The notes below the pieces were generated by a model. That model saw nothing but the letters and a program-made list of their open reading frames with translations, had not been told where the DNA came from and did not search any database. The position numbers were made by a program, and so were the translations under genes. Of a stretch of 64,000 bases of DNA, positions 1 through 64,000 are shown piece by piece. This DNA comes from Halogeometricum sp. S3BR5-2 (GTDB lineage: Archaea > Halobacteriota > Halobacteria > Halobacteriales > Haloferacaceae), in NCBI RefSeq assembly GCF_031624635.1, contig NZ_JAMQOQ010000009.1:1-64000 (forward strand), read 5' to 3'. The number at the start of each line of letters is the position of its first letter. The stretch's first letter is position 1.

Positions 1-443
1 CGCCGACAGCGACATCTTTCTCTTGATCCTCTCCGTGACTCCCTCATCAAGTCCGGGAACGGAACCGATTCGACACAGAACTCAAGCTTCAGAGGCGGTT
101 AGCTGAGGATGTTTCGTGAGGTACTGATCCTTACCCATACGACCTCTTGTATTGGTTCCACCAAAAATCCTCACGCAGAGGGCCAGTCGATCTAATCAAG
201 CAGAATGGGTATTTTGATCACCCGCTTCTATTCGTGAATCGCCTCGGGGTCAAGCCCCGGGGCATTCGCCTTGACCGCCTGTAAACCCGGAACGAGTACG
301 TGACCGCCGTCATCGGAGTGACGGGCCATGTCTGCTACGCTTCTTCGTGTCCCTGTTATCACATTTGCCAGCTTCGTTCCGCCTTGTAAATGCAATTGAG
401 CAAATATATGAAATATCTCTCTAGTCCTACCGGAGACACGGAA
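1..443. other. Stretch without a convincing gene; GC-rich hairpin
   Basis: I see no gene here. The one structure is a hairpin at 241-263, arms GCCTCGGGG and CCCCGGGGC around TCAAG, with one G-T wobble. Similar hairpins sit at the right ends of haloarchaeal IS1341/IS605-type (TnpB) elements, so this may be the end of an element lying to the left of the window. No transposase frame is visible to support this. Confidence 0.35.
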
Positions 444-849
444 TTACGCACTCGACTCGTTCGTGAGTGCGGTGGTAGTAACCTGGATTTCGATGGTCTC
501 ACCACCATAAATCGACGACTCGGGGCCGAAACACGGGTGACGGTATCTCGAGCTGGTGACTCACCAACGCAAATATGATACATTCCTACAGCCAAGACAC
601 TGGAGTTCGACCCGCCCTGTTCCGGAGCGACCACATCGGTCGTTGTACACCGGACCGGCAGAAGGAGCCATTCGATCCCACCGTCGTCCGCTTAGCGTAC
701 ATGAAGTTCCTCCTGGCGTGCGTCTGTAACTCGACGACCGCGTACGTAGACGTCCGGTTCCCCGTGTTCGGAACAGTGCCAGTGAGCGTAGTCCACTCGA
801 CGTCTTCATACACTTTGACGCGAGACTTGACGTTGACATAGTGCTAATC
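444..849 (-). pseudogene. Decayed 3' end of an aglB-type oligosaccharyltransferase gene
   Basis: Two overlapping minus-strand frames read like the C-terminal beta-rich domain of haloarchaeal AglB (STT3 family), which transfers lipid-linked glycan to asparagine on the outer face of the membrane. The first frame carries VKVYEDVEWTTLTGT and SNGSF. It is continued in a second frame by DVVAPEQGGSNSS, VLAVGMYHI and ARDTVTRVSAPSRRF, and a third frame would finish with ETIEIQVTTTALTNESSA and a stop at 444-446. So at least two frameshifts lie within 400 bases. A stop codon sits just before the first recognisable residues, and the whole membrane part and WWDYG catalytic region are missing. The family call is from remembered sequence character; the frameshifts are seen directly. 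Sequencing error cannot account for the missing 5' part. Confidence 0.55.
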
Positions 850-890
850 ACCGAAAACCCTGATACAGGAGGTGGCGAAAAAGGAAACAT

Positions 891-1940
891 ATGGCTGTCT
901 GGCTTTGGGTCGTGGTACTTATTGGAGCAGTGTGGCTGGCAGATTGGGGGGCAGATCACCTCGCTGATCCACTCCGGAAGATCCGTCGACAGTGGGGGGT
1001 TACCGGAACTGGTGGGGCGGCCCTCCTCGCCATCGTCACAGCGAGTCCAGAAGTCGCAATCAACACGACGAGTGCCCTTCGCGGCGTTGGTGGGATCGGT
1101 CTCGGGAACATGCTCGGCTCGAACATTGTCTCCTTCCCACTGATCTTTACCATTGCGTATCTGGCGTCGCGGCGAGAACTGACGGGCAATGGCGGGACGA
1201 CACAACGGGAGAGCGACGGGGAGTCACCGATCGACGGGGCAGAGACACACTCAGCGCATATACAGCAACGCTTACTCCGTTTAGATCGACGAAGTGTGAC
1301 GGTGTTGGTGCTCCCGTATCTCGGAATCCTCGGCCTTCTCGCACTGTTGACGATTCCGGAACAGTGGCAGGGACTGCAGCCGATCGATGGCGTCATCATG
1401 CTCGTTGCGTATGGTCTGTATCTCACGCAGGCAGTGTATCGAGGTCGTGAGGAGGGAGAATCGGTAGAGTGGTCGACGAAAGAGCTGGGTCTCGCGGTCG
1501 CTGGCGTCGGTGCGTTGGCAGTCGGGGCGTATTTCACGGTTCGCGCGACGGAGAGCCTGATTGCGGCGTTCGGCATCTCCGAAGTGATCGGGGGCCTGTT
1601 CATCACAGCGACGATGAGCACGGCACCGGAAGTCTTCAAGACGTGGCGAGTCGTGAAGAGCGGCCAGGTCACGGCTGGCACGACGAGTGTTGTCGCAGAC
1701 AACGCTGTGACAGTGACGATCGGCTTCCTCCCGCTGGCGCTCGTGACCCTGCCGATTCAAAATATGTTGCTGTTCTCGGTCAACCTGGCGTTCGTCGCAC
1801 TTATGCCAGCGGCGCTAGCGCTGCTCATACACTTCGGCTCTGACGACCACGGACTCAAGCGCTGGCAGGTGGGGGTCCTCGACTCTCTCTATCTGCTATA
1901 CCTCATCGTTATGGCGTTCGGCGTCCTCCAACTCCTCTGA
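891..1940 (+). CDS. Sodium/calcium exchanger family membrane protein (CaCA type)
   Basis: A membrane protein of 349 residues with about ten hydrophobic segments. It carries the two inverted alpha-repeats of the CaCA superfamily: ALLAIVTASPEVAINTTSA near residue 45 and ITATMSTAPEVFKTW near residue 240, each with the acidic residue after a proline that binds the cation. The repeats are separated by a hydrophilic loop (about residues 105-135). Known relatives exchange Ca2+ or another cation for Na+ or H+; the ion here is not predictable. The gene stands alone, 45 bases from the aglB remnant, and starts at an ATG with a purine-rich stretch (aaaaaggaaa) just upstream. Confidence 0.8.
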   Translation: MAVWLWVVVLIGAVWLADWGADHLADPLRKIRRQWGVTGTGGAALLAIVTASPEVAINTTSALRGVGGIGLGNMLGSNIVSFPLIFTIAYLASRRELTGNGGTTQRESDGESPIDGAETHSAHIQQRLLRLDRRSVTVLVLPYLGILGLLALLTIPEQWQGLQPIDGVIMLVAYGLYLTQAVYRGREEGESVEWSTKELGLAVAGVGALAVGAYFTVRATESLIAAFGISEVIGGLFITATMSTAPEVFKTWRVVKSGQVTAGTTSVVADNAVTVTIGFLPLALVTLPIQNMLLFSVNLAFVALMPAALALLIHFGSDDHGLKRWQVGVLDSLYLLYLIVMAFGVLQLL

Positions 1941-2181
1941 GTACCCCGTGAGTGTGGGGCACTTCTGCGAGTATTGCATTGAGAACCCGAAATTTGGCTC
2001 GGTAAGCCAACGTGACATCCCGCACCACAAATAAAGAAGGTATAATTTCAAGAGAGCATTCATTGTGACTGAGAATCCTTAGAGTCGTGTCCGTTCGCAG
2101 GTCTCCAATAATGCCGCTTATTGATATACACATGCGTATATGCTAAGGTAGTTAATATGAAACACCGGTTCCCAAAAGGGT

Positions 2182-2205
2182 TGTTACAATAGCTCTAATG
2201 TAATA
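2182..2205. promoter_or_regulatory. Palindrome TGTTACA n10 TGTAATA
   Basis: Inverted repeat with 7-base arms, one mismatch, and a 10-base spacer. The same arrangement recurs as a perfect copy 62 bases further on (2244-2267). Equal spacing in both copies suggests tandem operator sites for a dimeric regulator rather than a terminator. No convincing gene starts next to them. Confidence 0.4.
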
Positions 2206-2243
2206 TGGCTTCAGCTCCTGATGAGCGCCAATCTTTGCCGTGC

Positions 2244-2267
2244 TGTTACAACAGTGCTGCTGTAACA
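2244..2267. promoter_or_regulatory. Palindrome TGTTACA n10 TGTAACA
   Basis: Perfect 7-base inverted repeat with a 10-base spacer, the second of two copies. No regulator for this motif is recognisable in the window. Confidence 0.45.
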
Positions 2268-2552
2268 TCTGTCTCAGAAAACATCCAATTTCAACGTACA
2301 GGAAAGTTGTGCTGGCGCTTGCGGTCAACTGCCTCATTGGCGTCGTCCCAGAATCTTTGACCTAAGCACTGACGATACCACGTTAATCGCATCCAATCAG
2401 GTTCAGAGTTATCTTGCTCTTCTTAACCCAGAGGGCGCCTATATAGAATATCCAACTGTGAATTTCATAAGATCAATATCATATTCTCTATGTACACTTC
2501 AATTTGAATCAGCTACTGTGTAATGCTATCTCAGGTCAGGAACACAATCGAG

Positions 2553-3836
2553 TCATCCAGGTGTCCCAATACCGGATAGTGTCGAGTACAGGAGCCACAC
2601 GTTCAAAACGACGATGAGGCCGATAATAACCGCGAGCCCGTAGGTCGTCCTCGTCTTATTCGTGAAACTCCCCATAATGTCCTCTTGGTAGGTGAACCAG
2701 AGCAAGGGGATGAGGACGAACGGGAGTTCGAAGCTCAGCGCAACTTGGGAGGCCACAAGGACACTCGTCGGATCGAAGCCCGCCAGCACGATGGCGAGGC
2801 TCGGGACGAGCGTCACGGAGCGACGAATCCAGACATTCACGTTGAGGTCCAGAAATCCATCCATGACGGTCTGCCCGGCCATAGTTGCGACCAGTGATGA
2901 TGACAGTCCGGCCGCGATGAGCGCGATGCCGAAGGCGAAACTCGCATTCGTGCCAAAGACTCCTTGGAGTGTGACATACGCCTCGGTGAGTGTTTCAATA
3001 CCTGTCCCTTGAAGCGATGCAGCGGCGACAATAAGCATAGCAGCATTCACGAACATCGCGCCGAACAGTGCAAGCGTCGTGTCGATGCTTTCCAGTCGGA
3101 AGTGGCGCCGATGAACAGCTTCCGTATCCCCGTTAGCCTCGACTTGCTGTTGTCGACGATCCTGGACAAGTGTCGGATGCAGATATACGCTGTGAGGCAT
3201 GACCGTCGCACCGAGAATCCCGATCGCAATAAACAGCGCACTCGAGCTCGGGATCGACGGTGCTAGCCCGGCAGCAATTTCCCCGGCGGTTGGTTTCGCA
3301 AGTACCATCTGGAAGACGAATGCAAGCGAGATCACCCCGACGAGCGCCATGATCGTGAACTCGATCCACCGAAAGCCACGTCGATAGGCCGTACGAATAC
3401 CGAGCAAGGCGAACGAACTTATCCCGGCGAGGACCGCCCCGGCTGCTAGCGGGAGTTGGAAAACTAAGCTAAACCCAATCGCAGCACCGATGATCTCTGC
3501 CATATCGGTGGCGATCATCGCGAGTTCGGCTGCAGCCCAGAGCGGCCAGACGAGCGGTTTGGGCAACCGTTCACGGCAGAGCTGTGCGACGCCTTTCCCC
3601 GTTGCGATCCCAAGTTTCGCAGCAATGATTTGAATCCCAATGGCCATCAGGCTCGCAAGGACGATCACCCAGAGCAGGGCTGTCCCAAACTTCGCACCGC
3701 CGGAGATGTTCGTGGCCCAGTTCCCGGGATCCATATACGCGACACTAATGAGGAATCCCGGCCCGAGATAGTACAGGAGTTCTCGCAGTGACGGGCGACC
3801 TGTTGGGCCCGTCTCACCGTCTGAGTCCAGGGTCAC
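2553..3836 (-). CDS. mntH: NRAMP family manganese transporter
   Basis: A 427-residue NRAMP/MntH protein with about eleven transmembrane segments, importing Mn2+ (possibly other divalent metals) with protons. The metal-binding DPGN motif of TM1 is intact (SVAYMDPGNWATN, residues 33-45), and the TM6 motif reads ATVMPHSVYLHPTL near residue 210, keeping the MPH part. The acidic N-terminus before TM1 is typical of haloarchaea. It lies directly downstream of the DtxR/MntR-type repressor gene on the same strand. The 92-base gap contains two TTAG...CTAA palindromes, so repression by the neighbouring regulator when metal is plentiful is likely. ATG start at 3836. Confidence 0.9.
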   Translation of the reverse strand: MTLDSDGETGPTGRPSLRELLYYLGPGFLISVAYMDPGNWATNISGGAKFGTALLWVIVLASLMAIGIQIIAAKLGIATGKGVAQLCRERLPKPLVWPLWAAAELAMIATDMAEIIGAAIGFSLVFQLPLAAGAVLAGISSFALLGIRTAYRRGFRWIEFTIMALVGVISLAFVFQMVLAKPTAGEIAAGLAPSIPSSSALFIAIGILGATVMPHSVYLHPTLVQDRRQQQVEANGDTEAVHRRHFRLESIDTTLALFGAMFVNAAMLIVAAASLQGTGIETLTEAYVTLQGVFGTNASFAFGIALIAAGLSSSLVATMAGQTVMDGFLDLNVNVWIRRSVTLVPSLAIVLAGFDPTSVLVASQVALSFELPFVLIPLLWFTYQEDIMGSFTNKTRTTYGLAVIIGLIVVLNVWLLYSTLSGIGTPG

Positions 3837-3854
3837 ACGTTCTCTGAAAGACAG

Positions 3855-3906
3855 TTAGAATCGGCTAATAAAATAACTATCGAATCGAATTTTAGAATTA
3901 GTCTAA
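3855..3906 (-). promoter_or_regulatory. Two MntR/DtxR-type operator palindromes before mntH
   Basis: TTAG n6 CTAA at 3855-3868 and TTAGA n5 TCTAA at 3892-3906, between the repressor gene and mntH. The half-sites are the same as those in the perfect palindrome before the repressor gene itself. DtxR-family proteins bind such inverted repeats as metal-loaded dimers. Assignment to this regulator is inference from position and shared sequence. Confidence 0.6.
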
Positions 3907-3928
3907 TCTAACTCCGCTGGGATCTGGG

Positions 3929-4618
3929 TCACGGAACCGGCGTTGAAACTTCGTCGGTTTGATGGGCCCGAATAGAACGAGCAACGCCAGTCGGCAGGGA
4001 GACAGTCGTCTCGCAGGAGTGAGGTTGAACACTGATCATTCCGATGGGGGTGACCTCTTCGATGGTAACGCGCGTTCCGGGTTTGATTCCATGTGCTCCG
4101 AGATACCGGAGAATCTCGGGATCCTGATTCCGAACTCGCTGGATAATGACTGTTTCGTCCACGCTGAAGTTGATAAGCGCTGTCCCGGAAGGGTCTTCAA
4201 CAGGATCCAAGTCGGCACTTGGAATCGGGTCGCCATGGGGATCGACTTGCGGCTCGTCAAGCCGAGTGGCGAGACGATCGATAAACGTCTCGCTGACGTG
4301 ATGTTCCAGTCGGTCGGCCTCATCGTGAACTTCGGTCCAGTCGTAGCCGAGCTCTTCAGTGAGATAGGCCTCAAGTAAGCGGTGATGACGAATCACTTCC
4401 AGTGCGACGGATTCGCCTGTTGGGGTGAGTTCGACGCCCTGGTAAGGCTCATGGTTGGCCAAGTTTTTCTCGGCCAGCTTCTTCAGCATACTTGTCACGG
4501 TCGGCGGCTTGACATCCAGCTGCGTAGCGATGTCCGATGTTTTGACGTTCTCATCGGCTTCCGCGTGGAGGACATAGATCGCTTTGAGATAGTCTTCCAT
4601 GACGGCACTCAACATCAT
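3929..4618 (-). CDS. Metal-dependent transcriptional repressor, DtxR/MntR/SirR family
   Basis: A 229-residue three-domain regulator. Residues 1-65 form the winged helix (EDYLKAIYVLH, VTSMLKKLAEKNL). Residues 65-135 form the metal-binding dimerisation domain, with HHRLLEAYL, ELGYDWTEVHDEADRLEHHVSE and the conserved histidines and glutamates. The C-terminal 75 residues look like the SH3-like FeoA domain (IKPGTRVTIEEVTP). Located upstream of mntH on the same strand, which points to manganese control. A perfect palindrome in its own promoter suggests autoregulation. The Met-Met start at 4618 lies 9 bases from that palindrome; the second Met is an alternative start. Confidence 0.88.
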   Translation of the reverse strand: MMLSAVMEDYLKAIYVLHAEADENVKTSDIATQLDVKPPTVTSMLKKLAEKNLANHEPYQGVELTPTGESVALEVIRHHRLLEAYLTEELGYDWTEVHDEADRLEHHVSETFIDRLATRLDEPQVDPHGDPIPSADLDPVEDPSGTALINFSVDETVIIQRVRNQDPEILRYLGAHGIKPGTRVTIEEVTPIGMISVQPHSCETTVSLPTGVARSIRAHQTDEVSTPVP

Positions 4619-4626
4619 CGATAGAT

Positions 4627-4646
4627 GAATTAGAACTGCCTAATTC
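4627..4646 (-). promoter_or_regulatory. Perfect operator palindrome GAATTAG n6 CTAATTC
   Basis: Arms of 7 bases with no mismatch, immediately upstream of the DtxR-type repressor start. It contains the same TTAG n6 CTAA core as the site before mntH. Best read as an autoregulatory operator. Confidence 0.65.
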
Positions 4647-4810
4647 TTATATTTGTCTACCGAGAACCCATCCCCACTACGATACTCATATGGACCACTC
4701 TGAGTCAAATCCCGAATCGCTTGACCTGTTCGCGTGTAGAGGGTAATACTGGGTGTGCTCCCAGTCGTCGCACCAAAAAACCGGTAATGCAGCGGCGCTG
4801 AATGACATTT

Positions 4811-5383
4811 ATGGAGCTTGGTGACTACGTATTTGATACTCAGGACGATGACCCGGATGTTGCCATCGTTGTACGCGTCCCTGAGGAGGAGACCATCGCA
4901 GACTGGACGTATGAAAGGAATGGGAAGGAGATCTCGACAACGGACGAGAACCCTGACTACTCGGCGGATGCCCAACTAGTGAATGTCACCTTTGTTAGGG
5001 ATCTAGAGAATGAGTGGCCAGAATGGAAGGACGTTGCACCGGCTGAGTTCTGGGATGGGGTATGCGACCGCAGCATACCTGTATATGGATTTCCTGAAGG
5101 GCGGTTGGGGTACGTCAAGCCGCCGGCAACGCTGGAAGAGGCGATAGAACAGATTCAAGGAAATGTTGATGTATTAGAATGGCGATTTTCCGAACAGTAT
5201 CTCCATATCGAGAAGATGAATGAAACGTATGCAATCAGACCGGATGGAAGTGTTTCCGGCAACGGGATCTACGCCGATTATCTCGAAGAGGTGGTCGCAA
5301 ATCCGAGCGAGGAACCAACATACAAGTACCAGACATGGCCCATCAAGTCGGTACGTGGAAGCGGGAAAGCGTTGGATCCATAA
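4811..5383 (+). CDS. Acidic hypothetical protein
   Basis: About 190 residues, soluble, no signal or membrane segment. Notable stretches are MELGDYVFDTQDDDPDVAIVV at the N-terminus and TLEEAIEQIQGNVDVLEWRF in the middle. It looks like a conserved haloarchaeal protein of unknown function; I do not recognise a domain. The start at 4811 is preferred because MELGDY begins the ordered-looking sequence; an in-frame ATG at 4802 would add three residues. Acidic composition and codon use fit a real gene. No operon partner. Confidence 0.65.
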   Translation: MELGDYVFDTQDDDPDVAIVVRVPEEETIADWTYERNGKEISTTDENPDYSADAQLVNVTFVRDLENEWPEWKDVAPAEFWDGVCDRSIPVYGFPEGRLGYVKPPATLEEAIEQIQGNVDVLEWRFSEQYLHIEKMNETYAIRPDGSVSGNGIYADYLEEVVANPSEEPTYKYQTWPIKSVRGSGKALDP

Positions 5384-5620
5384 TCGAGTAGGGAGATAGC
5401 CGTCAGCGAACATTTTCGAATCCTCATTGGGAATGACTCGGACGAAACCTACTTGGGGGCATTTCAACATTTCGTAATTTCGGAAAGATAATGATCGTAG
5501 AAAGACAATCAGTAAGGAGATCTCCGCAAATCGCTATCAATAGGTGTTTGCTCTTCGAATCGGACCCCTCGAACGGATGTGAGTCGGCAACAATATTACC
5601 ATCAGCCACCAAGTAATAAT

Positions 5621-5842
5621 ATGACGCTCCGGGAATCTATTAACCGCGAAGAGCTACTTACACTTTCACTGAGTATTTTCTTCGTTTTTATGGGTATAGC
5701 GACGCTTGCCGGGCTTCCAAGGGCATGGGAGTATGTTGGTGGGTGGGAGATTATCATACCTCGATTTGCTGCGGCAGTCTTTCTCCTAGCGATCGGGATT
5801 GGCGCTGGATGGAATTCATTACGCGGGGGAAAGACATCATAG
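5621..5842 (+). CDS. Small two-helix membrane protein
   Basis: A 73-residue protein with an acidic N-terminus (TLRESINREELLTLSLS) and two hydrophobic helices (about residues 17-38 and 47-66), ending GWNSLRGGKTS. Unknown function. The start at 5621 is chosen over the earlier in-frame ATG at 5579 because the extra residues (SRQQYYHQPPSNN) look non-coding. Short and without a recognised family, so moderate confidence. Confidence 0.5.
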   Translation: MTLRESINREELLTLSLSIFFVFMGIATLAGLPRAWEYVGGWEIIIPRFAAAVFLLAIGIGAGWNSLRGGKTS

Positions 5843-6106
5843 AAAACTGAAAGAGATTTCGTAACTCATCCTAGCGTGGAGTCGGTGCCACATTTTCGAA
5901 ACGCTCTTCGGTAGGAGATTGTTGATACTGCTGAGTGGTCACTACGAAGTCAAAGAGGACAAGAGCACCGCGTCAGCGGTGTCCGACACGAATGATTCCG
6001 CTCAATGTATTTGGCTCGGAATCGGTCGTGTTCGTTTCTTCAGTAGCTTTTCTGTGGTGGCGACCGACAGTAACTGGATGATGGTCTCGCTAGAAACCAC
6101 CGGTCA

Positions 6107-8365
6107 CTAGCCCCGTTTTGAGATGCGTTGTGGCACCCGGTAGATAGTCACAGCATTATTCTGGAACACAACTGATAACTCGGAGTGACTCGCAAAATCA
6201 TCCAATTCGTACAGTGCGCGTTCGTTCGGTCCGACGTAAATATAGCGGACATCATACCGGGCGAGAAGCGAGTGTCGTTTTTCCCACGACCCCGTATAGA
6301 TCGTGCGTACATCGTCGACACGACGGCGATACGTCTGCCGGCCGCGATAGCCGACTTCGTGACTCCAACCGGCAACTGTTGGGACGCCAGTAAAACTCGA
6401 TGGGGCGTTCGCCCATCGATACGGTTGGACGCTATCGATAGAATTACACCAACAAGCCGGTGCCGTGACGATATTCGGCTGTCCCGACCTAGTAGCGAGA
6501 AACTGGATTGCGGCCCATTCCTCCGGATGCTGTTCTTGTGCCCACGTCGTCGCATCGAGGGTTGGCTCATCGATCTGTTCGAAATGAGCTCCCAGCGCGA
6601 TTACTCCGTACAACGAGACGGCAATCAGAAGAACAACACCCACCACCGTAATTGTGACTCGTCGCACATCCCATCTCTGCCATTGTGATAGGCGTACTGG
6701 AAGCAACTGTTCGAAGGCAACAGCCGCTCCCGTTCCCCAGAGAATCCAGACTTGCATGTAGGTCTTGAACACTGTGTTCATCCGCCCAGGCCCCGCTTGC
6801 GCATCCAGATACACGAACTCGACGAGCAGCACTAATCCTGCCCCCGCGAGGAACAGAACCGTCTCGAAGCTGCTGACCCGTTCGTGGCGGAGGAGGAACC
6901 ACGCAAAAACCACCAACGGCAGCACGAGGATAACAGCCGGAGTCTGGCTGATGACACCGACAACGATGGCACCAATGAGAGCACCACCGAGCAACAGTCG
7001 ATCGGTATGCGTATTCCGTATTCGAGAGCCGAAGAAGAGTCCGAAGACGAGCAACACCCACCCGTGGATGAGAATGAGTCCTATGAGACTGCTCTGATCC
7101 GGGAAAACGCCGATCGTCCGGGCACTTCCGCCAGTCGCTGGACCGAGAAAGAACGGGCCAGTCCAGAGAATCCCCAAGCACGCTACCAGGATTGCGAGAC
7201 CCGCGCTGACCCCCAGTCGGAGGACCGTTCCCTGTTCGTCCGCCTTGGCTGGGATAGATGGGCGGATTGTACTCGGGAGAAGAGACCGGGGAGACGCAGG
7301 AGCGAAGGCTATCGAAAGCCAAGTTACTCCGATCGCGGTTGGAAAACTCCACGTGTTGATAACCGCGATGAAACCGGCTACAGGTGGAATTGCCCCAACA
7401 ACAAGAAGACGACGTCGACCCACGGCATCGGTGGGGGTCTGGTAATAGGCATAGGCGATAGCCGTAGCGAGAAGGAGGAACGGCGTGCTGAGCATATGCG
7501 CATGTAGATCACCGTTCAGCCAGGCAAACAGCGGAAATTCATTGATTGTGCCGTCGATGACTCGACTCGCCGTCCAGTACGAGAACGCATCGCGGGAGAG
7601 AATGGGAGATGCGTCGAGTGCGGTCGTAGCGGCGACCGTCTCAGCGATTGAAGTCGCAATTCCGTTCGGAAGGGACCACAAGATGGCCGCCATGGGTGTC
7701 ACGAGATTGGAAGCGAAGGCAACGAAAAACGCGGCCAGTACACCAGCTACGCGATACGACCCACCACGTGACTGCGCGATCGACCCCGCAAGGTCATATA
7801 CAGTCGTCACCAGCATCCCATAGAAACTGGCGAATGCGAGGTTGTATGCATACTTTGCTGGCGTTCCGGAGAGAATAGCGAGAATCGCCGAAATTAGCTG
7901 GCCTCCGTAATAGTATTGGACTGAATTGCCTGCGAACCAGAAGTCCTCGGGCGGGAGTTGGTCGGCGCGGAGAACCGTCTTAAGCAGGCCGTAATCGAGA
8001 AATTTCTCACCGCCAGCCGGGAGGATCGATGGATCGACAACGCGAATCCCGACTACCAAGATGAACCCAAGCGAGAACACGGCAGACGCCTCAACGAACC
8101 GACGTAGTGGTACCCGAGGACCACGCCAAGCCGTCCACAAAGAGAGGGTCCCGAGAGAGATGAGGCCAACCACGAGGGCTGGCGGGCCAAACCACAGCTG
8201 TCCGACCCAATACGCCGGGAGAACGAACGTGATGAGCGCAGTAGGGAGCGCGAGACCCATACCTCGATCAGGTATCGAGGTGAAGAGAGTTGCTGCGATG
8301 GGAACGCCTGCAGTGGCGAGAGCAAGCATGATCAGCCACCAAATGAAGATCGTACCGTATTCCAT
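6107..8365 (-). CDS. DUF2298 (YYY-type) polytopic membrane protein
   Basis: About 752 residues with a dozen or more membrane segments. It contains the tyrosine run that names the family (NSVQYYYGGQL, about residue 150), preceded by the conserved PPEDFWFAG, and the soluble loops seen in the family (GDLHAHMLSTPFLLL, TVFKTYMQVW). The architecture resembles GT-C glycosyltransferases, so a role in extracytoplasmic glycan transfer is plausible but unproven. The C-terminal 150 residues form an extracellular domain (TAPACWCNSID, WSHEVGYRGRQTYRRRVDDV). The ATG at 8365 is preferred to the TTG at 8374. It is the last gene of a minus-strand set with two arylsulfotransferase-like genes. Confidence 0.8.
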   Translation of the reverse strand: MEYGTIFIWWLIMLALATAGVPIAATLFTSIPDRGMGLALPTALITFVLPAYWVGQLWFGPPALVVGLISLGTLSLWTAWRGPRVPLRRFVEASAVFSLGFILVVGIRVVDPSILPAGGEKFLDYGLLKTVLRADQLPPEDFWFAGNSVQYYYGGQLISAILAILSGTPAKYAYNLAFASFYGMLVTTVYDLAGSIAQSRGGSYRVAGVLAAFFVAFASNLVTPMAAILWSLPNGIATSIAETVAATTALDASPILSRDAFSYWTASRVIDGTINEFPLFAWLNGDLHAHMLSTPFLLLATAIAYAYYQTPTDAVGRRRLLVVGAIPPVAGFIAVINTWSFPTAIGVTWLSIAFAPASPRSLLPSTIRPSIPAKADEQGTVLRLGVSAGLAILVACLGILWTGPFFLGPATGGSARTIGVFPDQSSLIGLILIHGWVLLVFGLFFGSRIRNTHTDRLLLGGALIGAIVVGVISQTPAVILVLPLVVFAWFLLRHERVSSFETVLFLAGAGLVLLVEFVYLDAQAGPGRMNTVFKTYMQVWILWGTGAAVAFEQLLPVRLSQWQRWDVRRVTITVVGVVLLIAVSLYGVIALGAHFEQIDEPTLDATTWAQEQHPEEWAAIQFLATRSGQPNIVTAPACWCNSIDSVQPYRWANAPSSFTGVPTVAGWSHEVGYRGRQTYRRRVDDVRTIYTGSWEKRHSLLARYDVRYIYVGPNERALYELDDFASHSELSVVFQNNAVTIYRVPQRISKRG

Positions 8366-8734
8366 GGCTAACAAGAAACACTCCCCGGGCTGACGCTTCT
8401 AGAACAACTACCCGTCGCAATCAGGATACGATCAGGGTGAGTGTCTTTTCGAAGAACGATGATCGTCTCAATCTGGCCAAGTCTATTCGGAAAATATTTA
8501 TTGCTCACAGAGTCCAACCAATTAGATGGACCACCGGCCTGTACCATGTACCCATGATTCGCGATCGGCCCATCCAGACGGTGGTCCACACTTAATCTCA
8601 CGTGTCCGCTAGCTTCGGCTGTCCTCGGGTACCCGTTAGATATTACAGATGTCCTCGTGGTCATCATCCTGATAACTTCGTTACTGTTTGAGATACACAT
8701 CGATTTGAGGGTGAGAGCTATGTTCTCAGTACAG
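8366..8734. other. Promoter region of the DUF2298 gene
   Basis: About 370 bases without a gene between two minus-strand genes. AT-rich stretches such as ggaaaatatttattgc near 8490 could hold a promoter for the DUF2298 gene, which would then be transcribed separately from the sulfotransferase-like gene upstream. No clear palindrome seen. Confidence 0.35.
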
Positions 8735-10075
8735 TTACCGTCTCCAGAACCGGTCCACGACACCTGTAAGAACGAAAAACATCGACACGATTGTCAGTCC
8801 AAGCTGTGGCTCGCGAAACCAGAAGGGTGTCGACGGAATTACTGCTCGAAGGCCGACAAGCATCAGCGAAAGCACTGGTACGTCATCAGATGGGGTGTTG
8901 ATCGATCCCGACTCTGTAGCATACTGAGGTGCCCCCACTGACTCTCCGGCTGGGAGTCGATCTGCTTCATACGGAATTCGCTCTGTTTCGACACTCCAGA
9001 CGACAGCCCCCGATTCGTTCACTTCGACGATGCGCCTATTCAGCGTGTCCGTGATCAACGTATTCCCGTTCGGGAGACGATCGGCGTCTCGAGGCCAGTT
9101 GAACGGAATACCACCCGCCCTTTCGAGAGTCCACGCCGGTGTCCAACTACCGTTCGCAGTCTGGTGGAGTTCGACCACGCGGTCGTTCTCGCTGTCGGCG
9201 ACAAGGACAGCGTCCTCTCCGAGCCACTGGGGGTTGTGTTGATGATTGAGAACTGTGGGATCACCGCAGCGTATTTCTCCGTCTCCGTCGTAATCCGCTA
9301 GCTGGCCCGATTTTCGGCAGTTAGCGTCGTTCGAATCAGTCGTGTCCTTGTTGATGACGTCAACAACGCCTTCGCCACGCTCAACGATCACGAGCTGGTT
9401 GGCGTTGCGGACTGAGACGAGATACCGACCCTCGTCGATGACATCGACGTCATTGATGTGCAGCCAGTCAGTTGTCGTCGGGTCTTGAGGGGCATCGTAG
9501 AATGAACTCGCGTTCCACTGCCACGTAACTTCGCCGTCTTTGACGGTGAAGATACGCTCGTACTCCATATCGGTGATCAAGTATTCTCCCGATTCGAGTC
9601 GTTCGACATCGTGAACCTCGCTGTTCTTTTTCGTCCTCACGGGGAAGCTATACTCGGAAAGCACGCGAGGTTCGGGCTGCGGATCGATAACCCGAAATCC
9701 AGTACGCGTACATGGTGATTCGTACGGGCTACATGAAGCGTATCCGCTATTCATAAACCCGGCCATGACCGTCCCATTCTCGGTTTTTGTCACGTCAAAA
9801 TAGCTATCAGCACTCGACTCACGCCATGTGACGTTCGTCCCGTTGAGAAGATAGACGCTCCCGTACTCGTGCCAACCTGGACCACCTCCTTGCGACCCGA
9901 CGAGTGTGCGGGGTTGGTGATCGGCCGCGGCCGTTCGTCCGATCGATGGCGCGAGCATGGCGCTTACGCTGAGCGTCCCAACGAGGAGCAAGACTCCGGC
10001 GAGGATAAACAGTGTACCACGGGAGGGAAACGAGACCACTCCCCTTACCATCGAACTAATCGAGTCCTCAGCCAT
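8735..10075 (-). CDS. Arylsulfotransferase-like (ASST) membrane-anchored protein
   Basis: A 446-residue protein with an N-terminal membrane anchor (about residues 17-38), a long extracytoplasmic beta-propeller-like domain and a C-terminal membrane helix (LGLTIVSMFFVLTGVV). Repeats with WLHINDVDVIDEGRYLVSVRN, VLNHQHNPQWLGEDAVLVAD and NTLITDTLNRRIVEV match the arylsulfotransferase (ASST) fold. The histidines after WL and in QHNPQ lie where the family has its active site. Bacterial ASST moves sulfate from a phenolic ester to another phenol; whether this protein does is unknown. It is a paralogue of the next upstream gene (10131-11543); the two lie in tandem, 55 bases apart. Confidence 0.72.
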   Translation of the reverse strand: MAEDSISSMVRGVVSFPSRGTLFILAGVLLLVGTLSVSAMLAPSIGRTAAADHQPRTLVGSQGGGPGWHEYGSVYLLNGTNVTWRESSADSYFDVTKTENGTVMAGFMNSGYASCSPYESPCTRTGFRVIDPQPEPRVLSEYSFPVRTKKNSEVHDVERLESGEYLITDMEYERIFTVKDGEVTWQWNASSFYDAPQDPTTTDWLHINDVDVIDEGRYLVSVRNANQLVIVERGEGVVDVINKDTTDSNDANCRKSGQLADYDGDGEIRCGDPTVLNHQHNPQWLGEDAVLVADSENDRVVELHQTANGSWTPAWTLERAGGIPFNWPRDADRLPNGNTLITDTLNRRIVEVNESGAVVWSVETERIPYEADRLPAGESVGAPQYATESGSINTPSDDVPVLSLMLVGLRAVIPSTPFWFREPQLGLTIVSMFFVLTGVVDRFWRR

Positions 10076-10130
10076 CAGTTGGATGTTCTCGTTTCGGCTG
10101 CATCGTCATTTTTTATGAGTAGTATCATAA

Positions 10131-11543
10131 TTATGGTCTCAATTGTGATTTGACCTTGTTGCCAACATCCCTCAGAGACCCAATAATTCGGGTTCGATGA
10201 TATACTCCGTCGATGGTAATCCACCCGATGAGCAATCCCCCGGCGAGAATCGTCCGGGCGAAATCCCACGGCCCCATCCATACTGGGCGGATCCACGGCG
10301 TAATGTGTGCCCACCGCTCGGCGAGCCAAGCCATCTCTGATTCTATCGGCGTCCCGGCGAACGTGTTCGTTACCCACTCCGCGAACGTGAGGCGATCGCC
10401 AGTCCCGGGCGTCAACGCAGCACTCCCTGTAAGGTTGGCTGTCCCAGTCGCGTTTTGGTCCCGGATGGTCGGGCCACCGGGTTCGTCCCCAAGCTGCATT
10501 CGCTCAGCCTCGTACGTGCCCCACGGAGCGTAAAACTCCCAAACGATCTCGCCACTCGGGGTCACTTCCATAACACGGTGGTTGAGCGTGTCGGTGACGA
10601 GCGTGTTTCCGTTCGGGAGCCGATCGGCGTCACGGGGCCAATTGAAGCTTCCTCTGAGCAGCCAGGTTCGGGTCCAGTTACCATCCGTCTTTGCATACTC
10701 GACGATGCGATCGTTCTCGCTGTCAGCGACGAGCAGTGTCGGCGTTCCGTTTTCGCTTTCGAGATACTGTGGATTGTGTTGCTCGTACAGCGTATCCCAG
10801 TCTCCATCCGAGCCGAGCTGTTGTGTTACGTTCTTCGTTGATCGATTGACGACGATCACCTGGTCGAAATTTCTCGGTGAGGCGAGGTATTGCCCCGGGC
10901 CGAACTTGTCGACATCGTTAACGTGCGACCAGTCGTCGGTGTACTTTCCACCTCCACTCCGGTTGTACCCGTGATTCCGGAATTTCCACTCCCAGACGAT
11001 CTTGTCCTTCGAGAGATCGTAGATGAGTAGTCTATCGTCGTTTTTGCCCGTCGACTCGTTGTAGTTCCGCATATTGGCAACGAGTAACTGATCGCCGTTG
11101 ATGAGGTCGATATCGTGGGTATCTTCCCAGTCGAACGTCCGTGACCACGCCGTTTGTTTTGTCTGTGGATTCCAAACAGTGACGACAGTCTCTCCGGGCT
11201 TCGTACCGGTAATAAGGAGCGACCCGTTTTCGAGTGGGTCTATATCATAGAACCAAACGATACCCTCTTCGCCCCCATTATACACCCACTCGACGTTCCC
11301 TCGTGGTCCGACCCCGACGAGGCGGGCAGGCTTCTTCTCACTCTGTTGCCCAGCGATTTTGAACCCTTGTACCGAAATCACTGTGGTCCCGTTCGCTGGG
11401 CTTTCAATTGTCCCTCGTTGCAAGGAAGTTGGTTCATAAGTGAACGCTGATACCGCTGTTGGAGCGAGGAGGACGATGATGATGAGCAGTACGATTCCAC
11501 GGAGGATCTGAGATCTGGAGACCTCATTGAGCGCTGGTTTCAT
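10131..11543 (-). CDS. Arylsulfotransferase-like (ASST) membrane-anchored protein, tandem paralogue
   Basis: A 470-residue protein with the same plan as its downstream neighbour: N-terminal signal-anchor (GIVLLIIIVLLAPTAVSAFTYEP), propeller-like repeats with DDWSHVNDVDKFGPGQYLASP, TLYEQHNPQYLESENG and NTLVTDTLNHRVMEVTP, and a C-terminal helix (FARTILAGGLLIGWITI). The shared HxNDVD and QHNPQ blocks mark the putative active site of the ASST family. The duplicate pair beside a DUF2298 protein suggests a role in modifying cell-surface glycans or lipids. That is inference from neighbourhood. Confidence 0.72.
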   Translation of the reverse strand: MKPALNEVSRSQILRGIVLLIIIVLLAPTAVSAFTYEPTSLQRGTIESPANGTTVISVQGFKIAGQQSEKKPARLVGVGPRGNVEWVYNGGEEGIVWFYDIDPLENGSLLITGTKPGETVVTVWNPQTKQTAWSRTFDWEDTHDIDLINGDQLLVANMRNYNESTGKNDDRLLIYDLSKDKIVWEWKFRNHGYNRSGGGKYTDDWSHVNDVDKFGPGQYLASPRNFDQVIVVNRSTKNVTQQLGSDGDWDTLYEQHNPQYLESENGTPTLLVADSENDRIVEYAKTDGNWTRTWLLRGSFNWPRDADRLPNGNTLVTDTLNHRVMEVTPSGEIVWEFYAPWGTYEAERMQLGDEPGGPTIRDQNATGTANLTGSAALTPGTGDRLTFAEWVTNTFAGTPIESEMAWLAERWAHITPWIRPVWMGPWDFARTILAGGLLIGWITIDGVYHRTRIIGSLRDVGNKVKSQLRP

Positions 11544-11739
11544 TTTCTCGAGTGAATTTCTTGAAACGCGCAGTTTGTAGCAACCAGAATGCTTCTAACC
11601 TTCGATAATCTGCAGTGGTGTTTGATTCTACTAGAATCTATCCATTTCGTGTTCGCGAAATGGGGGCACAGAATATACTTCGGTCCCACAAGTTCCCTAT
11701 GGTGGATTTCCGATATAAAATTCATTCTGAATACCCGTT

Positions 11740-12018
11740 TCATTTCTGAATATAGAGCGAGTACATTATGATCGCTAGCCCGACCGCAACAAGGAGACTA
11801 TTAATGAGAACACCTGTTTGAAGTTCGACTCCGAGTAGCTGGTGGGCGACACCAGCAAGGAGAGCGCCAAGCGTGATAATGCCGAACCCAACCGAAAGAG
11901 CTCGGAGGGCGGGAGCTCCCGTCCGTCGATGAGCCTTATAGGCAATAAATGTAATTCCGCTCCCAAGGACGAGAATTAGAGTCTTGATGACGAGGATCGC
12001 AAGCATCGTTTGACTCAC
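11740..12018 (-). CDS. Small three-helix membrane protein (likely DUF7521)
   Basis: A 92-residue protein with three hydrophobic helices. The pattern of a cytosolic YKAHRRTGAPALRALSVGFG segment between helices 1 and 2 is that of the haloarchaeal DUF7521 family, which is usually found behind a wHTH regulator. Its ATG overlaps the stop of the upstream regulator (12015-12018), so the two are co-transcribed and probably translationally coupled. Function unknown; sensing or modulating the regulator is one possibility. Confidence 0.68.
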   Translation of the reverse strand: MSQTMLAILVIKTLILVLGSGITFIAYKAHRRTGAPALRALSVGFGIITLGALLAGVAHQLLGVELQTGVLINSLLVAVGLAIIMYSLYIQK

Positions 12019-12392
12019 AGCTCGTCACCCATCTTTGACCAGATGTTCGCAAGGCGTTCATCAGCACTCCGCTTGGGTCGGCTAATCTCGACATCGATCT
12101 GATCGTCGTCGTCCATCGAGATGGTCACGTCAGTAAAATCACGTTGGTACCGCGTGATTCGTCCTCCCTCTGGGTGGATTTCGATACGTTCCCGGACGAG
12201 GGAAGCCGTACTGAGGAGATCTAGTTTCCGATACACCGTCGATTTCGGGATATCACACCGTTCGATGAGTTCCTTGGCGGTCATTGGTTCAGCGGTTTCT
12301 CTGAGGATGGTCTGACACTCGGGGTCATCCAGCGCATCGAGGACAGCCTGTAGTGTCGAGGGGTCCTCATTAGTTGCTGGATCGTCGCCCAT
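12015..12392 (-). CDS. Winged-helix transcriptional regulator (ArsR-like)
   Basis: A 125-residue wHTH protein. LQAVLDALDDPECQTILRE and MTAKELIERCDIPKSTVYRKLDLLSTASLV form the helix-turn-helix, and the basic wing (RIEIHPEGGRITRYQRDF) is followed by an acidic C-terminus. This is the common haloarchaeal regulator that precedes a small DUF7521-type membrane protein; here the stop and start codons overlap. Target genes are not evident. Confidence 0.75.
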   Translation of the reverse strand: MGDDPATNEDPSTLQAVLDALDDPECQTILRETAEPMTAKELIERCDIPKSTVYRKLDLLSTASLVRERIEIHPEGGRITRYQRDFTDVTISMDDDDQIDVEISRPKRSADERLANIWSKMGDEL

Positions 12393-12551
12393 GGTCAGGT
12401 CTTGAAACGGCTGTGGAATAGGTCGACTGATTCGGAGTCGGTCGGAGGTGAGTCCGCCATCCGCTATCCTGCTCGAAATTCTGTGGGATCATACAGTACA
12501 TGAAGGTTCGTGGGTTCAAATCGCGGTGGAGTACGACCATTGAACTGCCGC

Positions 12552-12797
12552 TCATGTTTCATCAAACAGTTTCCTCCACGGCCGCTCCCGTGAAAGCTCG
12601 CTCTCGTCGGTGAGCTGTGCGCTACCCTCCTCTGTCAGGCGATAGCGCCCTCCGCCAATCGGAGAGATGAATCCGTCGTCGTGAAGCCGAGCACAGGCCT
12701 GATCGACAGTGATTGGGTGACCTTCAATTCGAGTGGCAATTTCCATGACGTGAAGTGGGCCATCTGTTTCCAGCGCTCGGAGAACGGCTCGGTCCAT
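12552..12797 (-). CDS. Small winged-helix DNA-binding protein
   Basis: An 81-residue wHTH protein: MDRAVLRALETDGPLHVMEIA, then VDQACARLHDDGFISPIGGGRYRLTEEG, the classical helix-turn-helix plus wing. It begins only three bases after the stop codon of the TFB gene, so it is in the same transcription unit. It may act together with that TFB or regulate it. No ligand or metal site is visible. Confidence 0.68.
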   Translation of the reverse strand: MDRAVLRALETDGPLHVMEIATRIEGHPITVDQACARLHDDGFISPIGGGRYRLTEEGSAQLTDESELSRERPWRKLFDET

Positions 12798-12800
12798 AAC

Positions 12801-13775
12801 TTAGTCACCCGACTGTCCATCCTGGACGTCAAGAAGTTCCTGATACCGGTTCCTGATAGTGACTTTACTGACGTGGGCTGCGTCGCTTACCGTTGCTTGG
12901 GTGAGGCCTTCGTTCGTGAGATGTGTGGCGGCATACAGGGCTGACGCTGCGAGGCCCGCAGGACTCTTCCCGCTGTGAACACCGTGAGATTTCGCAGTCT
13001 CAAGAAGGTCACGCGCGACCCGCTCAGCTTCGTCGCTCACCTCGAGCGTCGACGCAAATTGGGGAACGTATGCTACCGGATCGGTCGGTTCGATTTCCAG
13101 CCCGAGTTCCCGCGACAAGTACCGGTAGGCGCGCTGAATCGGGAGTTTCTCGACACGGCTTACTGTCGTGAATTCGACCAGCGTCCGTGGTGTCCCATAC
13201 TGTCGAGCGGCAGCGTACAGACAGGCGGTTGCCATACCTTCGATGGACCGGCCAAGGAGGAGTTCTTCCTCAACTGCTCGGCGGTAGAGCACACCGGCTA
13301 TCTCACGACATGACTGCGGAAGGCCGAGCGCGCTAGCCATGCGATCGATCTCGCCGAGTGCCTGTTTGAGATTCCGTTCCTGGGCGTTTTTCGTCCGAAA
13401 GCGTTCGTCCCACGTCCGGAGCCGCTGGATCTGTGCTCGCTGATTGGACGGGACTGGGTTTCCGCGGGCGTCTTTGTCTTGCCACCCGATCGTCGTACTG
13501 AGCCCTCTATCGTGCATGAGGTGGGTGGTCGGGGCCCCGACTCGACTCCTATCGGTTGTTTCATCGTCATCGTATGCGCGCCATTCGGGTCCACGGTCGA
13601 GAGCGTCTTCGTCGAGAACGATGCCGCAGTCCTCACAGGACACCTCTCCGTGTTCTTCATCGGGGACGATCCGACCACTACATTCTGGACAGGTCTCGCG
13701 AAACGATTCACCCGATCCTCGCTGTGCTGACTCGCGAGCATCTCGTTCGTCCGGTCTGATAGATATCTCGTTCAT
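12801..13775 (-). CDS. tfb: Transcription initiation factor IIB (TFB)
   Basis: A 324-residue archaeal TFB, which bridges TBP and RNA polymerase and recognises the BRE. Order of parts: N-terminal zinc ribbon (CPECSG, then CEDCG, residues 34-57), B-reader/linker (WRAYDDDETTDRSRVG and the GLSTTIG patch), and two cyclin folds (about 125-215 and 220-315). The second fold carries the BRE-binding helix-turn-helix (LTQATVSDAAHVSKVTIRNRY). Haloarchaea have several TFBs with different promoter preference. This one is transcribed divergently from the cox operon, and a TBP gene closes that operon, so promoter selection at respiratory genes is a reasonable inference. Confidence 0.93.
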   Translation of the reverse strand: MNEISIRPDERDARESAQRGSGESFRETCPECSGRIVPDEEHGEVSCEDCGIVLDEDALDRGPEWRAYDDDETTDRSRVGAPTTHLMHDRGLSTTIGWQDKDARGNPVPSNQRAQIQRLRTWDERFRTKNAQERNLKQALGEIDRMASALGLPQSCREIAGVLYRRAVEEELLLGRSIEGMATACLYAAARQYGTPRTLVEFTTVSRVEKLPIQRAYRYLSRELGLEIEPTDPVAYVPQFASTLEVSDEAERVARDLLETAKSHGVHSGKSPAGLAASALYAATHLTNEGLTQATVSDAAHVSKVTIRNRYQELLDVQDGQSGD

Positions 13776-13859
13776 GGGTCCTGTGTGCCGGGCTTCACAT
13801 CCCCGGCCGAGTGGTTCTCTCTAGCAAACTCCGGTTCGGAGTCAATGTAAATGAAGGGC

Positions 13860-13882
13860 GGATTCCCAGACGATGGGAATCC
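13860..13882. promoter_or_regulatory. Perfect palindrome GGATTCCCA n5 TGGGAATCC before the cox operon
   Basis: Two 9-base arms without mismatch and a 5-base spacer, between the divergent TFB and cox subunit I genes, 117 bases before the latter. The following bases (CCAAACAGGTTC) are also conserved, with one change, at a second copy at 38159. Other, weaker copies stand before cydA (27091) and the multicopper oxidase (22020). Probable binding site of a dimeric regulator. Confidence 0.6.
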
Positions 13883-13976
13883 ACCAAACAGGTTCACTAC
13901 ACCGCTTTGAACGGCAACTAAGTCGGAGTCGACGGGATCCAATCAGACCTGCGAATCAACACTCTCTCGAACACCC

Positions 13977-15776
13977 ATGATATCCGGACTCACGCCACTT
14001 GCGGTTACCTCTGTCACGACTTCAGTTGCACTGACCGTCTCGATGGGGCTCGTCCTCGTCGCAATGATCGTGTGGTTAGCTCGTGTGGAAGACATCCGGT
14101 CATACGTACCAGCGAGTGATATTGGAGGCGGTGCCGGGCAAACGGAGTACGGCCATGAGGAAAAACCAGGTGGAATCACTCGATGGCTGACCACCGTAGA
14201 TCACAAGGATATCGGCGTGCTGTATGGGGTCTACTCCGTCATCACGCTCGCTTGGGGAGGTCTCTCGGTGCTGATAATGCGAACTGAACTGCTCGATCCG
14301 CCAGCGACGTTGATCCAGTCGACCACGTACAACGCGTTGTTGACCAGTCACGGCATCACCCTGCTGTTCCTGTTCGGAACACCCATCCTCGCCGCATTTG
14401 CAAATTATTTCGTCCCCCTACTTATCGGAGCGGATGACATGGCGTTCCCCCGCATCAACTCCATCGCATTCTGGTTGCTCCCGCCAGGAGCCTTACTCAT
14501 CTGGGCCGGCTTCTTCATCCCTGGGATTGCCCCGTCGCAAACCAGCTGGACGATGTATACGCCGCTCTCGATCCAGCAGCCAAGCCCTGCTGTTGACCTG
14601 ATGCTCTTAGGACTCCACCTCACGGGAGTTTCAGCGACGATGGGCGCGATCAACTTCATCGCGACTATCTTCACCGAACGTGCAGAGGAGGTTGACTGGG
14701 CGAATCTCGACATCTTCTCCTGGACGGTGCTGACTCAGTCGGGACTCATCCTGTTCTCGTTCCCACTACTCGGAAGTGCACTTGTCATGCTTCTCCTAGA
14801 CAGGAACTTCGGAACGACGTTCTTTACTGTCGGTGGCGGTGGACCCCTCCTCTGGCAGAATTTATTCTGGTTCTTCGGCCATCCTGAGGTATACATCATT
14901 GTGCTCCCGCCGATGGGGCTTATCAGCATCATTCTCCCAAAATTCTCTGGGCGAAAGCTGTTTGGCTTCAAGTTCGTCGTCTACTCGACGCTCGCCATCG
15001 GCGTCCTGTCGTTCGGCGTCTGGGCCCACCACATGTTCGCAACCGGGATGGATCCCCGCCTGCGTGCGAGCTTCATGGCGGTCACGCTCGCCATCGCCGT
15101 CCCGAGCGCAGTCAAGACTTTCAACTGGATGACAACCATGTGGAACGGCCGCTTACGGCTGACAGCGCCAATGCTCTTTTGTATCGGATTTGTTAGTCTC
15201 TTCATCATTGGCGGCGTGACGGGCGTGTTCCTCGCGTCGATCCCGGTCGACCTCGTTCTCACCGATACCTACTACGTCGTCGGCCACTTCCATTTCATCC
15301 TCATGGCTATTCTCACCGCCGTGTTCGCTGGGGTCTACTACTGGTTCCCGCTCTATACAGGGAAGTGGTATCAGCGAGGTCTCGCGAAGTGGCACTTCTG
15401 GCTGTTTATGATCGGATCGAATCTCACGTTCTTCGCGATGATCCTCCTAGGCTATGCGGGAATGCCACGGCGCTATGCAACGTATAACGTCGATATCGGA
15501 CCGGTGGCCCAGTTCACAGATCTCCATCAAGTCGCGACGCTTGGTGCATATCTGATCGGATTGAGCGGGATCATCTTCCTCTGGAACATCGTACAATCGT
15601 GGCTCGAGGGACCACCCGTCCAAAGCAGCGATCCGTGGGAACTCGCTGAGGACGGCCTGCTGACGAACGAGTGGCAATGGTTCGATCACCAACGTGAGAC
15701 CGCCATCACCGACGGAGGGGCAGAATCAGAGGAAACCGACACCGATACTGACGACAATTCGGAGGAGACAGCATGA
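13977..15776 (+). CDS. coxA: Cytochrome c oxidase (aa3-type) subunit I
   Basis: A 599-residue haem-copper oxidase core subunit that reduces O2 to water and pumps protons. Visible ligands: His125 (TSHG, haem a), His302 with Tyr306 (GHPEVY, CuB and the cross-linked pair), His351-His352 (WAHHMF, CuB), and His437 and His439 (VVGHFHF, haems). Glu304 in GHPEV marks an A1-type D channel. There is one extra N-terminal helix before the conserved TTVDHKDIG. Its last codons overlap the subunit II start (ATGA), so subunits I-II-III form an operon. The ATG at 13977 follows the perfect palindrome by about 95 bases. The electron donor is probably a halocyanin-type copper protein. Confidence 0.95.
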   Translation: MISGLTPLAVTSVTTSVALTVSMGLVLVAMIVWLARVEDIRSYVPASDIGGGAGQTEYGHEEKPGGITRWLTTVDHKDIGVLYGVYSVITLAWGGLSVLIMRTELLDPPATLIQSTTYNALLTSHGITLLFLFGTPILAAFANYFVPLLIGADDMAFPRINSIAFWLLPPGALLIWAGFFIPGIAPSQTSWTMYTPLSIQQPSPAVDLMLLGLHLTGVSATMGAINFIATIFTERAEEVDWANLDIFSWTVLTQSGLILFSFPLLGSALVMLLLDRNFGTTFFTVGGGGPLLWQNLFWFFGHPEVYIIVLPPMGLISIILPKFSGRKLFGFKFVVYSTLAIGVLSFGVWAHHMFATGMDPRLRASFMAVTLAIAVPSAVKTFNWMTTMWNGRLRLTAPMLFCIGFVSLFIIGGVTGVFLASIPVDLVLTDTYYVVGHFHFILMAILTAVFAGVYYWFPLYTGKWYQRGLAKWHFWLFMIGSNLTFFAMILLGYAGMPRRYATYNVDIGPVAQFTDLHQVATLGAYLIGLSGIIFLWNIVQSWLEGPPVQSSDPWELAEDGLLTNEWQWFDHQRETAITDGGAESEETDTDTDDNSEETA

Positions 15777-16492
15777 ATCGAGTCAAACAGCTGTTGCTTG
15801 GTCTTGGCTTCGCAGTAATCGGCATGAGCATCGTTGCATTACCGGTCGCAGCAGCGGGCTACGACTCGACGACGGAAGCACTCATTCAATCACTGAACCT
15901 CAAACTGCTCTACGTTGCAGTCCCGATCACGATCCTCGTCGAAGGGATACTGATTTACACTGTCTGGCGGTTCCGGAACAACGACGATCCGAAACCGACC
16001 AAAGAAAACCGGCGACTCGAGATCACCTGGACCGTCGCAACCGCGATCATCCTGCTTTTCGTCGGGGTTGCCTCATATCAGGTACTCGCTCTACCCGCCG
16101 TCACTGCAACGCCGCAAGTCACAGACAGCGAGCAGGCGAATGCGACCGAAGTGACCGTTGTCGGCCAGCAGTTCCTGTGGACGTTCAAGTATCCCGAAGA
16201 AAATGTGACCTCGCGAGGCACCCTCGTTCTCCCCGCGAATCGGACGGTCTACCTTAATATCACCTCAAGAGACGTCATACACTCGGTTCACATTCCAGAA
16301 CTCGGGCTCAAACAGGACGCAGTCCCTGGGCAGTATAATCTCCTCCGGACGACACCAACCTCTCAGGGAACGTATCAGCTCTACTGTGCAGAATACTGCG
16401 GAGTCGGGCACTCCCAGATGACTGCCACAGTGAAAGTCGTGAGTTACGACGAATATCAGCAGTGGCTCGAAGACCAAAAGCAATCTCAATAG
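15773..16492 (+). CDS. coxB: Cytochrome c oxidase subunit II
   Basis: A 239-residue subunit that takes electrons from the soluble donor at the binuclear CuA centre. It has a signal/anchor at residues 5-28, two membrane helices (about 42-66 and 86-108) and an extracytoplasmic cupredoxin domain. CuA ligands are complete: His170 (VIHSVHIPELG), then CAEYCGVGHSQM with Cys205, Cys209, His213 and Met216. The conserved aromatic patch reads GQQFLWTFKY. It overlaps subunit I by four bases and ends six bases before subunit III. Confidence 0.95.
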   Translation: MNRVKQLLLGLGFAVIGMSIVALPVAAAGYDSTTEALIQSLNLKLLYVAVPITILVEGILIYTVWRFRNNDDPKPTKENRRLEITWTVATAIILLFVGVASYQVLALPAVTATPQVTDSEQANATEVTVVGQQFLWTFKYPEENVTSRGTLVLPANRTVYLNITSRDVIHSVHIPELGLKQDAVPGQYNLLRTTPTSQGTYQLYCAEYCGVGHSQMTATVKVVSYDEYQQWLEDQKQSQ

Positions 16493-16497
16493 TAACA

Positions 16498-17355
16498 ATG
16501 TCTACCACAGAAGACGACTCCACGGACGGACACAGCCACCACCTTCCAGCAGTCGAAGACTGGCCGCAGGGATTCGGTGAAGCCAGCTGGTGGCCCTTCG
16601 TCACCGCGCTCGGCGCGGCCGGACTCTACGTGGGCGCTGGTCTCTTCCTACTTGGACAGGGCGACGACGCGCTCGTCGGTGCGAGCGTGGGACCCGCCAC
16701 CATTATCGCGGGGGTGGTTCTTTTCCTCGTCGGACTGTACGGCTGGGTCTATCACGGCTTCGTCAAGCACTACTGGTCACGGGACGCAGAGGACTCGACA
16801 GGGAAGCTCCGGTGGGGAATGCTCCTCTTCCTGGGGACGGAGGTCGCCACCTTCGGAGCTGGCTTCGTCTATTATTTCTTCATCAGAGTCGGCCCATGGC
16901 CGCCCGGTGAGCTACCGGACCTCCTCTCGTCGCTCGTACTCGCCAATACAGCGATACTCATTCTCAGTAGTGTCACGCTCCATTTTGCCCACAGTGCGCT
17001 CCGCAATGGGAATCGGCGTCGATTTGCCGGCCTGCTCGGGACGACGGTCCTCCTCGGTGTGGTGTTCCTCGCTGGGCAGGTGTTGGAGTACTACGAGTTC
17101 ATCGTCGGTGAGGGATTTACCCTCTCAAGTGGCATCTACTTCAGTGCCTTTTTCGGATTAACTGGTCTCCACGGGTTACACGTCACACTCGGCGTAATTC
17201 TCCTAGCGCTTCTCTCCGTCCGGACACTCTACGGGCACTACTCACCAGAGCGGCATACCTCCGTGAGTACAGTCAGCATGTACTGGCACTTCGTGGACGC
17301 CGTCTGGATCTTCCTCGTCGTCACGCTCTACGTTGGTGCCGCATTCACCCTATGA
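16498..17355 (+). CDS. coxC: Cytochrome c oxidase subunit III
   Basis: A 285-residue subunit III with seven membrane helices. Conserved blocks: WGMLLFLGTEVATFGAGFVYYF in the first third, LNTHFAHS-like LHFAHSALRNG, and FFGLTGLHGLHVTLGVILL plus YWHFVDAVWIFLVVTLY near the end. The ATG at 16498 (five bases after the subunit II stop) is preferred over an earlier in-frame ATG at 16462, which would overlap subunit II and add unrelated residues. Third gene of the cox operon. Confidence 0.93.
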   Translation: MSTTEDDSTDGHSHHLPAVEDWPQGFGEASWWPFVTALGAAGLYVGAGLFLLGQGDDALVGASVGPATIIAGVVLFLVGLYGWVYHGFVKHYWSRDAEDSTGKLRWGMLLFLGTEVATFGAGFVYYFFIRVGPWPPGELPDLLSSLVLANTAILILSSVTLHFAHSALRNGNRRRFAGLLGTTVLLGVVFLAGQVLEYYEFIVGEGFTLSSGIYFSAFFGLTGLHGLHVTLGVILLALLSVRTLYGHYSPERHTSVSTVSMYWHFVDAVWIFLVVTLYVGAAFTL

Positions 17356-17418
17356 TGATCGAGATGTGTGTTCAAGAACTTCATTCGAGTGGTCGGTCGA
17401 AACTACCTGACTAACCCT

Positions 17419-17979
17419 ATGCCATCTCCAAAAGAAACCCTCGAAATCGAGAACGTGGTCGCATCAACTGAGATCGAGCAGGAACTTGACCTGGATCAGC
17501 TCGGCGACGATCTTGCCGGCACAGATTATGATCCAGACAAGTTTCCAGGGTTGATCTACCGTATTCAGAGCCCCAAAGCAGCGGTTCTCATCTTCCGTTC
17601 CGGGAAGATGGTTTGTACTGGTGCTGCGAGTGTTGACGAGGCCCATCAAGCCATTCACACTCTCTTCGACGAACTTCGATCGCTAGGGATTCCTGTCACA
17701 ACCGAGACAGACATCGTCATTCAGAATATGGTAGCGAGTGGTGAGCTTGGCCAGCGCCTGAATCTCATCGCTATTGCGGTTGGCCTCGGTCTCGAAGACG
17801 TCGAATACGAACCCGAGCAGTTTCCAGGACTCGTGTATCGGCTCCCAAATGCGACTGTCGTAGGGTTGTTGTTCGGAAGTGGCAAGTTGGTCATTACCGG
17901 ATGTAAGTCGTTTGAGGACGCAACGAAGGCTATTGAAACCATTCACGATCACCTACAGAACCTTGACCTCCTGGACTAA
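17419..17979 (+). CDS. tbp: TATA-box binding protein (TBP)
   Basis: A 186-residue archaeal TBP with the two imperfect repeats of the saddle fold: FPGLIYRIQSPKAAVLIFRS / GKMVCTGA and FPGLVYRLPNATVVGLLFGS / GKLVITGC. These carry the DNA-intercalating and minor-groove residues. Preferred ATG at 17419 gives the usual TBP length; an in-frame upstream start at 17368 would add 17 odd residues. It follows cox subunit III by 63 bases on the same strand, so it may be read with the oxidase operon. With the TFB gene on the other side it brackets the operon. Confidence 0.94.
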   Translation: MPSPKETLEIENVVASTEIEQELDLDQLGDDLAGTDYDPDKFPGLIYRIQSPKAAVLIFRSGKMVCTGAASVDEAHQAIHTLFDELRSLGIPVTTETDIVIQNMVASGELGQRLNLIAIAVGLGLEDVEYEPEQFPGLVYRLPNATVVGLLFGSGKLVITGCKSFEDATKAIETIHDHLQNLDLLD

Positions 17980-18084
17980 GAATTCGGCCACGGTATACGC
18001 AAGTATCAATTCGGCTCGGCCACCCGGACGGGGAACACCGAGCTATGAAAAACCACATTACAACCTGCGTGTTACAGTCCACAA

Positions 18085-18303
18085 ATGACCGACACCATCT
18101 GGTCGAAAGACACCCTGCTCGATATCACAGTTAACGTCGTCCCACTCATGATTTTAGGCTTTTTCCTCCTGTTCTTCATACTCGTCGCTCCGTGGGGGGT
18201 TACCCTCTCATTAGTTTCTGCGATGCAGATTTTACTGATCGTCGTCCCATTCATCGCGCTCGTGATATTGACCTATGAGGCTGCCATTCACATTGAGAGA
18301 TAA
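18085..18303 (+). CDS. Small membrane protein linked to the cox cluster (possibly DUF6684)
   Basis: A 72-residue protein with two strongly hydrophobic helices (VPLMILGFFLLFFILVAPWG and SAMQILLIVVPFIALVILTY) and a charged C-terminus. Small membrane proteins of this shape accompany haloarchaeal oxidase genes; I associate it with DUF6684, without certainty. It could be a small oxidase subunit (subunit IV-like) or an assembly factor. About 105 bases downstream of the TBP gene on the same strand. Confidence 0.6.
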   Translation: MTDTIWSKDTLLDITVNVVPLMILGFFLLFFILVAPWGVTLSLVSAMQILLIVVPFIALVILTYEAAIHIER

Positions 18304-18340
18304 CGTAGATCCGCTAATTTTGGTACGGATCTAAGAATAG

Positions 18341-18505
18341 TTTGAACGACACTGGTTACCCGCCTTGTTTGGAGTCGATTTTCTCTTGCTTCTCGTGGCA
18401 GTCTCTCTATGGAAACCAGGAACAAGACCGATTGCAGGATTGGTGTTCGTGTTCGTGCTAATCCCGCCACTAGCGGTTTTCGCAGTTCTTCTCGAACCGG
18501 GCTGA
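18341..18505 (+). pseudogene. Open stretch coding a two-helix membrane peptide without ATG
   Basis: A stop-bounded frame of 54 codons reads as a clean membrane peptide (WLPALFGVDFLLLLVAVSLW, then TRPIAGLVFVFVLIPPLAVF and ending LLEPG). It has no ATG or GTG in frame; TTG codons are the only option. Either a very small gene with a weak start, or the remaining 3' part of a larger gene of the oxidase cluster. Its hydrophobic pattern is far better ordered than chance would give. Confidence 0.4.
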
Positions 18506-18549
18506 ACGATTCGGTTACTCGTTTACCAGTAGTAGGCCAAGAGTGTGGA

Positions 18550-18636
18550 TCATGTCATAACAAGAACAAGACCAGCCACAAACATCAGAGCAGCAATTAT
18601 GCCGAGAACAAGCATCAAAAGCTCTTTCTCAGACAT
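18550..18636 (-). CDS. Tiny 28-residue membrane peptide
   Basis: Minus-strand frame from ATG 18636 to stop 18550. The first residues are MSEKELLMLVLGIIAALM, followed by a second hydrophobic half ending VLVMT: one acidic turn and a single membrane helix. It starts three bases after the stop of the upstream small membrane gene (18640-18864) on the same strand, which argues for a translated second gene of a bicistronic unit. Unknown function; single-helix subunits of this size occur in respiratory complexes. Confidence 0.5.
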   Translation of the reverse strand: MSEKELLMLVLGIIAALMFVAGLVLVMT

Positions 18637-18639
18637 TAC

Positions 18640-18864
18640 TTACGACTCACCCGTCCGATCTCGTGCTAATCCCGTTCGAAACGCGATCCATCCAAGCACG
18701 GTAATAAATAGAATGGGGGGGAGAATCATGAATCCCCAGAGTGGATCGACACCCCACCCGAGAAGGAGGATGATGTCTGCAATTCCGAGCGCGAGAAATG
18801 GTGACACCGCAAGAGTCGCCCGACGGCGGCTTATTTGTCGGGACGCAGTTTCGGAAGAGCCCAT
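18640..18864 (-). CDS. Small two-helix membrane protein of the cox region
   Basis: From the preferred ATG at 18864 it has 74 residues: a polar, basic N-terminus (MGSSETASRQISRRRATL), then two hydrophobic helices and a short polar tail (GLARDRTGES). An earlier in-frame start at 18936 would add residues of unlikely composition. It resembles the small 'cox cluster' proteins of haloarchaea. Tight coupling (three bases) with the tiny downstream gene. Confidence 0.55.
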   Translation of the reverse strand: MGSSETASRQISRRRATLAVSPFLALGIADIILLLGWGVDPLWGFMILPPILFITVLGWIAFRTGLARDRTGES

Positions 18865-19049
18865 ACCTACTGTTGGCTGGACTTCGGTAAAAAGCGCCCG
18901 ATTCACGTACAGAGCAGGGCGAGTACCCACAGACACCCAGCCTTAGCATCTGTATGGAGACCGGTAATAACTCGATCAGCGTAGAGTTCACATTTGACGG
19001 ACGGAGATTTTCGCTAGATTAAGGGCCTGTGTTGCGCAATAGTTTCACA

Positions 19050-19217
19050 ATGAACTATATCACGTATCTGCTCGTGAGTCTCACACTCGTAGGAGCGTGG
19101 CTTCTCGGCATTACATTCACCGATGGAGGGGTCGGGGCAGTTATCGCCACGGTAGGTACGATGGGACCGTTAATCGTTCTCTTGATCTACTATCAAGGGT
19201 CAACTGAACCAGCATAG
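19050..19217 (+). CDS. Small two-helix membrane protein
   Basis: A 55-residue protein (MNYITYLLVSLTLVGAWLLG, then GVGAVIATVGTMGPLIVLLI) ending YYQGSTEPA. The ATG at 19050 is preferred over an earlier TTG at 19029. Another tiny membrane protein in the oxidase region; function unknown. Confidence 0.5.
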   Translation: MNYITYLLVSLTLVGAWLLGITFTDGGVGAVIATVGTMGPLIVLLIYYQGSTEPA

Positions 19218-19682
19218 TGGGCAGAGATTCCCCGGATGACGGGCACATTCAACGGGTTTTGATTTCGAGAAATGTACCCACAGGCAGTAGACCTGTTGTT
19301 AGACGAGATGAGACAGTGAAGGGATGACGGAGACAGAGAATCTTTCGAGCGGGGAGCGCCGCGATCAGTAACCACTAAGCCCAATTCATTCCTCAGTGAT
19401 AGAACAGATCACGAAGTCGAGATCATCGGCACAAAACGAACACCGGCGAACACGCCTACAGTGGACAAGGATGCAACTGGTCGGCAACACCGTCCCCTAT
19501 TGTTTTGGACCTCGACCAGCCTCGATTATGCTCTCCCACCGACCGACCGCTTTCGTCTCAGATCTTCGTTGCTAACCCAATCCATATTCACAGAAAGGCA
19601 CCACAGATGACGACAATCCAGCCGACTATCGAGCACAGGACAATAAACGTATGAGCCCCTCAACCCCAACTATCGACTGAGA
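19218..19682. other. 465-base region without a gene
   Basis: I see no convincing gene, RNA or palindrome here. The last 60 bases before 19683 presumably hold the promoter of the DsbA-type gene (acaataaacgtatg includes an AT-rich element). Confidence 0.4.
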
Positions 19683-20669
19683 ATGACTACACACACCTGC
19701 CCCGTCTGTGCCGATCAGTTCGAGACAGCCGGAGCCACTCGCGATCATGCGTGGAACACCCACAACGCGTGCCACTACTGTGGTGAGCAACTGGAGGGAG
19801 AAACTGACGAGCGGTTGTATAGACATTGGCTCGCCGCGCATCCCGATACTCTCTCACGTGTCGACTACAAGCGAGCGGACGCAGCCGTCGATTCACTCAC
19901 ATTCACAGAGCGTCTCTCGGAGGGCGGAGTTAGTGCTGCTGTTGGAGGACTCACTCGCCGACAGCTCCTCCTCGCTGGCGGTGGGACTGCCACTGCCGCC
20001 CTCGTAGTTGGCGGAACCGTTCTTACCGACAACAAGGATACCGAATCCAACGGGAGCACCAATTCTACTGGTGAAACGAGCGCCGTCGCAACCGCACCGA
20101 TTCCCGATTCGCCAAACGGATTCCGCTATGCAGTAATGGGATCCGCTGACGCCGAGGTCACAGTCACCTACGTCGGGAGTTGGAAATGTCCGTATTGCGC
20201 CCAGTTCAGCACCGGTATGCTCTCGCAACTGGTGACAGATTACGTCGACCCGGGCACAATCACGCTCGAATTCCGCGATCTCGCCTACATTGGCGGCGAG
20301 CCGTTTTTGGGCCCAGATGCACCGGCAGCCGGGCAGGCCGGGTTAGCCGTCTGGAACGCTGAGCCAGCCTCGTATTGGTCGTTTCACGAATACGTGTTCC
20401 AGAATCAGCCTCCCGAACGTGAGCAATGGGCAACTGCGGATCAGTTAGTAGAATTTGCCCGGTCGGCAGGAGTGTCAAAGACAGAAGCGGTCCGGACGGC
20501 AATTCAGAAAAACCAGTACGAGGACGCGCTTCGGGTGACAGGCAGGGCTGCGAGCGACAGTGGCGTCAATTCCACACCGACACTCCTCATCGACGGAACG
20601 ACAATCAACCCGCTCGGGAACGAAGACCGGACCAGACGGCTGATCGAAGATGCTGCCGGACAGAGTTGA
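19683..20669 (+). CDS. Zinc-finger / membrane-anchored DsbA-type thioredoxin fusion
   Basis: A 328-residue protein with three parts. Residues 1-55 hold two small zinc-finger units (Cys6-Cys9-His22-His27 and Cys30-Cys33-His48-His53). Residues about 92-112 are a membrane segment preceded by TRRQLL (Tat-like or simply basic). The rest is a DsbA-like thioredoxin domain with active site CPYC (WKCPYCAQF, about residue 169) and the cis-proline loop NSTPTLLIDG. A cytosolic zinc finger tied to an extracytoplasmic disulfide oxidase is unusual. The next gene, overlapping by 20 bases, is its DsbB-like partner. Confidence 0.78.
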   Translation: MTTHTCPVCADQFETAGATRDHAWNTHNACHYCGEQLEGETDERLYRHWLAAHPDTLSRVDYKRADAAVDSLTFTERLSEGGVSAAVGGLTRRQLLLAGGGTATAALVVGGTVLTDNKDTESNGSTNSTGETSAVATAPIPDSPNGFRYAVMGSADAEVTVTYVGSWKCPYCAQFSTGMLSQLVTDYVDPGTITLEFRDLAYIGGEPFLGPDAPAAGQAGLAVWNAEPASYWSFHEYVFQNQPPEREQWATADQLVEFARSAGVSKTEAVRTAIQKNQYEDALRVTGRAASDSGVNSTPTLLIDGTTINPLGNEDRTRRLIEDAAGQS

Positions 20670-21093
20670 GTTGACGACCACCGATAGTCGGTTCTGGCTA
20701 GCAAGCGGGGCAGTAGTTGCGACGGTCGCGACCACTGGGAGCCTCTGGTTCAGTCTCGGCCTCGGGCTCGTTCCCTGTACCCTCTGTTGGTACCAACGGA
20801 TTCTCATGTACCCGCTCGTCATCGTCTTAGGCGTTGCCGTAGTCGAGAATCACGACACGATTTGGCGGACAGTCACGCCACTATCCGTGGTTGGCGGGGT
20901 GATCGCTGCTTATCACTCCCTCCTCCAAGCGACGACGACCTCGTGTACCTTCGCAGGCCCCTGTGCAGTCGTCCAGTGGCGACTTCCCGTGCTTGGACTC
21001 ACGATCCCGAATCTCTCACTCATCGCGTTCGTACTCGTGACGATTACAGCACTTGCGGGATCAGACGTGATCCAACCAGAACGTCAGCTATGA
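20650..21093 (+). CDS. DsbB-like disulfide bond formation protein
   Basis: A 147-residue protein with four membrane helices that re-oxidises a DsbA-type partner and passes electrons to quinone. The first loop has the redox pair in PCTLCWYQR (about residues 42-50); the second loop has the pair in SCTFAGPC (about 98-105). These are the two CxxC/Cx5C-type pairs of the DsbB/BdbC family. Overlaps the DsbA-type gene by 20 bases, so the two are one operon. Confidence 0.85.
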   Translation: MLPDRVELTTTDSRFWLASGAVVATVATTGSLWFSLGLGLVPCTLCWYQRILMYPLVIVLGVAVVENHDTIWRTVTPLSVVGGVIAAYHSLLQATTTSCTFAGPCAVVQWRLPVLGLTIPNLSLIAFVLVTITALAGSDVIQPERQL

Positions 21094-21191
21094 ACGAAGT
21101 GACTATCGCGGGATGTCTCGGAATGAATAGCGCTGGAATCGACCTATCGAAGCCCGCTTGTAGTGTGAGTTCCAACATTCCAATATAATCA

Positions 21192-21917
21192 ATGTCTTCG
21201 ACATCTCGGGTCGGATCTGTCGCCACGGCAATTGGCCTCACATATGGATCGTACCTTGTTGGATCGGTCGTGATCCTCGCTGTCGTGACAGGTGTCGGAC
21301 TGCTTGGCGTCGACCTTTCGTCGCGTCCTGGCCTCCGGCTGTTCCTAGTCACGGTCTTCTTGCAGGGAGTGACGTTCGGGGGAATTACCCTCCTCTATCT
21401 CAAACGCTATCACCTCGGATTCGGATTCATCCCCATCAATATTCCTGATAAACGTGATAGTGCAGTGATTATCGGCGGAAGTATTGCGCTCCTAGGTCTG
21501 CTCTTTGTGGCTTCGTCGGTGATTTCAGCCCTCGGTCTAAGCTCAGCACAGAATCAGATCGTCGAGGTCGGGCAAGAGAACCCGGGCGTGTTCCTGCTTC
21601 TCATTCCGCTTCAGTTTCTGTTGGTTGGACCCGGAGAAGAGCTGTTGTACCGGGGGCTCATCCAGGGGAGACTCCGCGAAACACTCCATCCAGCCCGCGC
21701 CATCGTTCTCGCCAGTGCATTATTCGCTTCGATCCACCTCTTCTCGTTGACCGGTGAGGGAAAATTGGTATATATTGGAACGGCATTTGTTCTGGCACTC
21801 GTGCTCGGGACTGCGTACGAATATACGGAGAATCTCGCAGTTCCTGCAGTTATGCATGCAACATATAATGCGGTCCAATTTGCGAGCGCGTACCTGACCT
21901 CGACGGGCGGGATTTGA
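21192..21917 (+). CDS. CPBP (CAAX/Abi) family intramembrane metalloprotease
   Basis: A 241-residue polytopic protein with the family's three motifs: GPGEELLYRGLIQGRLRE (EExxxR, about residue 153), ASALFASIHLF (FxxxH) and PAVMHATYNAVQF (HxxxN), which form the glutamyl/histidine site. Members include Rce1-type prenyl proteases and bacteriocin-immunity proteins; the substrate here is unknown. Stands alone between the Dsb pair and the multicopper oxidase. Confidence 0.85.
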   Translation: MSSTSRVGSVATAIGLTYGSYLVGSVVILAVVTGVGLLGVDLSSRPGLRLFLVTVFLQGVTFGGITLLYLKRYHLGFGFIPINIPDKRDSAVIIGGSIALLGLLFVASSVISALGLSSAQNQIVEVGQENPGVFLLLIPLQFLLVGPGEELLYRGLIQGRLRETLHPARAIVLASALFASIHLFSLTGEGKLVYIGTAFVLALVLGTAYEYTENLAVPAVMHATYNAVQFASAYLTSTGGI

Positions 21918-22019
21918 CATTTCTCCAGATTCGGCGCGTGACTTCAGACTAGCATTGGACACTCAAACTTAGAGAAGCTCCCGCTATGCCTATCCAGCTT
22001 GTGCCGAACATATCCAGGC

Positions 22020-22042
22020 GCTGTCCCGTGAACTGGGAATCT
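22020..22042 (+). promoter_or_regulatory. Degenerate copy of the GGATTCCCA n5 TGGGAATCC palindrome
   Basis: The right arm matches in 8 of 9 positions (TGGGAATCT); the left arm matches in 5 of 9 (GCTGTCCCG), with the same 5-base spacer. It lies 44 bases before the multicopper oxidase start. On its own this is weak; the position before a respiratory gene makes it worth listing. Confidence 0.3.
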
Positions 22043-22085
22043 ACAATCGCCCTATGTTTAGGCCGACCAAAATGCCGAGTGTATC

Positions 22086-23240
22086 ATGACTACACGTTTC
22101 GGCGCACCCGGAACCGGACTGTCCCGGCGTGAGTTTCTCGCGGCAACTGGCGCGACCGGTATCGCTTCGTTAGCAGGCTGTTCTGCGGGCGGAGCCAACG
22201 AGCCAGCAGCAACGAGCGATACGCCCACGCAGGCACAAACTGACTCGCCTGATCTCCCCTACACCAGCCCTCCAACAGTCGTCAACGTCGACGAGCAGGG
22301 CGGCGAAGTGACGATGCGGACTCAGCAGGCCCGCCACGCCGTCCACCCGCTCGATACAATGGGTGGCCCTGTCGAATTCCCACGGGTCTGGGCGTTCCAG
22401 GCCGACGACAACGACCCCAGCGTCCCAGGTCCAATTCTCAGAACGACCGAGGGTAACGCGATGGAAGTGACACTCGACAACACTGACGGCCGACGTCCCC
22501 ACACGATTCACTTCCACGGGGTTCGCAAGACGTGGAAGAACGATGGCGTTCCGACGACGACCGGCATTCAGGTCCCGCCAGGAGAGACACACACCTACGA
22601 GATTCCCGCGAACGTCCCTGGAACGCATTTCTATCATTGTCACTTCCAGACCCACCGACATATCGATATGGGCATGTACGGGATCTACCGAGTCGATCCC
22701 GAAGGCTACGAACCGGCGGACCGCGAATACTTCATGACGATCAAGGACTGGGATTCGCGGGTTCCACGGAAGTGGGCCGGAGAGGCGGACTTCACCTACA
22801 ATTCGGCCAGTCGCAATCCAGACGTGTTTACCGTCAACGGGAAGAGCGCACCCCGAACGCTGCACCCCGAAGAAGGATCCCCGATCATCGTCGACGAGGG
22901 CGACTCAGTTCGTATCCACCTCGTCAACGGTGGGTACATGTCGCACCCGATGCATATCCATAACCACCGCTTCCAGCGTGTTGAAAAGGATGGCGGGACG
23001 ATTCCGGAGGCTGCCCGCCACGACATGGACGTCACGAACGTTGCCCCTGCTGAACGACACACGATCGAATTTACTGCCGATGCAGACCCCGGCATCTACC
23101 TGATGCACTGCCATAAGGTCAATCACGTGATGAACGGCACGTTCTATCCCGGCGGGATGCTCACCGGCGTGGTCTATCGGTCCGTCATGGATACGGAAAT
23201 CTTCAACCAACTCATGGAGTACGCCGGCTACAGCCAGTAG
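22086..23240 (+). CDS. Two-domain multicopper oxidase (laccase-like), Tat/lipobox secreted
   Basis: A 384-residue exported protein: SRREFLAATGAT (Tat-like) then LAGC lipobox with Cys32. Copper motifs: HTIHFHG (139-145), HFYHCHFQTHRHIDMGM (181-197), HPMHIHNH (287-294) and HCHKVNHVM (341-349). HxHG plus the HPxHIHxH and HCH blocks indicate a trinuclear centre. An HCH...H...M block in each domain suggests type-1 copper in both, the type A layout of two-domain oxidases. It is not a standard NirK, whose HCAxxxxxxMH block is absent. It sits 47 bases upstream of the nitric oxide reductase gene, so a role in nitrogen oxide or copper redox chemistry is possible. Confidence 0.8.
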   Translation: MTTRFGAPGTGLSRREFLAATGATGIASLAGCSAGGANEPAATSDTPTQAQTDSPDLPYTSPPTVVNVDEQGGEVTMRTQQARHAVHPLDTMGGPVEFPRVWAFQADDNDPSVPGPILRTTEGNAMEVTLDNTDGRRPHTIHFHGVRKTWKNDGVPTTTGIQVPPGETHTYEIPANVPGTHFYHCHFQTHRHIDMGMYGIYRVDPEGYEPADREYFMTIKDWDSRVPRKWAGEADFTYNSASRNPDVFTVNGKSAPRTLHPEEGSPIIVDEGDSVRIHLVNGGYMSHPMHIHNHRFQRVEKDGGTIPEAARHDMDVTNVAPAERHTIEFTADADPGIYLMHCHKVNHVMNGTFYPGGMLTGVVYRSVMDTEIFNQLMEYAGYSQ

Positions 23241-23287
23241 GTGAACGGCTTCTACAATCATTAGGTCGAAAACAAACGAGAGAGACT

Positions 23288-25585
23288 ATGCAAGTCGAAC
23301 GCAAGACCCTCGCGAAGATCCTCGTCGGGGTGTTCGTGTTCAACCTCGTGGTTATGGGAGGTGGTGCCTGGTACTCGTATCAAAACACGCCACCGATTCC
23401 GGATCGAGGGGTGGGTCCAGACGGGTCAACGATCGTTTCGAACGAACAGATACAGACTGGAAAAGCAGTCTTCCAGTCTGACGGCTTAATGAATCAGGGA
23501 ACCATCCTCGGCAACGGCGCCTACTTTGGAGTCGACTACACCGCCGATACGTTGGATCTAAAGCGACAGTATATGGCGACGTACTACGCCCGAGAGCGCT
23601 TCGACGCCGAGTATGACGCCCTCTCTGCGAGCCAGCAAGCGGTCGTCGATCAACGAGTAAAGACAGATCTCCAAGACACGACTGACCGGAGCACGATCCG
23701 CCACTCGGCCGCCGAGGCATACGCACACCGACAGGTCCGAGAGACGTACGTGGAGCGCTACCACGAGGGCGAGGCCGAGCGTGGCGTTCCGCAGGGAATG
23801 ATCGCCACCGACGATCAGGCACGCCGCTTCGCTGACTTTGCACTCTGGACAGCCTGGATCGCCAGTACGGACCGTCCGGGTACAGAGACGAGTTATACGA
23901 ATAACTGGCCGTACGCTCCGGGGACCGGAAACGTCCCGACCGGAGGGACGATGATCTGGAGCGTCATCAGTATGGTATTACTAGTCGGTGCCGCAGGAAT
24001 CGGCGTTTGGGCCTACAAGTCCGTTGAACTCCCGGAGCCGGATATCGACAGCGTCACGATTCCCGATCCAGACGAGATCGCACTGTTGCCTAGTCAACGT
24101 GCCGCGACGAGATTCATCCCCATCGCGGCCGCTCTCTTCACTGCTCAGGTACTTCTGGGTGCGCTCTTGGCTCATTACTACGTTGAACGGGCTGGTTTCT
24201 TCGGGCTCTTCGAGAGTCTCGGCATGAACATTCTCCAGATCCTCCCGTTCTACCTCGCCCGCACCTATCACATCGACCTCGGGATTCTCTGGATCGCGAC
24301 GTTGTGGATCGGTTCGGGGCTGTTTCTGCCTCCACTTCTCACCGGCTACGAGCCATCGAATCAGGCCAAGTATACCCACCTCCTGCTCGGGACGTTGGTA
24401 ATCGTCATTCTCGGGGGTTTCGCCGGTATCTGGCTTGGTGCCAACGGATATATCGACGGCGACTTGTGGTGGATTCTCGGCAACGAAGGACTCGAATATC
24501 TCGAAGTCGGACGACTCTGGCAGGCGGGCCTCCTCGTCGGCTTCGGGCTGTGGGCCGTCCTCGTCGCTCGGGGGTTCAAACCACTGCTCGACCGTGAACC
24601 ACAGTATGGTCTGGCCCATATGATACTGTACGCGGGCGGCTCGATCGGCGTTCTCTTTCTGGCGGGAATGCTGTATACGCCGAAGACGAATATCGTGATG
24701 ACGGAGTTCTGGCGATGGTGGGTTGTCCACATGTGGGTGGAGGGTGCCTTCGAGTTCTTCATCGTCGCCATCGTCGGACTCACGCTTGTCTCGATGGGCT
24801 TGTTGCGCAAGCGGTCGGCAGAAAAGGCAGTCATTTTCGAGGCGCTGTTCGTGATGGGTACGGGTGTCATCGGCGTTGCCCACCACTACTGGTGGGTTGG
24901 CCAACCTGACGTCTGGCTGCCGGTCGGTACGATCTTCTCAACGCTTGAACTCATCCCCCTCGTACTCATCCTCTTTGAAGCCCTCAACGAATATCGCGTC
25001 CTCGCAACGAGTGACGAGACGTTCCCCTATACGCTCCCGTTCATGTTCATTATCGCGTCAGGAGCGTGGAACTTCGTCGGTGGAGGCGTTCTCGGGTTCT
25101 TCATCAATCTGCCGCTCATCAACTACTACGAGCACGGTACCTACCTGACGGTCGGCCATGCACATGCGGCGATGTTCGGGGCGTTCGGCTTTCTCGCACT
25201 CGGGATGGCGACCTATATGTTGCGAATCGCCACCGCTCCTGGCCAGTGGGTCGAGCGACGGCTCCGGTGGGCATTCTGGCTCTGGAACGCTGGCCTGGCG
25301 GTGATGGTATTTGTCTCCGTTCTCCCGGTCGGCTTCCTCCAACTCGAAGTCGCCTTCACCCAGGGATATGACGCCGCCCGGAGCCTCGCGTTCTACAATC
25401 GCGAAGTCATCCAACTGCTGTTCTGGGCGCGGTTCCCCGGCGATACGCTTCTCATTCTCGGGACGCTCGTGTTCGCATACGATATGATCCGGAAGCGGTT
25501 CGCGCTCCGCGACGTCATGACACCGGATGAGGCGCCCGCATCACAGAGCATCTCGGAACGCGTCCTCGCGGAAGACGATGACTAA
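23288..25585 (+). CDS. norB: Quinol-type (single-subunit) nitric oxide reductase
   Basis: A 765-residue large haem-copper relative that reduces NO to N2O. The N-terminal extension (residues 10-230) has a membrane helix and an extracytoplasmic domain fused to the NorB core, as in qNOR/NorZ. Core motifs: RTYHIDLGILWIATLWIG (haem ligand His), VVHMWVEGAFEFFIVAIVG (FeB His and the NOR-specific Glu), GVAHHYWWVG (FeB histidines) and LTVGHAHAAMFGAFG (haem histidines). No NorC gene is nearby, which fits the quinol type. Stop overlaps the end of the convergent gene 25582-26358. Probably co-transcribed with the multicopper oxidase. Confidence 0.92.
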   Translation: MQVERKTLAKILVGVFVFNLVVMGGGAWYSYQNTPPIPDRGVGPDGSTIVSNEQIQTGKAVFQSDGLMNQGTILGNGAYFGVDYTADTLDLKRQYMATYYARERFDAEYDALSASQQAVVDQRVKTDLQDTTDRSTIRHSAAEAYAHRQVRETYVERYHEGEAERGVPQGMIATDDQARRFADFALWTAWIASTDRPGTETSYTNNWPYAPGTGNVPTGGTMIWSVISMVLLVGAAGIGVWAYKSVELPEPDIDSVTIPDPDEIALLPSQRAATRFIPIAAALFTAQVLLGALLAHYYVERAGFFGLFESLGMNILQILPFYLARTYHIDLGILWIATLWIGSGLFLPPLLTGYEPSNQAKYTHLLLGTLVIVILGGFAGIWLGANGYIDGDLWWILGNEGLEYLEVGRLWQAGLLVGFGLWAVLVARGFKPLLDREPQYGLAHMILYAGGSIGVLFLAGMLYTPKTNIVMTEFWRWWVVHMWVEGAFEFFIVAIVGLTLVSMGLLRKRSAEKAVIFEALFVMGTGVIGVAHHYWWVGQPDVWLPVGTIFSTLELIPLVLILFEALNEYRVLATSDETFPYTLPFMFIIASGAWNFVGGGVLGFFINLPLINYYEHGTYLTVGHAHAAMFGAFGFLALGMATYMLRIATAPGQWVERRLRWAFWLWNAGLAVMVFVSVLPVGFLQLEVAFTQGYDAARSLAFYNREVIQLLFWARFPGDTLLILGTLVFAYDMIRKRFALRDVMTPDEAPASQSISERVLAEDDD

Positions 25586-26358
25586 CCCAACATACGAAGG
25601 ATGTGTCCCTCACGCCCACGAATGATTTCCATCACTTCGACAAAGGTAGCTAATATTGGATGGTCAACGTCCAAGGGTTCGTATAGATATGAGCAGAGTG
25701 TAGTGTAGTCACGCTCACCTGACGACCGCTCGGACCGCCGGACATGGATCTGCTCTTGTCGTCGTTGAAGCCACTCCTCACATTTCCGTGTCAGCGATTG
25801 GAGTGTTTCTTGGCGGCTGGTTAATTGGGTGACCGAAAGGTCCCGTAAGTCTTCGTCGTCGATTTCGACAACCGTATTTCGGATCGTCTGGATTGTGGAT
25901 TGGGCATCTTTGAACATCACAGATTCCGTTTCAAGTGTTTCTATAAACACCCGGCGGCGGTCAATACACTGCTGAGCGGCACCAAGGAGTCGCTGTTTGA
26001 TGACTTGTGAAAACGACATCGCTTCCGAAATCAGGAGCAGGACATCAGCCCCAAATTCGGCACTAATGCTCGTCTCGAACGAATCACCGTAAACATCGTC
26101 GTAGTGATCGACTGCCATCACGGTCTCCCGATAATACGGCTCGATCACGTCACGGACAGACGGCTGCGCGGATGAGAACCTCTGATGCGCCCCACCAGAT
26201 ATCTGTTCGATCTGTGGCGGGTCTGTTTTGAGACTTTGAGTACGCTTGCGAAACCGCCGAAAGGCCTGGCACTCACGTTCAACCTCGCGTCGCTCTCGCC
26301 GAACGCTTTCAAGGGCAGCGTCCAGATACGTCGGCCAAGAGGGTTCTTCGGTGGTCAT
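25582..26358 (-). CDS. Coiled-coil hypothetical protein (possibly DUF7260)
   Basis: A 258-residue, highly charged, mostly helical soluble protein (VRRERREVERECQAFRRFRK; coiled-coil near 165-205). It ends HPILATFVEVMEIIRGREGHI. It resembles haloarchaeal proteins grouped as DUF7260, function unknown. It is convergent with the NO reductase gene, sharing the last four bases. Confidence 0.62.
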   Translation of the reverse strand: MTTEEPSWPTYLDAALESVRRERREVERECQAFRRFRKRTQSLKTDPPQIEQISGGAHQRFSSAQPSVRDVIEPYYRETVMAVDHYDDVYGDSFETSISAEFGADVLLLISEAMSFSQVIKQRLLGAAQQCIDRRRVFIETLETESVMFKDAQSTIQTIRNTVVEIDDEDLRDLSVTQLTSRQETLQSLTRKCEEWLQRRQEQIHVRRSERSSGERDYTTLCSYLYEPLDVDHPILATFVEVMEIIRGREGHILRMLG

Positions 26359-26461
26359 GGCCAGTATAGCGGCACATATATTGTGTCTGCAGTACAGTCA
26401 ATTTCGGCCATAAGCTTCGTGGACGGGGCGTGTGACGTTGACTGCGCCCGCGACGACTCGT

Positions 26462-27058
26462 CTACCCCGAGAACGAGCTGTAGGAGACGCTACCTTGATC
26501 GACGATGGTCTGGCTTTCGGGAACGTCTCCGTCCGGCGGCATACTCCCCTCCGCGGGACCGCCGGGTTCGCCGACGACGATCCGACCAACCATCCCCAGG
26601 GTCTTGTGTGGAATACAGAAGTAATCGTACGTGCCCGTGGTCTCAAACGTGTGTTCGTAGGTCGCGCCCTGTTCGCTAAGAATTTCGCTATTGAACGTTT
26701 CTGCTCCCTCGGGAATCCGATTTACCGAGGCTGAACTCGTTCCTTCTTTATATGCGGTTGCCGAGTGGCTCCCACTCTGAATTTCGAATGTCACAGTTTC
26801 CCCGGATTCAATGAACAGACCGATCGGATCGAAATAATACTCGCTCCCTTCAGTGACCATCATAACCGTATTCGAGCCCCCTGAGCCCTCGGTTGTTTCC
26901 TCTCCCGAACCGCCAGTCGTCTCCTCTGTGTCGGTTGTGTTCGGTTCACCGCCACCACTATCTCCGTTTCCTGAACTACTACATCCCGCGAGACTGGTCA
27001 CGCCACCTGTTGCGAGAATTCCGGCTGACTTGAGGACTTGTCGACGCTCCATACCCAC
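26462..27058 (-). CDS. Halocyanin-like (plastocyanin/azurin family) blue copper lipoprotein
   Basis: A 198-residue exported protein with a lipobox (TSLAGCSSSG), a Ser/Thr/Glu-rich linker (residues 30-62) and a cupredoxin domain. Type-1 copper ligands are visible: His in GSHSATAY, then Cys, His and Met in YDYFCIPHKTLGMVG. Such proteins carry electrons to terminal oxidases or NO/nitrite reductases in haloarchaea in place of cytochrome c. It is divergent from cydA, with a copy of the respiratory palindrome between them. An ATG two codons later (MERRQ) is an alternative start. Confidence 0.86.
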   Translation of the reverse strand: MGMERRQVLKSAGILATGGVTSLAGCSSSGNGDSGGGEPNTTDTEETTGGSGEETTEGSGGSNTVMMVTEGSEYYFDPIGLFIESGETVTFEIQSGSHSATAYKEGTSSASVNRIPEGAETFNSEILSEQGATYEHTFETTGTYDYFCIPHKTLGMVGRIVVGEPGGPAEGSMPPDGDVPESQTIVDQGSVSYSSFSG

Positions 27059-27090
27059 TTATCAAACCCCCCGGTATAAGGGTCGAGGGC

Positions 27091-27113
27091 GGATTCCCAA
27101 TACGTAGGACAAC
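27091..27113. promoter_or_regulatory. Imperfect copy of the respiratory palindrome before cydA and halocyanin gene
   Basis: A perfect left arm GGATTCCCA followed, after five bases, by TAGGACAAC, which matches the right arm in the first four to five informative positions. It is in the divergent promoter between the halocyanin-like gene and cydA, in the same orientation as the perfect copy before coxA. Confidence 0.4.
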
Positions 27114-27230
27114 GCCTTCGTTTGACGTAGCGCAGTCGCAAAGTCGGAGTGATGGCATTCTATCCGAGGGCGGTCCATTTTTCATCCAATCTGCGAATCA
27201 TCGTTCAGACCAATAGAGACATCTGTCGAG

Positions 27231-28664
27231 GTGAGACCGGTGATTGATCCCGTTCTTGCGAGCCGTCTCCAGTTTGCACTCACTACGATCGTCCACATCA
27301 TCTTCCCAGTGATGAGTATGGGTCTCGCCCCGTTTCTCATCTATTTCACATGGAAGGAGATCCGCACCAAACAACCAGTATACGAACAGCTCCGTCGGTT
27401 CTGGACCCGCATCTTTGCGGTCAGCTTCGTCGTTGGAACGGTGACCGGACTCGTCCTTGAGTTCGAATTCGGAACGAACTTCGCCGCGTTCTCAACGACC
27501 GCGGGGGAGCTGTTTGGCGGCCCGCTCGCCCTGGAGGGAATGATGGCATTCATGCTTGAAGCCACATTCCTCGGTATCTTCGTCTTTGGACGGGACCGGG
27601 TGTCTGACCGACTGTACTTCCTGTCGAGTATTGCCGTCGGACTCGGTACCTGGCTTTCGGCCGTCTGGATCCTTATCGCGAACTCGTGGATGCAGACGCC
27701 GCGTGGGTTCGAAATCGTCGTGGAGAACGGCCAGCGTATCGTGAAGCTCACCGACCCGCTCGCGGCCTATCTCAACCCACGATTCCCCTATATGTTCATC
27801 CACATGCAGAACGCGGCCGTCGAGTCGGTCGCGCTCTTCATGGCCGGCGTTGCCGCCTATTACGTATTCCGGCACCACGTCTGGGGCTACCCGATTGAAC
27901 ACATCGACGTCTGGGAGAAGACGCTCAAAATCGCGCTCGTCGTCCTGCTCATCACGGCCCCACTACAGGTGATTCAGGGCGACGAATATGCCCGCCACGT
28001 CTCTGAAACCCAACCGCAGAAATTCGCCGCGATGGAAGCCGTCTGGGAGACCGACTCCTACGTCCCCGAGTATATCGTCGCGTTCCCCACGGACGTCAAC
28101 GATCTGCTGAACCCCCGTACAAAAGATCTCTTTGGCATCGGCATCCCGGGTGGCGCATCCTGGCTCGCGAGCGGTGGAAACCCGCAGGCAACGATACGCG
28201 GCCTCGACTCCTTCTCGACGAAAGCTCCACCAGTGGCGATCGTCTTCTGGGCGTTCCGAATCATGGTCGCACTCGGCTTCTGGTTCATTCTGCTGGCCGT
28301 CTGGGGTGCCTATCGCTGGTGGCGCGGCGAACTCTTCGAGGACGACCTGCTGCATAAGGCGTTGATGGCGTCGTCTCTTCTGGGGTTCCTCGCCGTAGAG
28401 GTCGGCTGGATCGTCACCGAGGTCGGACGACAGCCGTGGGTCATTCAGGGGGTAATGAAGACGAGTGCCGGCGTCTCTCCGAGTCTCACAGGCGCCGAAG
28501 CAACGTTCACCCTCCTCGGATTCGTTACCGGGTACATCCTGTTGCTGGGCCTCTACACATACGTTATCGGTCGTATCATCCGAGCGGGGCCGCCATCGAG
28601 AGACGAACTCACGCAGAGTAATGCTGCCCACGTTCCAGAGTCAGAGGTGATGTCCAGTGACTAA
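27231..28664 (+). CDS. cydA: Cytochrome bd-type quinol oxidase subunit I
   Basis: A 477-residue CydA, the haem-bearing subunit of the high-affinity bd oxidase. Haem ligand histidine region: LQFALTTIVHIIFPVMSMGL (about residues 10-30). Conserved core includes GTVTGLVLEFEFGTNFAAFS, MMAFMLEATFLG and MFIHMQNAAVESVALFM. The Q-loop is short. Start is a GTG at 27231; a second GTG at 27240 is possible. It overlaps cydB by eight bases. Works under low oxygen or NO stress, consistent with the neighbouring NO reductase. Confidence 0.92.
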   Translation: MRPVIDPVLASRLQFALTTIVHIIFPVMSMGLAPFLIYFTWKEIRTKQPVYEQLRRFWTRIFAVSFVVGTVTGLVLEFEFGTNFAAFSTTAGELFGGPLALEGMMAFMLEATFLGIFVFGRDRVSDRLYFLSSIAVGLGTWLSAVWILIANSWMQTPRGFEIVVENGQRIVKLTDPLAAYLNPRFPYMFIHMQNAAVESVALFMAGVAAYYVFRHHVWGYPIEHIDVWEKTLKIALVVLLITAPLQVIQGDEYARHVSETQPQKFAAMEAVWETDSYVPEYIVAFPTDVNDLLNPRTKDLFGIGIPGGASWLASGGNPQATIRGLDSFSTKAPPVAIVFWAFRIMVALGFWFILLAVWGAYRWWRGELFEDDLLHKALMASSLLGFLAVEVGWIVTEVGRQPWVIQGVMKTSAGVSPSLTGAEATFTLLGFVTGYILLLGLYTYVIGRIIRAGPPSRDELTQSNAAHVPESEVMSSD

Positions 28665-29661
28665 CGTCGGAACGCTGGCTACGAAGCCGCTATTCGGATT
28701 ACCGCTCGCCGAGCTCTGGTTCGCGCTGCTGTTTTTCATCTTTGGGATGTTCCTCTTTCTCGACGGCTTCGACTTCGGCGTGGGCGTCCTGTTTGCGACC
28801 CGTACCGATGATCACGAGAAAGAACAGCTGTTGGCGGCTGTCGGGCCGTTCTGGGACGGGAACGAGGTCTGGCTCGTCGTCTTCGGTGGGGCGCTGTTTG
28901 CGGCGTTTCCGTCCGCCTACGCGAATCTCTTCAGCCGATACTATCTGTTGATGTTCGCGATTCTCGCCGCACTCGGTCTCCGAGGGCTCGCCCCAGAAAT
29001 GTATGAGGAGCGTGAAGACGACCACTGGAAGACACTCTGGGGCTACGCGTTCGTCATCGGGAGTACCGGTACGCCGTTTCTGCTGGGGCTGTTCGTGATG
29101 AACTGGCTGGTCGGAGCGACTGGGCTCATCACCCCCGTGGGGGTCCTCGGTGGTGTCACAGTCCTTGTCCTCACGATCGTCGACGGGGCGGCGTTCCTCG
29201 GACTGAAAACCCGCGGCAGGCTGCGAGATGAGATGCGGAAGTACGGTGTCCGAGCCGCCGTGGGTTATCTTGGTGGAGCGGTCATCACTCTGGGGGCGAT
29301 ATATGTGACCGAACCAGGGCTGCGCTCCTCGTTTCGATCACCCCTCATCGTCGCACTTGTGATGCTCACTGCTACCCTGACGGGAATCTACGTCGTCGCG
29401 CTCCGTAGACGTCGGTATTACGCCGCGTTCGCGGCGACAGCCGCACTCGTCTTCGGACTCGTAGGGCTCGTCGCAACCCTTCTATTCCCCTTCGTCGATC
29501 GGACCGCAGGACTCACTATCCGAGAGGCGATCATCTCCACGCTTCCGCTCAATCTTATGTCGATAATGGCGAGCGTGCTGCTCCCAATCGTGCTCGTGTA
29601 CTTTGTCGTGCTCTATTCCGCGTTCAGCGGACCGATCGATATGGAGGAAACATACCAATGA
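28657..29661 (+). CDS. cydB: Cytochrome bd-type quinol oxidase subunit II
   Basis: A 334-residue CydB with eight to nine membrane helices. Typical N-terminal block: FFIFGMFLFLDGFDFGVGVL and VGPFWDGNEVWLVVFGGALF. Also GAAFLGLKTRG-type loop (DGAAFLGLKTRGRL). GTG start overlapping the cydA stop, so the two subunits are made from one message. No CydX-like peptide is recognisable, though the next small gene may play that part. Confidence 0.92.
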   Translation: MTNVGTLATKPLFGLPLAELWFALLFFIFGMFLFLDGFDFGVGVLFATRTDDHEKEQLLAAVGPFWDGNEVWLVVFGGALFAAFPSAYANLFSRYYLLMFAILAALGLRGLAPEMYEEREDDHWKTLWGYAFVIGSTGTPFLLGLFVMNWLVGATGLITPVGVLGGVTVLVLTIVDGAAFLGLKTRGRLRDEMRKYGVRAAVGYLGGAVITLGAIYVTEPGLRSSFRSPLIVALVMLTATLTGIYVVALRRRRYYAAFAATAALVFGLVGLVATLLFPFVDRTAGLTIREAIISTLPLNLMSIMASVLLPIVLVYFVVLYSAFSGPIDMEETYQ

Positions 29662-29758
29662 AACGACTTCAGATCCAACGAACGACCAGCGTATGGAAGA
29701 ACAACATAGTGTCCAGGGGCTACAACACTTGGACTGCGTTCAACCGAGACCAAGTGCG

Positions 29759-29977
29759 ATGACTGCAACGCGTTCCTCTCCCGAACCGCAACTATTGTCT
29801 CGGATCATCGTAACATGGATTGAACTCACAATCGTCGGCCTCACAGGTGGAATCCTTGGGACAGCAGTTGGTGGGCCGCTCAGTCTAATCGCCTACCTCG
29901 TCACGACACTTGTCTCGGTCGGGGTTCTTTTTTACAACGTAAATGAATTGATTGAACGCCACGTTATATACGAGTGA
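29759..29977 (+). CDS. Small two-helix membrane protein downstream of cydAB
   Basis: A 72-residue protein: polar N-terminus (MTATRSSPEPQLLSR), two hydrophobic helices (about residues 16-60) and a charged end (YNVNELIERHVIYE). Start at 29759 is preferred; an ATG at 29693 would add 22 polar residues. Position 98 bases behind cydB suggests an accessory protein of the bd oxidase; this is inference. Confidence 0.5.
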   Translation: MTATRSSPEPQLLSRIIVTWIELTIVGLTGGILGTAVGGPLSLIAYLVTTLVSVGVLFYNVNELIERHVIYE

Positions 29978-30086
29978 AAAATAAGACAATGTTGAGCTTG
30001 GCCAATTCCTGTTCCGCGAAGATGCACACCATCGCCTTCAGTGGAGTAAACGAGTCGCTACCAGCTAATCGAGACTGTTCTAACTA

Positions 30087-31844
30087 ATGACATTATCACT
30101 GATACCACCGTTCGTGCCTGTCTTGCTCGTTGCGATTCTTTCGCCGTTGTTCTCCCGCCGGACTAGTCATGCTCTCGGCCTGGTCGCGACTGCTGTCGTT
30201 GTACCGTACGTATGGCTCCTCCCAGAGGGTGCACTTATATCTGGAAGTTTATTCGGCTTTTCGACCATTTTTCTGTACGTTGACTCATTCACTCGATTGA
30301 TGGGCGGTATCTTCGCATTCATTGGTTCAATCGGCATTATTTATTCATATGCGAGTGATGCCGATACCGTTCAGACAGCATTTGCCCTCAGTTACGTTGG
30401 AACTAGCATTGGGGCCGTGTTCGCAGGTGATTGGTTGACGCTTATTTTCTTTGTGGAGTTAATGTCAGTCGGAAGTACGCTACTTGTCTGGCATTACGGC
30501 GGCCGGGCGGTTCGAGCGGGTTTCCGGTATGCACTCTGGCATGGAATCGGTGGGAGCCTGTTACTGGCAGCAATCGCTTGGCAATACGCAACTGTCAATT
30601 CGTTTTTGTTTACTGCGGCTGATGGCATCGTCGGTACTGTCCCTCAAGTACTGGCTGTCGTGGGTGTCGGCACTATGGTCGGATTCATTGGCCTCCACAC
30701 GTGGCTTCCTGACACATATCCTAAGCCCCACATCGCTGCGAGCGTTTTTCTCTGTGTTTATACGACGAAAACAGGAGTCTATGTGATGTATCGAATATTT
30801 CCGGAGGGACAGCTCGCAGTTGCTTATATGGGTGGCGGAATGGCCGTCTTCGGGGCATTCATGGCTCTGATGCAGAGTGATATGCGACGGCTTCTCTCCT
30901 ATCATATTCAATCACAGGTCGGGTACATGATAGCAGGGGTTGGAATTGGAACAACACTCGCCACCGCTGGTGCATTCGGTCACGTCTTCAATCACATCCT
31001 CTACAAGAGTCTCTTGTTTATGACCGTCGGCGTCGTAATTTATCGAACAGGCGAAGAAAGTCTGAAACGCGTCGGCGGGCTCGCGAGAAAGTTACCAGTA
31101 ACGACGGTAGCCTTTTCTATCGCGGCACTTTCAATCGCAGGATTCCCAGGCTTTAATGGGTTCGTCAGCAAAGGGATGGTTCTATCAGCCGCCGAGTACG
31201 AGGAGATGGAGACTCTCTGGTGGTTATTGATACTGGGCGGCGTAGGAACGTTCCTATCGTTTATCAAACTGGGCTATTATGTGTTTTTCCACGGCGACTA
31301 CGACGGGGAGATCTACGACGCAACCCGAGGACAGAAAGTTGCGATGGCGATAGTAGCAGGCCTGTGTGTGATCTTCGGAGTGTACCCCAGTGGATTGTTC
31401 AGTATCATCCCCTTTGGGTCAGAGATTCATTATGAAACATTCACCTTGGGTCATATCAGTGAGGGTCTTGAGCTTGCGATAGCAGGTATTCTTGGATTTG
31501 TTATCTTACGTCGGCCACTCAAGCGAATTGGCCGCATTCCAGATTTCGACGATATTTACAATCCCGCCGTTTTCTTTGGGACCAAAGCAATAGTACACGG
31601 AGTCACCAACTCATTTGCTCGCATCGGTCAATTTATGGTGCGTCTCACCACAGGGACTCGATGGCTCCTTACTAATCCCGAGTTAGGAGTCAGACGTATC
31701 ACAGCCTTTGTGAAACAATCAGACACTGCTAAGCCTCTGGACAAAGATGTAACACCAGGTACTTTTAGAGCAGGTATTGGCCAATCAATTGCCATTATTG
31801 TATTAGTCCTTGCACTTATGTTGTTTGTATTGCTATTCAGTTAA
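30087..31844 (+). CDS. MrpD/NuoL-type antiporter-like membrane protein
   Basis: A 585-residue protein of the proton-translocating NADH-quinone oxidoreductase/Mrp antiporter family with about fourteen helices. Visible are the conserved glutamate helix (GDWLTLIFFVELMSVGSTLL), the lysine helix (TWLPDTYPKPHIAASVF) and ALMQSDMRRLLSYHIQSQVG, GHVFNHILYKSLLFMTVG. It stands alone, without the other Mrp or Nuo subunits, so it may act as a single-subunit cation/proton antiporter or join a complex encoded elsewhere. Codon use is clearly AT-richer than in the cox and cyd genes, which hints at separate origin. Confidence 0.82.
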   Translation: MTLSLIPPFVPVLLVAILSPLFSRRTSHALGLVATAVVVPYVWLLPEGALISGSLFGFSTIFLYVDSFTRLMGGIFAFIGSIGIIYSYASDADTVQTAFALSYVGTSIGAVFAGDWLTLIFFVELMSVGSTLLVWHYGGRAVRAGFRYALWHGIGGSLLLAAIAWQYATVNSFLFTAADGIVGTVPQVLAVVGVGTMVGFIGLHTWLPDTYPKPHIAASVFLCVYTTKTGVYVMYRIFPEGQLAVAYMGGGMAVFGAFMALMQSDMRRLLSYHIQSQVGYMIAGVGIGTTLATAGAFGHVFNHILYKSLLFMTVGVVIYRTGEESLKRVGGLARKLPVTTVAFSIAALSIAGFPGFNGFVSKGMVLSAAEYEEMETLWWLLILGGVGTFLSFIKLGYYVFFHGDYDGEIYDATRGQKVAMAIVAGLCVIFGVYPSGLFSIIPFGSEIHYETFTLGHISEGLELAIAGILGFVILRRPLKRIGRIPDFDDIYNPAVFFGTKAIVHGVTNSFARIGQFMVRLTTGTRWLLTNPELGVRRITAFVKQSDTAKPLDKDVTPGTFRAGIGQSIAIIVLVLALMLFVLLFS

Positions 31845-31964
31845 CGTTGGATAAGGTATTACGATTCTCAATGCGTGCATAGATGAGCTTGGCACCCATA
31901 GCGGCGAACAGCTTCTGGAGTTACAGTCGACAGTATTATCAATTCCACGGATGAGCTTCCAAGT

Positions 31965-32039
31965 GCTCCGTTGGTGTAGCTCGGCCAATCATCTCGGCAT
32001 CTCACGCCGAGGACCGAGGTTCAAATCCTCGACGGAGCA
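31965..32039 (+). tRNA. tRNA-Glu (CTC anticodon)
   Basis: A 75-base cloverleaf: acceptor GCTCCGT/ACGGAGC, anticodon stem TCGGC/GCCGA around the loop ATCTCAC (anticodon CTC, reads GAG), T-arm CGAGG...CCTCG with loop TTCAAAT, discriminator A, CCA not encoded. No intron. It marks the border between the respiratory island and the accessory region; tRNA 3' ends are common integration sites, but I found no repeat of this 3' end elsewhere in the window. Confidence 0.93.
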
Positions 32040-32224
32040 TCCACGTTCTGCCTACAATCGCCTCTGATCAGACAGACCACCAACACGATACCGGTGTCTC
32101 CGAATACCAGTCGTCATTCACAACCTGAGGCACGTCTCAGGCGAAACTCCAGACGGGTAGTCCGGTGGTCGTACTATCATCGGCATATCCCTTGACGGTC
32201 TCCCCTCCACACATCACCAGACAC

Positions 32225-32650
32225 ATGAGCAAGGCCAGTAATCCGCTTACTCGCTGGAAATCCAGATTAGAACGAAGTACCATCACGGAACTCGCTACTA
32301 TCACTAGCCCAACCACTGTCATCCTTGTACTGGGGGTTGTATTGTTCTCATTCCCACTGAGACTGCTCGGTTGGCTCTCGTGTGGTCTGCTCGGACTCCT
32401 TGCTGCAGTAGTCTCGGGTCGAATGTCGAACATCAACTACGGCCTCGTCGACTGGCCTCGCCCTGCGACAACAGGCGACGTAGCGGTCAATGGAATCGCA
32501 TACAATAGTGTGCTAGTACTTGGAATCGGTCTCGCTCAGGTGGGGTGGATTGCCTCGGATAATATACTGCTCGGCGTTGCAATCGGGGCAATACTGCCGT
32601 CTTGGTTTCTCAAACATATTCACCTTCTCGTGTTTTTGGGCGAGGAGTGA
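32225..32650 (+). CDS. Membrane protein of unknown function
   Basis: From ATG 32225, 141 residues with about four hydrophobic segments (TVILVLGVVLFSFPLRLLGW, CGLLGLLAAVVSG, VLVLGIGLAQVGWIA, ILLGVAIGAILPSWF), ending HLLVFLGEE. The extra in-frame residues from 32165 are less plausible. No recognised family. First gene after tRNA-Glu. Confidence 0.5.
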   Translation: MSKASNPLTRWKSRLERSTITELATITSPTTVILVLGVVLFSFPLRLLGWLSCGLLGLLAAVVSGRMSNINYGLVDWPRPATTGDVAVNGIAYNSVLVLGIGLAQVGWIASDNILLGVAIGAILPSWFLKHIHLLVFLGEE

Positions 32651-32846
32651 CGCTCTCTGAGCATCCCGTTACCGAGAGATACGCGCCGCCGAACTGCATA
32701 GCGTTTACGCCCGTGGATAAGAGACAGGATGGCCAGACTGTCCGAGAATCAGAGGTTGCTCCGAGGACAACGCGAGAACGTCGACGATTCCAATGAAGAC
32801 CCAGTCAATCACATCGGGTTAGAGTGAGTGTCTGCTTGGATGCGGT

Positions 32847-33965
32847 GTGAAGCCTACCCAAGCAGACAGTGAGTTAGAGGAAGAGCACCTGCTTAATTTT
32901 GTTGTCAACAGCCTCGGAGACGAACTTCCGATTGACCTCGCTGAGAATGTGAAGGTCACCTCCGATGAGTTGTACGAGGACCTCAATCAACCACGTCTGC
33001 GAAACAACCGACGACTCACCGGACGCCAACACCGCCCGGGGACATCTCACCGACCAGTTCGAACTTGACGCCGTCGAGGCAGTTGGAGACACGCTCCTCC
33101 AACGGGATGCTCTTGAGACACTGCCGGATCGACCGGTGGAGGTCGTCGCCGACCTCCACCTCGATCCCTACTACGGCGACGGAGATGAGACAGAAGCGCT
33201 GTACTCGTCGCAGGCGAAACGCGGAACAACGACGTTTCACGCGTATGCGACGCTGTACGCGCGGGTACGTAACAAACGGTATACGCTGGCGGTTCGCCAG
33301 CTCGTTGCTGGCGACGCTACCAGCGATGTCCTCGCTGCGTTTCTCGAACTCCTTGACGGCCTTGACGCCGAGGTCAAGGCCGTCTACCTCGACCGCGGAT
33401 TCTACAACAGCACCTGTCTTGGACTGCTGTACGCACACAACTACGCCTACGTCATGCCGATTGTCAAGTGGGGAGAGGCGATTCAAGAGGAACTCAGCAA
33501 CAGCTGGAGCCGTGAGATCGAACACGATCTCGCCGGCGAGGTGACGTTTCCTGTGTTCATCGATTACGTCTACCAGCAGGGACGATACGACGAACACGGG
33601 GTGGCGCGTCACGGCTACGCCGCTGACGCGCCGTTCATCGACACGCCACGGGATGCCCGAGAGCACTACAGCAAGCGCTTCGGCATCGAGTCGAGCTACC
33701 GATTAGCCAACCAGAGCCTCGCGTTCACCAGTTCTCAGGACGCTGGCCTGCGGCTGGTGATGTTTGTCGTGAGCCTGCTGCTCCAGAACAGCTGGCGGTA
33801 TCTTCACTGGAGGTACGTGGCGGCGCCCCGCCGCGGGGGCGCCGCCTCTGGCAGTGGTCGTTCACGGAGTTCTGTGAGATGGTGCTGCGGGCAGCCTGGA
33901 CAGCGCTCGGTGTGCGCAGGGCTGTTTCAGCGAACCAGCCACTTGACGACCGGCTCTTCCGGTAG
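32847..33965 (+). pseudogene. Frameshifted ISH3-family transposase
   Basis: The parts of an ISH3-type DDE transposase lie in three frames. N-terminus MKPTQADSELEEEHLLNFVV up to ELYEDL; then in frame +1, INHVCETTDDSPDANTARGH and the catalytic core (VVADLHLDPYYGDGDET, VKAVYLDRGFYNS, SKRFGIESSYRLANQ); then after RYVAAPRRGG a one-base deletion moves RRLWQWSFTEF...DDRLFR into a third frame that stops at 33963-33965. About ten codons seem lost at the first junction (near 32985). Both lesions make it inactive. Terminal inverted repeats could not be fixed by eye. Confidence 0.78.
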
Positions 33966-34641
33966 CTGTCCACCGATCCGGACAGCCGTCGTGAGTGGCG
34001 ACACCGTCGCGTCGGCGGCTAATCGCCGCCGACCGCGACTGACCCCTCGTGTTCATCTACGAATCGGAACGTCCAGAAGCGACTCTCATCTTCCGTTCAC
34101 CACTCAATCAAGCCTCAACACGAATCAACTACGAAGCCTTGTGAGGTACTGAGACCAGTTTGCCCTCGCCGGAGAGCGAATAGAGAAGAACATAGCGAAA
34201 AGCCATTGGCGAGCACATCATCTCCATCGGATGGAACGACACTCGAAAGGTTCCCTGAATCAAACCCCTGAACAATAGCTCCTTGCCAAGACCGACCCCC
34301 GTTTAGGAATTCGTGATTGGTAACAGCGTGTATCGACGTTAGCGGCCACTGTTAAAATTGCATTCGATGTGAACACGTGGAGTGCTGTGATTCTGGAAAT
34401 GTCCAGGATATTTCTATTGGTTCGTCACTCACCACCGCCGTCTGGTAGATCGATGAGTAAGCCGGTGACAAAGCTGAACGCCTCTTGGAAATTGATGAAC
34501 GTCTCCTCCTCATTCTGCCACGACACCTCAACCGGCGGGTTGTGCGTCTATAGGTGGAGGCGAACGTTAGAATCACCTCGGGCAAGTCACGAAAACCGAT
34601 GAAAATATCCACCTTCCGCTCGTCAAATCCGTTACGCGGGT
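33966..34641. other. Region between the ISH3 remnant and rdfA
   Basis: No complete gene. The first 180 bases belong to the right end of the ISH3 element (GTGAGTGGCGACAC near 33990 recurs at 54574 behind the other transposase). On the minus strand 34425-34545 a stop-bounded piece reads VEVSWQNEEETFINFQEAFS, FVTGLLIDLPDGGGE and looks like the C-terminus of a lost protein of about 40 residues. The rest shows nothing. Confidence 0.4.
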
Positions 34642-35241
34642 ATGTGCAAGGTTGAGCGGATCATCGAGAAACACGATCTCCCTGATTTAAACGAGGAGCT
34701 TCGCCGCCGGCATCGCGGTGGTGCCAGCCTTCGTGACCTTGAGAAATTCATCAATAAACGGGTTCTCGAACGATCCTTGCTCGAATCGGAAGTGGCTCTT
34801 ATCGGAGATACCGAAAGTATCTATCAAATTCTCCAGGGAGACGACGTCGGGCCCGGACGTCGGGCAGAGATTCGTTCACAGCTCAATCAGGCAGGTCCTC
34901 CCGTAAGTAACGTTGAAGATGACTTCGTATCTCATCAGACCGTAAAGCGCCACCTGCAGAATTGCTTGGATGTGGACACAAAACGACAGGCTCAGATCAC
35001 GCTTGACGACGCCGAGGATACTGTCGCGTGGGCGCAGTCACGCAATCTTTCGATGATCGAAAACACACTCAACAGGCTTCATAATGCGGGACTTATCGAT
35101 GCCAGTAACGTCGACGTCACCCAGTCGATTAGGGTCACGTGCGAAAAGACCGGGAAAACGTTCCATCTCAGAGAATTTCTCAAGCAGGGAGGTTGTGATC
35201 GCGACGGATCAACGAATGACACCAACGCAAACAGTAGCTGA
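34642..35241 (+). CDS. rdfA: Rod-determining factor RdfA family protein
   Basis: A 199-residue protein with the RdfA pattern: MCKVERIIEKHDLPDLNEEL at the start, GGASLRDLEKFINKRVLER, a DDVGPGRRAEIRSQLNQAG block, DDFVSHQTVKRHLQ, and a C-terminal zinc-ribbon-like piece with few cysteines left (VTCEKTGKTFHLREFLKQGG, Cys near 176 and 191). In Haloferax, RdfA is needed for rod shape; homologues stand next to a gene for an archaeal SMC-like protein, as here. The family call is from remembered sequence character. Likely the first gene of a four-gene unit. Confidence 0.75.
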   Translation: MCKVERIIEKHDLPDLNEELRRRHRGGASLRDLEKFINKRVLERSLLESEVALIGDTESIYQILQGDDVGPGRRAEIRSQLNQAGPPVSNVEDDFVSHQTVKRHLQNCLDVDTKRQAQITLDDAEDTVAWAQSRNLSMIENTLNRLHNAGLIDASNVDVTQSIRVTCEKTGKTFHLREFLKQGGCDRDGSTNDTNANSS

Positions 35242-35357
35242 CACATATAATTGAAGCTACTAACTGAGGCGGGCATTCGTATTCTGATCTCGATTCACGA
35301 CTAGTACCCCGTTGCGACTAAGTAACCAACCCTGGATAATTGACTTGCTCAAAACCT

Positions 35358-37274
35358 ATGCCGCAACACACGAACCCGAAGCCTGCAACGATGGTCGTCC
35401 AAAATATCGGTGGGATCGACACGTGTGAAATCGAATTCAATCCCGGCGTTACGGTATGTACCGGGCAAAACGCAACGAATCGTACCTCGCTATTGACGGC
35501 GATTGCCGGTGCGCTTGGCGGTTCAGCTGCCACGTTGAAAAGCGATGCCGACAAGGGACACGTCCAACTCGAGTTCGACGGCGAAACCTACACGCGCCAC
35601 TATCATCGCGGATCGGACGGCTCGGTTATCACTGATGGTGAGCCATATACCGATGATCCAGAACTCGTTGATCTGTTCGCATGTCTTCTCGAGGATAATC
35701 CAGCACGACGAGCTGTTGAGCGAGGAGACGATCTCCGTGATATCCTCATGCGTCCAGTCGATACCGAGGCCATTCAGGAACGTATTCGGGAGTTTGAACG
35801 TGAGCGGACGCAAATTACTGCCCGACTCGAAGAAATCGAGCGCAAACGCAACCACTTACCTGAGTTGGAAACACGACGGACGACTCTCGAAGACGAACTT
35901 GAAGCCACCACAGAGAAACTGGGTGCCCTGCGCGAACAGGTAGCCGACCACGACATTGACGCGGACGCAGCTGGAGCCGCTGAGGATCTCCTGAGCGACC
36001 TGGAGTCGTGTCGTCAGACACTCAGACAGACGCGTGACGAAATCGAAACACAGCAATCGACCCTCGAGGCGCTATCTGATGAACGCGAGGAGATCTCTGA
36101 CGAACTCGACAACTTGAAAGACCAGGATACGGACTGGGAGGACCTTGAGCGAGAACTCGACCAACTCCAAGACCGCGAGCGCGAACTTCAAGACTCAATC
36201 AACGACCTCTCTGCGATCGTCGAGTTCAACGACGAGCTTCTCAACTCATCCGATGAACTTGTCGATACGAATCCAGACGAACAGACCGTCACCGACGAGC
36301 TCAACCCGATGTCGGCCACGATCAAATGCTGGACCTGCGGGAATCACGTAGAACGTCGAGCTATCGATAGCCAACTGGAGGAACTTCGAACCGTCATTGG
36401 GGAAAAACGGTCCGAGCGACAGGAAGTACAGGATGAAATCGCTGAGCTTCGTGAGCAACTCGACCAGCTCCAGTCAGCTGAACGCCGACGACGTGAATGC
36501 GAAGAGCGACTTGACGAAAACGACCGGCAGAGACAGCGCCGAGAACAGCGAGTCAACGACCTCGAAAAGAAAGTTACTGAGCTCCGAGAGACGATTCGTG
36601 AGCTAGAAGAGGAGGTCAAAGAGACCGAGGAGTTCCGCGAGAGTGAGCTGGTAGAGCAGTATGAGCGGCTCTCCGAGCTTGAATACGAACGGGGGCAAAT
36701 CGAACAGGAACTAAACGACGTCGAAGACGAACTCCGGGACCTGGAGTCACTGGCAGATGAGCAAGAACAGCTCGAAGCGCAGAAAGCGCAGCTCCAAGAG
36801 GAACTCGAATCGCTACGGACGCGCATCGAGGACCTCGAACGTGACGCGGTCGAGGCGTTTAATGAACATATGGCCGAGGTGCTGTCCTTGTTGGAGTATC
36901 AAAACATTGAGCGGGTTTGGATTGAGCGGAAAGTACCGAATGATGGACCTGAGGGAGTATTCGAGCTCCACGTGGTGCGGTCGACTGAGAACGGGACGAT
37001 GTACGAAGATACGGTCGACCATTTAAGCGAAAGCGAACGCGAAGTGATCGGGCTGGTGGTCGCACTAGCGGGCTATCTCGTCCACGAAGTGTATGAAACG
37101 GTCCCCGTGATGCTGCTGGACTCCTTAGAAGCTATCGACGCCGGTCGCATCGCCCGACTCATCGAGTACATCGCTGAGTTCGCATCCTATCTCATCGTTG
37201 CATTGCTTGAAGAGGACGCCCAAGATCTCAACGACACGTATACCCGACTATCGTCGGATACCATCGGCTCGTAA
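35358..37274 (+). CDS. Archaea-specific SMC-related protein with zinc hook (Rad50/SMC-like ATPase)
   Basis: About 638 residues. Residues near 25-45 carry the Walker A (CTGQNATNRTSLLTAI). Two long coiled-coil arms (about 130-310 and 325-500) flank a zinc-hook CxxC (IKCWTCGNHVE, about residue 320). The C-terminal head has the signature-like HLSESEREVIGLVVALAGYL and Walker B VPVMLLDSLEAID. It belongs to the haloarchaeal SMC-related proteins found beside rdfA, presumed to act on chromosome or membrane organisation. Start: an in-frame TTG at 35340 also exists; the ATG at 35358 is preferred. Confidence 0.83.
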   Translation: MPQHTNPKPATMVVQNIGGIDTCEIEFNPGVTVCTGQNATNRTSLLTAIAGALGGSAATLKSDADKGHVQLEFDGETYTRHYHRGSDGSVITDGEPYTDDPELVDLFACLLEDNPARRAVERGDDLRDILMRPVDTEAIQERIREFERERTQITARLEEIERKRNHLPELETRRTTLEDELEATTEKLGALREQVADHDIDADAAGAAEDLLSDLESCRQTLRQTRDEIETQQSTLEALSDEREEISDELDNLKDQDTDWEDLERELDQLQDRERELQDSINDLSAIVEFNDELLNSSDELVDTNPDEQTVTDELNPMSATIKCWTCGNHVERRAIDSQLEELRTVIGEKRSERQEVQDEIAELREQLDQLQSAERRRRECEERLDENDRQRQRREQRVNDLEKKVTELRETIRELEEEVKETEEFRESELVEQYERLSELEYERGQIEQELNDVEDELRDLESLADEQEQLEAQKAQLQEELESLRTRIEDLERDAVEAFNEHMAEVLSLLEYQNIERVWIERKVPNDGPEGVFELHVVRSTENGTMYEDTVDHLSESEREVIGLVVALAGYLVHEVYETVPVMLLDSLEAIDAGRIARLIEYIAEFASYLIVALLEEDAQDLNDTYTRLSSDTIGS

Positions 37275-37332
37275 CGGAGTATAGCGAGTGGAACAGCACG
37301 AGGAATTTCGGCCGCCTATCTCCACCACAGAT

Positions 37333-37662
37333 ATGTACCGACAGATCAACCCTCTACTTATGAGTCCAACCCAGTTAACCACGATCGCCTTGGTGGTCTC
37401 CGGGGTCGTAGGAGTAGTGGCAGTAGGATTATCTCTAATGGCGTATATCCGACTTCGACATACGAGTTACCGCCGGATGCTACACCCCCTTATTGTCGTC
37501 ACAATTGTTTTTACGGTTGCACACGGTCTCGTGTTTCTATTGCCGACCCATCCGCTCGTCGTAGACGTTCTTGAATCGCTTACTGTTACAGGTCTCGCTG
37601 TTGGGGTGGTTCGTCTCATTCAGCTCCATCCGCGGATGAAGAATGCTGTGGGTGGTGAGTGA
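37333..37662 (+). CDS. Small membrane protein of the rdfA/SMC-like operon (1)
   Basis: About 109 residues with three hydrophobic helices (TTIALVVSGVVGVVAVGLSL, LIVVTIVFTVAHGLVFLL, LTVTGLAVGVVRLIQL) and cytosolic loops rich in Arg/His. In-frame starts at 37288 (GTG), 37333 and 37360 are all possible; the middle one is listed. The stop overlaps the start of the next membrane gene. Paired small membrane proteins behind the SMC-like gene could anchor it to the membrane; that is inference. Confidence 0.6.
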   Translation: MYRQINPLLMSPTQLTTIALVVSGVVGVVAVGLSLMAYIRLRHTSYRRMLHPLIVVTIVFTVAHGLVFLLPTHPLVVDVLESLTVTGLAVGVVRLIQLHPRMKNAVGGE

Positions 37663-37664
37663 CG

Positions 37665-37982
37665 ATGATTCTAGGACTTATAGAACTTTATAAAGGCATA
37701 CTCGGGGTTGGAGTGATTGCAGGAATCGCCTTCCTACTCTACTCGAATGATTTCGTCGTAATTCACCGCCGCTTCTTAGGGCTCGTTGCTATCGGAACAG
37801 GCACCACTATTGTCAGCAGACTACTGTTTATAGTTTATTGGCCGAAAGGTAGCCATTGGTCAACAGCCATCCTATTTGCTCACGTCGTGTTCATACTCTT
37901 CATAGTGGCCGGACTCTATTCGCTTGTTACCGACTATCCGGTGCAAAATGAAGAACGACGTGGGAGGCTTTTCTATCGATAA
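37665..37982 (+). CDS. Small membrane protein of the rdfA/SMC-like operon (2)
   Basis: A 105-residue protein with three helices (ELYKGILGVGVIAGIAFLLY, FLGLVAIGTGTTIVSRLLFI, AILFAHVVFILFIVAGLYSL) and a basic tail (NEERRGRLFYR). ATG at 37665 lies three bases behind the upstream stop; a GTG at 37659 is also in frame and would overlap it. It has the same three-helix plan as the previous gene, suggesting they form a pair. No recognised family. Confidence 0.6.
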   Translation: MILGLIELYKGILGVGVIAGIAFLLYSNDFVVIHRRFLGLVAIGTGTTIVSRLLFIVYWPKGSHWSTAILFAHVVFILFIVAGLYSLVTDYPVQNEERRGRLFYR

Positions 37983-38362
37983 TTTCCGCTATTTACTCCA
38001 AGCAACCGTACGTAAATCCGTTCTGTCGGTACGTCAAGCCGGGCAATAACAGTGATAGCCCACTGCTCAAAGTCTCATGAGGACTGAAAAGCACTTCTGG
38101 ACCGCCCTAAGGTCTACTCTTGTTGCATTCGACTTGATTGCGTGTAAAACCCTATAGTGGATTCCCAGAATGTAGGAATCCCCCAAACACGTTCGTCATG
38201 AAGAATTGAATACCGATACTGATTGGCCCATGGTCGGTGATACTCATGAACAAACAAAAGACTGCCACAGTAGGCTTGCTATTGAAGCGGTGATAGACAT
38301 GTCCGCCGAAGCTGTAGCGATTGGTTCATCTCCGTATTTCCGGGCTCTAGGTGAGATAACGG
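37983..38362. other. 380-base region with the second best respiratory palindrome
   Basis: No gene seen. It contains the palindrome at 38159-38181, described separately. The remaining sequence shows no repeats or RNA-like structure that I can support. Confidence 0.45.
38159..38181. promoter_or_regulatory. Palindrome GGATTCCCA n5 TAGGAATCC
   Basis: 9-base arms with one mismatch, the same 5-base spacer as the perfect copy before coxA, and a shared 3' extension (CCAAACACGTTC here, CCAAACAGGTTC there). It lies about 200 bases before a small wHTH gene. The shared flank makes chance identity unlikely and suggests a common regulator or a copied promoter. Confidence 0.55.
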
Positions 38363-38680
38363 GTGGTACGTGTGATTGACCGAGTGGAAAAGGAGATCGA
38401 TATGCTCACCCGTCATTTTCAGATTCTCCAGCTGGTCATCCAACACGAGCCGATTGGGATTGTGAAGTTATCTCAGCATACTGGATATCCCCATCACAAA
38501 GTTCGATATTCCCTTCGTGTACTCGAGGAGGAGTCAATCATCGAACCGTCTCAGGAGGGCGCAGTGACGACCGATAAAACACATAAATTCGTCAACGCCC
38601 ATGCAGATGTTATTGACGAAATTCTCGCGAGGTTAGAAGCAATGGAGTTGGATGACACGACAGAACTGAAGGAGGGCTGA
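38363..38680 (+). CDS. Small winged-helix regulator
   Basis: Up to 105 residues: LTRHFQILQLVIQHEPIGIV, KLSQHTGYPHHKVRYSLRVL, EEESIIEPSQEGAVTT form a helix-turn-helix with wing, followed by a helical acidic tail. Starts at GTG 38363, GTG 38372 or ATG 38402 are possible. It resembles haloarchaeal predicted regulators; target unknown. It stands behind the palindrome at 38159. Confidence 0.62.
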   Translation: MVRVIDRVEKEIDMLTRHFQILQLVIQHEPIGIVKLSQHTGYPHHKVRYSLRVLEEESIIEPSQEGAVTTDKTHKFVNAHADVIDEILARLEAMELDDTTELKEG

Positions 38681-38859
38681 GAAAAATCCGCGCTATGAGC
38701 TATTTGTCGCCGACCTAGGCAGGTTGCACGTCCCGTGAATTAAGAATGAAATAGTCAGGTTGGTCGTAGATTCGTAGGTCCCGTCAAGCTCTAGTGGTCA
38801 AGATCCATGATCTATCCAGTTCTGGGCAGATTGTTTTCCGAGACAAGAGTAGTATAAGA

Positions 38860-39295
38860 ATATTTAGTTTGAATAGGCTGTATTGAATCGCCATACTGAA
38901 GTCGAATTCTCTGTTTTACAACTCGCTTAATATTATAAAAGATACATATCAGGGCGATCTCTCGGAACTCACGGAACCAAGAACGCGCTCGCACGGCGAA
39001 GCCGAGCAAGCGCTTGACAGCCGAGTTGACGGTCTCAGTCATAGAGCGCTGATTGTAGCACTGTTCGTCGATTCTGGCGTTGTGTGCGTGATCATAGGGC
39101 GCGAAGATACGGTGCTTGATGAGCGGTCTGATGCCGAGTTCACGCAGCGCTCCACGGAGTAACTGCTTATCATAGCCTTTATTCGCGGCAAGAGATCGCA
39201 GATCGCTCGCGCGAATGCGTCGTCCACGGTGACGGCGAATACGCAGACGACGAGGTACACGTCAATACCTGCGAGAGGCATTTCCAAGGACAAGT
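38860..39295 (-). pseudogene. Remnant of an IS5-family transposase
   Basis: The minus strand carries the C-terminal half of an IS5-type transposase in two frames: LRSLAANKGYDKQLLRGALR, LGIRPLIKHRIFAPYDHAHN, ARIDEQCYNQRSMTETVNSA, VKRLLGFAVRARSWFREFRE then an AT-rich tail (KRVVKQRIRLQYGD). The Asp of ANKGYD-type and the Glu of MTETV are catalytic positions in the family. The N-terminal half is missing and the 5' piece is frameshifted, so it is a relic. Confidence 0.7.
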
Positions 39296-39686
39296 TGACG
39301 CAGTATCTTAGAGCGTTTCAACTGCGGCGAGAGCTATGCCGAAAACCGGGACGAGTCGCACTCAAACACGCTGTCCGAGCGACGCTCTAAAATCAACAGT
39401 GTGCTACGCAAGAGCGTTCACAAGATACTATTGGTGCGCTCGCAAGCGTTGAATGACGAGTCCAAGCCGGTTGATGTGTGTGAATCCCAGCTAATCGATC
39501 GAGATTTGGCGCTGCATTAATCTGGAGTATCGTGTGATTCGGCACAACGGCTAGTCCATCTTCACTTGATTTCTTTCGAGATTTGCATCAAAGAGATTCC
39601 ATTTTTGGCACTGCTGCTCTTCGCAGTGTCAGATCGACCTGACAGAACTCGTCAGGTAGAAGTAACTCGCCAGTCAAGCCTCACCA
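39296..39686. other. Region between the IS5 remnant and a truncated membrane gene
   Basis: No complete gene. A plus-strand stop-bounded frame at about 39311-39520 reads ESYAENRDESHSNTLSERRS and KINSVLRKSVHKILLVRSQ before a stop; it may be a relic of an unknown gene or chance. Otherwise nothing seen. Confidence 0.35.
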
Positions 39687-40700
39687 ATGACACGGGATCG
39701 GCGGCAAACAGAAAATGAGCATATGGGGTTGGATGTGGGACAACTCAGCTCTATACGCCCCGTGATGCTCTGTTTGCTGTTCCTTCTCTCACTTACGCAG
39801 ATCCCGGTCGCATCCGCACACGGCGCAACTGCAACCGGAGGACTCACTCAGGGACATGGACTCTTGCTCAGTTTCGTCGGTGTCGTAGTCATTGGTGGAA
39901 CCATCATATTCAAGCGAAGGAACCGTATCTCGCCAACAGTCGCACTCTATGGAGTGTTCGTCGGGATCGCTGTGACTGCGTTCGGAGCAGTCGTCTTCGA
40001 AGGGCTGTCACCAGACCCCACGTACATGGCGAGCTCAATGCCGTTCCCGCGATCGTGGTATCAACCACTCGCGCTGTCAGTCGGCCTCCTGATTGCGGTG
40101 GTAAGCTTCATCGTTGGCTGGCTTCGCTGGCCAACTCGCCCACGGTATACGTTCCTCGGCCTCCTGATGGGATTGTGGATCTCGTATCCCTACCTCATTC
40201 CTGGGCCAGCGAGCGATACACATCCACTCGGCTACGCGATCGTCCTGGGCACCCCAGTCCTTGTCGGGTACATCATCTGGAAAGATGCGGGAGGCGTCCT
40301 CCGAGCGGTTTTGCGTGATTCGGTCGCCCGTCGCTTCGGAATCGGTATCGGCATCGTGATGGCATTGTTCTTCCTCTCTGTCACGGGCTATCTCTCGTTC
40401 TTCCCGGAAGAAGGGTTCCCACACGAGGTGACGGTCGTCGTCCTTCCGGCCATCTATCAGCTGGTCACATGGCCGACGCTCGAAATCGCCATCCCACACA
40501 TCCCCTTCTTCCTCGCCGTGTCACCCGGACAAGTCATCATCGTCGGGATGCTGAGTGCTCTCATCGGATTGAACGCTGCGCTCATCGCCCGCCATTGGCG
40601 CGTCGAAGAACGGGCCGGCCTCACAGAAGGCACGGCCGGGAGCGCTGCAATCGTCGGCACGTGTACCTGCGGGTGCTGTGGCCCGCTGGCCGAGAGCTGC
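39687..40700 (+). pseudogene. 3'-truncated polytopic membrane protein gene
   Basis: Reads as an exported/polytopic haloarchaeal membrane protein: signal-like MLCLLFLLSLTQIPVASAHG, helices around TQGHGLLLSFVGVVVIGGTI, QPLALSVGLLIAVVSFIVGW, FGIGIGIVMALFFLSVTGYL and PGQVIIVGMLSALIGLNAAL, then the cysteine-rich GTCTCGCCGPLAESC near residue 330. After this the frame loses membrane character and runs 50 codons out of frame through the 5' part of a metallophosphoesterase gene to a stop at 40832. So the original 3' end was replaced by the next gene, probably through deletion. The in-frame ATG at 39720 is an alternative start. Confidence 0.55.
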
Positions 40701-40756
40701 ATGGGACGGGCAAACTCGAGATCGAACACAAAGGCGTTCGCCCGACCGACCGCCGT

Positions 40757-41467
40757 GCGAAGCTTCTCTACCTTACTGATACCCATCTGGGAAAGCAAAC
40801 AGGCGGTCACAAGAACAATTCTTGGAAATTAGACACCGTCGCTGGATTCAACGCTGCGATTGACCTCGCGATCGAGCATCGTGTCGATGCCGTTGTTCAT
40901 ACTGGCGACGTCTTCCATAACGATACCACGAACGGTATTCCGGATTCAATCGAAGAAGCATGCCATGATGGTCTCACTGAGCTGGCGAACGCCGAGGTTC
41001 CGTTCTACTTCATCTACGGCAACCATGCGCGGAAGAAGGGGAAAGTCTGTCTCGAACAGTTCTGTGATGCAGGATTGGCTACGCATCTTCGCTCCCGCCC
41101 CATTGTGATCGGTGATGCCGTCGCACTCTATGGAGTCGACTATCAGAAATCGTGGGACCACGGTCAGCTAGGCTTCGAGCGTCCACCAAGCGGGGTCGCG
41201 ACTCTCCTCTGTATGCATCAGTCGGTCGCACCGCTTACCCGGAGCCCGAACCCCGATTGTCACCTTCAGGAGATTCTCGAAGAGAGCACGATTTCGATAG
41301 ACGGGCTTGCTCTTGGACATCTTCATACGAACGCTGAGAAAACCCTGAATGGCTGCTCTGCATTTTGTGGTGGGGCAACAGAACGAATGACCAGCGACCT
41401 TGAGCCAAGTGTAGAAACCATCACTGTCGAGCAGGGAGAGATCCGCCGTCAACGTCATGTCTTATGA
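40757..41467 (+). CDS. Metallophosphoesterase (Mre11/SbcD-like fold) lacking a clear start
   Basis: About 236 recognisable residues with all metal motifs of the calcineurin-like fold: LTDTHLGK (DxH), VVHTGDVFHND (GD), YFIYGNHARKKGK (GNH), TLLCMHQSVAP and LALGHLHTNAEK (GHxH). Homologues begin a few residues before LLYLTDTHLG, but no ATG or GTG stands in this frame between about 40690 and that block. The frame simply runs open into the overlapped, truncated membrane gene. Translation would need an unusual start, or the gene is silenced. Unknown substrate; nuclease or phosphodiesterase activity is typical. Confidence 0.65.
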   Translation, partial: AKLLYLTDTHLGKQTGGHKNNSWKLDTVAGFNAAIDLAIEHRVDAVVHTGDVFHNDTTNGIPDSIEEACHDGLTELANAEVPFYFIYGNHARKKGKVCLEQFCDAGLATHLRSRPIVIGDAVALYGVDYQKSWDHGQLGFERPPSGVATLLCMHQSVAPLTRSPNPDCHLQEILEESTISIDGLALGHLHTNAEKTLNGCSAFCGGATERMTSDLEPSVETITVEQGEIRRQRHVL

Positions 41468-41482
41468 CCCCCAGTGTGAGGC

Positions 41483-41504
41483 TTAATCTTAAGAATAAGA
41501 TTAA
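41483..41504. promoter_or_regulatory. Perfect palindrome TTAATCTTA n4 TAAGATTAA
   Basis: 9-base arms without mismatch, spacer AGAA, 109 bases before the HEAT-repeat gene. It is the best copy of a motif found four more times at 56-58 kb. It behaves like an operator for a dimeric regulator; the regulator is not known. Confidence 0.6.
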
Positions 41505-41612
41505 TATTGTGCAGCACTGGGGTTCCCACGGAACCCTCGAGGTAGTCTGAGTTCTATCATTAGAACGTCCACCATCCAATGTTTTATCAATTCAGTTACA
41601 ATCAAACGAATA

Positions 41613-42653
41613 ATGGCCGATTTCAGCGAAGACATCGCTGAGCGAGCAACCGACCTACAGCAACTCGCTATCACTAATCCTTCAGAGGTTCCTCTCGACG
41701 AATTGCACGAGATCATTTCGACACCGACCGTCTCACCCAACACACATGGGGGTGCCATCGTCGCTCTACTCAACGTCGCCCGTGCCCGTGATGACATCGG
41801 GTCAGCATTTGTCGATGACTTAGACCGCTTACTCAATCGACCATCCCTCAACGACGCGCTCGTTCTTCGCTGTCTCCGTCAGCTAGCGGTGAATGATCCA
41901 ACCGCCGTCCTCAGGATTCAAGACGGAATCACTAATCGAATCACGCTCGACGATTCCGAGACTACTCAGGCTGCAACGGGATGCTGCGTCGAGCTTGCAA
42001 GTACAGATCCACAGACATTCGTCGATCAAGTTCCGATGCTCAGTGCCCTGCTCGACATCGAGGACGAGACGATTCGAACGAACGCGATCTATATCCTCTC
42101 GCAAATCGCCCACGAGTATCCAGAAGAGGTGAAGCCGATAGTCCCGCAACTGGTTGCGGGGATTACTGAACGCGATCAGTCGTACCAGACGAACGCGTTG
42201 TCGGCGCTCGGGGCAATAACCTCCGCGTATCCAGCCACTGCGAAATCAACCACTGAAATCTTGGCTGAGCTAACGTCTGCATCGGCGCTGAAGGTGCGTG
42301 CTAATGCAGCCGCTTTACTTGCCGATATCGCCAAGGAACATCCTGACGCCGTCGAGGACCATGTGCCGGCCCTGATTGAATGCTTCCACAGTGATGACGA
42401 ATTTCTCTGTGGGAACGCTGCCTCCGCGGTTCTTCACGTCGGCGTTCATAATCGATCAGCCGTCGAGGAGGCGATTCCAGCTCTCATTGAACTCTTGGAC
42501 GATCCCTCGCCAGTCGTCCGTCGAAACGCCTGCAAAGCACTCGGACAGCTAGACGCGACGGTCGCGCTCGTCCAGCTTCGCTCCGTTGCAGAATCCGACC
42601 CTGACGAGAAAGTCCGGAAATTGGCATCGTGGGCCATCGACGGGATATCGTAG
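41613..42653 (+). CDS. HEAT-repeat protein
   Basis: A 346-residue all-helical protein of HEAT/armadillo-type repeats of about 38-40 residues, for example LLDIEDETIRTNAIYILSQI, LTSASALKVRANAAALLADI, FHSDDEFLCGNAASAVLHVG, LLDDPSPVVRRNACKALGQL. Such repeats form a protein-binding solenoid. No catalytic domain. It is preceded by the perfect TTAATCTTA palindrome and is convergent with the PIN-domain gene of the Argonaute locus. Function unknown; a scaffold or adaptor is likely. Confidence 0.8.
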   Translation: MADFSEDIAERATDLQQLAITNPSEVPLDELHEIISTPTVSPNTHGGAIVALLNVARARDDIGSAFVDDLDRLLNRPSLNDALVLRCLRQLAVNDPTAVLRIQDGITNRITLDDSETTQAATGCCVELASTDPQTFVDQVPMLSALLDIEDETIRTNAIYILSQIAHEYPEEVKPIVPQLVAGITERDQSYQTNALSALGAITSAYPATAKSTTEILAELTSASALKVRANAAALLADIAKEHPDAVEDHVPALIECFHSDDEFLCGNAASAVLHVGVHNRSAVEEAIPALIELLDDPSPVVRRNACKALGQLDATVALVQLRSVAESDPDEKVRKLASWAIDGIS

Positions 42654-42692
42654 CTTGAAGAGGTCGGTTCAAATCACCGCTTTACGACGGTT

Positions 42693-43457
42693 TCAGTCGC
42701 CGGCAGGCAGGTCGGGGTCGGCGAACTCGTCTTTGATATATACGACCGGAAGCCCCAACACGGCCCTGATGCGGTCGCGGTTTCCGTACATGTGCGACTT
42801 GTCCGAGGTCACTATTTTTCCAATGAGGTTTCGGTTGCGCTGGTGATTTGCATCGCACAGAATCACCTTGTCAACATACCCATCAACGAACCAAAGACGT
42901 CGATTCCGCTCTTCCTCGGTCCACTCACTTGTCGGGCCCCACGTGAGACGACTCTGAAGTTGGGCCCGTGTCTCCAGTGCATCGGTAATGATGGTATCGC
43001 AGAGCGCGTCCATCGCCTCACGTGCCACCTTACTGGTCACCTGCTGGTCGCCGATTTCGTCGCGAAGAAAGCTCCGAATATTGGGACGAATAATCTCTCG
43101 GATCAGACGCTGAGGAAAAACGTTCTCCTCGATGCGAGTGACAGCGATAAACTCGTCAACGAGCGTTTCCAGATCCAGTTCCTCATCGGCGCAACTTCGA
43201 AGTTTAATCCCTAAGTTGGTCTGTGCAGCCCGAATTTTCGAAAACTTATCGCCGAACCTCCCCTCATCGGTCTCCCAGCTCACCTCTGCCGAATCGAGGT
43301 AGTTCTCTGAGGTGCTGTTGCAGTATTCGTAAATCACCGCCCGACTCGTCGAGAGTGAGTTGTCGGTCTCGAAGAGTCGTTCGGCCTCGTCGCGCCATAG
43401 GTCGTGAAGGAACGTCACCCCGACGAGTGGGCCGGTGTCAAGGAAATAGCGTGACAT
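42693..43457 (-). CDS. PIN-domain nuclease, long form
   Basis: A 254-residue protein with the four acidic residues of the PIN fold: Asp7 (YFLDTGPLVG), Glu44 (AVIYEYCN), Asp202 (VILCDANHQRN) and Asp219 (IVTSDKSHMYG). The order and spacing to the C-terminus (KVILCDANH...KIVTSDKSH) are those of VapC-like RNases, but a helical insert of about 120 residues between Glu44 and Asp202 makes it nearly twice the usual VapC length. It begins five bases after the upstream Panacea-like gene, so both are one operon. Likely an RNA-cleaving toxin or effector. Confidence 0.72.
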   Translation of the reverse strand: MSRYFLDTGPLVGVTFLHDLWRDEAERLFETDNSLSTSRAVIYEYCNSTSENYLDSAEVSWETDEGRFGDKFSKIRAAQTNLGIKLRSCADEELDLETLVDEFIAVTRIEENVFPQRLIREIIRPNIRSFLRDEIGDQQVTSKVAREAMDALCDTIITDALETRAQLQSRLTWGPTSEWTEEERNRRLWFVDGYVDKVILCDANHQRNRNLIGKIVTSDKSHMYGNRDRIRAVLGLPVVYIKDEFADPDLPAGD

Positions 43458-43462
43458 AGAAC

Positions 43463-44323
43463 TTATCCTGTCACCTCGAAATCGATGTAAGGCAAGACGA
43501 GTGCGTCTGCAGCTCTTCTCGAGGTCCTGTCGTCACGTGCGTTTGCTTCTGCCTTCTCGCGCTCCCAGCTACGAAGTAGAGAACGGAGCTGTCTCTTCGC
43601 ATCGTCCAAGCTGTCGAGGCTCAACTCACGTTCAATCTGCTCCCGCGTCAGACCGTCGTTCTCACGAACCGCGAGCTCCATACAGAAGAGCCGCCAGAAC
43701 GTCTTGGAATACTTCTTGGCTTCTTTGGGATCATACCCCGAAGAATCCAGCTCAGCGCTCATCAATCGGTACCAGATGTGAAGATCGTCCTCGTAGCCGG
43801 GGAAGGAGTCAGTTGGGAAGTCCTCAATAAAGTCGTACAGCGTCTCTCTCGTCGGTCCAGCATTCCGATCGAATGAGAGCGTCATCTGTGCCGAGTCTGC
43901 AGTCCCCAACTGCTTATCCAGTCGCCGGTAGTGTCGCTGTATTTCGTATGGCGCATCGTCGTACATCCGGTCGGTGAGTCCCTCGAGTCCGAGGTCGTAG
44001 TAACGTTCAAGCGCGCGACTTGCCGCTTGACGTCCCCGCCGAATTGTCCCTTCTGGTCTGTCGATGTCAGCAGCAGCGACGTCACAAATTACTGGATCGT
44101 CGTTTGGCTCGCCCCCGGTGTGAACGCCGGTATTAGCAGTCGCCGTCATTGTACCATACATATACCAGAAGGTCGGGATGTCGGTCGTAACCCGCTCACT
44201 GTCTAATTCCTCTTTCACGAAATAGAGCAGCTTGTGAACGGCCTTTCGGGAGAGGGGACTGTCGTACCTGTGTTCGTCGAAGAGAAGTGCAACCACCTCA
44301 CTCACGCTCAGTTTCCCATGCAT
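43463..44323 (-). CDS. Possible Panacea/SocA-like protein upstream of the PIN gene
   Basis: A 286-residue soluble protein. The N-terminus (SVSEVVALLFDEHRYDSPLS, RKAVHKLLYFVKEELDSERV, DIPTFWYMYGTM) recalls the Panacea/SocA-like (GepA) domain, in which a KLxKLLYF helix starts the fold, found in antitoxins and proteolytic adaptors. The middle and C-terminal parts are helical and charged (EQIERELSLDSLDDAKRQLR). If right, it is the antitoxin partner of the PIN nuclease directly downstream (five-base gap). It is divergent from the Argonaute operon with 96 bases between the start codons. The domain call is tentative. Confidence 0.42.
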   Translation of the reverse strand: MHGKLSVSEVVALLFDEHRYDSPLSRKAVHKLLYFVKEELDSERVTTDIPTFWYMYGTMTATANTGVHTGGEPNDDPVICDVAAADIDRPEGTIRRGRQAASRALERYYDLGLEGLTDRMYDDAPYEIQRHYRRLDKQLGTADSAQMTLSFDRNAGPTRETLYDFIEDFPTDSFPGYEDDLHIWYRLMSAELDSSGYDPKEAKKYSKTFWRLFCMELAVRENDGLTREQIERELSLDSLDDAKRQLRSLLRSWEREKAEANARDDRTSRRAADALVLPYIDFEVTG

Positions 44324-44337
44324 CGATTCGTCAACGT

Positions 44338-44366
44338 AGCATAAGAATTGGGCATTTATCTATGCT
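44338..44366. promoter_or_regulatory. Divergent promoter with inverted repeat AGCATA n17 TATGCT
   Basis: Six-base perfect arms with a 17-base AT-rich spacer, inside the 96-base region between the divergent Panacea-like/PIN and nuclease/Argonaute operons. A single operator here could control both. Weak evidence because the arms are short. Confidence 0.3.
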
Positions 44367-44419
44367 GTGGGTAGAGGAGAAACACTATCTATCAAAGAGT
44401 ACGGATGTCCAGTAACTAA

Positions 44420-45874
44420 ATGCCGATATACAATCACGAAGGAACGAGCGAGGCTAGCGGGGACAAGGGTGAAAAGTACAAGCAGGCGATAGAAGAGTAC
44501 CTCCGCGCTCGGGGGTACAGCATCGAACGACGGTCGAATCATCACAGCACGACCGAAGATCTGGCCGCGGTCACCGTCGACGAGAGTTTCCACTATCTCA
44601 GCGGCGAGAAGGTAGGTGACGACGTCAAGAAGTTCGTACGGGTAGAGGCCAAGGGAACCAAGCTGTCGCGACTAGATGACGACTTTCTCACTGAGCTAGC
44701 TCGCGTTTTCATCGACTATTGTGAGCAGGACGGAGGATTCGAATACCACATTTATGCATCGTACCTCCAAGCCTTTGACAAGTGGGAGCGAATATTCGAT
44801 CCCAGGACGAACACCCCGGAGTACATCAGTGACTACTTCGATACCCTGAGGGAGAGGCAGAAACTGAATGACGCCGAGGAAGCAGCCCTCCAAGACCTTG
44901 GAGTAGAAGACTTCGAGTGGTTTCTCGCCGATGTCTTCGTCCACCGCGCCAGCTGGAACCGCCTCGGACAGATGGCAGAGGATGAGCGGTCTGTGAATCG
45001 CTCCAAATGGGACTTCTACACCCGAGAGAACTCACCCTCGCGAGAAGCCGAGACTCTCGTCGCCAACTTCCTCCGTATTAGTGGGCTACCAGAATCGATC
45101 TACATCGGTGAAAACCTCGCAGACCATCCTGAGGACATCTACGCCGACAATCCTCGGCACCTGCCCATCTGGGTCGAGTCAGGCCTGTTCTACAGCCTGA
45201 TTCCAATGGAAGAGATGCCTGACTCGCTCCGTCCGTTCGTCGATGGGGAGTCTGTTCAGAGCCGACCGTTCGTCAGCTGGCTAGAGAGTGAAGATACTGC
45301 TCCCAACGTTGCGAAGCGACTGTTCAACCGCGAGATACGACGACGCGCAGTCGACGGGTACGAAGATTGTAGAATGGTTCGCCACCAGTACGAGAATCGC
45401 CTGCTCTTCAAACACGAAGGCGGGGGATCTGGCGAAGAGGACGATTCTCCGGCAAAGACGAGGGTCGAGGGATGGGACGTTGCGATGGATTGGGGCGCAT
45501 ATACCGCCCATCGCTATGCGTCACCGGTTGTCAAGCAATATAAGGAGCAGTTCTACGTCTTCATCGACACTGGGTGGATGTTCTCACATTCCGGTCGCGG
45601 CACCAGCATTGTAAAAGGCGACACCGCCAGCAAACTCCATGACAAACTCCAAAGTAGCGGCCATTACCGTCCAAATAATCTGAAGGCACAATTCCGACAG
45701 TGGCGCGCATACCTCGGAATGGACGAATCACCACCGCTTGAGGAGGCAGGTATAGAGGATGACCCCCAACGACTGGAGTTCGAGCACGAAGAGGGGTTAG
45801 AGCTTCGCGTGCGGCCTCCGAAAGACGGCTCCGAACGGGAACTTCTCATGCAACGAGGTGTGGACGCGTACTGA
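44420..45874 (+). CDS. Putative PD-(D/E)XK nuclease with APAZ-like region, partner of short Argonaute
   Basis: A 484-residue protein. Residues 15-105 look like a PD-(D/E)XK nuclease fold: a helix (KYKQAIEEYLRARGY), an acidic residue in TTEDLAAV (Asp47), then VRVEAKG with Glu76-x-Lys78 and a helix DDDFLTELARVFIDYCEQ. Residues about 290-430 (FNREIRRRAVDGYEDCRMVR, GWDVAMDWGAYTAHRYASPV, FYVFIDTGWMFSHSGRG, YRPNNLKAQFRQWRAYLG) probably correspond to the APAZ region that replaces the N-PAZ half of Argonaute. Its stop overlaps the Argonaute start by one base, the usual layout of short-pAgo systems. Guide-triggered nuclease activity is inferred, not shown. Confidence 0.6.
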   Translation: MPIYNHEGTSEASGDKGEKYKQAIEEYLRARGYSIERRSNHHSTTEDLAAVTVDESFHYLSGEKVGDDVKKFVRVEAKGTKLSRLDDDFLTELARVFIDYCEQDGGFEYHIYASYLQAFDKWERIFDPRTNTPEYISDYFDTLRERQKLNDAEEAALQDLGVEDFEWFLADVFVHRASWNRLGQMAEDERSVNRSKWDFYTRENSPSREAETLVANFLRISGLPESIYIGENLADHPEDIYADNPRHLPIWVESGLFYSLIPMEEMPDSLRPFVDGESVQSRPFVSWLESEDTAPNVAKRLFNREIRRRAVDGYEDCRMVRHQYENRLLFKHEGGGSGEEDDSPAKTRVEGWDVAMDWGAYTAHRYASPVVKQYKEQFYVFIDTGWMFSHSGRGTSIVKGDTASKLHDKLQSSGHYRPNNLKAQFRQWRAYLGMDESPPLEEAGIEDDPQRLEFEHEEGLELRVRPPKDGSERELLMQRGVDAY

Positions 45875-47301
45875 TGTCTGGGTTCAGAGTGGATTACCTC
45901 TCGGAGCCGGAACTCGTCTTCGCCGGTGGCAATACGGCGAAGGACCCGCGGAGCGGACTGCTGAAGTACGGGCCCTGTCCACCGCGTGACGGCTCTATTC
46001 ATGAGGTGGTACGGGTTGGACTGATTGGTGATAGCTGGTCTATCTCGGCGATGCGAGATCTGCTTGAGGACATGCGTTATGGGATCCTTCCCGAGGGAGA
46101 CGACCGACAGCGGTGGAATCAACCGTTCCCGGGACTCGGCCCTAACTCTGAGCTCAAGATGTCGTTCGATCAGCGTCCGATGTGGCGGGGCGAAATCGAA
46201 CATGATGACATCGACTCACTGAGCGACGTCCGCGATGATGCCGACCGTGTTGAGATGGCATTGGATTACATCAAGTACCAGATAGAGGGCGTCTGCTCGA
46301 CAACCCCGAGCCCGGACGTCGTCATTGTAAGCATCCCGGAAACCCTCGCTGAGCTGTTCACAGAGGGCAAGAAAGCAGATACCATTCGGACGGCCGACAC
46401 CGACTTCAGAAGCCGCATCAAGCTCCTGGGGATGCTTAATCAGACTCCGACACAGCTCATCGGCCCCAAGACCCTCCGCGGAGAAGATGTCCAACCACGT
46501 CGAGAGGTAGCGTGGAATCTCGCAGTGGGTCTACTCTACAAGGCTCGAAGAGGACGACCATGGAAGCTCACTGAGCTAAAATCGAACACCTGCTACGCCG
46601 GCATATCCTTCTACGATGAGCGCGGGACGGATCCGGACACTAGAGCGTCAATCGCGCAGGTGTTCATGGAGACCGGAGAGAATTTCGTCATCCGTGGCGA
46701 CCCGGTCACCGACATCGCCAGTGATGCCGATACGGGACGGACACATCTGTCGGCTGGAGATGCCGAGCAGCTAATCCAAACCATCTTGGAGCGGTACGGC
46801 GACCGAAGGCAGGATCGCCCTGACCGGTTGGTGATTCACAAGTCCTCCAATTTCTGGGAGCAGGAGACAGAAGGCTTCAAATCTGGCTCCGAAGACGTGA
46901 GACAGCGAGACTTCATTACCATTCGAGAGCATCACCCAATTCGCCTCTTCAGCAACACGCAGTACCCGCCTCTGAGGGGTACAGTCGCCCTGCCACCGGG
47001 GAGAGAAGAGTACTACCTCTACACGAAGGGATTCATTCCAGAGATTTCTGCGTACGCTGAGTCCGGCACTCCAAACCCAATCGTCGTCCGTCCTCATGAG
47101 GACGTGAATGCTACCTCGTACCGGGAAATCTGTGAGGAGATACTCTCGTTCTCGAAGCTCGATTGGAACAGCTCTGACTTCTGCAAGAAGCTCCCCGTGA
47201 CAGTCGGGATCGCTGACGCTGTCAGCGACATTCTCGCAGAACCCATGGCACAGAACCTACCCGACGGGGCGTTCCCGTACCACTACTACTATTACATGTG
47301 A
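45874..47301 (+). CDS. Short prokaryotic Argonaute (MID-PIWI), catalytically inactive
   Basis: A 475-residue MID-PIWI protein without N and PAZ domains. MID about 40-205 (HEVVRVGLIGDSW, PDVVIVSIPETL). PIWI from about 208: REVAWNLAVGLLYKARRGRP, then CYAGISFYDERG, where the first catalytic Asp of the DEDX tetrad should be but Ile-Ser-Phe stands (240-248). Later DRLVIHKSSNFWEQETEGF (318-335) shows His-Lys where active proteins have Asp. LPVTVGIADAVSDIL and the aromatic end YHYYYYM at the C-terminus are typical; the terminal carboxylate helps bind the guide 5' end. So guide-directed target sensing without slicing is expected, with killing or signalling by the partner gene. Confidence 0.8.
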   Translation: MSGFRVDYLSEPELVFAGGNTAKDPRSGLLKYGPCPPRDGSIHEVVRVGLIGDSWSISAMRDLLEDMRYGILPEGDDRQRWNQPFPGLGPNSELKMSFDQRPMWRGEIEHDDIDSLSDVRDDADRVEMALDYIKYQIEGVCSTTPSPDVVIVSIPETLAELFTEGKKADTIRTADTDFRSRIKLLGMLNQTPTQLIGPKTLRGEDVQPRREVAWNLAVGLLYKARRGRPWKLTELKSNTCYAGISFYDERGTDPDTRASIAQVFMETGENFVIRGDPVTDIASDADTGRTHLSAGDAEQLIQTILERYGDRRQDRPDRLVIHKSSNFWEQETEGFKSGSEDVRQRDFITIREHHPIRLFSNTQYPPLRGTVALPPGREEYYLYTKGFIPEISAYAESGTPNPIVVRPHEDVNATSYREICEEILSFSKLDWNSSDFCKKLPVTVGIADAVSDILAEPMAQNLPDGAFPYHYYYYM

Positions 47302-47387
47302 CCTCGCTCGCTAGAAGTTTCGTTGGAACAGAATAAGGGCAACTGACAAAGGAACACGTAAGTTCGTTGGCAACCCGCCCTACCGTT

Positions 47388-47714
47388 ATGACGAGTTCTC
47401 TTATCACTGCCTCTAACGTCACGGCTTTGGGTCTCCTGTGTGATTTAGCTGGGGCAATTCTACTTGGTCCGAACATTGTTCGGCAAGCGTACAAAGCCGC
47501 ACAGGTGCGCAAACAGCTACAATATGAAGGCTATGATCCGAATGATGTCATGACATCATTTTATCTAAACGATGAGCCAATCGAACATGAATCGCTCAAA
47601 TCGTCGGAACAGCAACTTCGGGAGTTTGAGCGTGAATGGCTCTTACCAGCTATTGGGCTGGTGCTCCTCTGTATAGGATTCACAGTGCAACTCATCGGGA
47701 CTGTGTTCCTGTAA
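47388..47714 (+). CDS. Membrane protein of unknown function
   Basis: A 108-residue protein with an N-terminal helix (ALGLLCDLAGAILLGPNIV), a polar middle (QLQYEGYDPNDVMTSFYLND) and a C-terminal helix (WLLPAIGLVLLCIGFTVQLI). ATG at 47388 preferred over 47367. Located 86 bases behind the Argonaute gene on the same strand; it might be part of the locus, but similar small membrane genes also occur alone. Confidence 0.55.
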   Translation: MTSSLITASNVTALGLLCDLAGAILLGPNIVRQAYKAAQVRKQLQYEGYDPNDVMTSFYLNDEPIEHESLKSSEQQLREFEREWLLPAIGLVLLCIGFTVQLIGTVFL

Positions 47715-47916
47715 CGAGTTCAATCGAAAGCTGCAATCGACCAGCTGGCTTCCATACTAGATAGTATGATTAACCAACATCAAGCCCACCTACCATTACT
47801 TGTTGGTTAACTTCTCGTCTTAAGATAGATTTTGCAGTTCAAATCAGAGGTTCGCACCGAAACAGCCATACGCCAGTAGTTTACCGAGAACCAGGTGGCT
47901 TCAGAATTTTGCGAGA

Positions 47917-47946
47917 CACAACCTCGGAGGATGGAAATGATGCGTG
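47917..47946 (+). repeat. 30-base direct repeat, copy 1
   Basis: Identical over 30 bases with 48138-48167 (begins CACAACCTCGGAGGATGGAA, ends ATGATGCGTG). Copies start 221 bases apart. The repeat holds GGAGG close to ATG codons, so it could carry a translation start of two small frames. Confidence 0.75.
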
Positions 47947-48137
47947 CCTTCTGTTCGTCCAACTTTGCTGTGAAAGAGGAGCTATCTTGCGGTTCTGATT
48001 TCTACCACTCAGAAAACTTTTCTGGGAGACATCCCCTGTGACGGTCTACTAACCGCCAGACGAAAGCATGCCCATCTTCAGACATCGTGAAAATAAGGCA
48101 CGTGTCATGCCCCTAACTCCGAAACTCTGGAGACTCG

Positions 48138-48167
48138 CACAACCTCGGAGGATGGAAATGATGCGTG
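48138..48167 (+). repeat. 30-base direct repeat, copy 2
   Basis: Second identical copy of the repeat at 47917-47946, 126 bases before the MOSC gene. Two copies and a 191-base interval do not fit a CRISPR array. Confidence 0.75.
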
Positions 48168-48292
48168 ACTTATTTACGGCATAGTTCGGCGTGAAGCAGC
48201 CACTCAGTACGCTTGCGGGTATATCGCTGAGTTACTTTGTCACCATTACGCACATCCGAGTGTTTATACTGTGCTAAACCCGCATCACACAT

Positions 48293-48784
48293 ATGACCGG
48301 GAGTGGCACTGTCGAACGGATTTTTATCGCACCTGAAGCTGAAGCGGAGATGGAAGAACAAACAGATGTTGAAGCAGTTGCTGGAAAGGGACTCCGGGAT
48401 GATCGCTACTTTAGCGAAATTGAGACGGGAACCTTCGTTAGCTGGAAGCCAGATGAGGAACGCCACGATGGGTACGACCTCACATTAATCGAACAAGAGG
48501 CTGTAACAGCAATCGAACGTGAAGCAGGAATCGAACTCGCACCGGGAGAACACCGACGAAACATCGAAACCAGTGATGTCGCACTCAATCATCTCGTCGG
48601 ACAACGATTCCAAGTCGGTGACGCTATCTGTCGAGGGGATCGACTGTGTGAACCGTGTGATCATCTTCAGCGCATCACTCAAGACGGCGTATTGCAGGCA
48701 CTCACTCACCGAGGTGGGCTCCGGGCAGATATTCTCGAAGATGGAATGATTCGCCCCGGAGACGTAATCGAACCGCTCGAATAA
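48293..48784 (+). CDS. MOSC-domain protein
   Basis: A 163-residue MOSC domain (beta-barrel found in molybdenum cofactor sulfurases and YiiM-like proteins). Typical features: GTVERIFIAPEAEAEMEEQT at the start, AVAGKGLRDDRYF, APGEHRRNIETSDVALNHLV, GQRFQVGDAICRGDRLCEPC with the conserved Cys pair, and ALTHRGGLRADILEDGMIRP. The Cys in LCEPC is the usual sulfur-carrying or metal site. Substrate unknown. Stands alone. Confidence 0.88.
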   Translation: MTGSGTVERIFIAPEAEAEMEEQTDVEAVAGKGLRDDRYFSEIETGTFVSWKPDEERHDGYDLTLIEQEAVTAIEREAGIELAPGEHRRNIETSDVALNHLVGQRFQVGDAICRGDRLCEPCDHLQRITQDGVLQALTHRGGLRADILEDGMIRPGDVIEPLE

Positions 48785-48900
48785 TCCGCACTCTCTCGTT
48801 TAGAAATAGTGGCTCTGTCGCAATTCTATTAGATAGACACCTTTCCTGCCGAAACAGGTGGTAGATCGGTGTGTGAACTTTCGAAGGACACCTATCCGAG

Positions 48901-49617
48901 TCACGTCAGTCCGTCTCTCCCTAATAAGACCGCCTCCACTTTGTGAAGGTGCTCATGGAGCGTTGATGTGGTGATCTCCAATTCGTCCGCCAATTCGCCA
49001 GCCGTCGTTTCCTTCGGGTACTCGTAGTATCCCTGCTCACGAGCAAGTTGGAAAACCTCTAACTGACGCTTCGTGAACTGATCCACTGGAAGTGTGGTCG
49101 GCACAGTTCCACGGCTCTGCCGCTTCATGCTCCGCACATTAATCTCCGCGTTCATCTGCTCACGGACTTCATCAAGTTTGACTCGAACCGTCCTCCGGTC
49201 GTGGTTCGTTACGAGACTCCAATACTCCCGCCCACCTCGAATATCGATCGGTCCTGTACATACGAATCCACGAGAGGTGAGTGGCTGACTGATCTGCTTT
49301 CGTCCATCATGAACAACAAGGAGTTCGCGCGTTGCATTTCCCGGCTTCGGTATCGAGGCCTGCTGGAAGCCAGACGCCATTTGGGAAACTGAATGAACAT
49401 GCTCAGACGCACGAATGGTTTCGATTCCCTTTGTAACGAATTCATGATCGTCCGCGTAGATTGTGAAAAGTGTCGCAACCTTGCCGCCAGTCATATAGAT
49501 TCCATAGCCGAGAATCCCGACATCGAGACGCTCCGTAATCTCGATTTCCCAGCAATCAGGGTACCAGAGGTCAATAAATACCTGGAGCGCTTCGTCAGAC
49601 TGCTCAGGAGACGCCAT
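48901..49617 (-). CDS. Bat-type HTH_10 transcriptional regulator
   Basis: A 238-residue regulator from ATG 49617 (an upstream in-frame start at 49686 adds odd residues). The N-terminal 160 residues are a sensor-like domain (DLWYPDCWEIEITERLDVGI, EYWSLVTNHDRRTVRVKLDE). The C-terminus is the HTH_10 domain: FTKRQLEVFQLAREQGYYEY, PKETTAGELADELEITTSTL, HEHLHKVEA. Relatives include Bat, DmsR and NarO, which respond to light, oxygen or redox state. Upstream of the convergent MOSC gene; target unknown. Confidence 0.82.
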   Translation of the reverse strand: MASPEQSDEALQVFIDLWYPDCWEIEITERLDVGILGYGIYMTGGKVATLFTIYADDHEFVTKGIETIRASEHVHSVSQMASGFQQASIPKPGNATRELLVVHDGRKQISQPLTSRGFVCTGPIDIRGGREYWSLVTNHDRRTVRVKLDEVREQMNAEINVRSMKRQSRGTVPTTLPVDQFTKRQLEVFQLAREQGYYEYPKETTAGELADELEITTSTLHEHLHKVEAVLLGRDGLT

Positions 49618-49698
49618 CGTATCTGATCGTAGTATCGAATATTTTCCACACCCAGATAACGGTTTTGTGAACGGAAGAACAGTCAATGTTCGACCGAA

Positions 49699-50838
49699 TT
49701 AGTCGTCGTGTTGCTCGAAGACGGCCTCAGCGAGCGTGTTCTTGTGGCCTTCGTTCGGGCCACCGGCAATCGTGAGGAGTTTCGCGTCACGCAGATACCG
49801 TTCGATGTCGTGTTCCGTCGTGTAGCCGATACCGCCGTGGAGTTGCATCGCCTCGCTAGCGTTGTCCACGGCGGCCTGTGTGGCATTGATTTTCGCCATA
49901 CTGAACTCGCGTGTGACGTCGTGTCCGCGATCTGCACGGTCGGCTGCACGAAGGGTAAGTAACCGGGCGGTATCGACTCGTTCGGCCATCTTGCCGACTT
50001 CCCAGCCGATTCCTTGGAAGTCGCTGATGTGCTGACCGTACTGTTCACGACTGCTCGTGTAGGCCACCGTGTCTTCGAGGGCAGCGCGGGCGATACCGAC
50101 GCCCCGAGCGGGAACATTCACGCCAGTCTGTAGACCTCCACGCTGGACGTAGCCTTCACCCTCTTCGCCGATGAGTCGATCATCGGAAACGTGAACGTTC
50201 GAGAGGGTGACGCGCGGGGACTTCACGCTGTTCGCGCCCAGCGTCTCCCACACTGTCTCGACGTTGAAGTCGTCGGTCGGCACGAGAAACGCGCTGATGT
50301 TGTGTGGCGCGTCCTCCTTAGGGCCGGTCTTCGCGTACGTGAGAACGTAATCCGCGTCGAGGAAATTCGTCACCCATTGCTTGTGACCGTTGAGTATCCA
50401 CTCGTCTCCATCACGTTCGGCGGTGGTCTCCATCTCCAGCTTGTTACTCCCTGCGTTCGCCTCACTCAACCCGAGTGCGCCGACAGTGTCGAACGATGCC
50501 ATTTCAGGGAGGAGTTCCTCGCGCTGAAGTTCAGTTCCAAAGCGTTCGACAACTTCCGCAACCCCCAGATGAAGTCCGATGGTGCTCGCCACAGACATGA
50601 GTCCAGCCGATAGCTCTTCAGTCATCAACGCGAGTTCCACGGGGCCTTCACCTCGGCCCCCGTACTCTTCTGGAAGCGTCACACCTGTCAAACGACGTTC
50701 GCTGAGTTCGTCGAAAATCGCGCTCGGATACTCTTCCTCTCGGTCAAGATATTTGGCCTCCGGTTCAATCTCCTCTTTTGTGAATTTTCGAACCTCATCT
50801 CGCAGCGCCCGTTGATCCTTGGTCAGGTCGAACCTCAT
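49699..50838 (-). CDS. Acyl-CoA dehydrogenase
   Basis: A 379-residue FAD enzyme of beta-oxidation, introducing the 2,3 double bond in acyl-CoA. Signature blocks: EEYGGRGEGPVELALMTEEL, GALGLSEANAGSNKLEMETT (FAD/acyl contact), GHKQWVTNFLDADYVLTYAK, SREQYGQHISDFQGIGWEVG, and AMQLHGGIGYTTEHDIERYL near the C-terminus, where the base glutamate equivalent lies in the conserved ExxxxxYLRDAK region. Electron transfer flavoprotein genes are not in the window. Single gene, ATG start. Confidence 0.93.
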   Translation of the reverse strand: MRFDLTKDQRALRDEVRKFTKEEIEPEAKYLDREEEYPSAIFDELSERRLTGVTLPEEYGGRGEGPVELALMTEELSAGLMSVASTIGLHLGVAEVVERFGTELQREELLPEMASFDTVGALGLSEANAGSNKLEMETTAERDGDEWILNGHKQWVTNFLDADYVLTYAKTGPKEDAPHNISAFLVPTDDFNVETVWETLGANSVKSPRVTLSNVHVSDDRLIGEEGEGYVQRGGLQTGVNVPARGVGIARAALEDTVAYTSSREQYGQHISDFQGIGWEVGKMAERVDTARLLTLRAADRADRGHDVTREFSMAKINATQAAVDNASEAMQLHGGIGYTTEHDIERYLRDAKLLTIAGGPNEGHKNTLAEAVFEQHDD

Positions 50839-51049
50839 GTGTCATGGGTTCGCCCCCGATCGAGTAAACATGGAACCTGCTATAGCAGGTGATTGCGAGT
50901 GAGAAAGCAAACAGCGAACTTTCGGAATTGCAGCCACTAGTGCCGCGAGCGGACGCATGCGCCGTATTTCTATTTTCGGCTGTCACATCTGGTGGACAAT
51001 CGACCCGCTTGCGGATCGGGCCGACCGGGAGGATAAGGGGAACGTGCGC

Positions 51050-52234
51050 CTACGGTAGCGCCTTCCGGAGGTCCTCGCAGAGGTCATCGGGGTCTTCGAG
51101 GCCAACAGATACCCGGACCAACGTCTCGGGAATCTCCGCTGAATCCTCACTACGACTGAACTCGTCGGGGAGCATTAGTGACGGTACCTCAACAAGGCTC
51201 TCAACCCCGCCGAGACTGGCTCCCGGCGTGAATATCTCAAGTCCCTCGACGAACGCCTCAAGTTCGATGAGTGTTCCATCGAACTCGAAGGACAGCATCC
51301 CGCTGTGTCCCGACATCTGCTCACTCGCAAGATCGTGTTGCGGGTGGCTTTCGAGACCCGGATAGTGGACACGAGCGACCCGATTATGGCTTTCGAGGAA
51401 CTGGGCAACTGCCATCGCATTCCTCTCGTGATGTTCCATCCGGGCGGGCAATGTCTTGATACCTCGCGAAACGAGGTAGCAGTCGAACGGTGACAGCATA
51501 TTTCCAAGCCCAACCCGCTGTGCGAACGATAATTGCTCGAAAATTCCATTGTCGTCAGTAATAACGGCACCGCCTATCGAGTCAGAGTGTCCGTTGAGGT
51601 ACTTGGTGGTGCTGTGAACGACGATGTCGGCACCCAGATCAAGTGGGGCTTGGTAGTATGGACTCGCAAAGGTACTGTCCACGCCGAACAGAGCATCGTG
51701 GTCATCGGCGATGTCGGCTATCGTTTGGACATCGCACAACCTAATCAAGGGATTCGACGGGGTTTCAGCCCAGATTAGGTCAGTGTCCGCGTTGACTGCA
51801 TCGGCGACGTTGTCGGGGTCACGGGCGTCAACAAAGTCGATGTCAACGCCGAGATGTCCGGCCATGTGTTCCGTGAGCAGCTTTTCGGTTCCGCTATAGA
51901 TGGAATCCGAGGAGACAACGTGGCCTCCCGGGGGGACTAGCGATAGCATTGTCGTTGATGTGGCGACCATTCCAGAGGCGAACGCCAACCCATGCTCGCC
52001 GTTTTCAAGGCGAGCCAACTGCTCTTCAAGAGCTGCCCGTGTCGGATTGCTCTCGCGCGAATAGTCGTGTTCATTGGCATCCTCTCCGCTTGCCCACTCG
52101 AACGTAGTCGAGAGGTGGATCGGCGGGACGACGTCGTTCGTTCCATCTCTGTGAGGATGCGTTTCAATTTCAGCTGCGCCGACTGCGATGGTTGCGAACC
52201 GATTCCGGTCAGATTGGTTATTGTGTCGTGTCAT
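51050..52234 (-). CDS. PLP-dependent transsulfuration enzyme (cystathionine gamma-synthase/lyase type)
   Basis: A 394-residue Cys/Met-metabolism PLP enzyme. PIHLSTTFEW and YSRESNPTRAALEEQLARLE form the substrate entry, FASGMVATSTTMLSL binds the cofactor phosphate, and the PLP lysine is in DIVVHSTTKYLNGHSDSIGG. The C-terminal block LGGVESLVEVPSLM is typical of CGS/CGL. Which reaction (synthase, lyase or sulfhydrylase) cannot be settled by eye. ATG at 52234 (MTRHNNQ) preferred over 52348, whose extra residues look untranslated. Confidence 0.9.
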   Translation of the reverse strand: MTRHNNQSDRNRFATIAVGAAEIETHPHRDGTNDVVPPIHLSTTFEWASGEDANEHDYSRESNPTRAALEEQLARLENGEHGLAFASGMVATSTTMLSLVPPGGHVVSSDSIYSGTEKLLTEHMAGHLGVDIDFVDARDPDNVADAVNADTDLIWAETPSNPLIRLCDVQTIADIADDHDALFGVDSTFASPYYQAPLDLGADIVVHSTTKYLNGHSDSIGGAVITDDNGIFEQLSFAQRVGLGNMLSPFDCYLVSRGIKTLPARMEHHERNAMAVAQFLESHNRVARVHYPGLESHPQHDLASEQMSGHSGMLSFEFDGTLIELEAFVEGLEIFTPGASLGGVESLVEVPSLMLPDEFSRSEDSAEIPETLVRVSVGLEDPDDLCEDLRKALP

Positions 52235-52443
52235 TGAGTACTCACCATGATGCTCCACTCGGTTCTGAGATAGAGGGATGTTCATAGGAATGTTCTCCGT
52301 CGTGAGGGATAGGCGTGAAGTTCCCGGCGAGGGTGGCCAGAAACTCAACCCCGATTTAGGCGTGAGTCGGCGAGTCGTTGGTTGCTAACTGTGGTACGCT
52401 CAAGGGGAAGCATCTTGTTCGCCGAGACAAGTGAATAGCCCAG

Positions 52444-52764
52444 ATGTATTTGGTAACGTTCCGCCTCGCTCCCGGTGAGTACGATGCTGAGTTTCACGAG
52501 TTGAACGACGCGATACAAGCGGCTGCCGAGGACACAGAGGGATATCTAGGTAAGCAGACGTGGCATGCACCGGATAATGAGGAGGTTCTTGTTGTTTACT
52601 ACTGGGAGTCGTTGGACGCGATCGAATCGTTTGGAGCGGATGCGGACCACAAACACGCGAAACAGCGGTGGACAGAGTGGTACGATGCGTATGAGGTCAC
52701 TGTTACAGAAGTTGTTGAGACATATGGGAGTGGATTCGGTGACGATGCGAGCCCACTCGTGTAG
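52444..52764 (+). CDS. Antibiotic biosynthesis monooxygenase (ABM)-like dimeric alpha-beta barrel protein
   Basis: A 106-residue ferredoxin-fold protein: MYLVTFRLAPGEYDAEFHEL, then GYLGKQTWHAPDNEEVLVVY, YWESLDAIESFGADADHKHA, the pattern of ABM/DUF1330-like stress proteins, where a strand-helix-strand repeat builds a dimeric barrel. Some members degrade haem or oxidise quinols; many have unknown activity. Stands alone. Confidence 0.72.
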   Translation: MYLVTFRLAPGEYDAEFHELNDAIQAAAEDTEGYLGKQTWHAPDNEEVLVVYYWESLDAIESFGADADHKHAKQRWTEWYDAYEVTVTEVVETYGSGFGDDASPLV

Positions 52765-52952
52765 GGGGATTACCGACTGGTTTGATTAATGGAGTCTACA
52801 AGCAGATAACGAGTACCTCCCTGCATCGACCAATTCAGTTGCCCTGATCGAAATGCTCTGCTCCTGCAAGATACGTGCCCTGTATGTAGCGGATCGTCAC
52901 CAATCAAAAAGAGCCATCACCATTGTTCCACATCTGCTGGTAAGACTATCTG

Positions 52953-54542
52953 ATGGAACAGCGTGGCCGCCGATTAACCGATGCATTCGTTGCTGCTCTC
53001 GAACTCCGCAAATACCTCCGTGAAGGGACAGCCTTCTGCGATGCGCTCACCGACCTCGACCTCCAGATCGAGACGCTCGAAGACGCCTACCCAGAGTGGC
53101 ATCCCGCGTCGTACCCATTCTACGGGATGCTCAAGCTCTTTATTTATCTGGAAGTCACTGGAGACAGCTATCGGTCTCTCACACGCTATCCAGAACTTGC
53201 CGACGTATTCGGTCTCGATCAAATTCCTAATGAGTCAGTCATCTCTCGAACGTGGCGCAATCGCTTTGACGACGATGTTCGTGGGTATGTCACTGCCAGT
53301 GCACACTGCTTAGTCAAGGAAGTCCACAACGAGAATCTCTCAGTCCCCGAAGTCCGGCCACTGGAGGAAGTCAAGCAGTCATCAGAGGAGACTACTGACT
53401 CGGCTGAGAATACTACCGAATTCTCTGATGACGAGATCTACCGTACAACCCGTCTCGCTCGTGAGCACGGCTTCGGTCCGTTCGACTCTGAGAGAGCTCA
53501 CAACGCGACGTATGAAGACACGCAATTCTTTGAGCTTCAGACGTTTATTGGGATGGTCGGCTGTGGTACTCCACAGGGTGCGGCCCGGTTCAAGTTCCGA
53601 CGAGGCAAAGAGTACGGTCCCCACGGAGACACCCACCTCCGAGCCGTCAAGCAATTTGTTCCTGAGAGCCTACTTGATGGATTTCAACAGGCGACAGAAC
53701 GGTTGCTTTCGGCGATTCAGTCGGAGTCTTCGTTTCGCCGTCCTGTCACCGTAGCGATTGACATCACGACCATTCGCTACTTTGGGAACGTAGAGGGAAT
53801 GCCGATGGTGAGCGGGACGAAGGACGGCGAAGGTCGAGCATTCAAGTTCGCCACGCTCTCGATTGTCGGGTGGAACATCCCGCTTACCCTTGCTGTCGAA
53901 CCTGTTCGTGAGAGTTCCTCGTGGGACGAGAACCCACTGAATCGGGTTCATCGTGTCGTCCGACGACTCGTTCGACGCGCACAGGAGCACGTGCCGATCG
54001 AGATGGTACTGTGCGACCGAGAGTTTGACTCGAAAGCGGTGTACCAGACGCTCTCGAACCTCAATGTGAACTACCTCATTCCGAAGCGGATTCACAGCAC
54101 CGAACGCGAGAACATAGAGACGATGAATGAAGATGGGCAAGAAGTCGCAGTTGAATCGGCCTCTGTCCACGTTGATCACGGTTCGCACGCGATGCAGTTT
54201 CTCTACGTGCCCTCGAAGAAAGGAGGGGGGACAACGGTCTTTGCGACGAACCTCTCAGTCGGCTCCAAGGAAGCTGAGACGTTCTGCCGCCGCTACAGTC
54301 GTCGCTGGCAAATCGAGAACGAGTACAAGAGCATCAAGAACGACTTCTTGGCGAAGACCTCCTCGAAAGATTACCGAGTGCGGTTGTTCTACTTCGTGTT
54401 CGCGGTGCTATTGCACAATATCTGGCGGCTCACTGATTTCCTGTTGAAGGCTGGTATCGGTGGTGAAATGGATTATGCGCCGATTCTGACCGCTGGTGAG
54501 TGCGTCGAATTGGTCTGCTCGGCACTAATCCCACCTGACTAA
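52953..54542 (+). CDS. Intact IS4-superfamily DDE transposase
   Basis: A 529-residue transposase. DDE residues are in VAIDITTIRYFGN (first Asp), MVLCDREFDSKAVYQ (second Asp) and the YREK-type block YSRRWQIENEYKSIKND (Glu), as in the IS4 group. The N-terminal domain is helical (YPFYGMLKLFIYLEVTGDSY), with an acidic linker near 140-165. No lesion seen. Behind it, GTGAGTGGCGACAC at 54574 recurs at 33990 behind the ISH3 remnant; terminal repeats could not be defined. Confidence 0.85.
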   Translation: MEQRGRRLTDAFVAALELRKYLREGTAFCDALTDLDLQIETLEDAYPEWHPASYPFYGMLKLFIYLEVTGDSYRSLTRYPELADVFGLDQIPNESVISRTWRNRFDDDVRGYVTASAHCLVKEVHNENLSVPEVRPLEEVKQSSEETTDSAENTTEFSDDEIYRTTRLAREHGFGPFDSERAHNATYEDTQFFELQTFIGMVGCGTPQGAARFKFRRGKEYGPHGDTHLRAVKQFVPESLLDGFQQATERLLSAIQSESSFRRPVTVAIDITTIRYFGNVEGMPMVSGTKDGEGRAFKFATLSIVGWNIPLTLAVEPVRESSSWDENPLNRVHRVVRRLVRRAQEHVPIEMVLCDREFDSKAVYQTLSNLNVNYLIPKRIHSTERENIETMNEDGQEVAVESASVHVDHGSHAMQFLYVPSKKGGGTTVFATNLSVGSKEAETFCRRYSRRWQIENEYKSIKNDFLAKTSSKDYRVRLFYFVFAVLLHNIWRLTDFLLKAGIGGEMDYAPILTAGECVELVCSALIPPD

Positions 54543-54905
54543 CGCTCTATACCAGTTCGGACTGCCTGTTGTGAGTGGCGACACTCTGCGTGTGGTCGAT
54601 TTTTAGGCTGTTTTCGCGCATTCAATGGCGTCCCTCCGAGAACGGTAGCTGGTTCAACACCGCTGTGGCCTGTCCGAACCACGAAACGCCCCAGAAATGC
54701 ACCAAAATAGCTCATCCTCCGAAACTCTGAACTTCCACCATTCAAACTCTGTATAGCTACATATAATTTATAAATAAGAATATTGCCGTTATGGCCTGTG
54801 TATCCTTCGATATAGGAAGAATCCGGGAATTCTGATTCACTGTGTATTATCGAAGTTGTACACAGTAGATTTACGTGGGTCGCCGCCGTCGGTCGAGCAC
54901 GAACC
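54543..54905. other. 363-base region between transposase and integrase
   Basis: Contains the 3' flank of the transposon and the integrase promoter. AT-rich near 54755-54790 (tacatataatttataaataag), a good TATA-like region. The gtgagtggcgacac block at 54574 is shared with the ISH3 right flank. No gene. Confidence 0.45.
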
Positions 54906-56030
54906 ATGGAACCCGACGAGGGCGACGCTACACCCGGGGGAACACCAGTCGAGACTGCCATCCAGCAGTACCTCGACAGCGTCGAGGCTGGCAACTCCAG
55001 GAAGAACTTCGCGTCGACCCTCGCGACGTGGCGCACCTGGCTGCGCGAGGAGCGCAGTGTGACGAGCCTCGAGGACCTGGACGTCCTCGACTGTCGACGG
55101 TACGCTCGCCATCTCAAAAAGCAGGCCCGCGACGGCGATTTGAAAGCGAGTACCGCGACCACCTACTACGCGTACGTCCGCGCGTTCCTCACGTTCTGTG
55201 TCGCCGACGAGCTCCTCGATACGAATCCGGCCAAAGCGAAGCGTGCTACCGACGAGCTCCCCGAGGATCTCGGTGACGCCGACCGGCAGTTCTGGCGGGA
55301 AAAGGAGCGGCGGGCGATCATGCGCTACGTCGACGAACGTGTCGACCACGCCCTTGACGAGGAAGCGGACGTGAGTCGTAATCGGGCCTTTCGCGACCGA
55401 GCAATCGTCTATCTCCTAGGACTCTCAGGCGTTCGCGGCGCGGAGGTGTTCGCTGAACCCTCGGACGACAAGCGCAACGGCATCACCTGGGGAGACATCC
55501 AACTCGACGCCGGTGCAGTCCGCGTCCTCGGGAAGTCACGAGAGTACGAGTATGCACAGCTGCCCGAGCGGGCCGCCACGGCATTAGAGCGGTACAGGAC
55601 TGTCCTTGATCCCCCAACCAACGAGTGGCCGGTCTTTCCCAGCGGGCACGCTCCGTCGAAATATCGCGCCGTTCGCGAGCAGCTGGCCCACGAGGGAATT
55701 TCGGACGACGAGATCGAGACCATCCTCGACGACAGTGATATCGACACAGTGCTCCGAGAACATGAGGTCGTCCCACCAGCGCTCTCGACGAACGGTGCTC
55801 GCAACCTGATGAAGCGGCTGTGTGAGGACGCTGACCTTGACGTCGACGGTGACTACCTGAAGCCACACGGTGCTCGTCGAGGGCTCGGCCACGAACTTTA
55901 CGCGAGTGGCCACGCTGAACTGGCCCAATCAGCGCTCCGACACGCGAGCATCGAGACAACCCACGAGTCGTACTCCGACATCCAGGCAGCAGAGACGGCG
56001 AAGCAAGTCGACGATCTCCTCGGGGAGTGA
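54906..56030 (+). CDS. Tyrosine recombinase/integrase
   Basis: A 374-residue XerC/XerD-like recombinase. The N-terminal SAM-like core-binding domain spans about 15-120 (ETAIQQYLDSVEAGNSRKNF, YYAYVRAFLTFCVADELLDT). The catalytic domain has LGLSGVRGAEVF (first Arg), KPHGARRGLGHEL (HxxR) and LRHASIETTHESYSDI (His and the Tyr nucleophile). Typical of haloarchaeal mobile elements. No obvious att repeats nearby, and no tRNA beside it. Confidence 0.88.
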   Translation: MEPDEGDATPGGTPVETAIQQYLDSVEAGNSRKNFASTLATWRTWLREERSVTSLEDLDVLDCRRYARHLKKQARDGDLKASTATTYYAYVRAFLTFCVADELLDTNPAKAKRATDELPEDLGDADRQFWREKERRAIMRYVDERVDHALDEEADVSRNRAFRDRAIVYLLGLSGVRGAEVFAEPSDDKRNGITWGDIQLDAGAVRVLGKSREYEYAQLPERAATALERYRTVLDPPTNEWPVFPSGHAPSKYRAVREQLAHEGISDDEIETILDDSDIDTVLREHEVVPPALSTNGARNLMKRLCEDADLDVDGDYLKPHGARRGLGHELYASGHAELAQSALRHASIETTHESYSDIQAAETAKQVDDLLGE

Positions 56031-56091
56031 ATCAACCAACGCGTGGATGCAGCAGTAGGGCGTTGGTTTAGGAGGCATCGGAACCCTAATG

Positions 56092-56113
56092 TTAATCCTA
56101 ATATTAAGATTAT
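56092..56113. promoter_or_regulatory. Copy of the TTAATCTTA palindrome (TTAATCCTA n4 TAAGATTAT)
   Basis: Two changes from the perfect copy at 41483, same 4-base spacer (ATAT). It lies 165 bases before the hypothetical gene at 56278 and 62 bases behind the integrase stop. Confidence 0.5.
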
Positions 56114-56277
56114 GGTTATTAGTTGCCTTTGGAGGGGCCCGAGAGAATCCAGAGACGTACCTGAGGAAGTCCCATATAAAGCATGGTGCCCGTATTATCT
56201 GAATCTGGCTCTACTCCTCCTAGAAATCGATAACACAGGTTAGACCCTATATGTCCTCCCGGGTTTATATCAATCAT

Positions 56278-56664
56278 ATGGGTCTCAGAGACCTGATCAA
56301 ACAGCGGCGGAGTAGAGTTCTCCCCGAAGAAGTGGGAGACGCAGCGGCAGACGTCATTCCGGGATTCTTCATCGAAGGCCAAGTTGCTCCGAAGTACAGA
56401 GAGCACCTGCTGGAGAGCTATCGGAAGCGCGATGGGAATCCACCGAGGCGAGATGACAACGGACATCTCCGCTCGATTGATGAAACACGGATGGACAGGG
56501 CCTGGAACGATGTTGCCGAGGCTATGGATCGAAGTGAAGGTGACATTCGAGCCTGTGTTCTCAACATATACGAGGATGCTGGCGAGTATGAAACCAAACC
56601 GGCCCGCCTCCGTCACGATTTTAACGAAATACTGACTCGTGCCGCGACTGAAATCGAGGATTGA
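56278..56664 (+). CDS. Hypothetical protein, helical and charged
   Basis: A 128-residue soluble protein: MGLRDLIKQRRSRVLPEEVG, then DIRACVLNIYEDAGEYETKP. No domain recognised. A GG-containing stretch and two in-frame ATGs (56251 and 56278) exist; MGLRDLI looks like the natural start. Preceded by one TTAATCTTA-type palindrome and followed by two more, so it may share regulation with the MNT/HEPN pair. Confidence 0.6.
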   Translation: MGLRDLIKQRRSRVLPEEVGDAAADVIPGFFIEGQVAPKYREHLLESYRKRDGNPPRRDDNGHLRSIDETRMDRAWNDVAEAMDRSEGDIRACVLNIYEDAGEYETKPARLRHDFNEILTRAATEIED

Positions 56665-56756
56665 GCCTGCCACGGCGTCCATCACTGTCGAGCCCTACCT
56701 GCTTCCTGTTCACACGTAGCCTTTCGGACAGAGGAACTCCAATTGAGGGAGCATGA

Positions 56757-56778
56757 TTAATCTTAAGAATAAGGTTAA
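56757..56778. promoter_or_regulatory. Copy of the TTAATCTTA palindrome (one mismatch)
   Basis: TTAATCTTA, spacer AGAA (as at 41483), TAAGGTTAA. Located 93 bases behind the hypothetical gene and 227 bases before the MNT gene, paired with the next copy 142 bases on. Confidence 0.55.
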
Positions 56779-56898
56779 ACCTTTGAGAATAGTAATCGGG
56801 TGAAGTGGACTGGACCATCAGTAATTCAATACTAGCCGTCCCAGTGAACGACAAACCAGTATTGGTCTACAGCAGCACTAAGTAGTAGACGACCTGTT

Positions 56899-56920
56899 TT
56901 AATCTTATTCTTAAGATTAG
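56899..56920. promoter_or_regulatory. Copy of the TTAATCTTA palindrome before the MNT gene
   Basis: TTAATCTTA, spacer TTCT, TAAGATTAG: one mismatch at the outer base. It lies 85 bases before the start of the HTH-MNT antitoxin gene, a natural position for control of that promoter. Confidence 0.58.
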
Positions 56921-57004
56921 GTTTCGTGGTTTGAGTCGTCTCTTCTCGCAGTCCCACTCGAGACCCACCAAAATCTACAAGAGTATCGGTAGCTAAGAGC
57001 GACC

Positions 57005-57685
57005 ATGGTAGCCCTCAGCGAACAAACATTGGGGATGGAGCTTACAGTCCCATTGCCGGTGCCGAACAGCCGGCTATTCCGATACGCAGCAACAGGCGAC
57101 ATCCTCACACTGCTCGCCAACAACCCACATACACGGTTCAGCATCAGGGACATCCGACGGGCGACTGATCACAGCCCGAGCAGTGTGACCGATACAGTCG
57201 ACCTGTTAGCTGAAACCGACCTCGTCCAAATTACACGAGAAGGGAACAGGAAGCTCGTCCAGATCAATCGCGAGCGCCTCACAAAGCCAGACGACCCGGT
57301 TCTCCAGATCCCGCAGTCCGAGTTCCACGATCCGGTTCGAACCCTCGAGGAGAGTTTGCGCAGTCGGGTCGACAATATCGCCGGCATCCTCATCTTCGGC
57401 AGCGTCGCCCGTGGCGAGGCTGACCGTTCGAGCGACATTGACTGCTTTGTACTCGTCACCGATGAGAAGGCGACCGCCCAGCGAATCGCTCACGAAGTCG
57501 CACGCGACTTGGAGGAACAACGGTTCGCTGGCGACCGCTACCAGTTCCAGGTCCTCGCCGAATCAATGGAGAGTGTTACCAACATCGGCGATCGACTCCG
57601 CGAGATCTTCACTGAGGGTATCGTTCTCTACGAAACTGAGGAACTCCAAACGGCCAAGCAAGAGGTCCTGACGAATGGACAGTAG
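57005..57685 (+). CDS. HTH-MNT nucleotidyltransferase (antitoxin-type)
   Basis: A 226-residue protein with two parts. Residues 25-95 are a winged helix (DILTLLANNPHTRFSIRDIR, RATDHSPSSVTDTVDLLAET). Residues 118-226 are a minimal nucleotidyltransferase with FGSVARGEADRSSDIDCFVL (GSxxRG, Asp144 and Asp146). MNT proteins are the antitoxins of HEPN toxins and can AMPylate them. The HTH fusion would let it control its own promoter, which carries TTAATCTTA palindromes. Its stop overlaps the HEPN gene by 11 bases. Confidence 0.82.
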   Translation: MVALSEQTLGMELTVPLPVPNSRLFRYAATGDILTLLANNPHTRFSIRDIRRATDHSPSSVTDTVDLLAETDLVQITREGNRKLVQINRERLTKPDDPVLQIPQSEFHDPVRTLEESLRSRVDNIAGILIFGSVARGEADRSSDIDCFVLVTDEKATAQRIAHEVARDLEEQRFAGDRYQFQVLAESMESVTNIGDRLREIFTEGIVLYETEELQTAKQEVLTNGQ

Positions 57686-58169
57686 TTACGTCGAAGACGC
57701 ACTCACGGACGCCCAGCGATCGTTCGAGCGTGAGCCAGCCCACAAAGAATCTGGACTCGACACCGACGACGACGCACTCCTGCAGCTCCGGAAGGCATGT
57801 CGTCTCCTCGATGCTGCCCGTTTCCTGCGGACACAGAACGGATACTATACCGTCGTCATCGAAAGTTCGTTCATCGCCATCGAGCGCAGTATTCACTTCT
57901 ATCTACTCCACGCGACAGGGATGGGCAGCACCGAGTTCGTCACTCACTCTGATGTCTATGAACGTGGCGCCGAGGCGAACTTGTACAGCGAGTCGTTGGG
58001 AAACCAGTTCCTCCAACTCTGGCGGGAGAACCGCTCGAAAACCTACTATCGACAAGCCGTCGGTGGAGAAACACAGGCCGACGCCATGCTCGAGCTCGCG
58101 ACCGCGGTTCATCAGTATATTCTCGACTATCTTTCCATCGGCCACGAGTGCATCTGCAATCGAGGTTGA
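57675..58169 (+). CDS. HEPN-domain protein (toxin-type) paired with MNT
   Basis: A 164-residue helical HEPN protein: LLQLRKACRLLDAARFLRTQ, YYTVVIESSFIAIERSIHFY, LLHATG, and the motif region LWRENRSKTYYRQAVGGE. The usual RNase motif RX4-6H appears as R120-x4-Y125-R, with no histidine, so it may rely on another residue or be an inactive variant. It overlaps the MNT gene, as in HepT/MntA pairs. A palindrome lies just behind it (58175). Confidence 0.72.
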   Translation: MDSSYVEDALTDAQRSFEREPAHKESGLDTDDDALLQLRKACRLLDAARFLRTQNGYYTVVIESSFIAIERSIHFYLLHATGMGSTEFVTHSDVYERGAEANLYSESLGNQFLQLWRENRSKTYYRQAVGGETQADAMLELATAVHQYILDYLSIGHECICNRG

Positions 58170-58174
58170 TAAGC

Positions 58175-58196
58175 TTAAGTCTAATATTAAGATTAA
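58175..58196. promoter_or_regulatory. Degenerate copy of the TTAATCTTA palindrome
   Basis: The right arm TAAGATTAA is perfect; the left arm TTAAGTCTA matches 6 of 9 positions; the spacer is ATAT. Six bases behind the HEPN stop. Confidence 0.42.
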
Positions 58197-58312
58197 TCAG
58201 TCAACTTCGCCCTCTTGAGTCGATTCTGAGGATAAAATAGGTCGAGGCGAGTGTCGGTCGCACGATGTCTTGGGGATTGCATATGAGTGAGAGAACCAAC
58301 GGAACAGGTCTA

Positions 58313-58906
58313 TTAGAGGTCGGTTGGCGGAAGGAGGTCACAGAGGATGGGTGCTTGTTCGAGGAGCGAGTCGAAGAGGCGTTCAGTAGGCCGATATAAC
58401 GCATGATGTTCATCAACGGTGTAAGTGGACTCCTCATCCTCTGTCCGAGAGAGGAAGTCGCTGTCGAGAAGCGGAGCTAGCGTAGCATCTAGCGCAGCAC
58501 CGGTACGCCCAGACTCGACTTCGAGTGTATGACGTGGAAATTGGGAAAGAAAACTGCGGGTACAGCAGCCTAGCACGTGGGCACGCCGGACAGCGAATAA
58601 CTCATTGAGTGCAGTACGATGGGTGCGTGTCCAATAATCGTCGAGCCTGACGTAGGTGCGGACAATCGGAGAAAGGTCATTGAGGGTGCCATTTGCGTGG
58701 ACAATGCCGAGATCGTTGAGGGCGTGTTGGTCGTGGGTGTCAAGAGACTCACCGAGCGGATGGAGGACAGTTTGGAGTGCATCGTGGTACCGCGACGTTA
58801 GAAATTCGCCAGCGACGACATGGGCGTTGCCGATATTCCGGGTTGGGTGGATTGCCTCGTGGTGATCGGGATCGCGATGGTCAACATGGGTTCGTGGGTA
58901 GGTCAT
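58313..58906 (-). CDS. Hypothetical protein, His/Asp-rich N-terminus
   Basis: A 197-residue soluble protein: MTYPRTHVDHRDPDHHEAIH at the start, VRTYVRLDDYWTRTHRTALN in the middle and ALYRPTERLFDSLLEQAPIL near the end. The regular helix-like C-terminus and wHTH-like alternation (LDATLAPLLDSDFLSRTEDE, ESTYTVDE) suggest DNA or protein binding, but I do not recognise a family. Adjacent to the helicase gene on the same strand, 135 bases downstream of it. Confidence 0.55.
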   Translation of the reverse strand: MTYPRTHVDHRDPDHHEAIHPTRNIGNAHVVAGEFLTSRYHDALQTVLHPLGESLDTHDQHALNDLGIVHANGTLNDLSPIVRTYVRLDDYWTRTHRTALNELFAVRRAHVLGCCTRSFLSQFPRHTLEVESGRTGAALDATLAPLLDSDFLSRTEDEESTYTVDEHHALYRPTERLFDSLLEQAPILCDLLPPTDL

Positions 58907-59041
58907 GTAGCACCCCCCACAACGAGGCGTCAGGCATTAACACTCCGAGCGTCCAAGAATGGCGATATTAGTTCCCCAATCTGAACCGCTGTTGAACACT
59001 TAGCTATCAACAGGCGTCGAAAGAGCGTCGAAGGGAAGCTG

Positions 59042-61981
59042 CTACTGAACGGTCGGAGCGGATTCCAAGCCAGAAACAGCCTTCACGATATCAGTCAGGG
59101 CGTCCCGTGAGAGGGGGTCGATCTCTTCGCGAACGCCGTCGACTGTATAGAGAATCGATGCCGAAATCTCACGCTCAGGATACAGCTCCCGAAGTACGTG
59201 ATAGTAGACACTGAGTTGTTTTCGGTACTCGGCTTCCGCGTGCCGACCACGGTCGGTCTTGTAGTCGACCACTTCGATGCGGTCGGCTCGAACGTGAACG
59301 AGATCGATAATCCCGGAGATCATCACGCGAGTCCCGTCGACGTCCAGCGGAAGGTAGGCGTCCTCCTCGACGAGCAGGTCGCCCGACAGGCCATCGAGAA
59401 ACGACATCACGTGCTGTTTGTCGTCCCATCCGGGGTCATCCCGATTCAGTTCTACATCATCGCCGCGCGCGTACGCTTCCGCAAAATCGTGGACGTCGGT
59501 GCCGAACGCCTTCCCCATACCATCGTCGACGTCCTCGAAAACGTCCTCACGCATCAGTGAATGCGGTGAGTGTCCGACCGGTCCCTCCGGTGTCGGTACC
59601 GTAATCAGCAACTCTGTCTGCTCGGTGTCGTCGACGGTGTCTGCATCGGGTTCAGTGTCCCACGCTTCGATTTCAACCGGGAGTTCTTCGAGGAACGTGT
59701 TTGGGTCCTCCCCGGCCGAGAAGATCACGTGGCTCTCGGCGCGCGTAATTGCCACGTAGAGCAGTCGGCGCTCCTCGTCGTACTCCCTGGGTAAACACCG
59801 GCGGAGGACGTCAGTCCGCCAGTCATCGTATACGTGAGGAAGGCCGTCAGCCTCGGCGTAGCGTTTCCGCTGTCGGAGTCCGACCGGATCCTGAAACGTA
59901 ATCGTTCCACTCCCGCCGCCCGACGGCGGGAATCGCCCACTGTTCATGTTGGCGAGCACGACGATAGGATGTTCGAGCCCCTTCGCTGCGTGAATCGTCT
60001 GGACCGTCACTGAGTTTGCACCGGCGTTCGCATGAACATCGTGGGTACTGCCCGCTTCGATGCCGCGCTGGATGAACCGGATAAGGTCTCCCCGAGTCAG
60101 TGTCGTCGCGGTGTGCACTGACTGAATCGTGTGGAGAACGACGTCGGCCGTAGCACCGTCGTACCCGTAACGCGAGAAGACGCGTTCGGCCACCCCGCCG
60201 AGCGTCTCCAGTTCTGCCAGCTTCTCGCGGAACGAGCTCATGTTCTCGGGATACGCCTCAGTCTCCAGGACGTGCTTGATCTCATCGAGTGCGTAGCCTG
60301 CTTGCTCGAGGACGACCGCCCAGCCGCGGTCGGTGTCGGATTCGAGGATGCGGAGCCACGCTAGCAGTAACTTCGCCTGAGGCGTGCGGAACAGCTCGAT
60401 CCCGCCCTCGTACGCCATCGGCAGTCCGTACTCCTCGGCGGTCTGCAGCAGGTCGCGGCCGAACTCTCGTGTTCGCGTGAGAACTGCGACGTCTCGATAC
60501 TCGGGCGTCCGAAGCGACCCGTCATCGGCCTCAACCTGGTAGGCATCGTTGCCGACGATATCCTGAATCTTCGCGACCACCGACTCGTGTTCCTCTGGGC
60601 TCGCGATCGCTTCGATCTGGGTGTTCTCGTGTTCGGTGTTGGTCGAGAGTGAGACGATTCGATCCTGGATGGCCTCGACATCGACGTTGTCCCGGTTCGC
60701 CGCCGGAACGAGTAGCCCGTGCTCCGAGAAGTCGAGGATCTCCTGGGTGGAGCGGTAGTTCTCGATAAGCTCGATGGTGTGAATGGGACGGGTGTCGAAG
60801 GTGACCCGTTCGTGGTCGGCGTTCAGTTCGTCGACGAACCGATTGAGTCGGTCCTCGAAGGCAGTGATGTTCTCGACTTCGGCGTACTGGAAGCCGTAGA
60901 TGCTCTGCTTCCAGTCACCGACGACACAGAGGTTGTTTGTCCCCGCGAGCAGCAGCGTCAGCTTGAACTGAATCTCGCTGGAGTCCTGGAACTCGTCAAC
61001 CATCGCGTAGTCGAACGCAATGGATTCACGAAGCGCGTGGTCCTCACAGAGCAGGATGAACGCGAACAATTGGAGGAACCCGAAGTTGAGGTAGTTCCGG
61101 CCGAGCGCGAATTCGAGGTACTCGTAGAAGACGTCGTGGACGAATGCCTTGAGTCCCTCGCGGTCAGCGTCGAATACCATCCGAGCGACGGCATCGGGGA
61201 CGCGCTTCGTGCCCTGCCCGCGAATATCGGCCTTCTCAGGGGCGTTTGGCAGGTAGCACTTGTTCTTCCCATAGCGATTGAGCTTCGATCGAAGCTGTGA
61301 CTGCTTGCTCCCGCCATTCTGTGGCTCATTTACCTCATCGAACAGCGATTTGAACGCCTCAAAGTTGCCGTCGAGATACCGTTCGCCGTTCCGATACCAG
61401 CCGTCGGCTGTCGGGAACACACCCTTCGAGGCGAGTTGTGAGACGAGTCCGAGGAGTTCCGTCGGGTTCGAGACGATGCGGAAGTAGTCATCGTACTCGG
61501 GGTGGTCGTCGCTGAACCGGTCGATGAACTCTCCGAACAGGGCTTCCTCGACGAGGTCGTCTTCGACGATGCGCGTCGAGCCCGTGATGCGGTCGTCGAT
61601 CCCGAGGTGCGTCGGCGCGGCATAGCCGTGCTCCTGGAGGAGATCGTGGCAGAGCGAGTGGAACGTCTGAATCGGCGCGTCCGCGAGATCGCGCATTCCG
61701 TACTCGCAGTGGCCGACGATCCGGTCCTTCATCTCGGTTGCAGCGTTGTTCGTGAACGTCACCAGCAGCACGTCCTCAGGGGCGACATCGTCCTCGTCGA
61801 CGATGTTCGCATAGCGGCGCGTGATGGTGAACGTCTTCCCCGTGCCTGCGCCGGCGTCAACGAGGTATAAGCCGTCGGTGCTGTCGATGAGGTCCTGCTG
61901 TTGAGGGTTGGGATCATTGACATCCTCCACCCGCCTAGAAGCGGGGGAATCCTCGCGCTCGGAATTTGGCATTAGCGCCAC
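59042..61981 (-). CDS. UvrD/AddA-like helicase-nuclease
   Basis: About 960 residues of a UvrD/Rep superfamily 1A helicase. Walker A: VDAGAGTGKTFTITRRYA (residues 40-57). Motif II region AMVDEFQDSSEIQFKLTLLL, motif III CVVGDWKQSIYGFQYA, motif V VQTIHAAKGLEHPIVVLANM, motif VI DEERRLLYVAITRAESHVIF. The last 120 residues form a RecB/AddA-type nuclease domain with ISGIIDLVHVRADRIEVVDY and KTDRGRH (DYK). The first 22 codons, including the ATG, are read from the right end of a TnpB-type transposon; native homologues begin at about PNPQQQDLI. Role: DNA end processing or defence. Confidence 0.85.
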   Translation of the reverse strand: MALMPNSEREDSPASRRVEDVNDPNPQQQDLIDSTDGLYLVDAGAGTGKTFTITRRYANIVDEDDVAPEDVLLVTFTNNAATEMKDRIVGHCEYGMRDLADAPIQTFHSLCHDLLQEHGYAAPTHLGIDDRITGSTRIVEDDLVEEALFGEFIDRFSDDHPEYDDYFRIVSNPTELLGLVSQLASKGVFPTADGWYRNGERYLDGNFEAFKSLFDEVNEPQNGGSKQSQLRSKLNRYGKNKCYLPNAPEKADIRGQGTKRVPDAVARMVFDADREGLKAFVHDVFYEYLEFALGRNYLNFGFLQLFAFILLCEDHALRESIAFDYAMVDEFQDSSEIQFKLTLLLAGTNNLCVVGDWKQSIYGFQYAEVENITAFEDRLNRFVDELNADHERVTFDTRPIHTIELIENYRSTQEILDFSEHGLLVPAANRDNVDVEAIQDRIVSLSTNTEHENTQIEAIASPEEHESVVAKIQDIVGNDAYQVEADDGSLRTPEYRDVAVLTRTREFGRDLLQTAEEYGLPMAYEGGIELFRTPQAKLLLAWLRILESDTDRGWAVVLEQAGYALDEIKHVLETEAYPENMSSFREKLAELETLGGVAERVFSRYGYDGATADVVLHTIQSVHTATTLTRGDLIRFIQRGIEAGSTHDVHANAGANSVTVQTIHAAKGLEHPIVVLANMNSGRFPPSGGGSGTITFQDPVGLRQRKRYAEADGLPHVYDDWRTDVLRRCLPREYDEERRLLYVAITRAESHVIFSAGEDPNTFLEELPVEIEAWDTEPDADTVDDTEQTELLITVPTPEGPVGHSPHSLMREDVFEDVDDGMGKAFGTDVHDFAEAYARGDDVELNRDDPGWDDKQHVMSFLDGLSGDLLVEEDAYLPLDVDGTRVMISGIIDLVHVRADRIEVVDYKTDRGRHAEAEYRKQLSVYYHVLRELYPEREISASILYTVDGVREEIDPLSRDALTDIVKAVSGLESAPTVQ
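61930..61945 (-). ncRNA. Right-end hairpin, likely 3' part of the TnpB guide RNA
   Basis: Perfect five-base stem CCCGC/GCGGG with loop CTAGAA. In TnpB elements the right-end stem-loop closes the omega RNA scaffold, and the guide is the sequence just outside the element: here the first bases of the helicase gene. RNA production is inferred from the family. Confidence 0.4.
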
Positions 61982-62003
61982 CTCCGACGCGAGCGACTTT
62001 CTC

Positions 62004-63266
<1,263 letters not shown>

Positions 63267-63300
63267 ATCTCGCGATGTCTACTTCATCCGTTCGTCTGTT

Positions 63301-63514
63301 AAGTCTAGTGCGTCCTTCCGTAGGCTTGTTCCATACAGCACATGGGGGCGAAGGGGATTCCGTTGCAGAATTCGAGATCGTGCTTTCAGAGGTGAATGAA
63401 CAGCTGCCGAATGCAGGACTCGACACGGGAGAGATCCCAGATAAAGCGTTGCTAGTGGTCTGTGTTATTCTCTGGTTGATTGATTCCCACCTGGATGTGG
63501 GAGTGTGCCCTTTG
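63301..63514. promoter_or_regulatory. Downstream region of a partial gene with hairpin
   Basis: Contains the perfect inverted repeat TCCCAC n6 GTGGGA at 63485-63502, just behind the stop of the partial minus-strand gene. It could be a terminator for that gene or part of the transposon left end. No poly-T tract follows, so a classical terminator is doubtful. Confidence 0.35.
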
Positions 63515-64000
63515 TTATGTGTCATGGTCAAGAAGGAGGTCGCGGTTGTCCACGCGACGGTAGTTCGGTTCACCAGCGAGCCCGTTCACAGGGAAGCGTT
63601 CTTCGCCAGCACGTCGGTGGTTCAGTTCCGTCATACGCTCGGTGACGAACGTCTCGAAGGCGTCGAGATCCTCTTCGAAGTAGTTCTGACTCCGAACTCG
63701 TGCCAGCTGGCGAAGCAGCTGTTTACAGCCCGACGAGACGTATTTGTACTCACCGACGCACTCCTCCAATCGGGTTTGCATCGCCTGCCCGAACTCGGAG
63801 TCAATGAGCTCATCACTGTCACGCGTCGCCGGTAGCGGGGCCGTCTCGAACGCGGCTTGGTAATCAGCGTACGCAATCTTCGAGAGCGTCTTCTGGCAGT
63901 TCTTCGCCCCGTCATCGCGGAGCTTCTCGAACGTCGCTCGCGATCGGGCGTGCTCCTCGAACTGGGTCGGATTATACTCAACGGTCGTCAGCGTCTCATC
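63515..64000 (-). CDS. 3' end of a larger gene of unknown function (partial)
   Basis: The frame is open from the window edge to the stop at 63515: 161 residues, beginning TVEYNPTQFEEHARSRATFE, then TLSKIAYADYQAAFETAPLP, QTRLEECVGEYKYVSSGCKQ, YFEEDLDAFETFVTERMTEL. Acidic, helical, no motif recognised. The N-terminal part lies outside the window. It is next to the helicase on the same strand, separated by the transposon. It may have formed an operon with the helicase before insertion, possibly as an AddB-like or other nuclease partner; that is inference. Confidence 0.6.
   Translation of the reverse strand, partial: DETLTTVEYNPTQFEEHARSRATFEKLRDDGAKNCQKTLSKIAYADYQAAFETAPLPATRDSDELIDSEFGQAMQTRLEECVGEYKYVSSGCKQLLRQLARVRSQNYFEEDLDAFETFVTERMTELNHRRAGEERFPVNGLAGEPNYRRVDNRDLLLDHDT

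Follow-up and report, generated by a model that had tools for sequence, protein, structure and literature searches.

The locus described here bears on two questions about short Argonautes, namely where their guides come from and how a suicidal form of immunity is kept safe, and a divergent gene pair within it, which we call pan and pin, is a concrete candidate for one such role. The locus lies in Halogeometricum sp. S3BR5-2, in a 64,000-nt stretch of contig NZ_JAMQOQ010000009.1 (positions 1 to 64,000, referred to below as the window), and we investigated what its genes encode, how constantly they occur together, and which functions their conservation suggests.

An effector-Argonaute pair of a catalogued kind

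The core of the locus consists of two genes on the plus strand: an effector partner of 484 aa (44420..45874), with an N-terminal PD-(D/E)XK-like domain and a C-terminal APAZ region, and a catalytically inactive short Argonaute (MID-PIWI) of 475 aa (45874..47301), the last base of the partner's TGA stop codon being the first base of the Argonaute ATG. An earlier note on this DNA, made from the sequence alone, had described both open reading frames and their one-base overlap, and its identification of a short inactive Argonaute with an APAZ-bearing partner agrees with matches from PADLOC, the PDB and hhalign. The Argonaute matched PADLOC pAgo_I over its full length (E 5e-134), while the partner matched Aga_REase_Archaea with an E-value of 2e-174 over positions 1-415 of the 416-position profile, a model also matched by all 11 aligned partners. 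PADLOC lists Aga_REase_Archaea and pAgo_I as PDLC02417/PDLC02376, and both matches lie far outside the range of chance. The core is of a kind already catalogued in PADLOC-DB 2.0 (2023): the earlier note had expected it to extend the known set, but this release already holds an archaeal REase model for exactly that family. As modelled there, the system comprises the effector and the Argonaute only, and the divergent Panacea-like/PIN pair falls outside it.

The core system is common in haloarchaea, where many copies are plasmid-borne and most are annotated as "hypothetical protein". A scan of genome contigs with the partner returned one near-identical locus, and a scan of viral contigs with the Argonaute alignment returned three loci, one of them with a partner of the Aga_REase_Archaea-type family. 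A 36.5-kb contig classed as viral (IMGVR_UViG_3300037843_001625; L029/L148) encodes a 43%-identical Argonaute with an APAZ-nuclease partner, and pan-pin was not found in the stretch of it that was read.

Inactive PIWI domain and guide pocket of the Argonaute

Sequence features of the Argonaute were assessed in an alignment of ten relatives, Methanosarcina included, with identities down to 41%. The first catalytic Asp of PIWI is replaced within the motif CYAGISFY (46591..46614, plus strand), of which C240, G243, I244, S245 and F246 are invariant, and the third catalytic position reads HKSS, with H322, K323 and S325 invariant. The protein ends in HYYYYM (47281..47298, plus strand), and the invariance of Y471, Y472, Y474 and M475 in all ten aligned archaeal members indicates that this tail is not a product of chance. 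The ISF replacement, the HKSS motif and the terminal run of tyrosines plus Met had all been picked out beforehand, and proved conserved across the ten relatives. Against the PDB, the Argonaute matched solved short-Argonaute chains with E-values of 1e-54 to 3e-50, those of SPARDA among the nearest and SPARTA also represented.

In NbaAgo, the 5′ end of the guide is held by F182, K187, Q224, N232 and K240 (PMC12205087). These residues align to F178, K183, Q207, N215 and K223 of the haloarchaeal Argonaute, all five invariant, and the conserved pocket supports a 5′-phosphorylated guide. Two further NbaAgo residues, W201 (A1 stacking) and N451, have no conservation in the archaeal alignment, and the first-base preference of the guide may differ because the A1-stacking tryptophan is not kept.

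Effector partner and comparison with SPARDA

The partner alignment comprised 11 sequences from Halobacteria and Methanosarcina, with identities down to 21%. When the resulting profile was searched against the PDB, it matched only SPARDA DREN-APAZ or DUF4365 chains, and these over its C-terminal part (9jsb, 9qbl, 9qbq and 9qbp; E 5e-10 to 6e-9); hhalign against bacterial SPARDA APAZ gave a score of 113 (P 7e-16), with a shuffled maximum of 19. Homology of the C-terminal half to SPARDA APAZ is established by these profile comparisons, which place the region at about residues 200-470; the segment marked on the plus strand (45032..45829) covers about residues 205-470. An APAZ region had previously been suggested at residues 290-430, correctly as to its presence and too narrowly as to its extent.

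The N-terminal half contains a putative nuclease active site formed by D47 (44558-44560), E76 (44645-44647) and K78 (44651-44653), on the plus strand and invariant over all 11 partners. Its hhalign score against DREN/DUF4365 was 18.0 (P 0.07), within the noise of column-shuffled controls (maximum 20.7), and a Pfam search of the N-terminal domain gave no match; the AF2 model of the partner, built from two to three usable sequences, was too poor for fold inference (pLDDT 34.6). From its invariant motif, the most fitting description of the N-terminus is a PD-(D/E)XK-like domain that forms a separate family, a label taken from the motif since neither DREN/DUF4365 nor Pfam matched. The acidic residue and ExK pattern noted earlier is thus D47...E76-x-K78, and the motif side of that PD-(D/E)XK proposal stands; a Pfam match to go with it was not obtained, and the accompanying analogy to DREN-type effectors is not supported, the domain being no nearer to DREN/DUF4365 than shuffled columns are. 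Between D47 and E76, the window's partner has an insertion of about a dozen residues (44561-44644), found in only two of the other aligned partners (L028 and L032).

Compared with SPARDA (NbaSPARDA, PMC12205087, and the PDB chains above), the core has the same layout, with an inactive short Argonaute directly 3′ of an APAZ partner, and shares homologous APAZ and MID-PIWI regions, an N-terminal nuclease-type domain and conserved contacts to the guide 5′ end. The differences are an active site of D...ExK as opposed to D41...Q60-x-K62 in SPARDA, an N-terminus that is DREN/DUF4365 in the SPARDA partner and not detectably so in the haloarchaeal one, and two extra divergent genes, of which there are none at the bacterial loci examined. 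As far as sequence tells, the core would work like SPARDA while failing one SPARDA feature, the DREN domain, in whose place the N-terminus with its PD-(D/E)XK-like motif may act in a similar way. The haloarchaeal long-A pAgo-PLD system (APAP, PMC11442185) likewise combines an Argonaute with an auxiliary nuclease, but its Argonaute is long and catalytically active and its effector is unrelated to the one here.

A divergent Panacea-like/PIN gene pair

Across a 96-bp intergenic region (44324..44419), two minus-strand genes diverge from the core; the earlier note had the core pair right and overlooked these, leaving the locus two genes short. The first, pan (43463..44323; 286 aa), is a putative antitoxin or sensor whose N-terminal ~130 residues are Panacea-related, and the second, pin (42693..43457; 254 aa), encodes a PIN-like nuclease with conserved acidic residues, a putative toxin RNase. 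By hhalign, pan scored 40 against SocA_Panacea (shuffled maximum 16) with co-linear HK-LLYF...YG anchors, and the N-terminal ~50 residues of pin scored 36-39 against haloarchaeal PIN/VapC (shuffled maxima 19 and 17), while negative-control pairings stayed at noise. Residues D7, E44, D196, D202 and D219 of pin are kept in 23-24 of 24 members. Neither protein reaches a Pfam cut-off: PIN matches to pin fell below it in two of nine members and pan had no accepted match, the HTH and GrpE-like identities suggested for pan being rejected as chance-level (E 0.006-0.1). The AF2 model of pin, again from two to three usable sequences, was too poor for fold inference (pLDDT 47), and given the sub-threshold Pfam scores and the poor models, both assignments stay at the level of strong inference. 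PADLOC had no match for pan or pin, and a viral-contig scan with pan returned no relative.

The natural reading of this pair is a toxin-antitoxin-like module. As in PanAT pairs, in which Panacea antitoxins accompany diverse toxins (PMC10440598), a Panacea-related protein stands beside a putative nuclease toxin, but the haloarchaeal pan is larger, below the Pfam threshold and tied to Argonautes. With VapBC/PIN toxins, pin has the acidic residues D7, E44, D196/D202 and D219 in common; it differs in length (~250 aa, including a long insertion in its middle part, versus ~130 aa) and in having a partner that is not a small VapB-type antitoxin. Away from Argonautes, distant pan homologues were followed by a PIN-like gene in 10 of 11 weak matches in haloarchaeal genomes, and these free-standing pairs (L095-L104, in G628, G604, G225, G480, G675, G676, G358, G019, G506 and G537) apparently represent an undescribed haloarchaeal toxin-antitoxin-like family. 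A search of mainly open-access literature, preprints excluded, yielded no account of a short pAgo with a PIN domain or of an Argonaute with a Panacea antitoxin; the Panacea-PIN coupling is the new part of the locus, although a prior description may exist.

Association of pan-pin with short Argonautes

To define how constant the association is, 391 Halobacteria genomes were surveyed with profiles of the Argonaute, pan and pin, and the loci were then read. There were 36 Argonaute matches in 34 genomes, 33 of which had pan and pin divergently upstream within 6 kb, and a 34th case (G460) was split by a contig end. The remaining two are degenerate, one an Argonaute without a detectable partner (G412:C3, L036) and the other a truncated Argonaute remnant (G033, L193). 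The hypergeometric P-value for co-occurrence, uncorrected for phylogeny, was 2e-43, and no intact effector-Argonaute pair without pan-pin was seen in the sampled Halobacteria. Two plasmids (L040 and L192) carry an Argonaute with only ~120 residues of the upstream partner and no pan-pin. On annotated plasmids of Halapricum, Haloarcula, Haloplanus, Natrinema, Halopenitus and Haloterrigena, two opposite-strand hypothetical genes lie upstream of the pair, and these are homologous to the window's pan and pin. The four genes of the locus co-diversify: in a set of 21 loci, distance matrices computed for pan, pin, effector and Argonaute correlate pairwise with r of 0.87-0.95, compared with a maximum of 0.44 in 2000 permutations.

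Such co-inheritance could be explained by plasmid linkage alone if pan-pin were an independent toxin-antitoxin neighbour in defence islands, as many of the loci are plasmid-borne and the surroundings of Argonaute genes are, as a rule, enriched in toxin-antitoxin genes (PMC2743648). We regard this as very improbable, since all intact loci, which come from several families, have one and the same gene order and orientation, the strong pan clade occurred only beside Argonautes or an Argonaute remnant in the 391 genomes, and pan-pin has re-associated with an unrelated Argonaute type, described below.

The fixed divergent arrangement also invites the reading that pan is mainly a transcriptional switch of the divergent promoter, with pan-pin setting expression of the Argonaute arm. 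The shared intergenic region is short (68-167 bp in 24 loci), and single pan members give faint HTH matches. However, no conserved operator or palindrome was found in the 24 divergent intergenic regions, and a conserved operator was accordingly rejected; at loci with a split Argonaute, pan-pin is co-directional with the Argonaute genes in one operon; and conservation of a PIN active site would be superfluous in a mere regulator. A mainly regulatory role is improbable on these grounds.

In Methanosarcina (L135-L137) the effector-Argonaute pair occurs without pan-pin, and the core therefore does not strictly need it; pan-pin is likewise absent from the more distant relatives L138-L140. One Methanosarcina-like genome (G444, 5.75 Mb) has a VapC-like PIN gene at a distance of ~1.6 kb on the upstream side of the pair (L135, 11874-12227). 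In a separate haloarchaeal case (G261; L131, 6820-9311), the short Argonaute is split by an insertion with a transposase-like ORF, and the other three genes of the locus are intact. The possibility that the Argonaute itself serves as the antitoxin of pin was rejected, as pan-pin survives there despite the disrupted Argonaute, and from this persistence we argue that pan rather than the Argonaute would restrain the PIN protein.

Recurrence of pan-pin with a split Argonaute

In two genomes (G633, L106; G469, L107), the genes that come after pan-pin, in the same orientation, encode a protein of 331/332 aa and an Argonaute of 436 aa with PWFL as its last residues; a single long-pAgo model (PDLC02379) matches the former with its N-terminal and the latter with its C-terminal portion. 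The G633 Argonaute matched AfAgo in the PDB, and by these matches both loci encode a split, AfAgo-type Argonaute (compare PMC10954474). The Haloplanus rallus plasmid pMBLA003601 (L156, 2979-8615) has the identical five-gene order, its downstream gene encoding 438 aa; L107 likewise has a downstream 438-aa gene, whose product has a C-terminus that looks membrane-spanning by eye. This split long-B AfAgo-N/AfAgo type, found behind pan-pin in L106, L107 and L156, belongs to another Argonaute lineage, has another effector and is absent from the window.

In the pan tree, every Argonaute-linked copy falls on one side of a branch with 100/97 support, and the pans of split-Argonaute loci are nested among those of short-Argonaute loci, although some branches are long and exact placement is unsure. 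Because of this nesting, pan-pin seems to have been recruited to a second kind of Argonaute. It is not simply the helper of one particular effector, since the two Argonaute types come with different effectors. A role of pan-pin as the Argonaute's own effector was rejected, short-pAgo loci having REase-APAZ and two split-Argonaute loci the 438-aa gene.

Guide production is the main rival to pan-pin as a second arm or safeguard. Here the PIN protein would cut transcripts to 5′-phosphorylated RNAs for the Argonaute, with pan as cofactor or regulator. PIN nucleases typically yield 5′-phosphate ends, and an upstream guide step would better fit a module common to two Argonaute types with differing downstream effectors. 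The best-studied relatives of these types, NbaSPARDA (PMC12205087) and AfAgo (PMC10954474), are both RNA-guided and DNA-targeting. Still, free-standing pan-PIN pairs occur without any Argonaute, relatives in Methanosarcina and in bacteria function, or are at any rate maintained, in its absence, and pan-pin is intact in G261 next to a broken Argonaute, all of which make a guide maker unlikely.

Proposed mechanism

Taken as a whole, we estimate a probability of roughly 55% that this is a four-gene defence locus in which a SPARDA-like RNA-guided suicide nuclease is joined by a toxin-antitoxin-like module of the Panacea-PIN kind; genomics shows that the two are coupled, and the role of pan-pin is our interpretation. 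The inactive short Argonaute would assemble with its partner through the latter's APAZ half and load a 5′-phosphorylated guide RNA. By analogy to SPARDA, guide pairing with invader DNA would then activate the PD-(D/E)XK-like nuclease at the N-terminus of the partner, and its degradation of nucleic acid would lead to cell death or arrest. The Panacea-related pan would meanwhile hold the PIN RNase in check, and most likely pan-pin would provide either a second abortive arm, one that cleaves RNA, or a safeguard, released on attack or when the Argonaute arm fails, which presupposes some communication between the arms.

More tentatively, pan-pin may be a dedicated accessory of inactive RNA-guided archaeal Argonautes in general, portable between the short type with REase-APAZ and the split long-B type, its PIN protein being either a guide maker or a second killer under Argonaute control; we would call this possible, with somewhat more doubt than belief. 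In a role of this kind, pan-pin would link toxin-antitoxin modules with Argonaute immunity, and the whole locus is amenable to gene removal in a culturable haloarchaeon.

Two neighbouring regions of the window may be mentioned. Adjoining pin is a gene for a HEAT-repeat protein (41613-42653), to which HEAT-containing defence models of PADLOC match weakly, and at 34642-37274, rdfA (rod-determining factor A, PF21811) adjoins a gene for an SMC-like AAA_23 protein.
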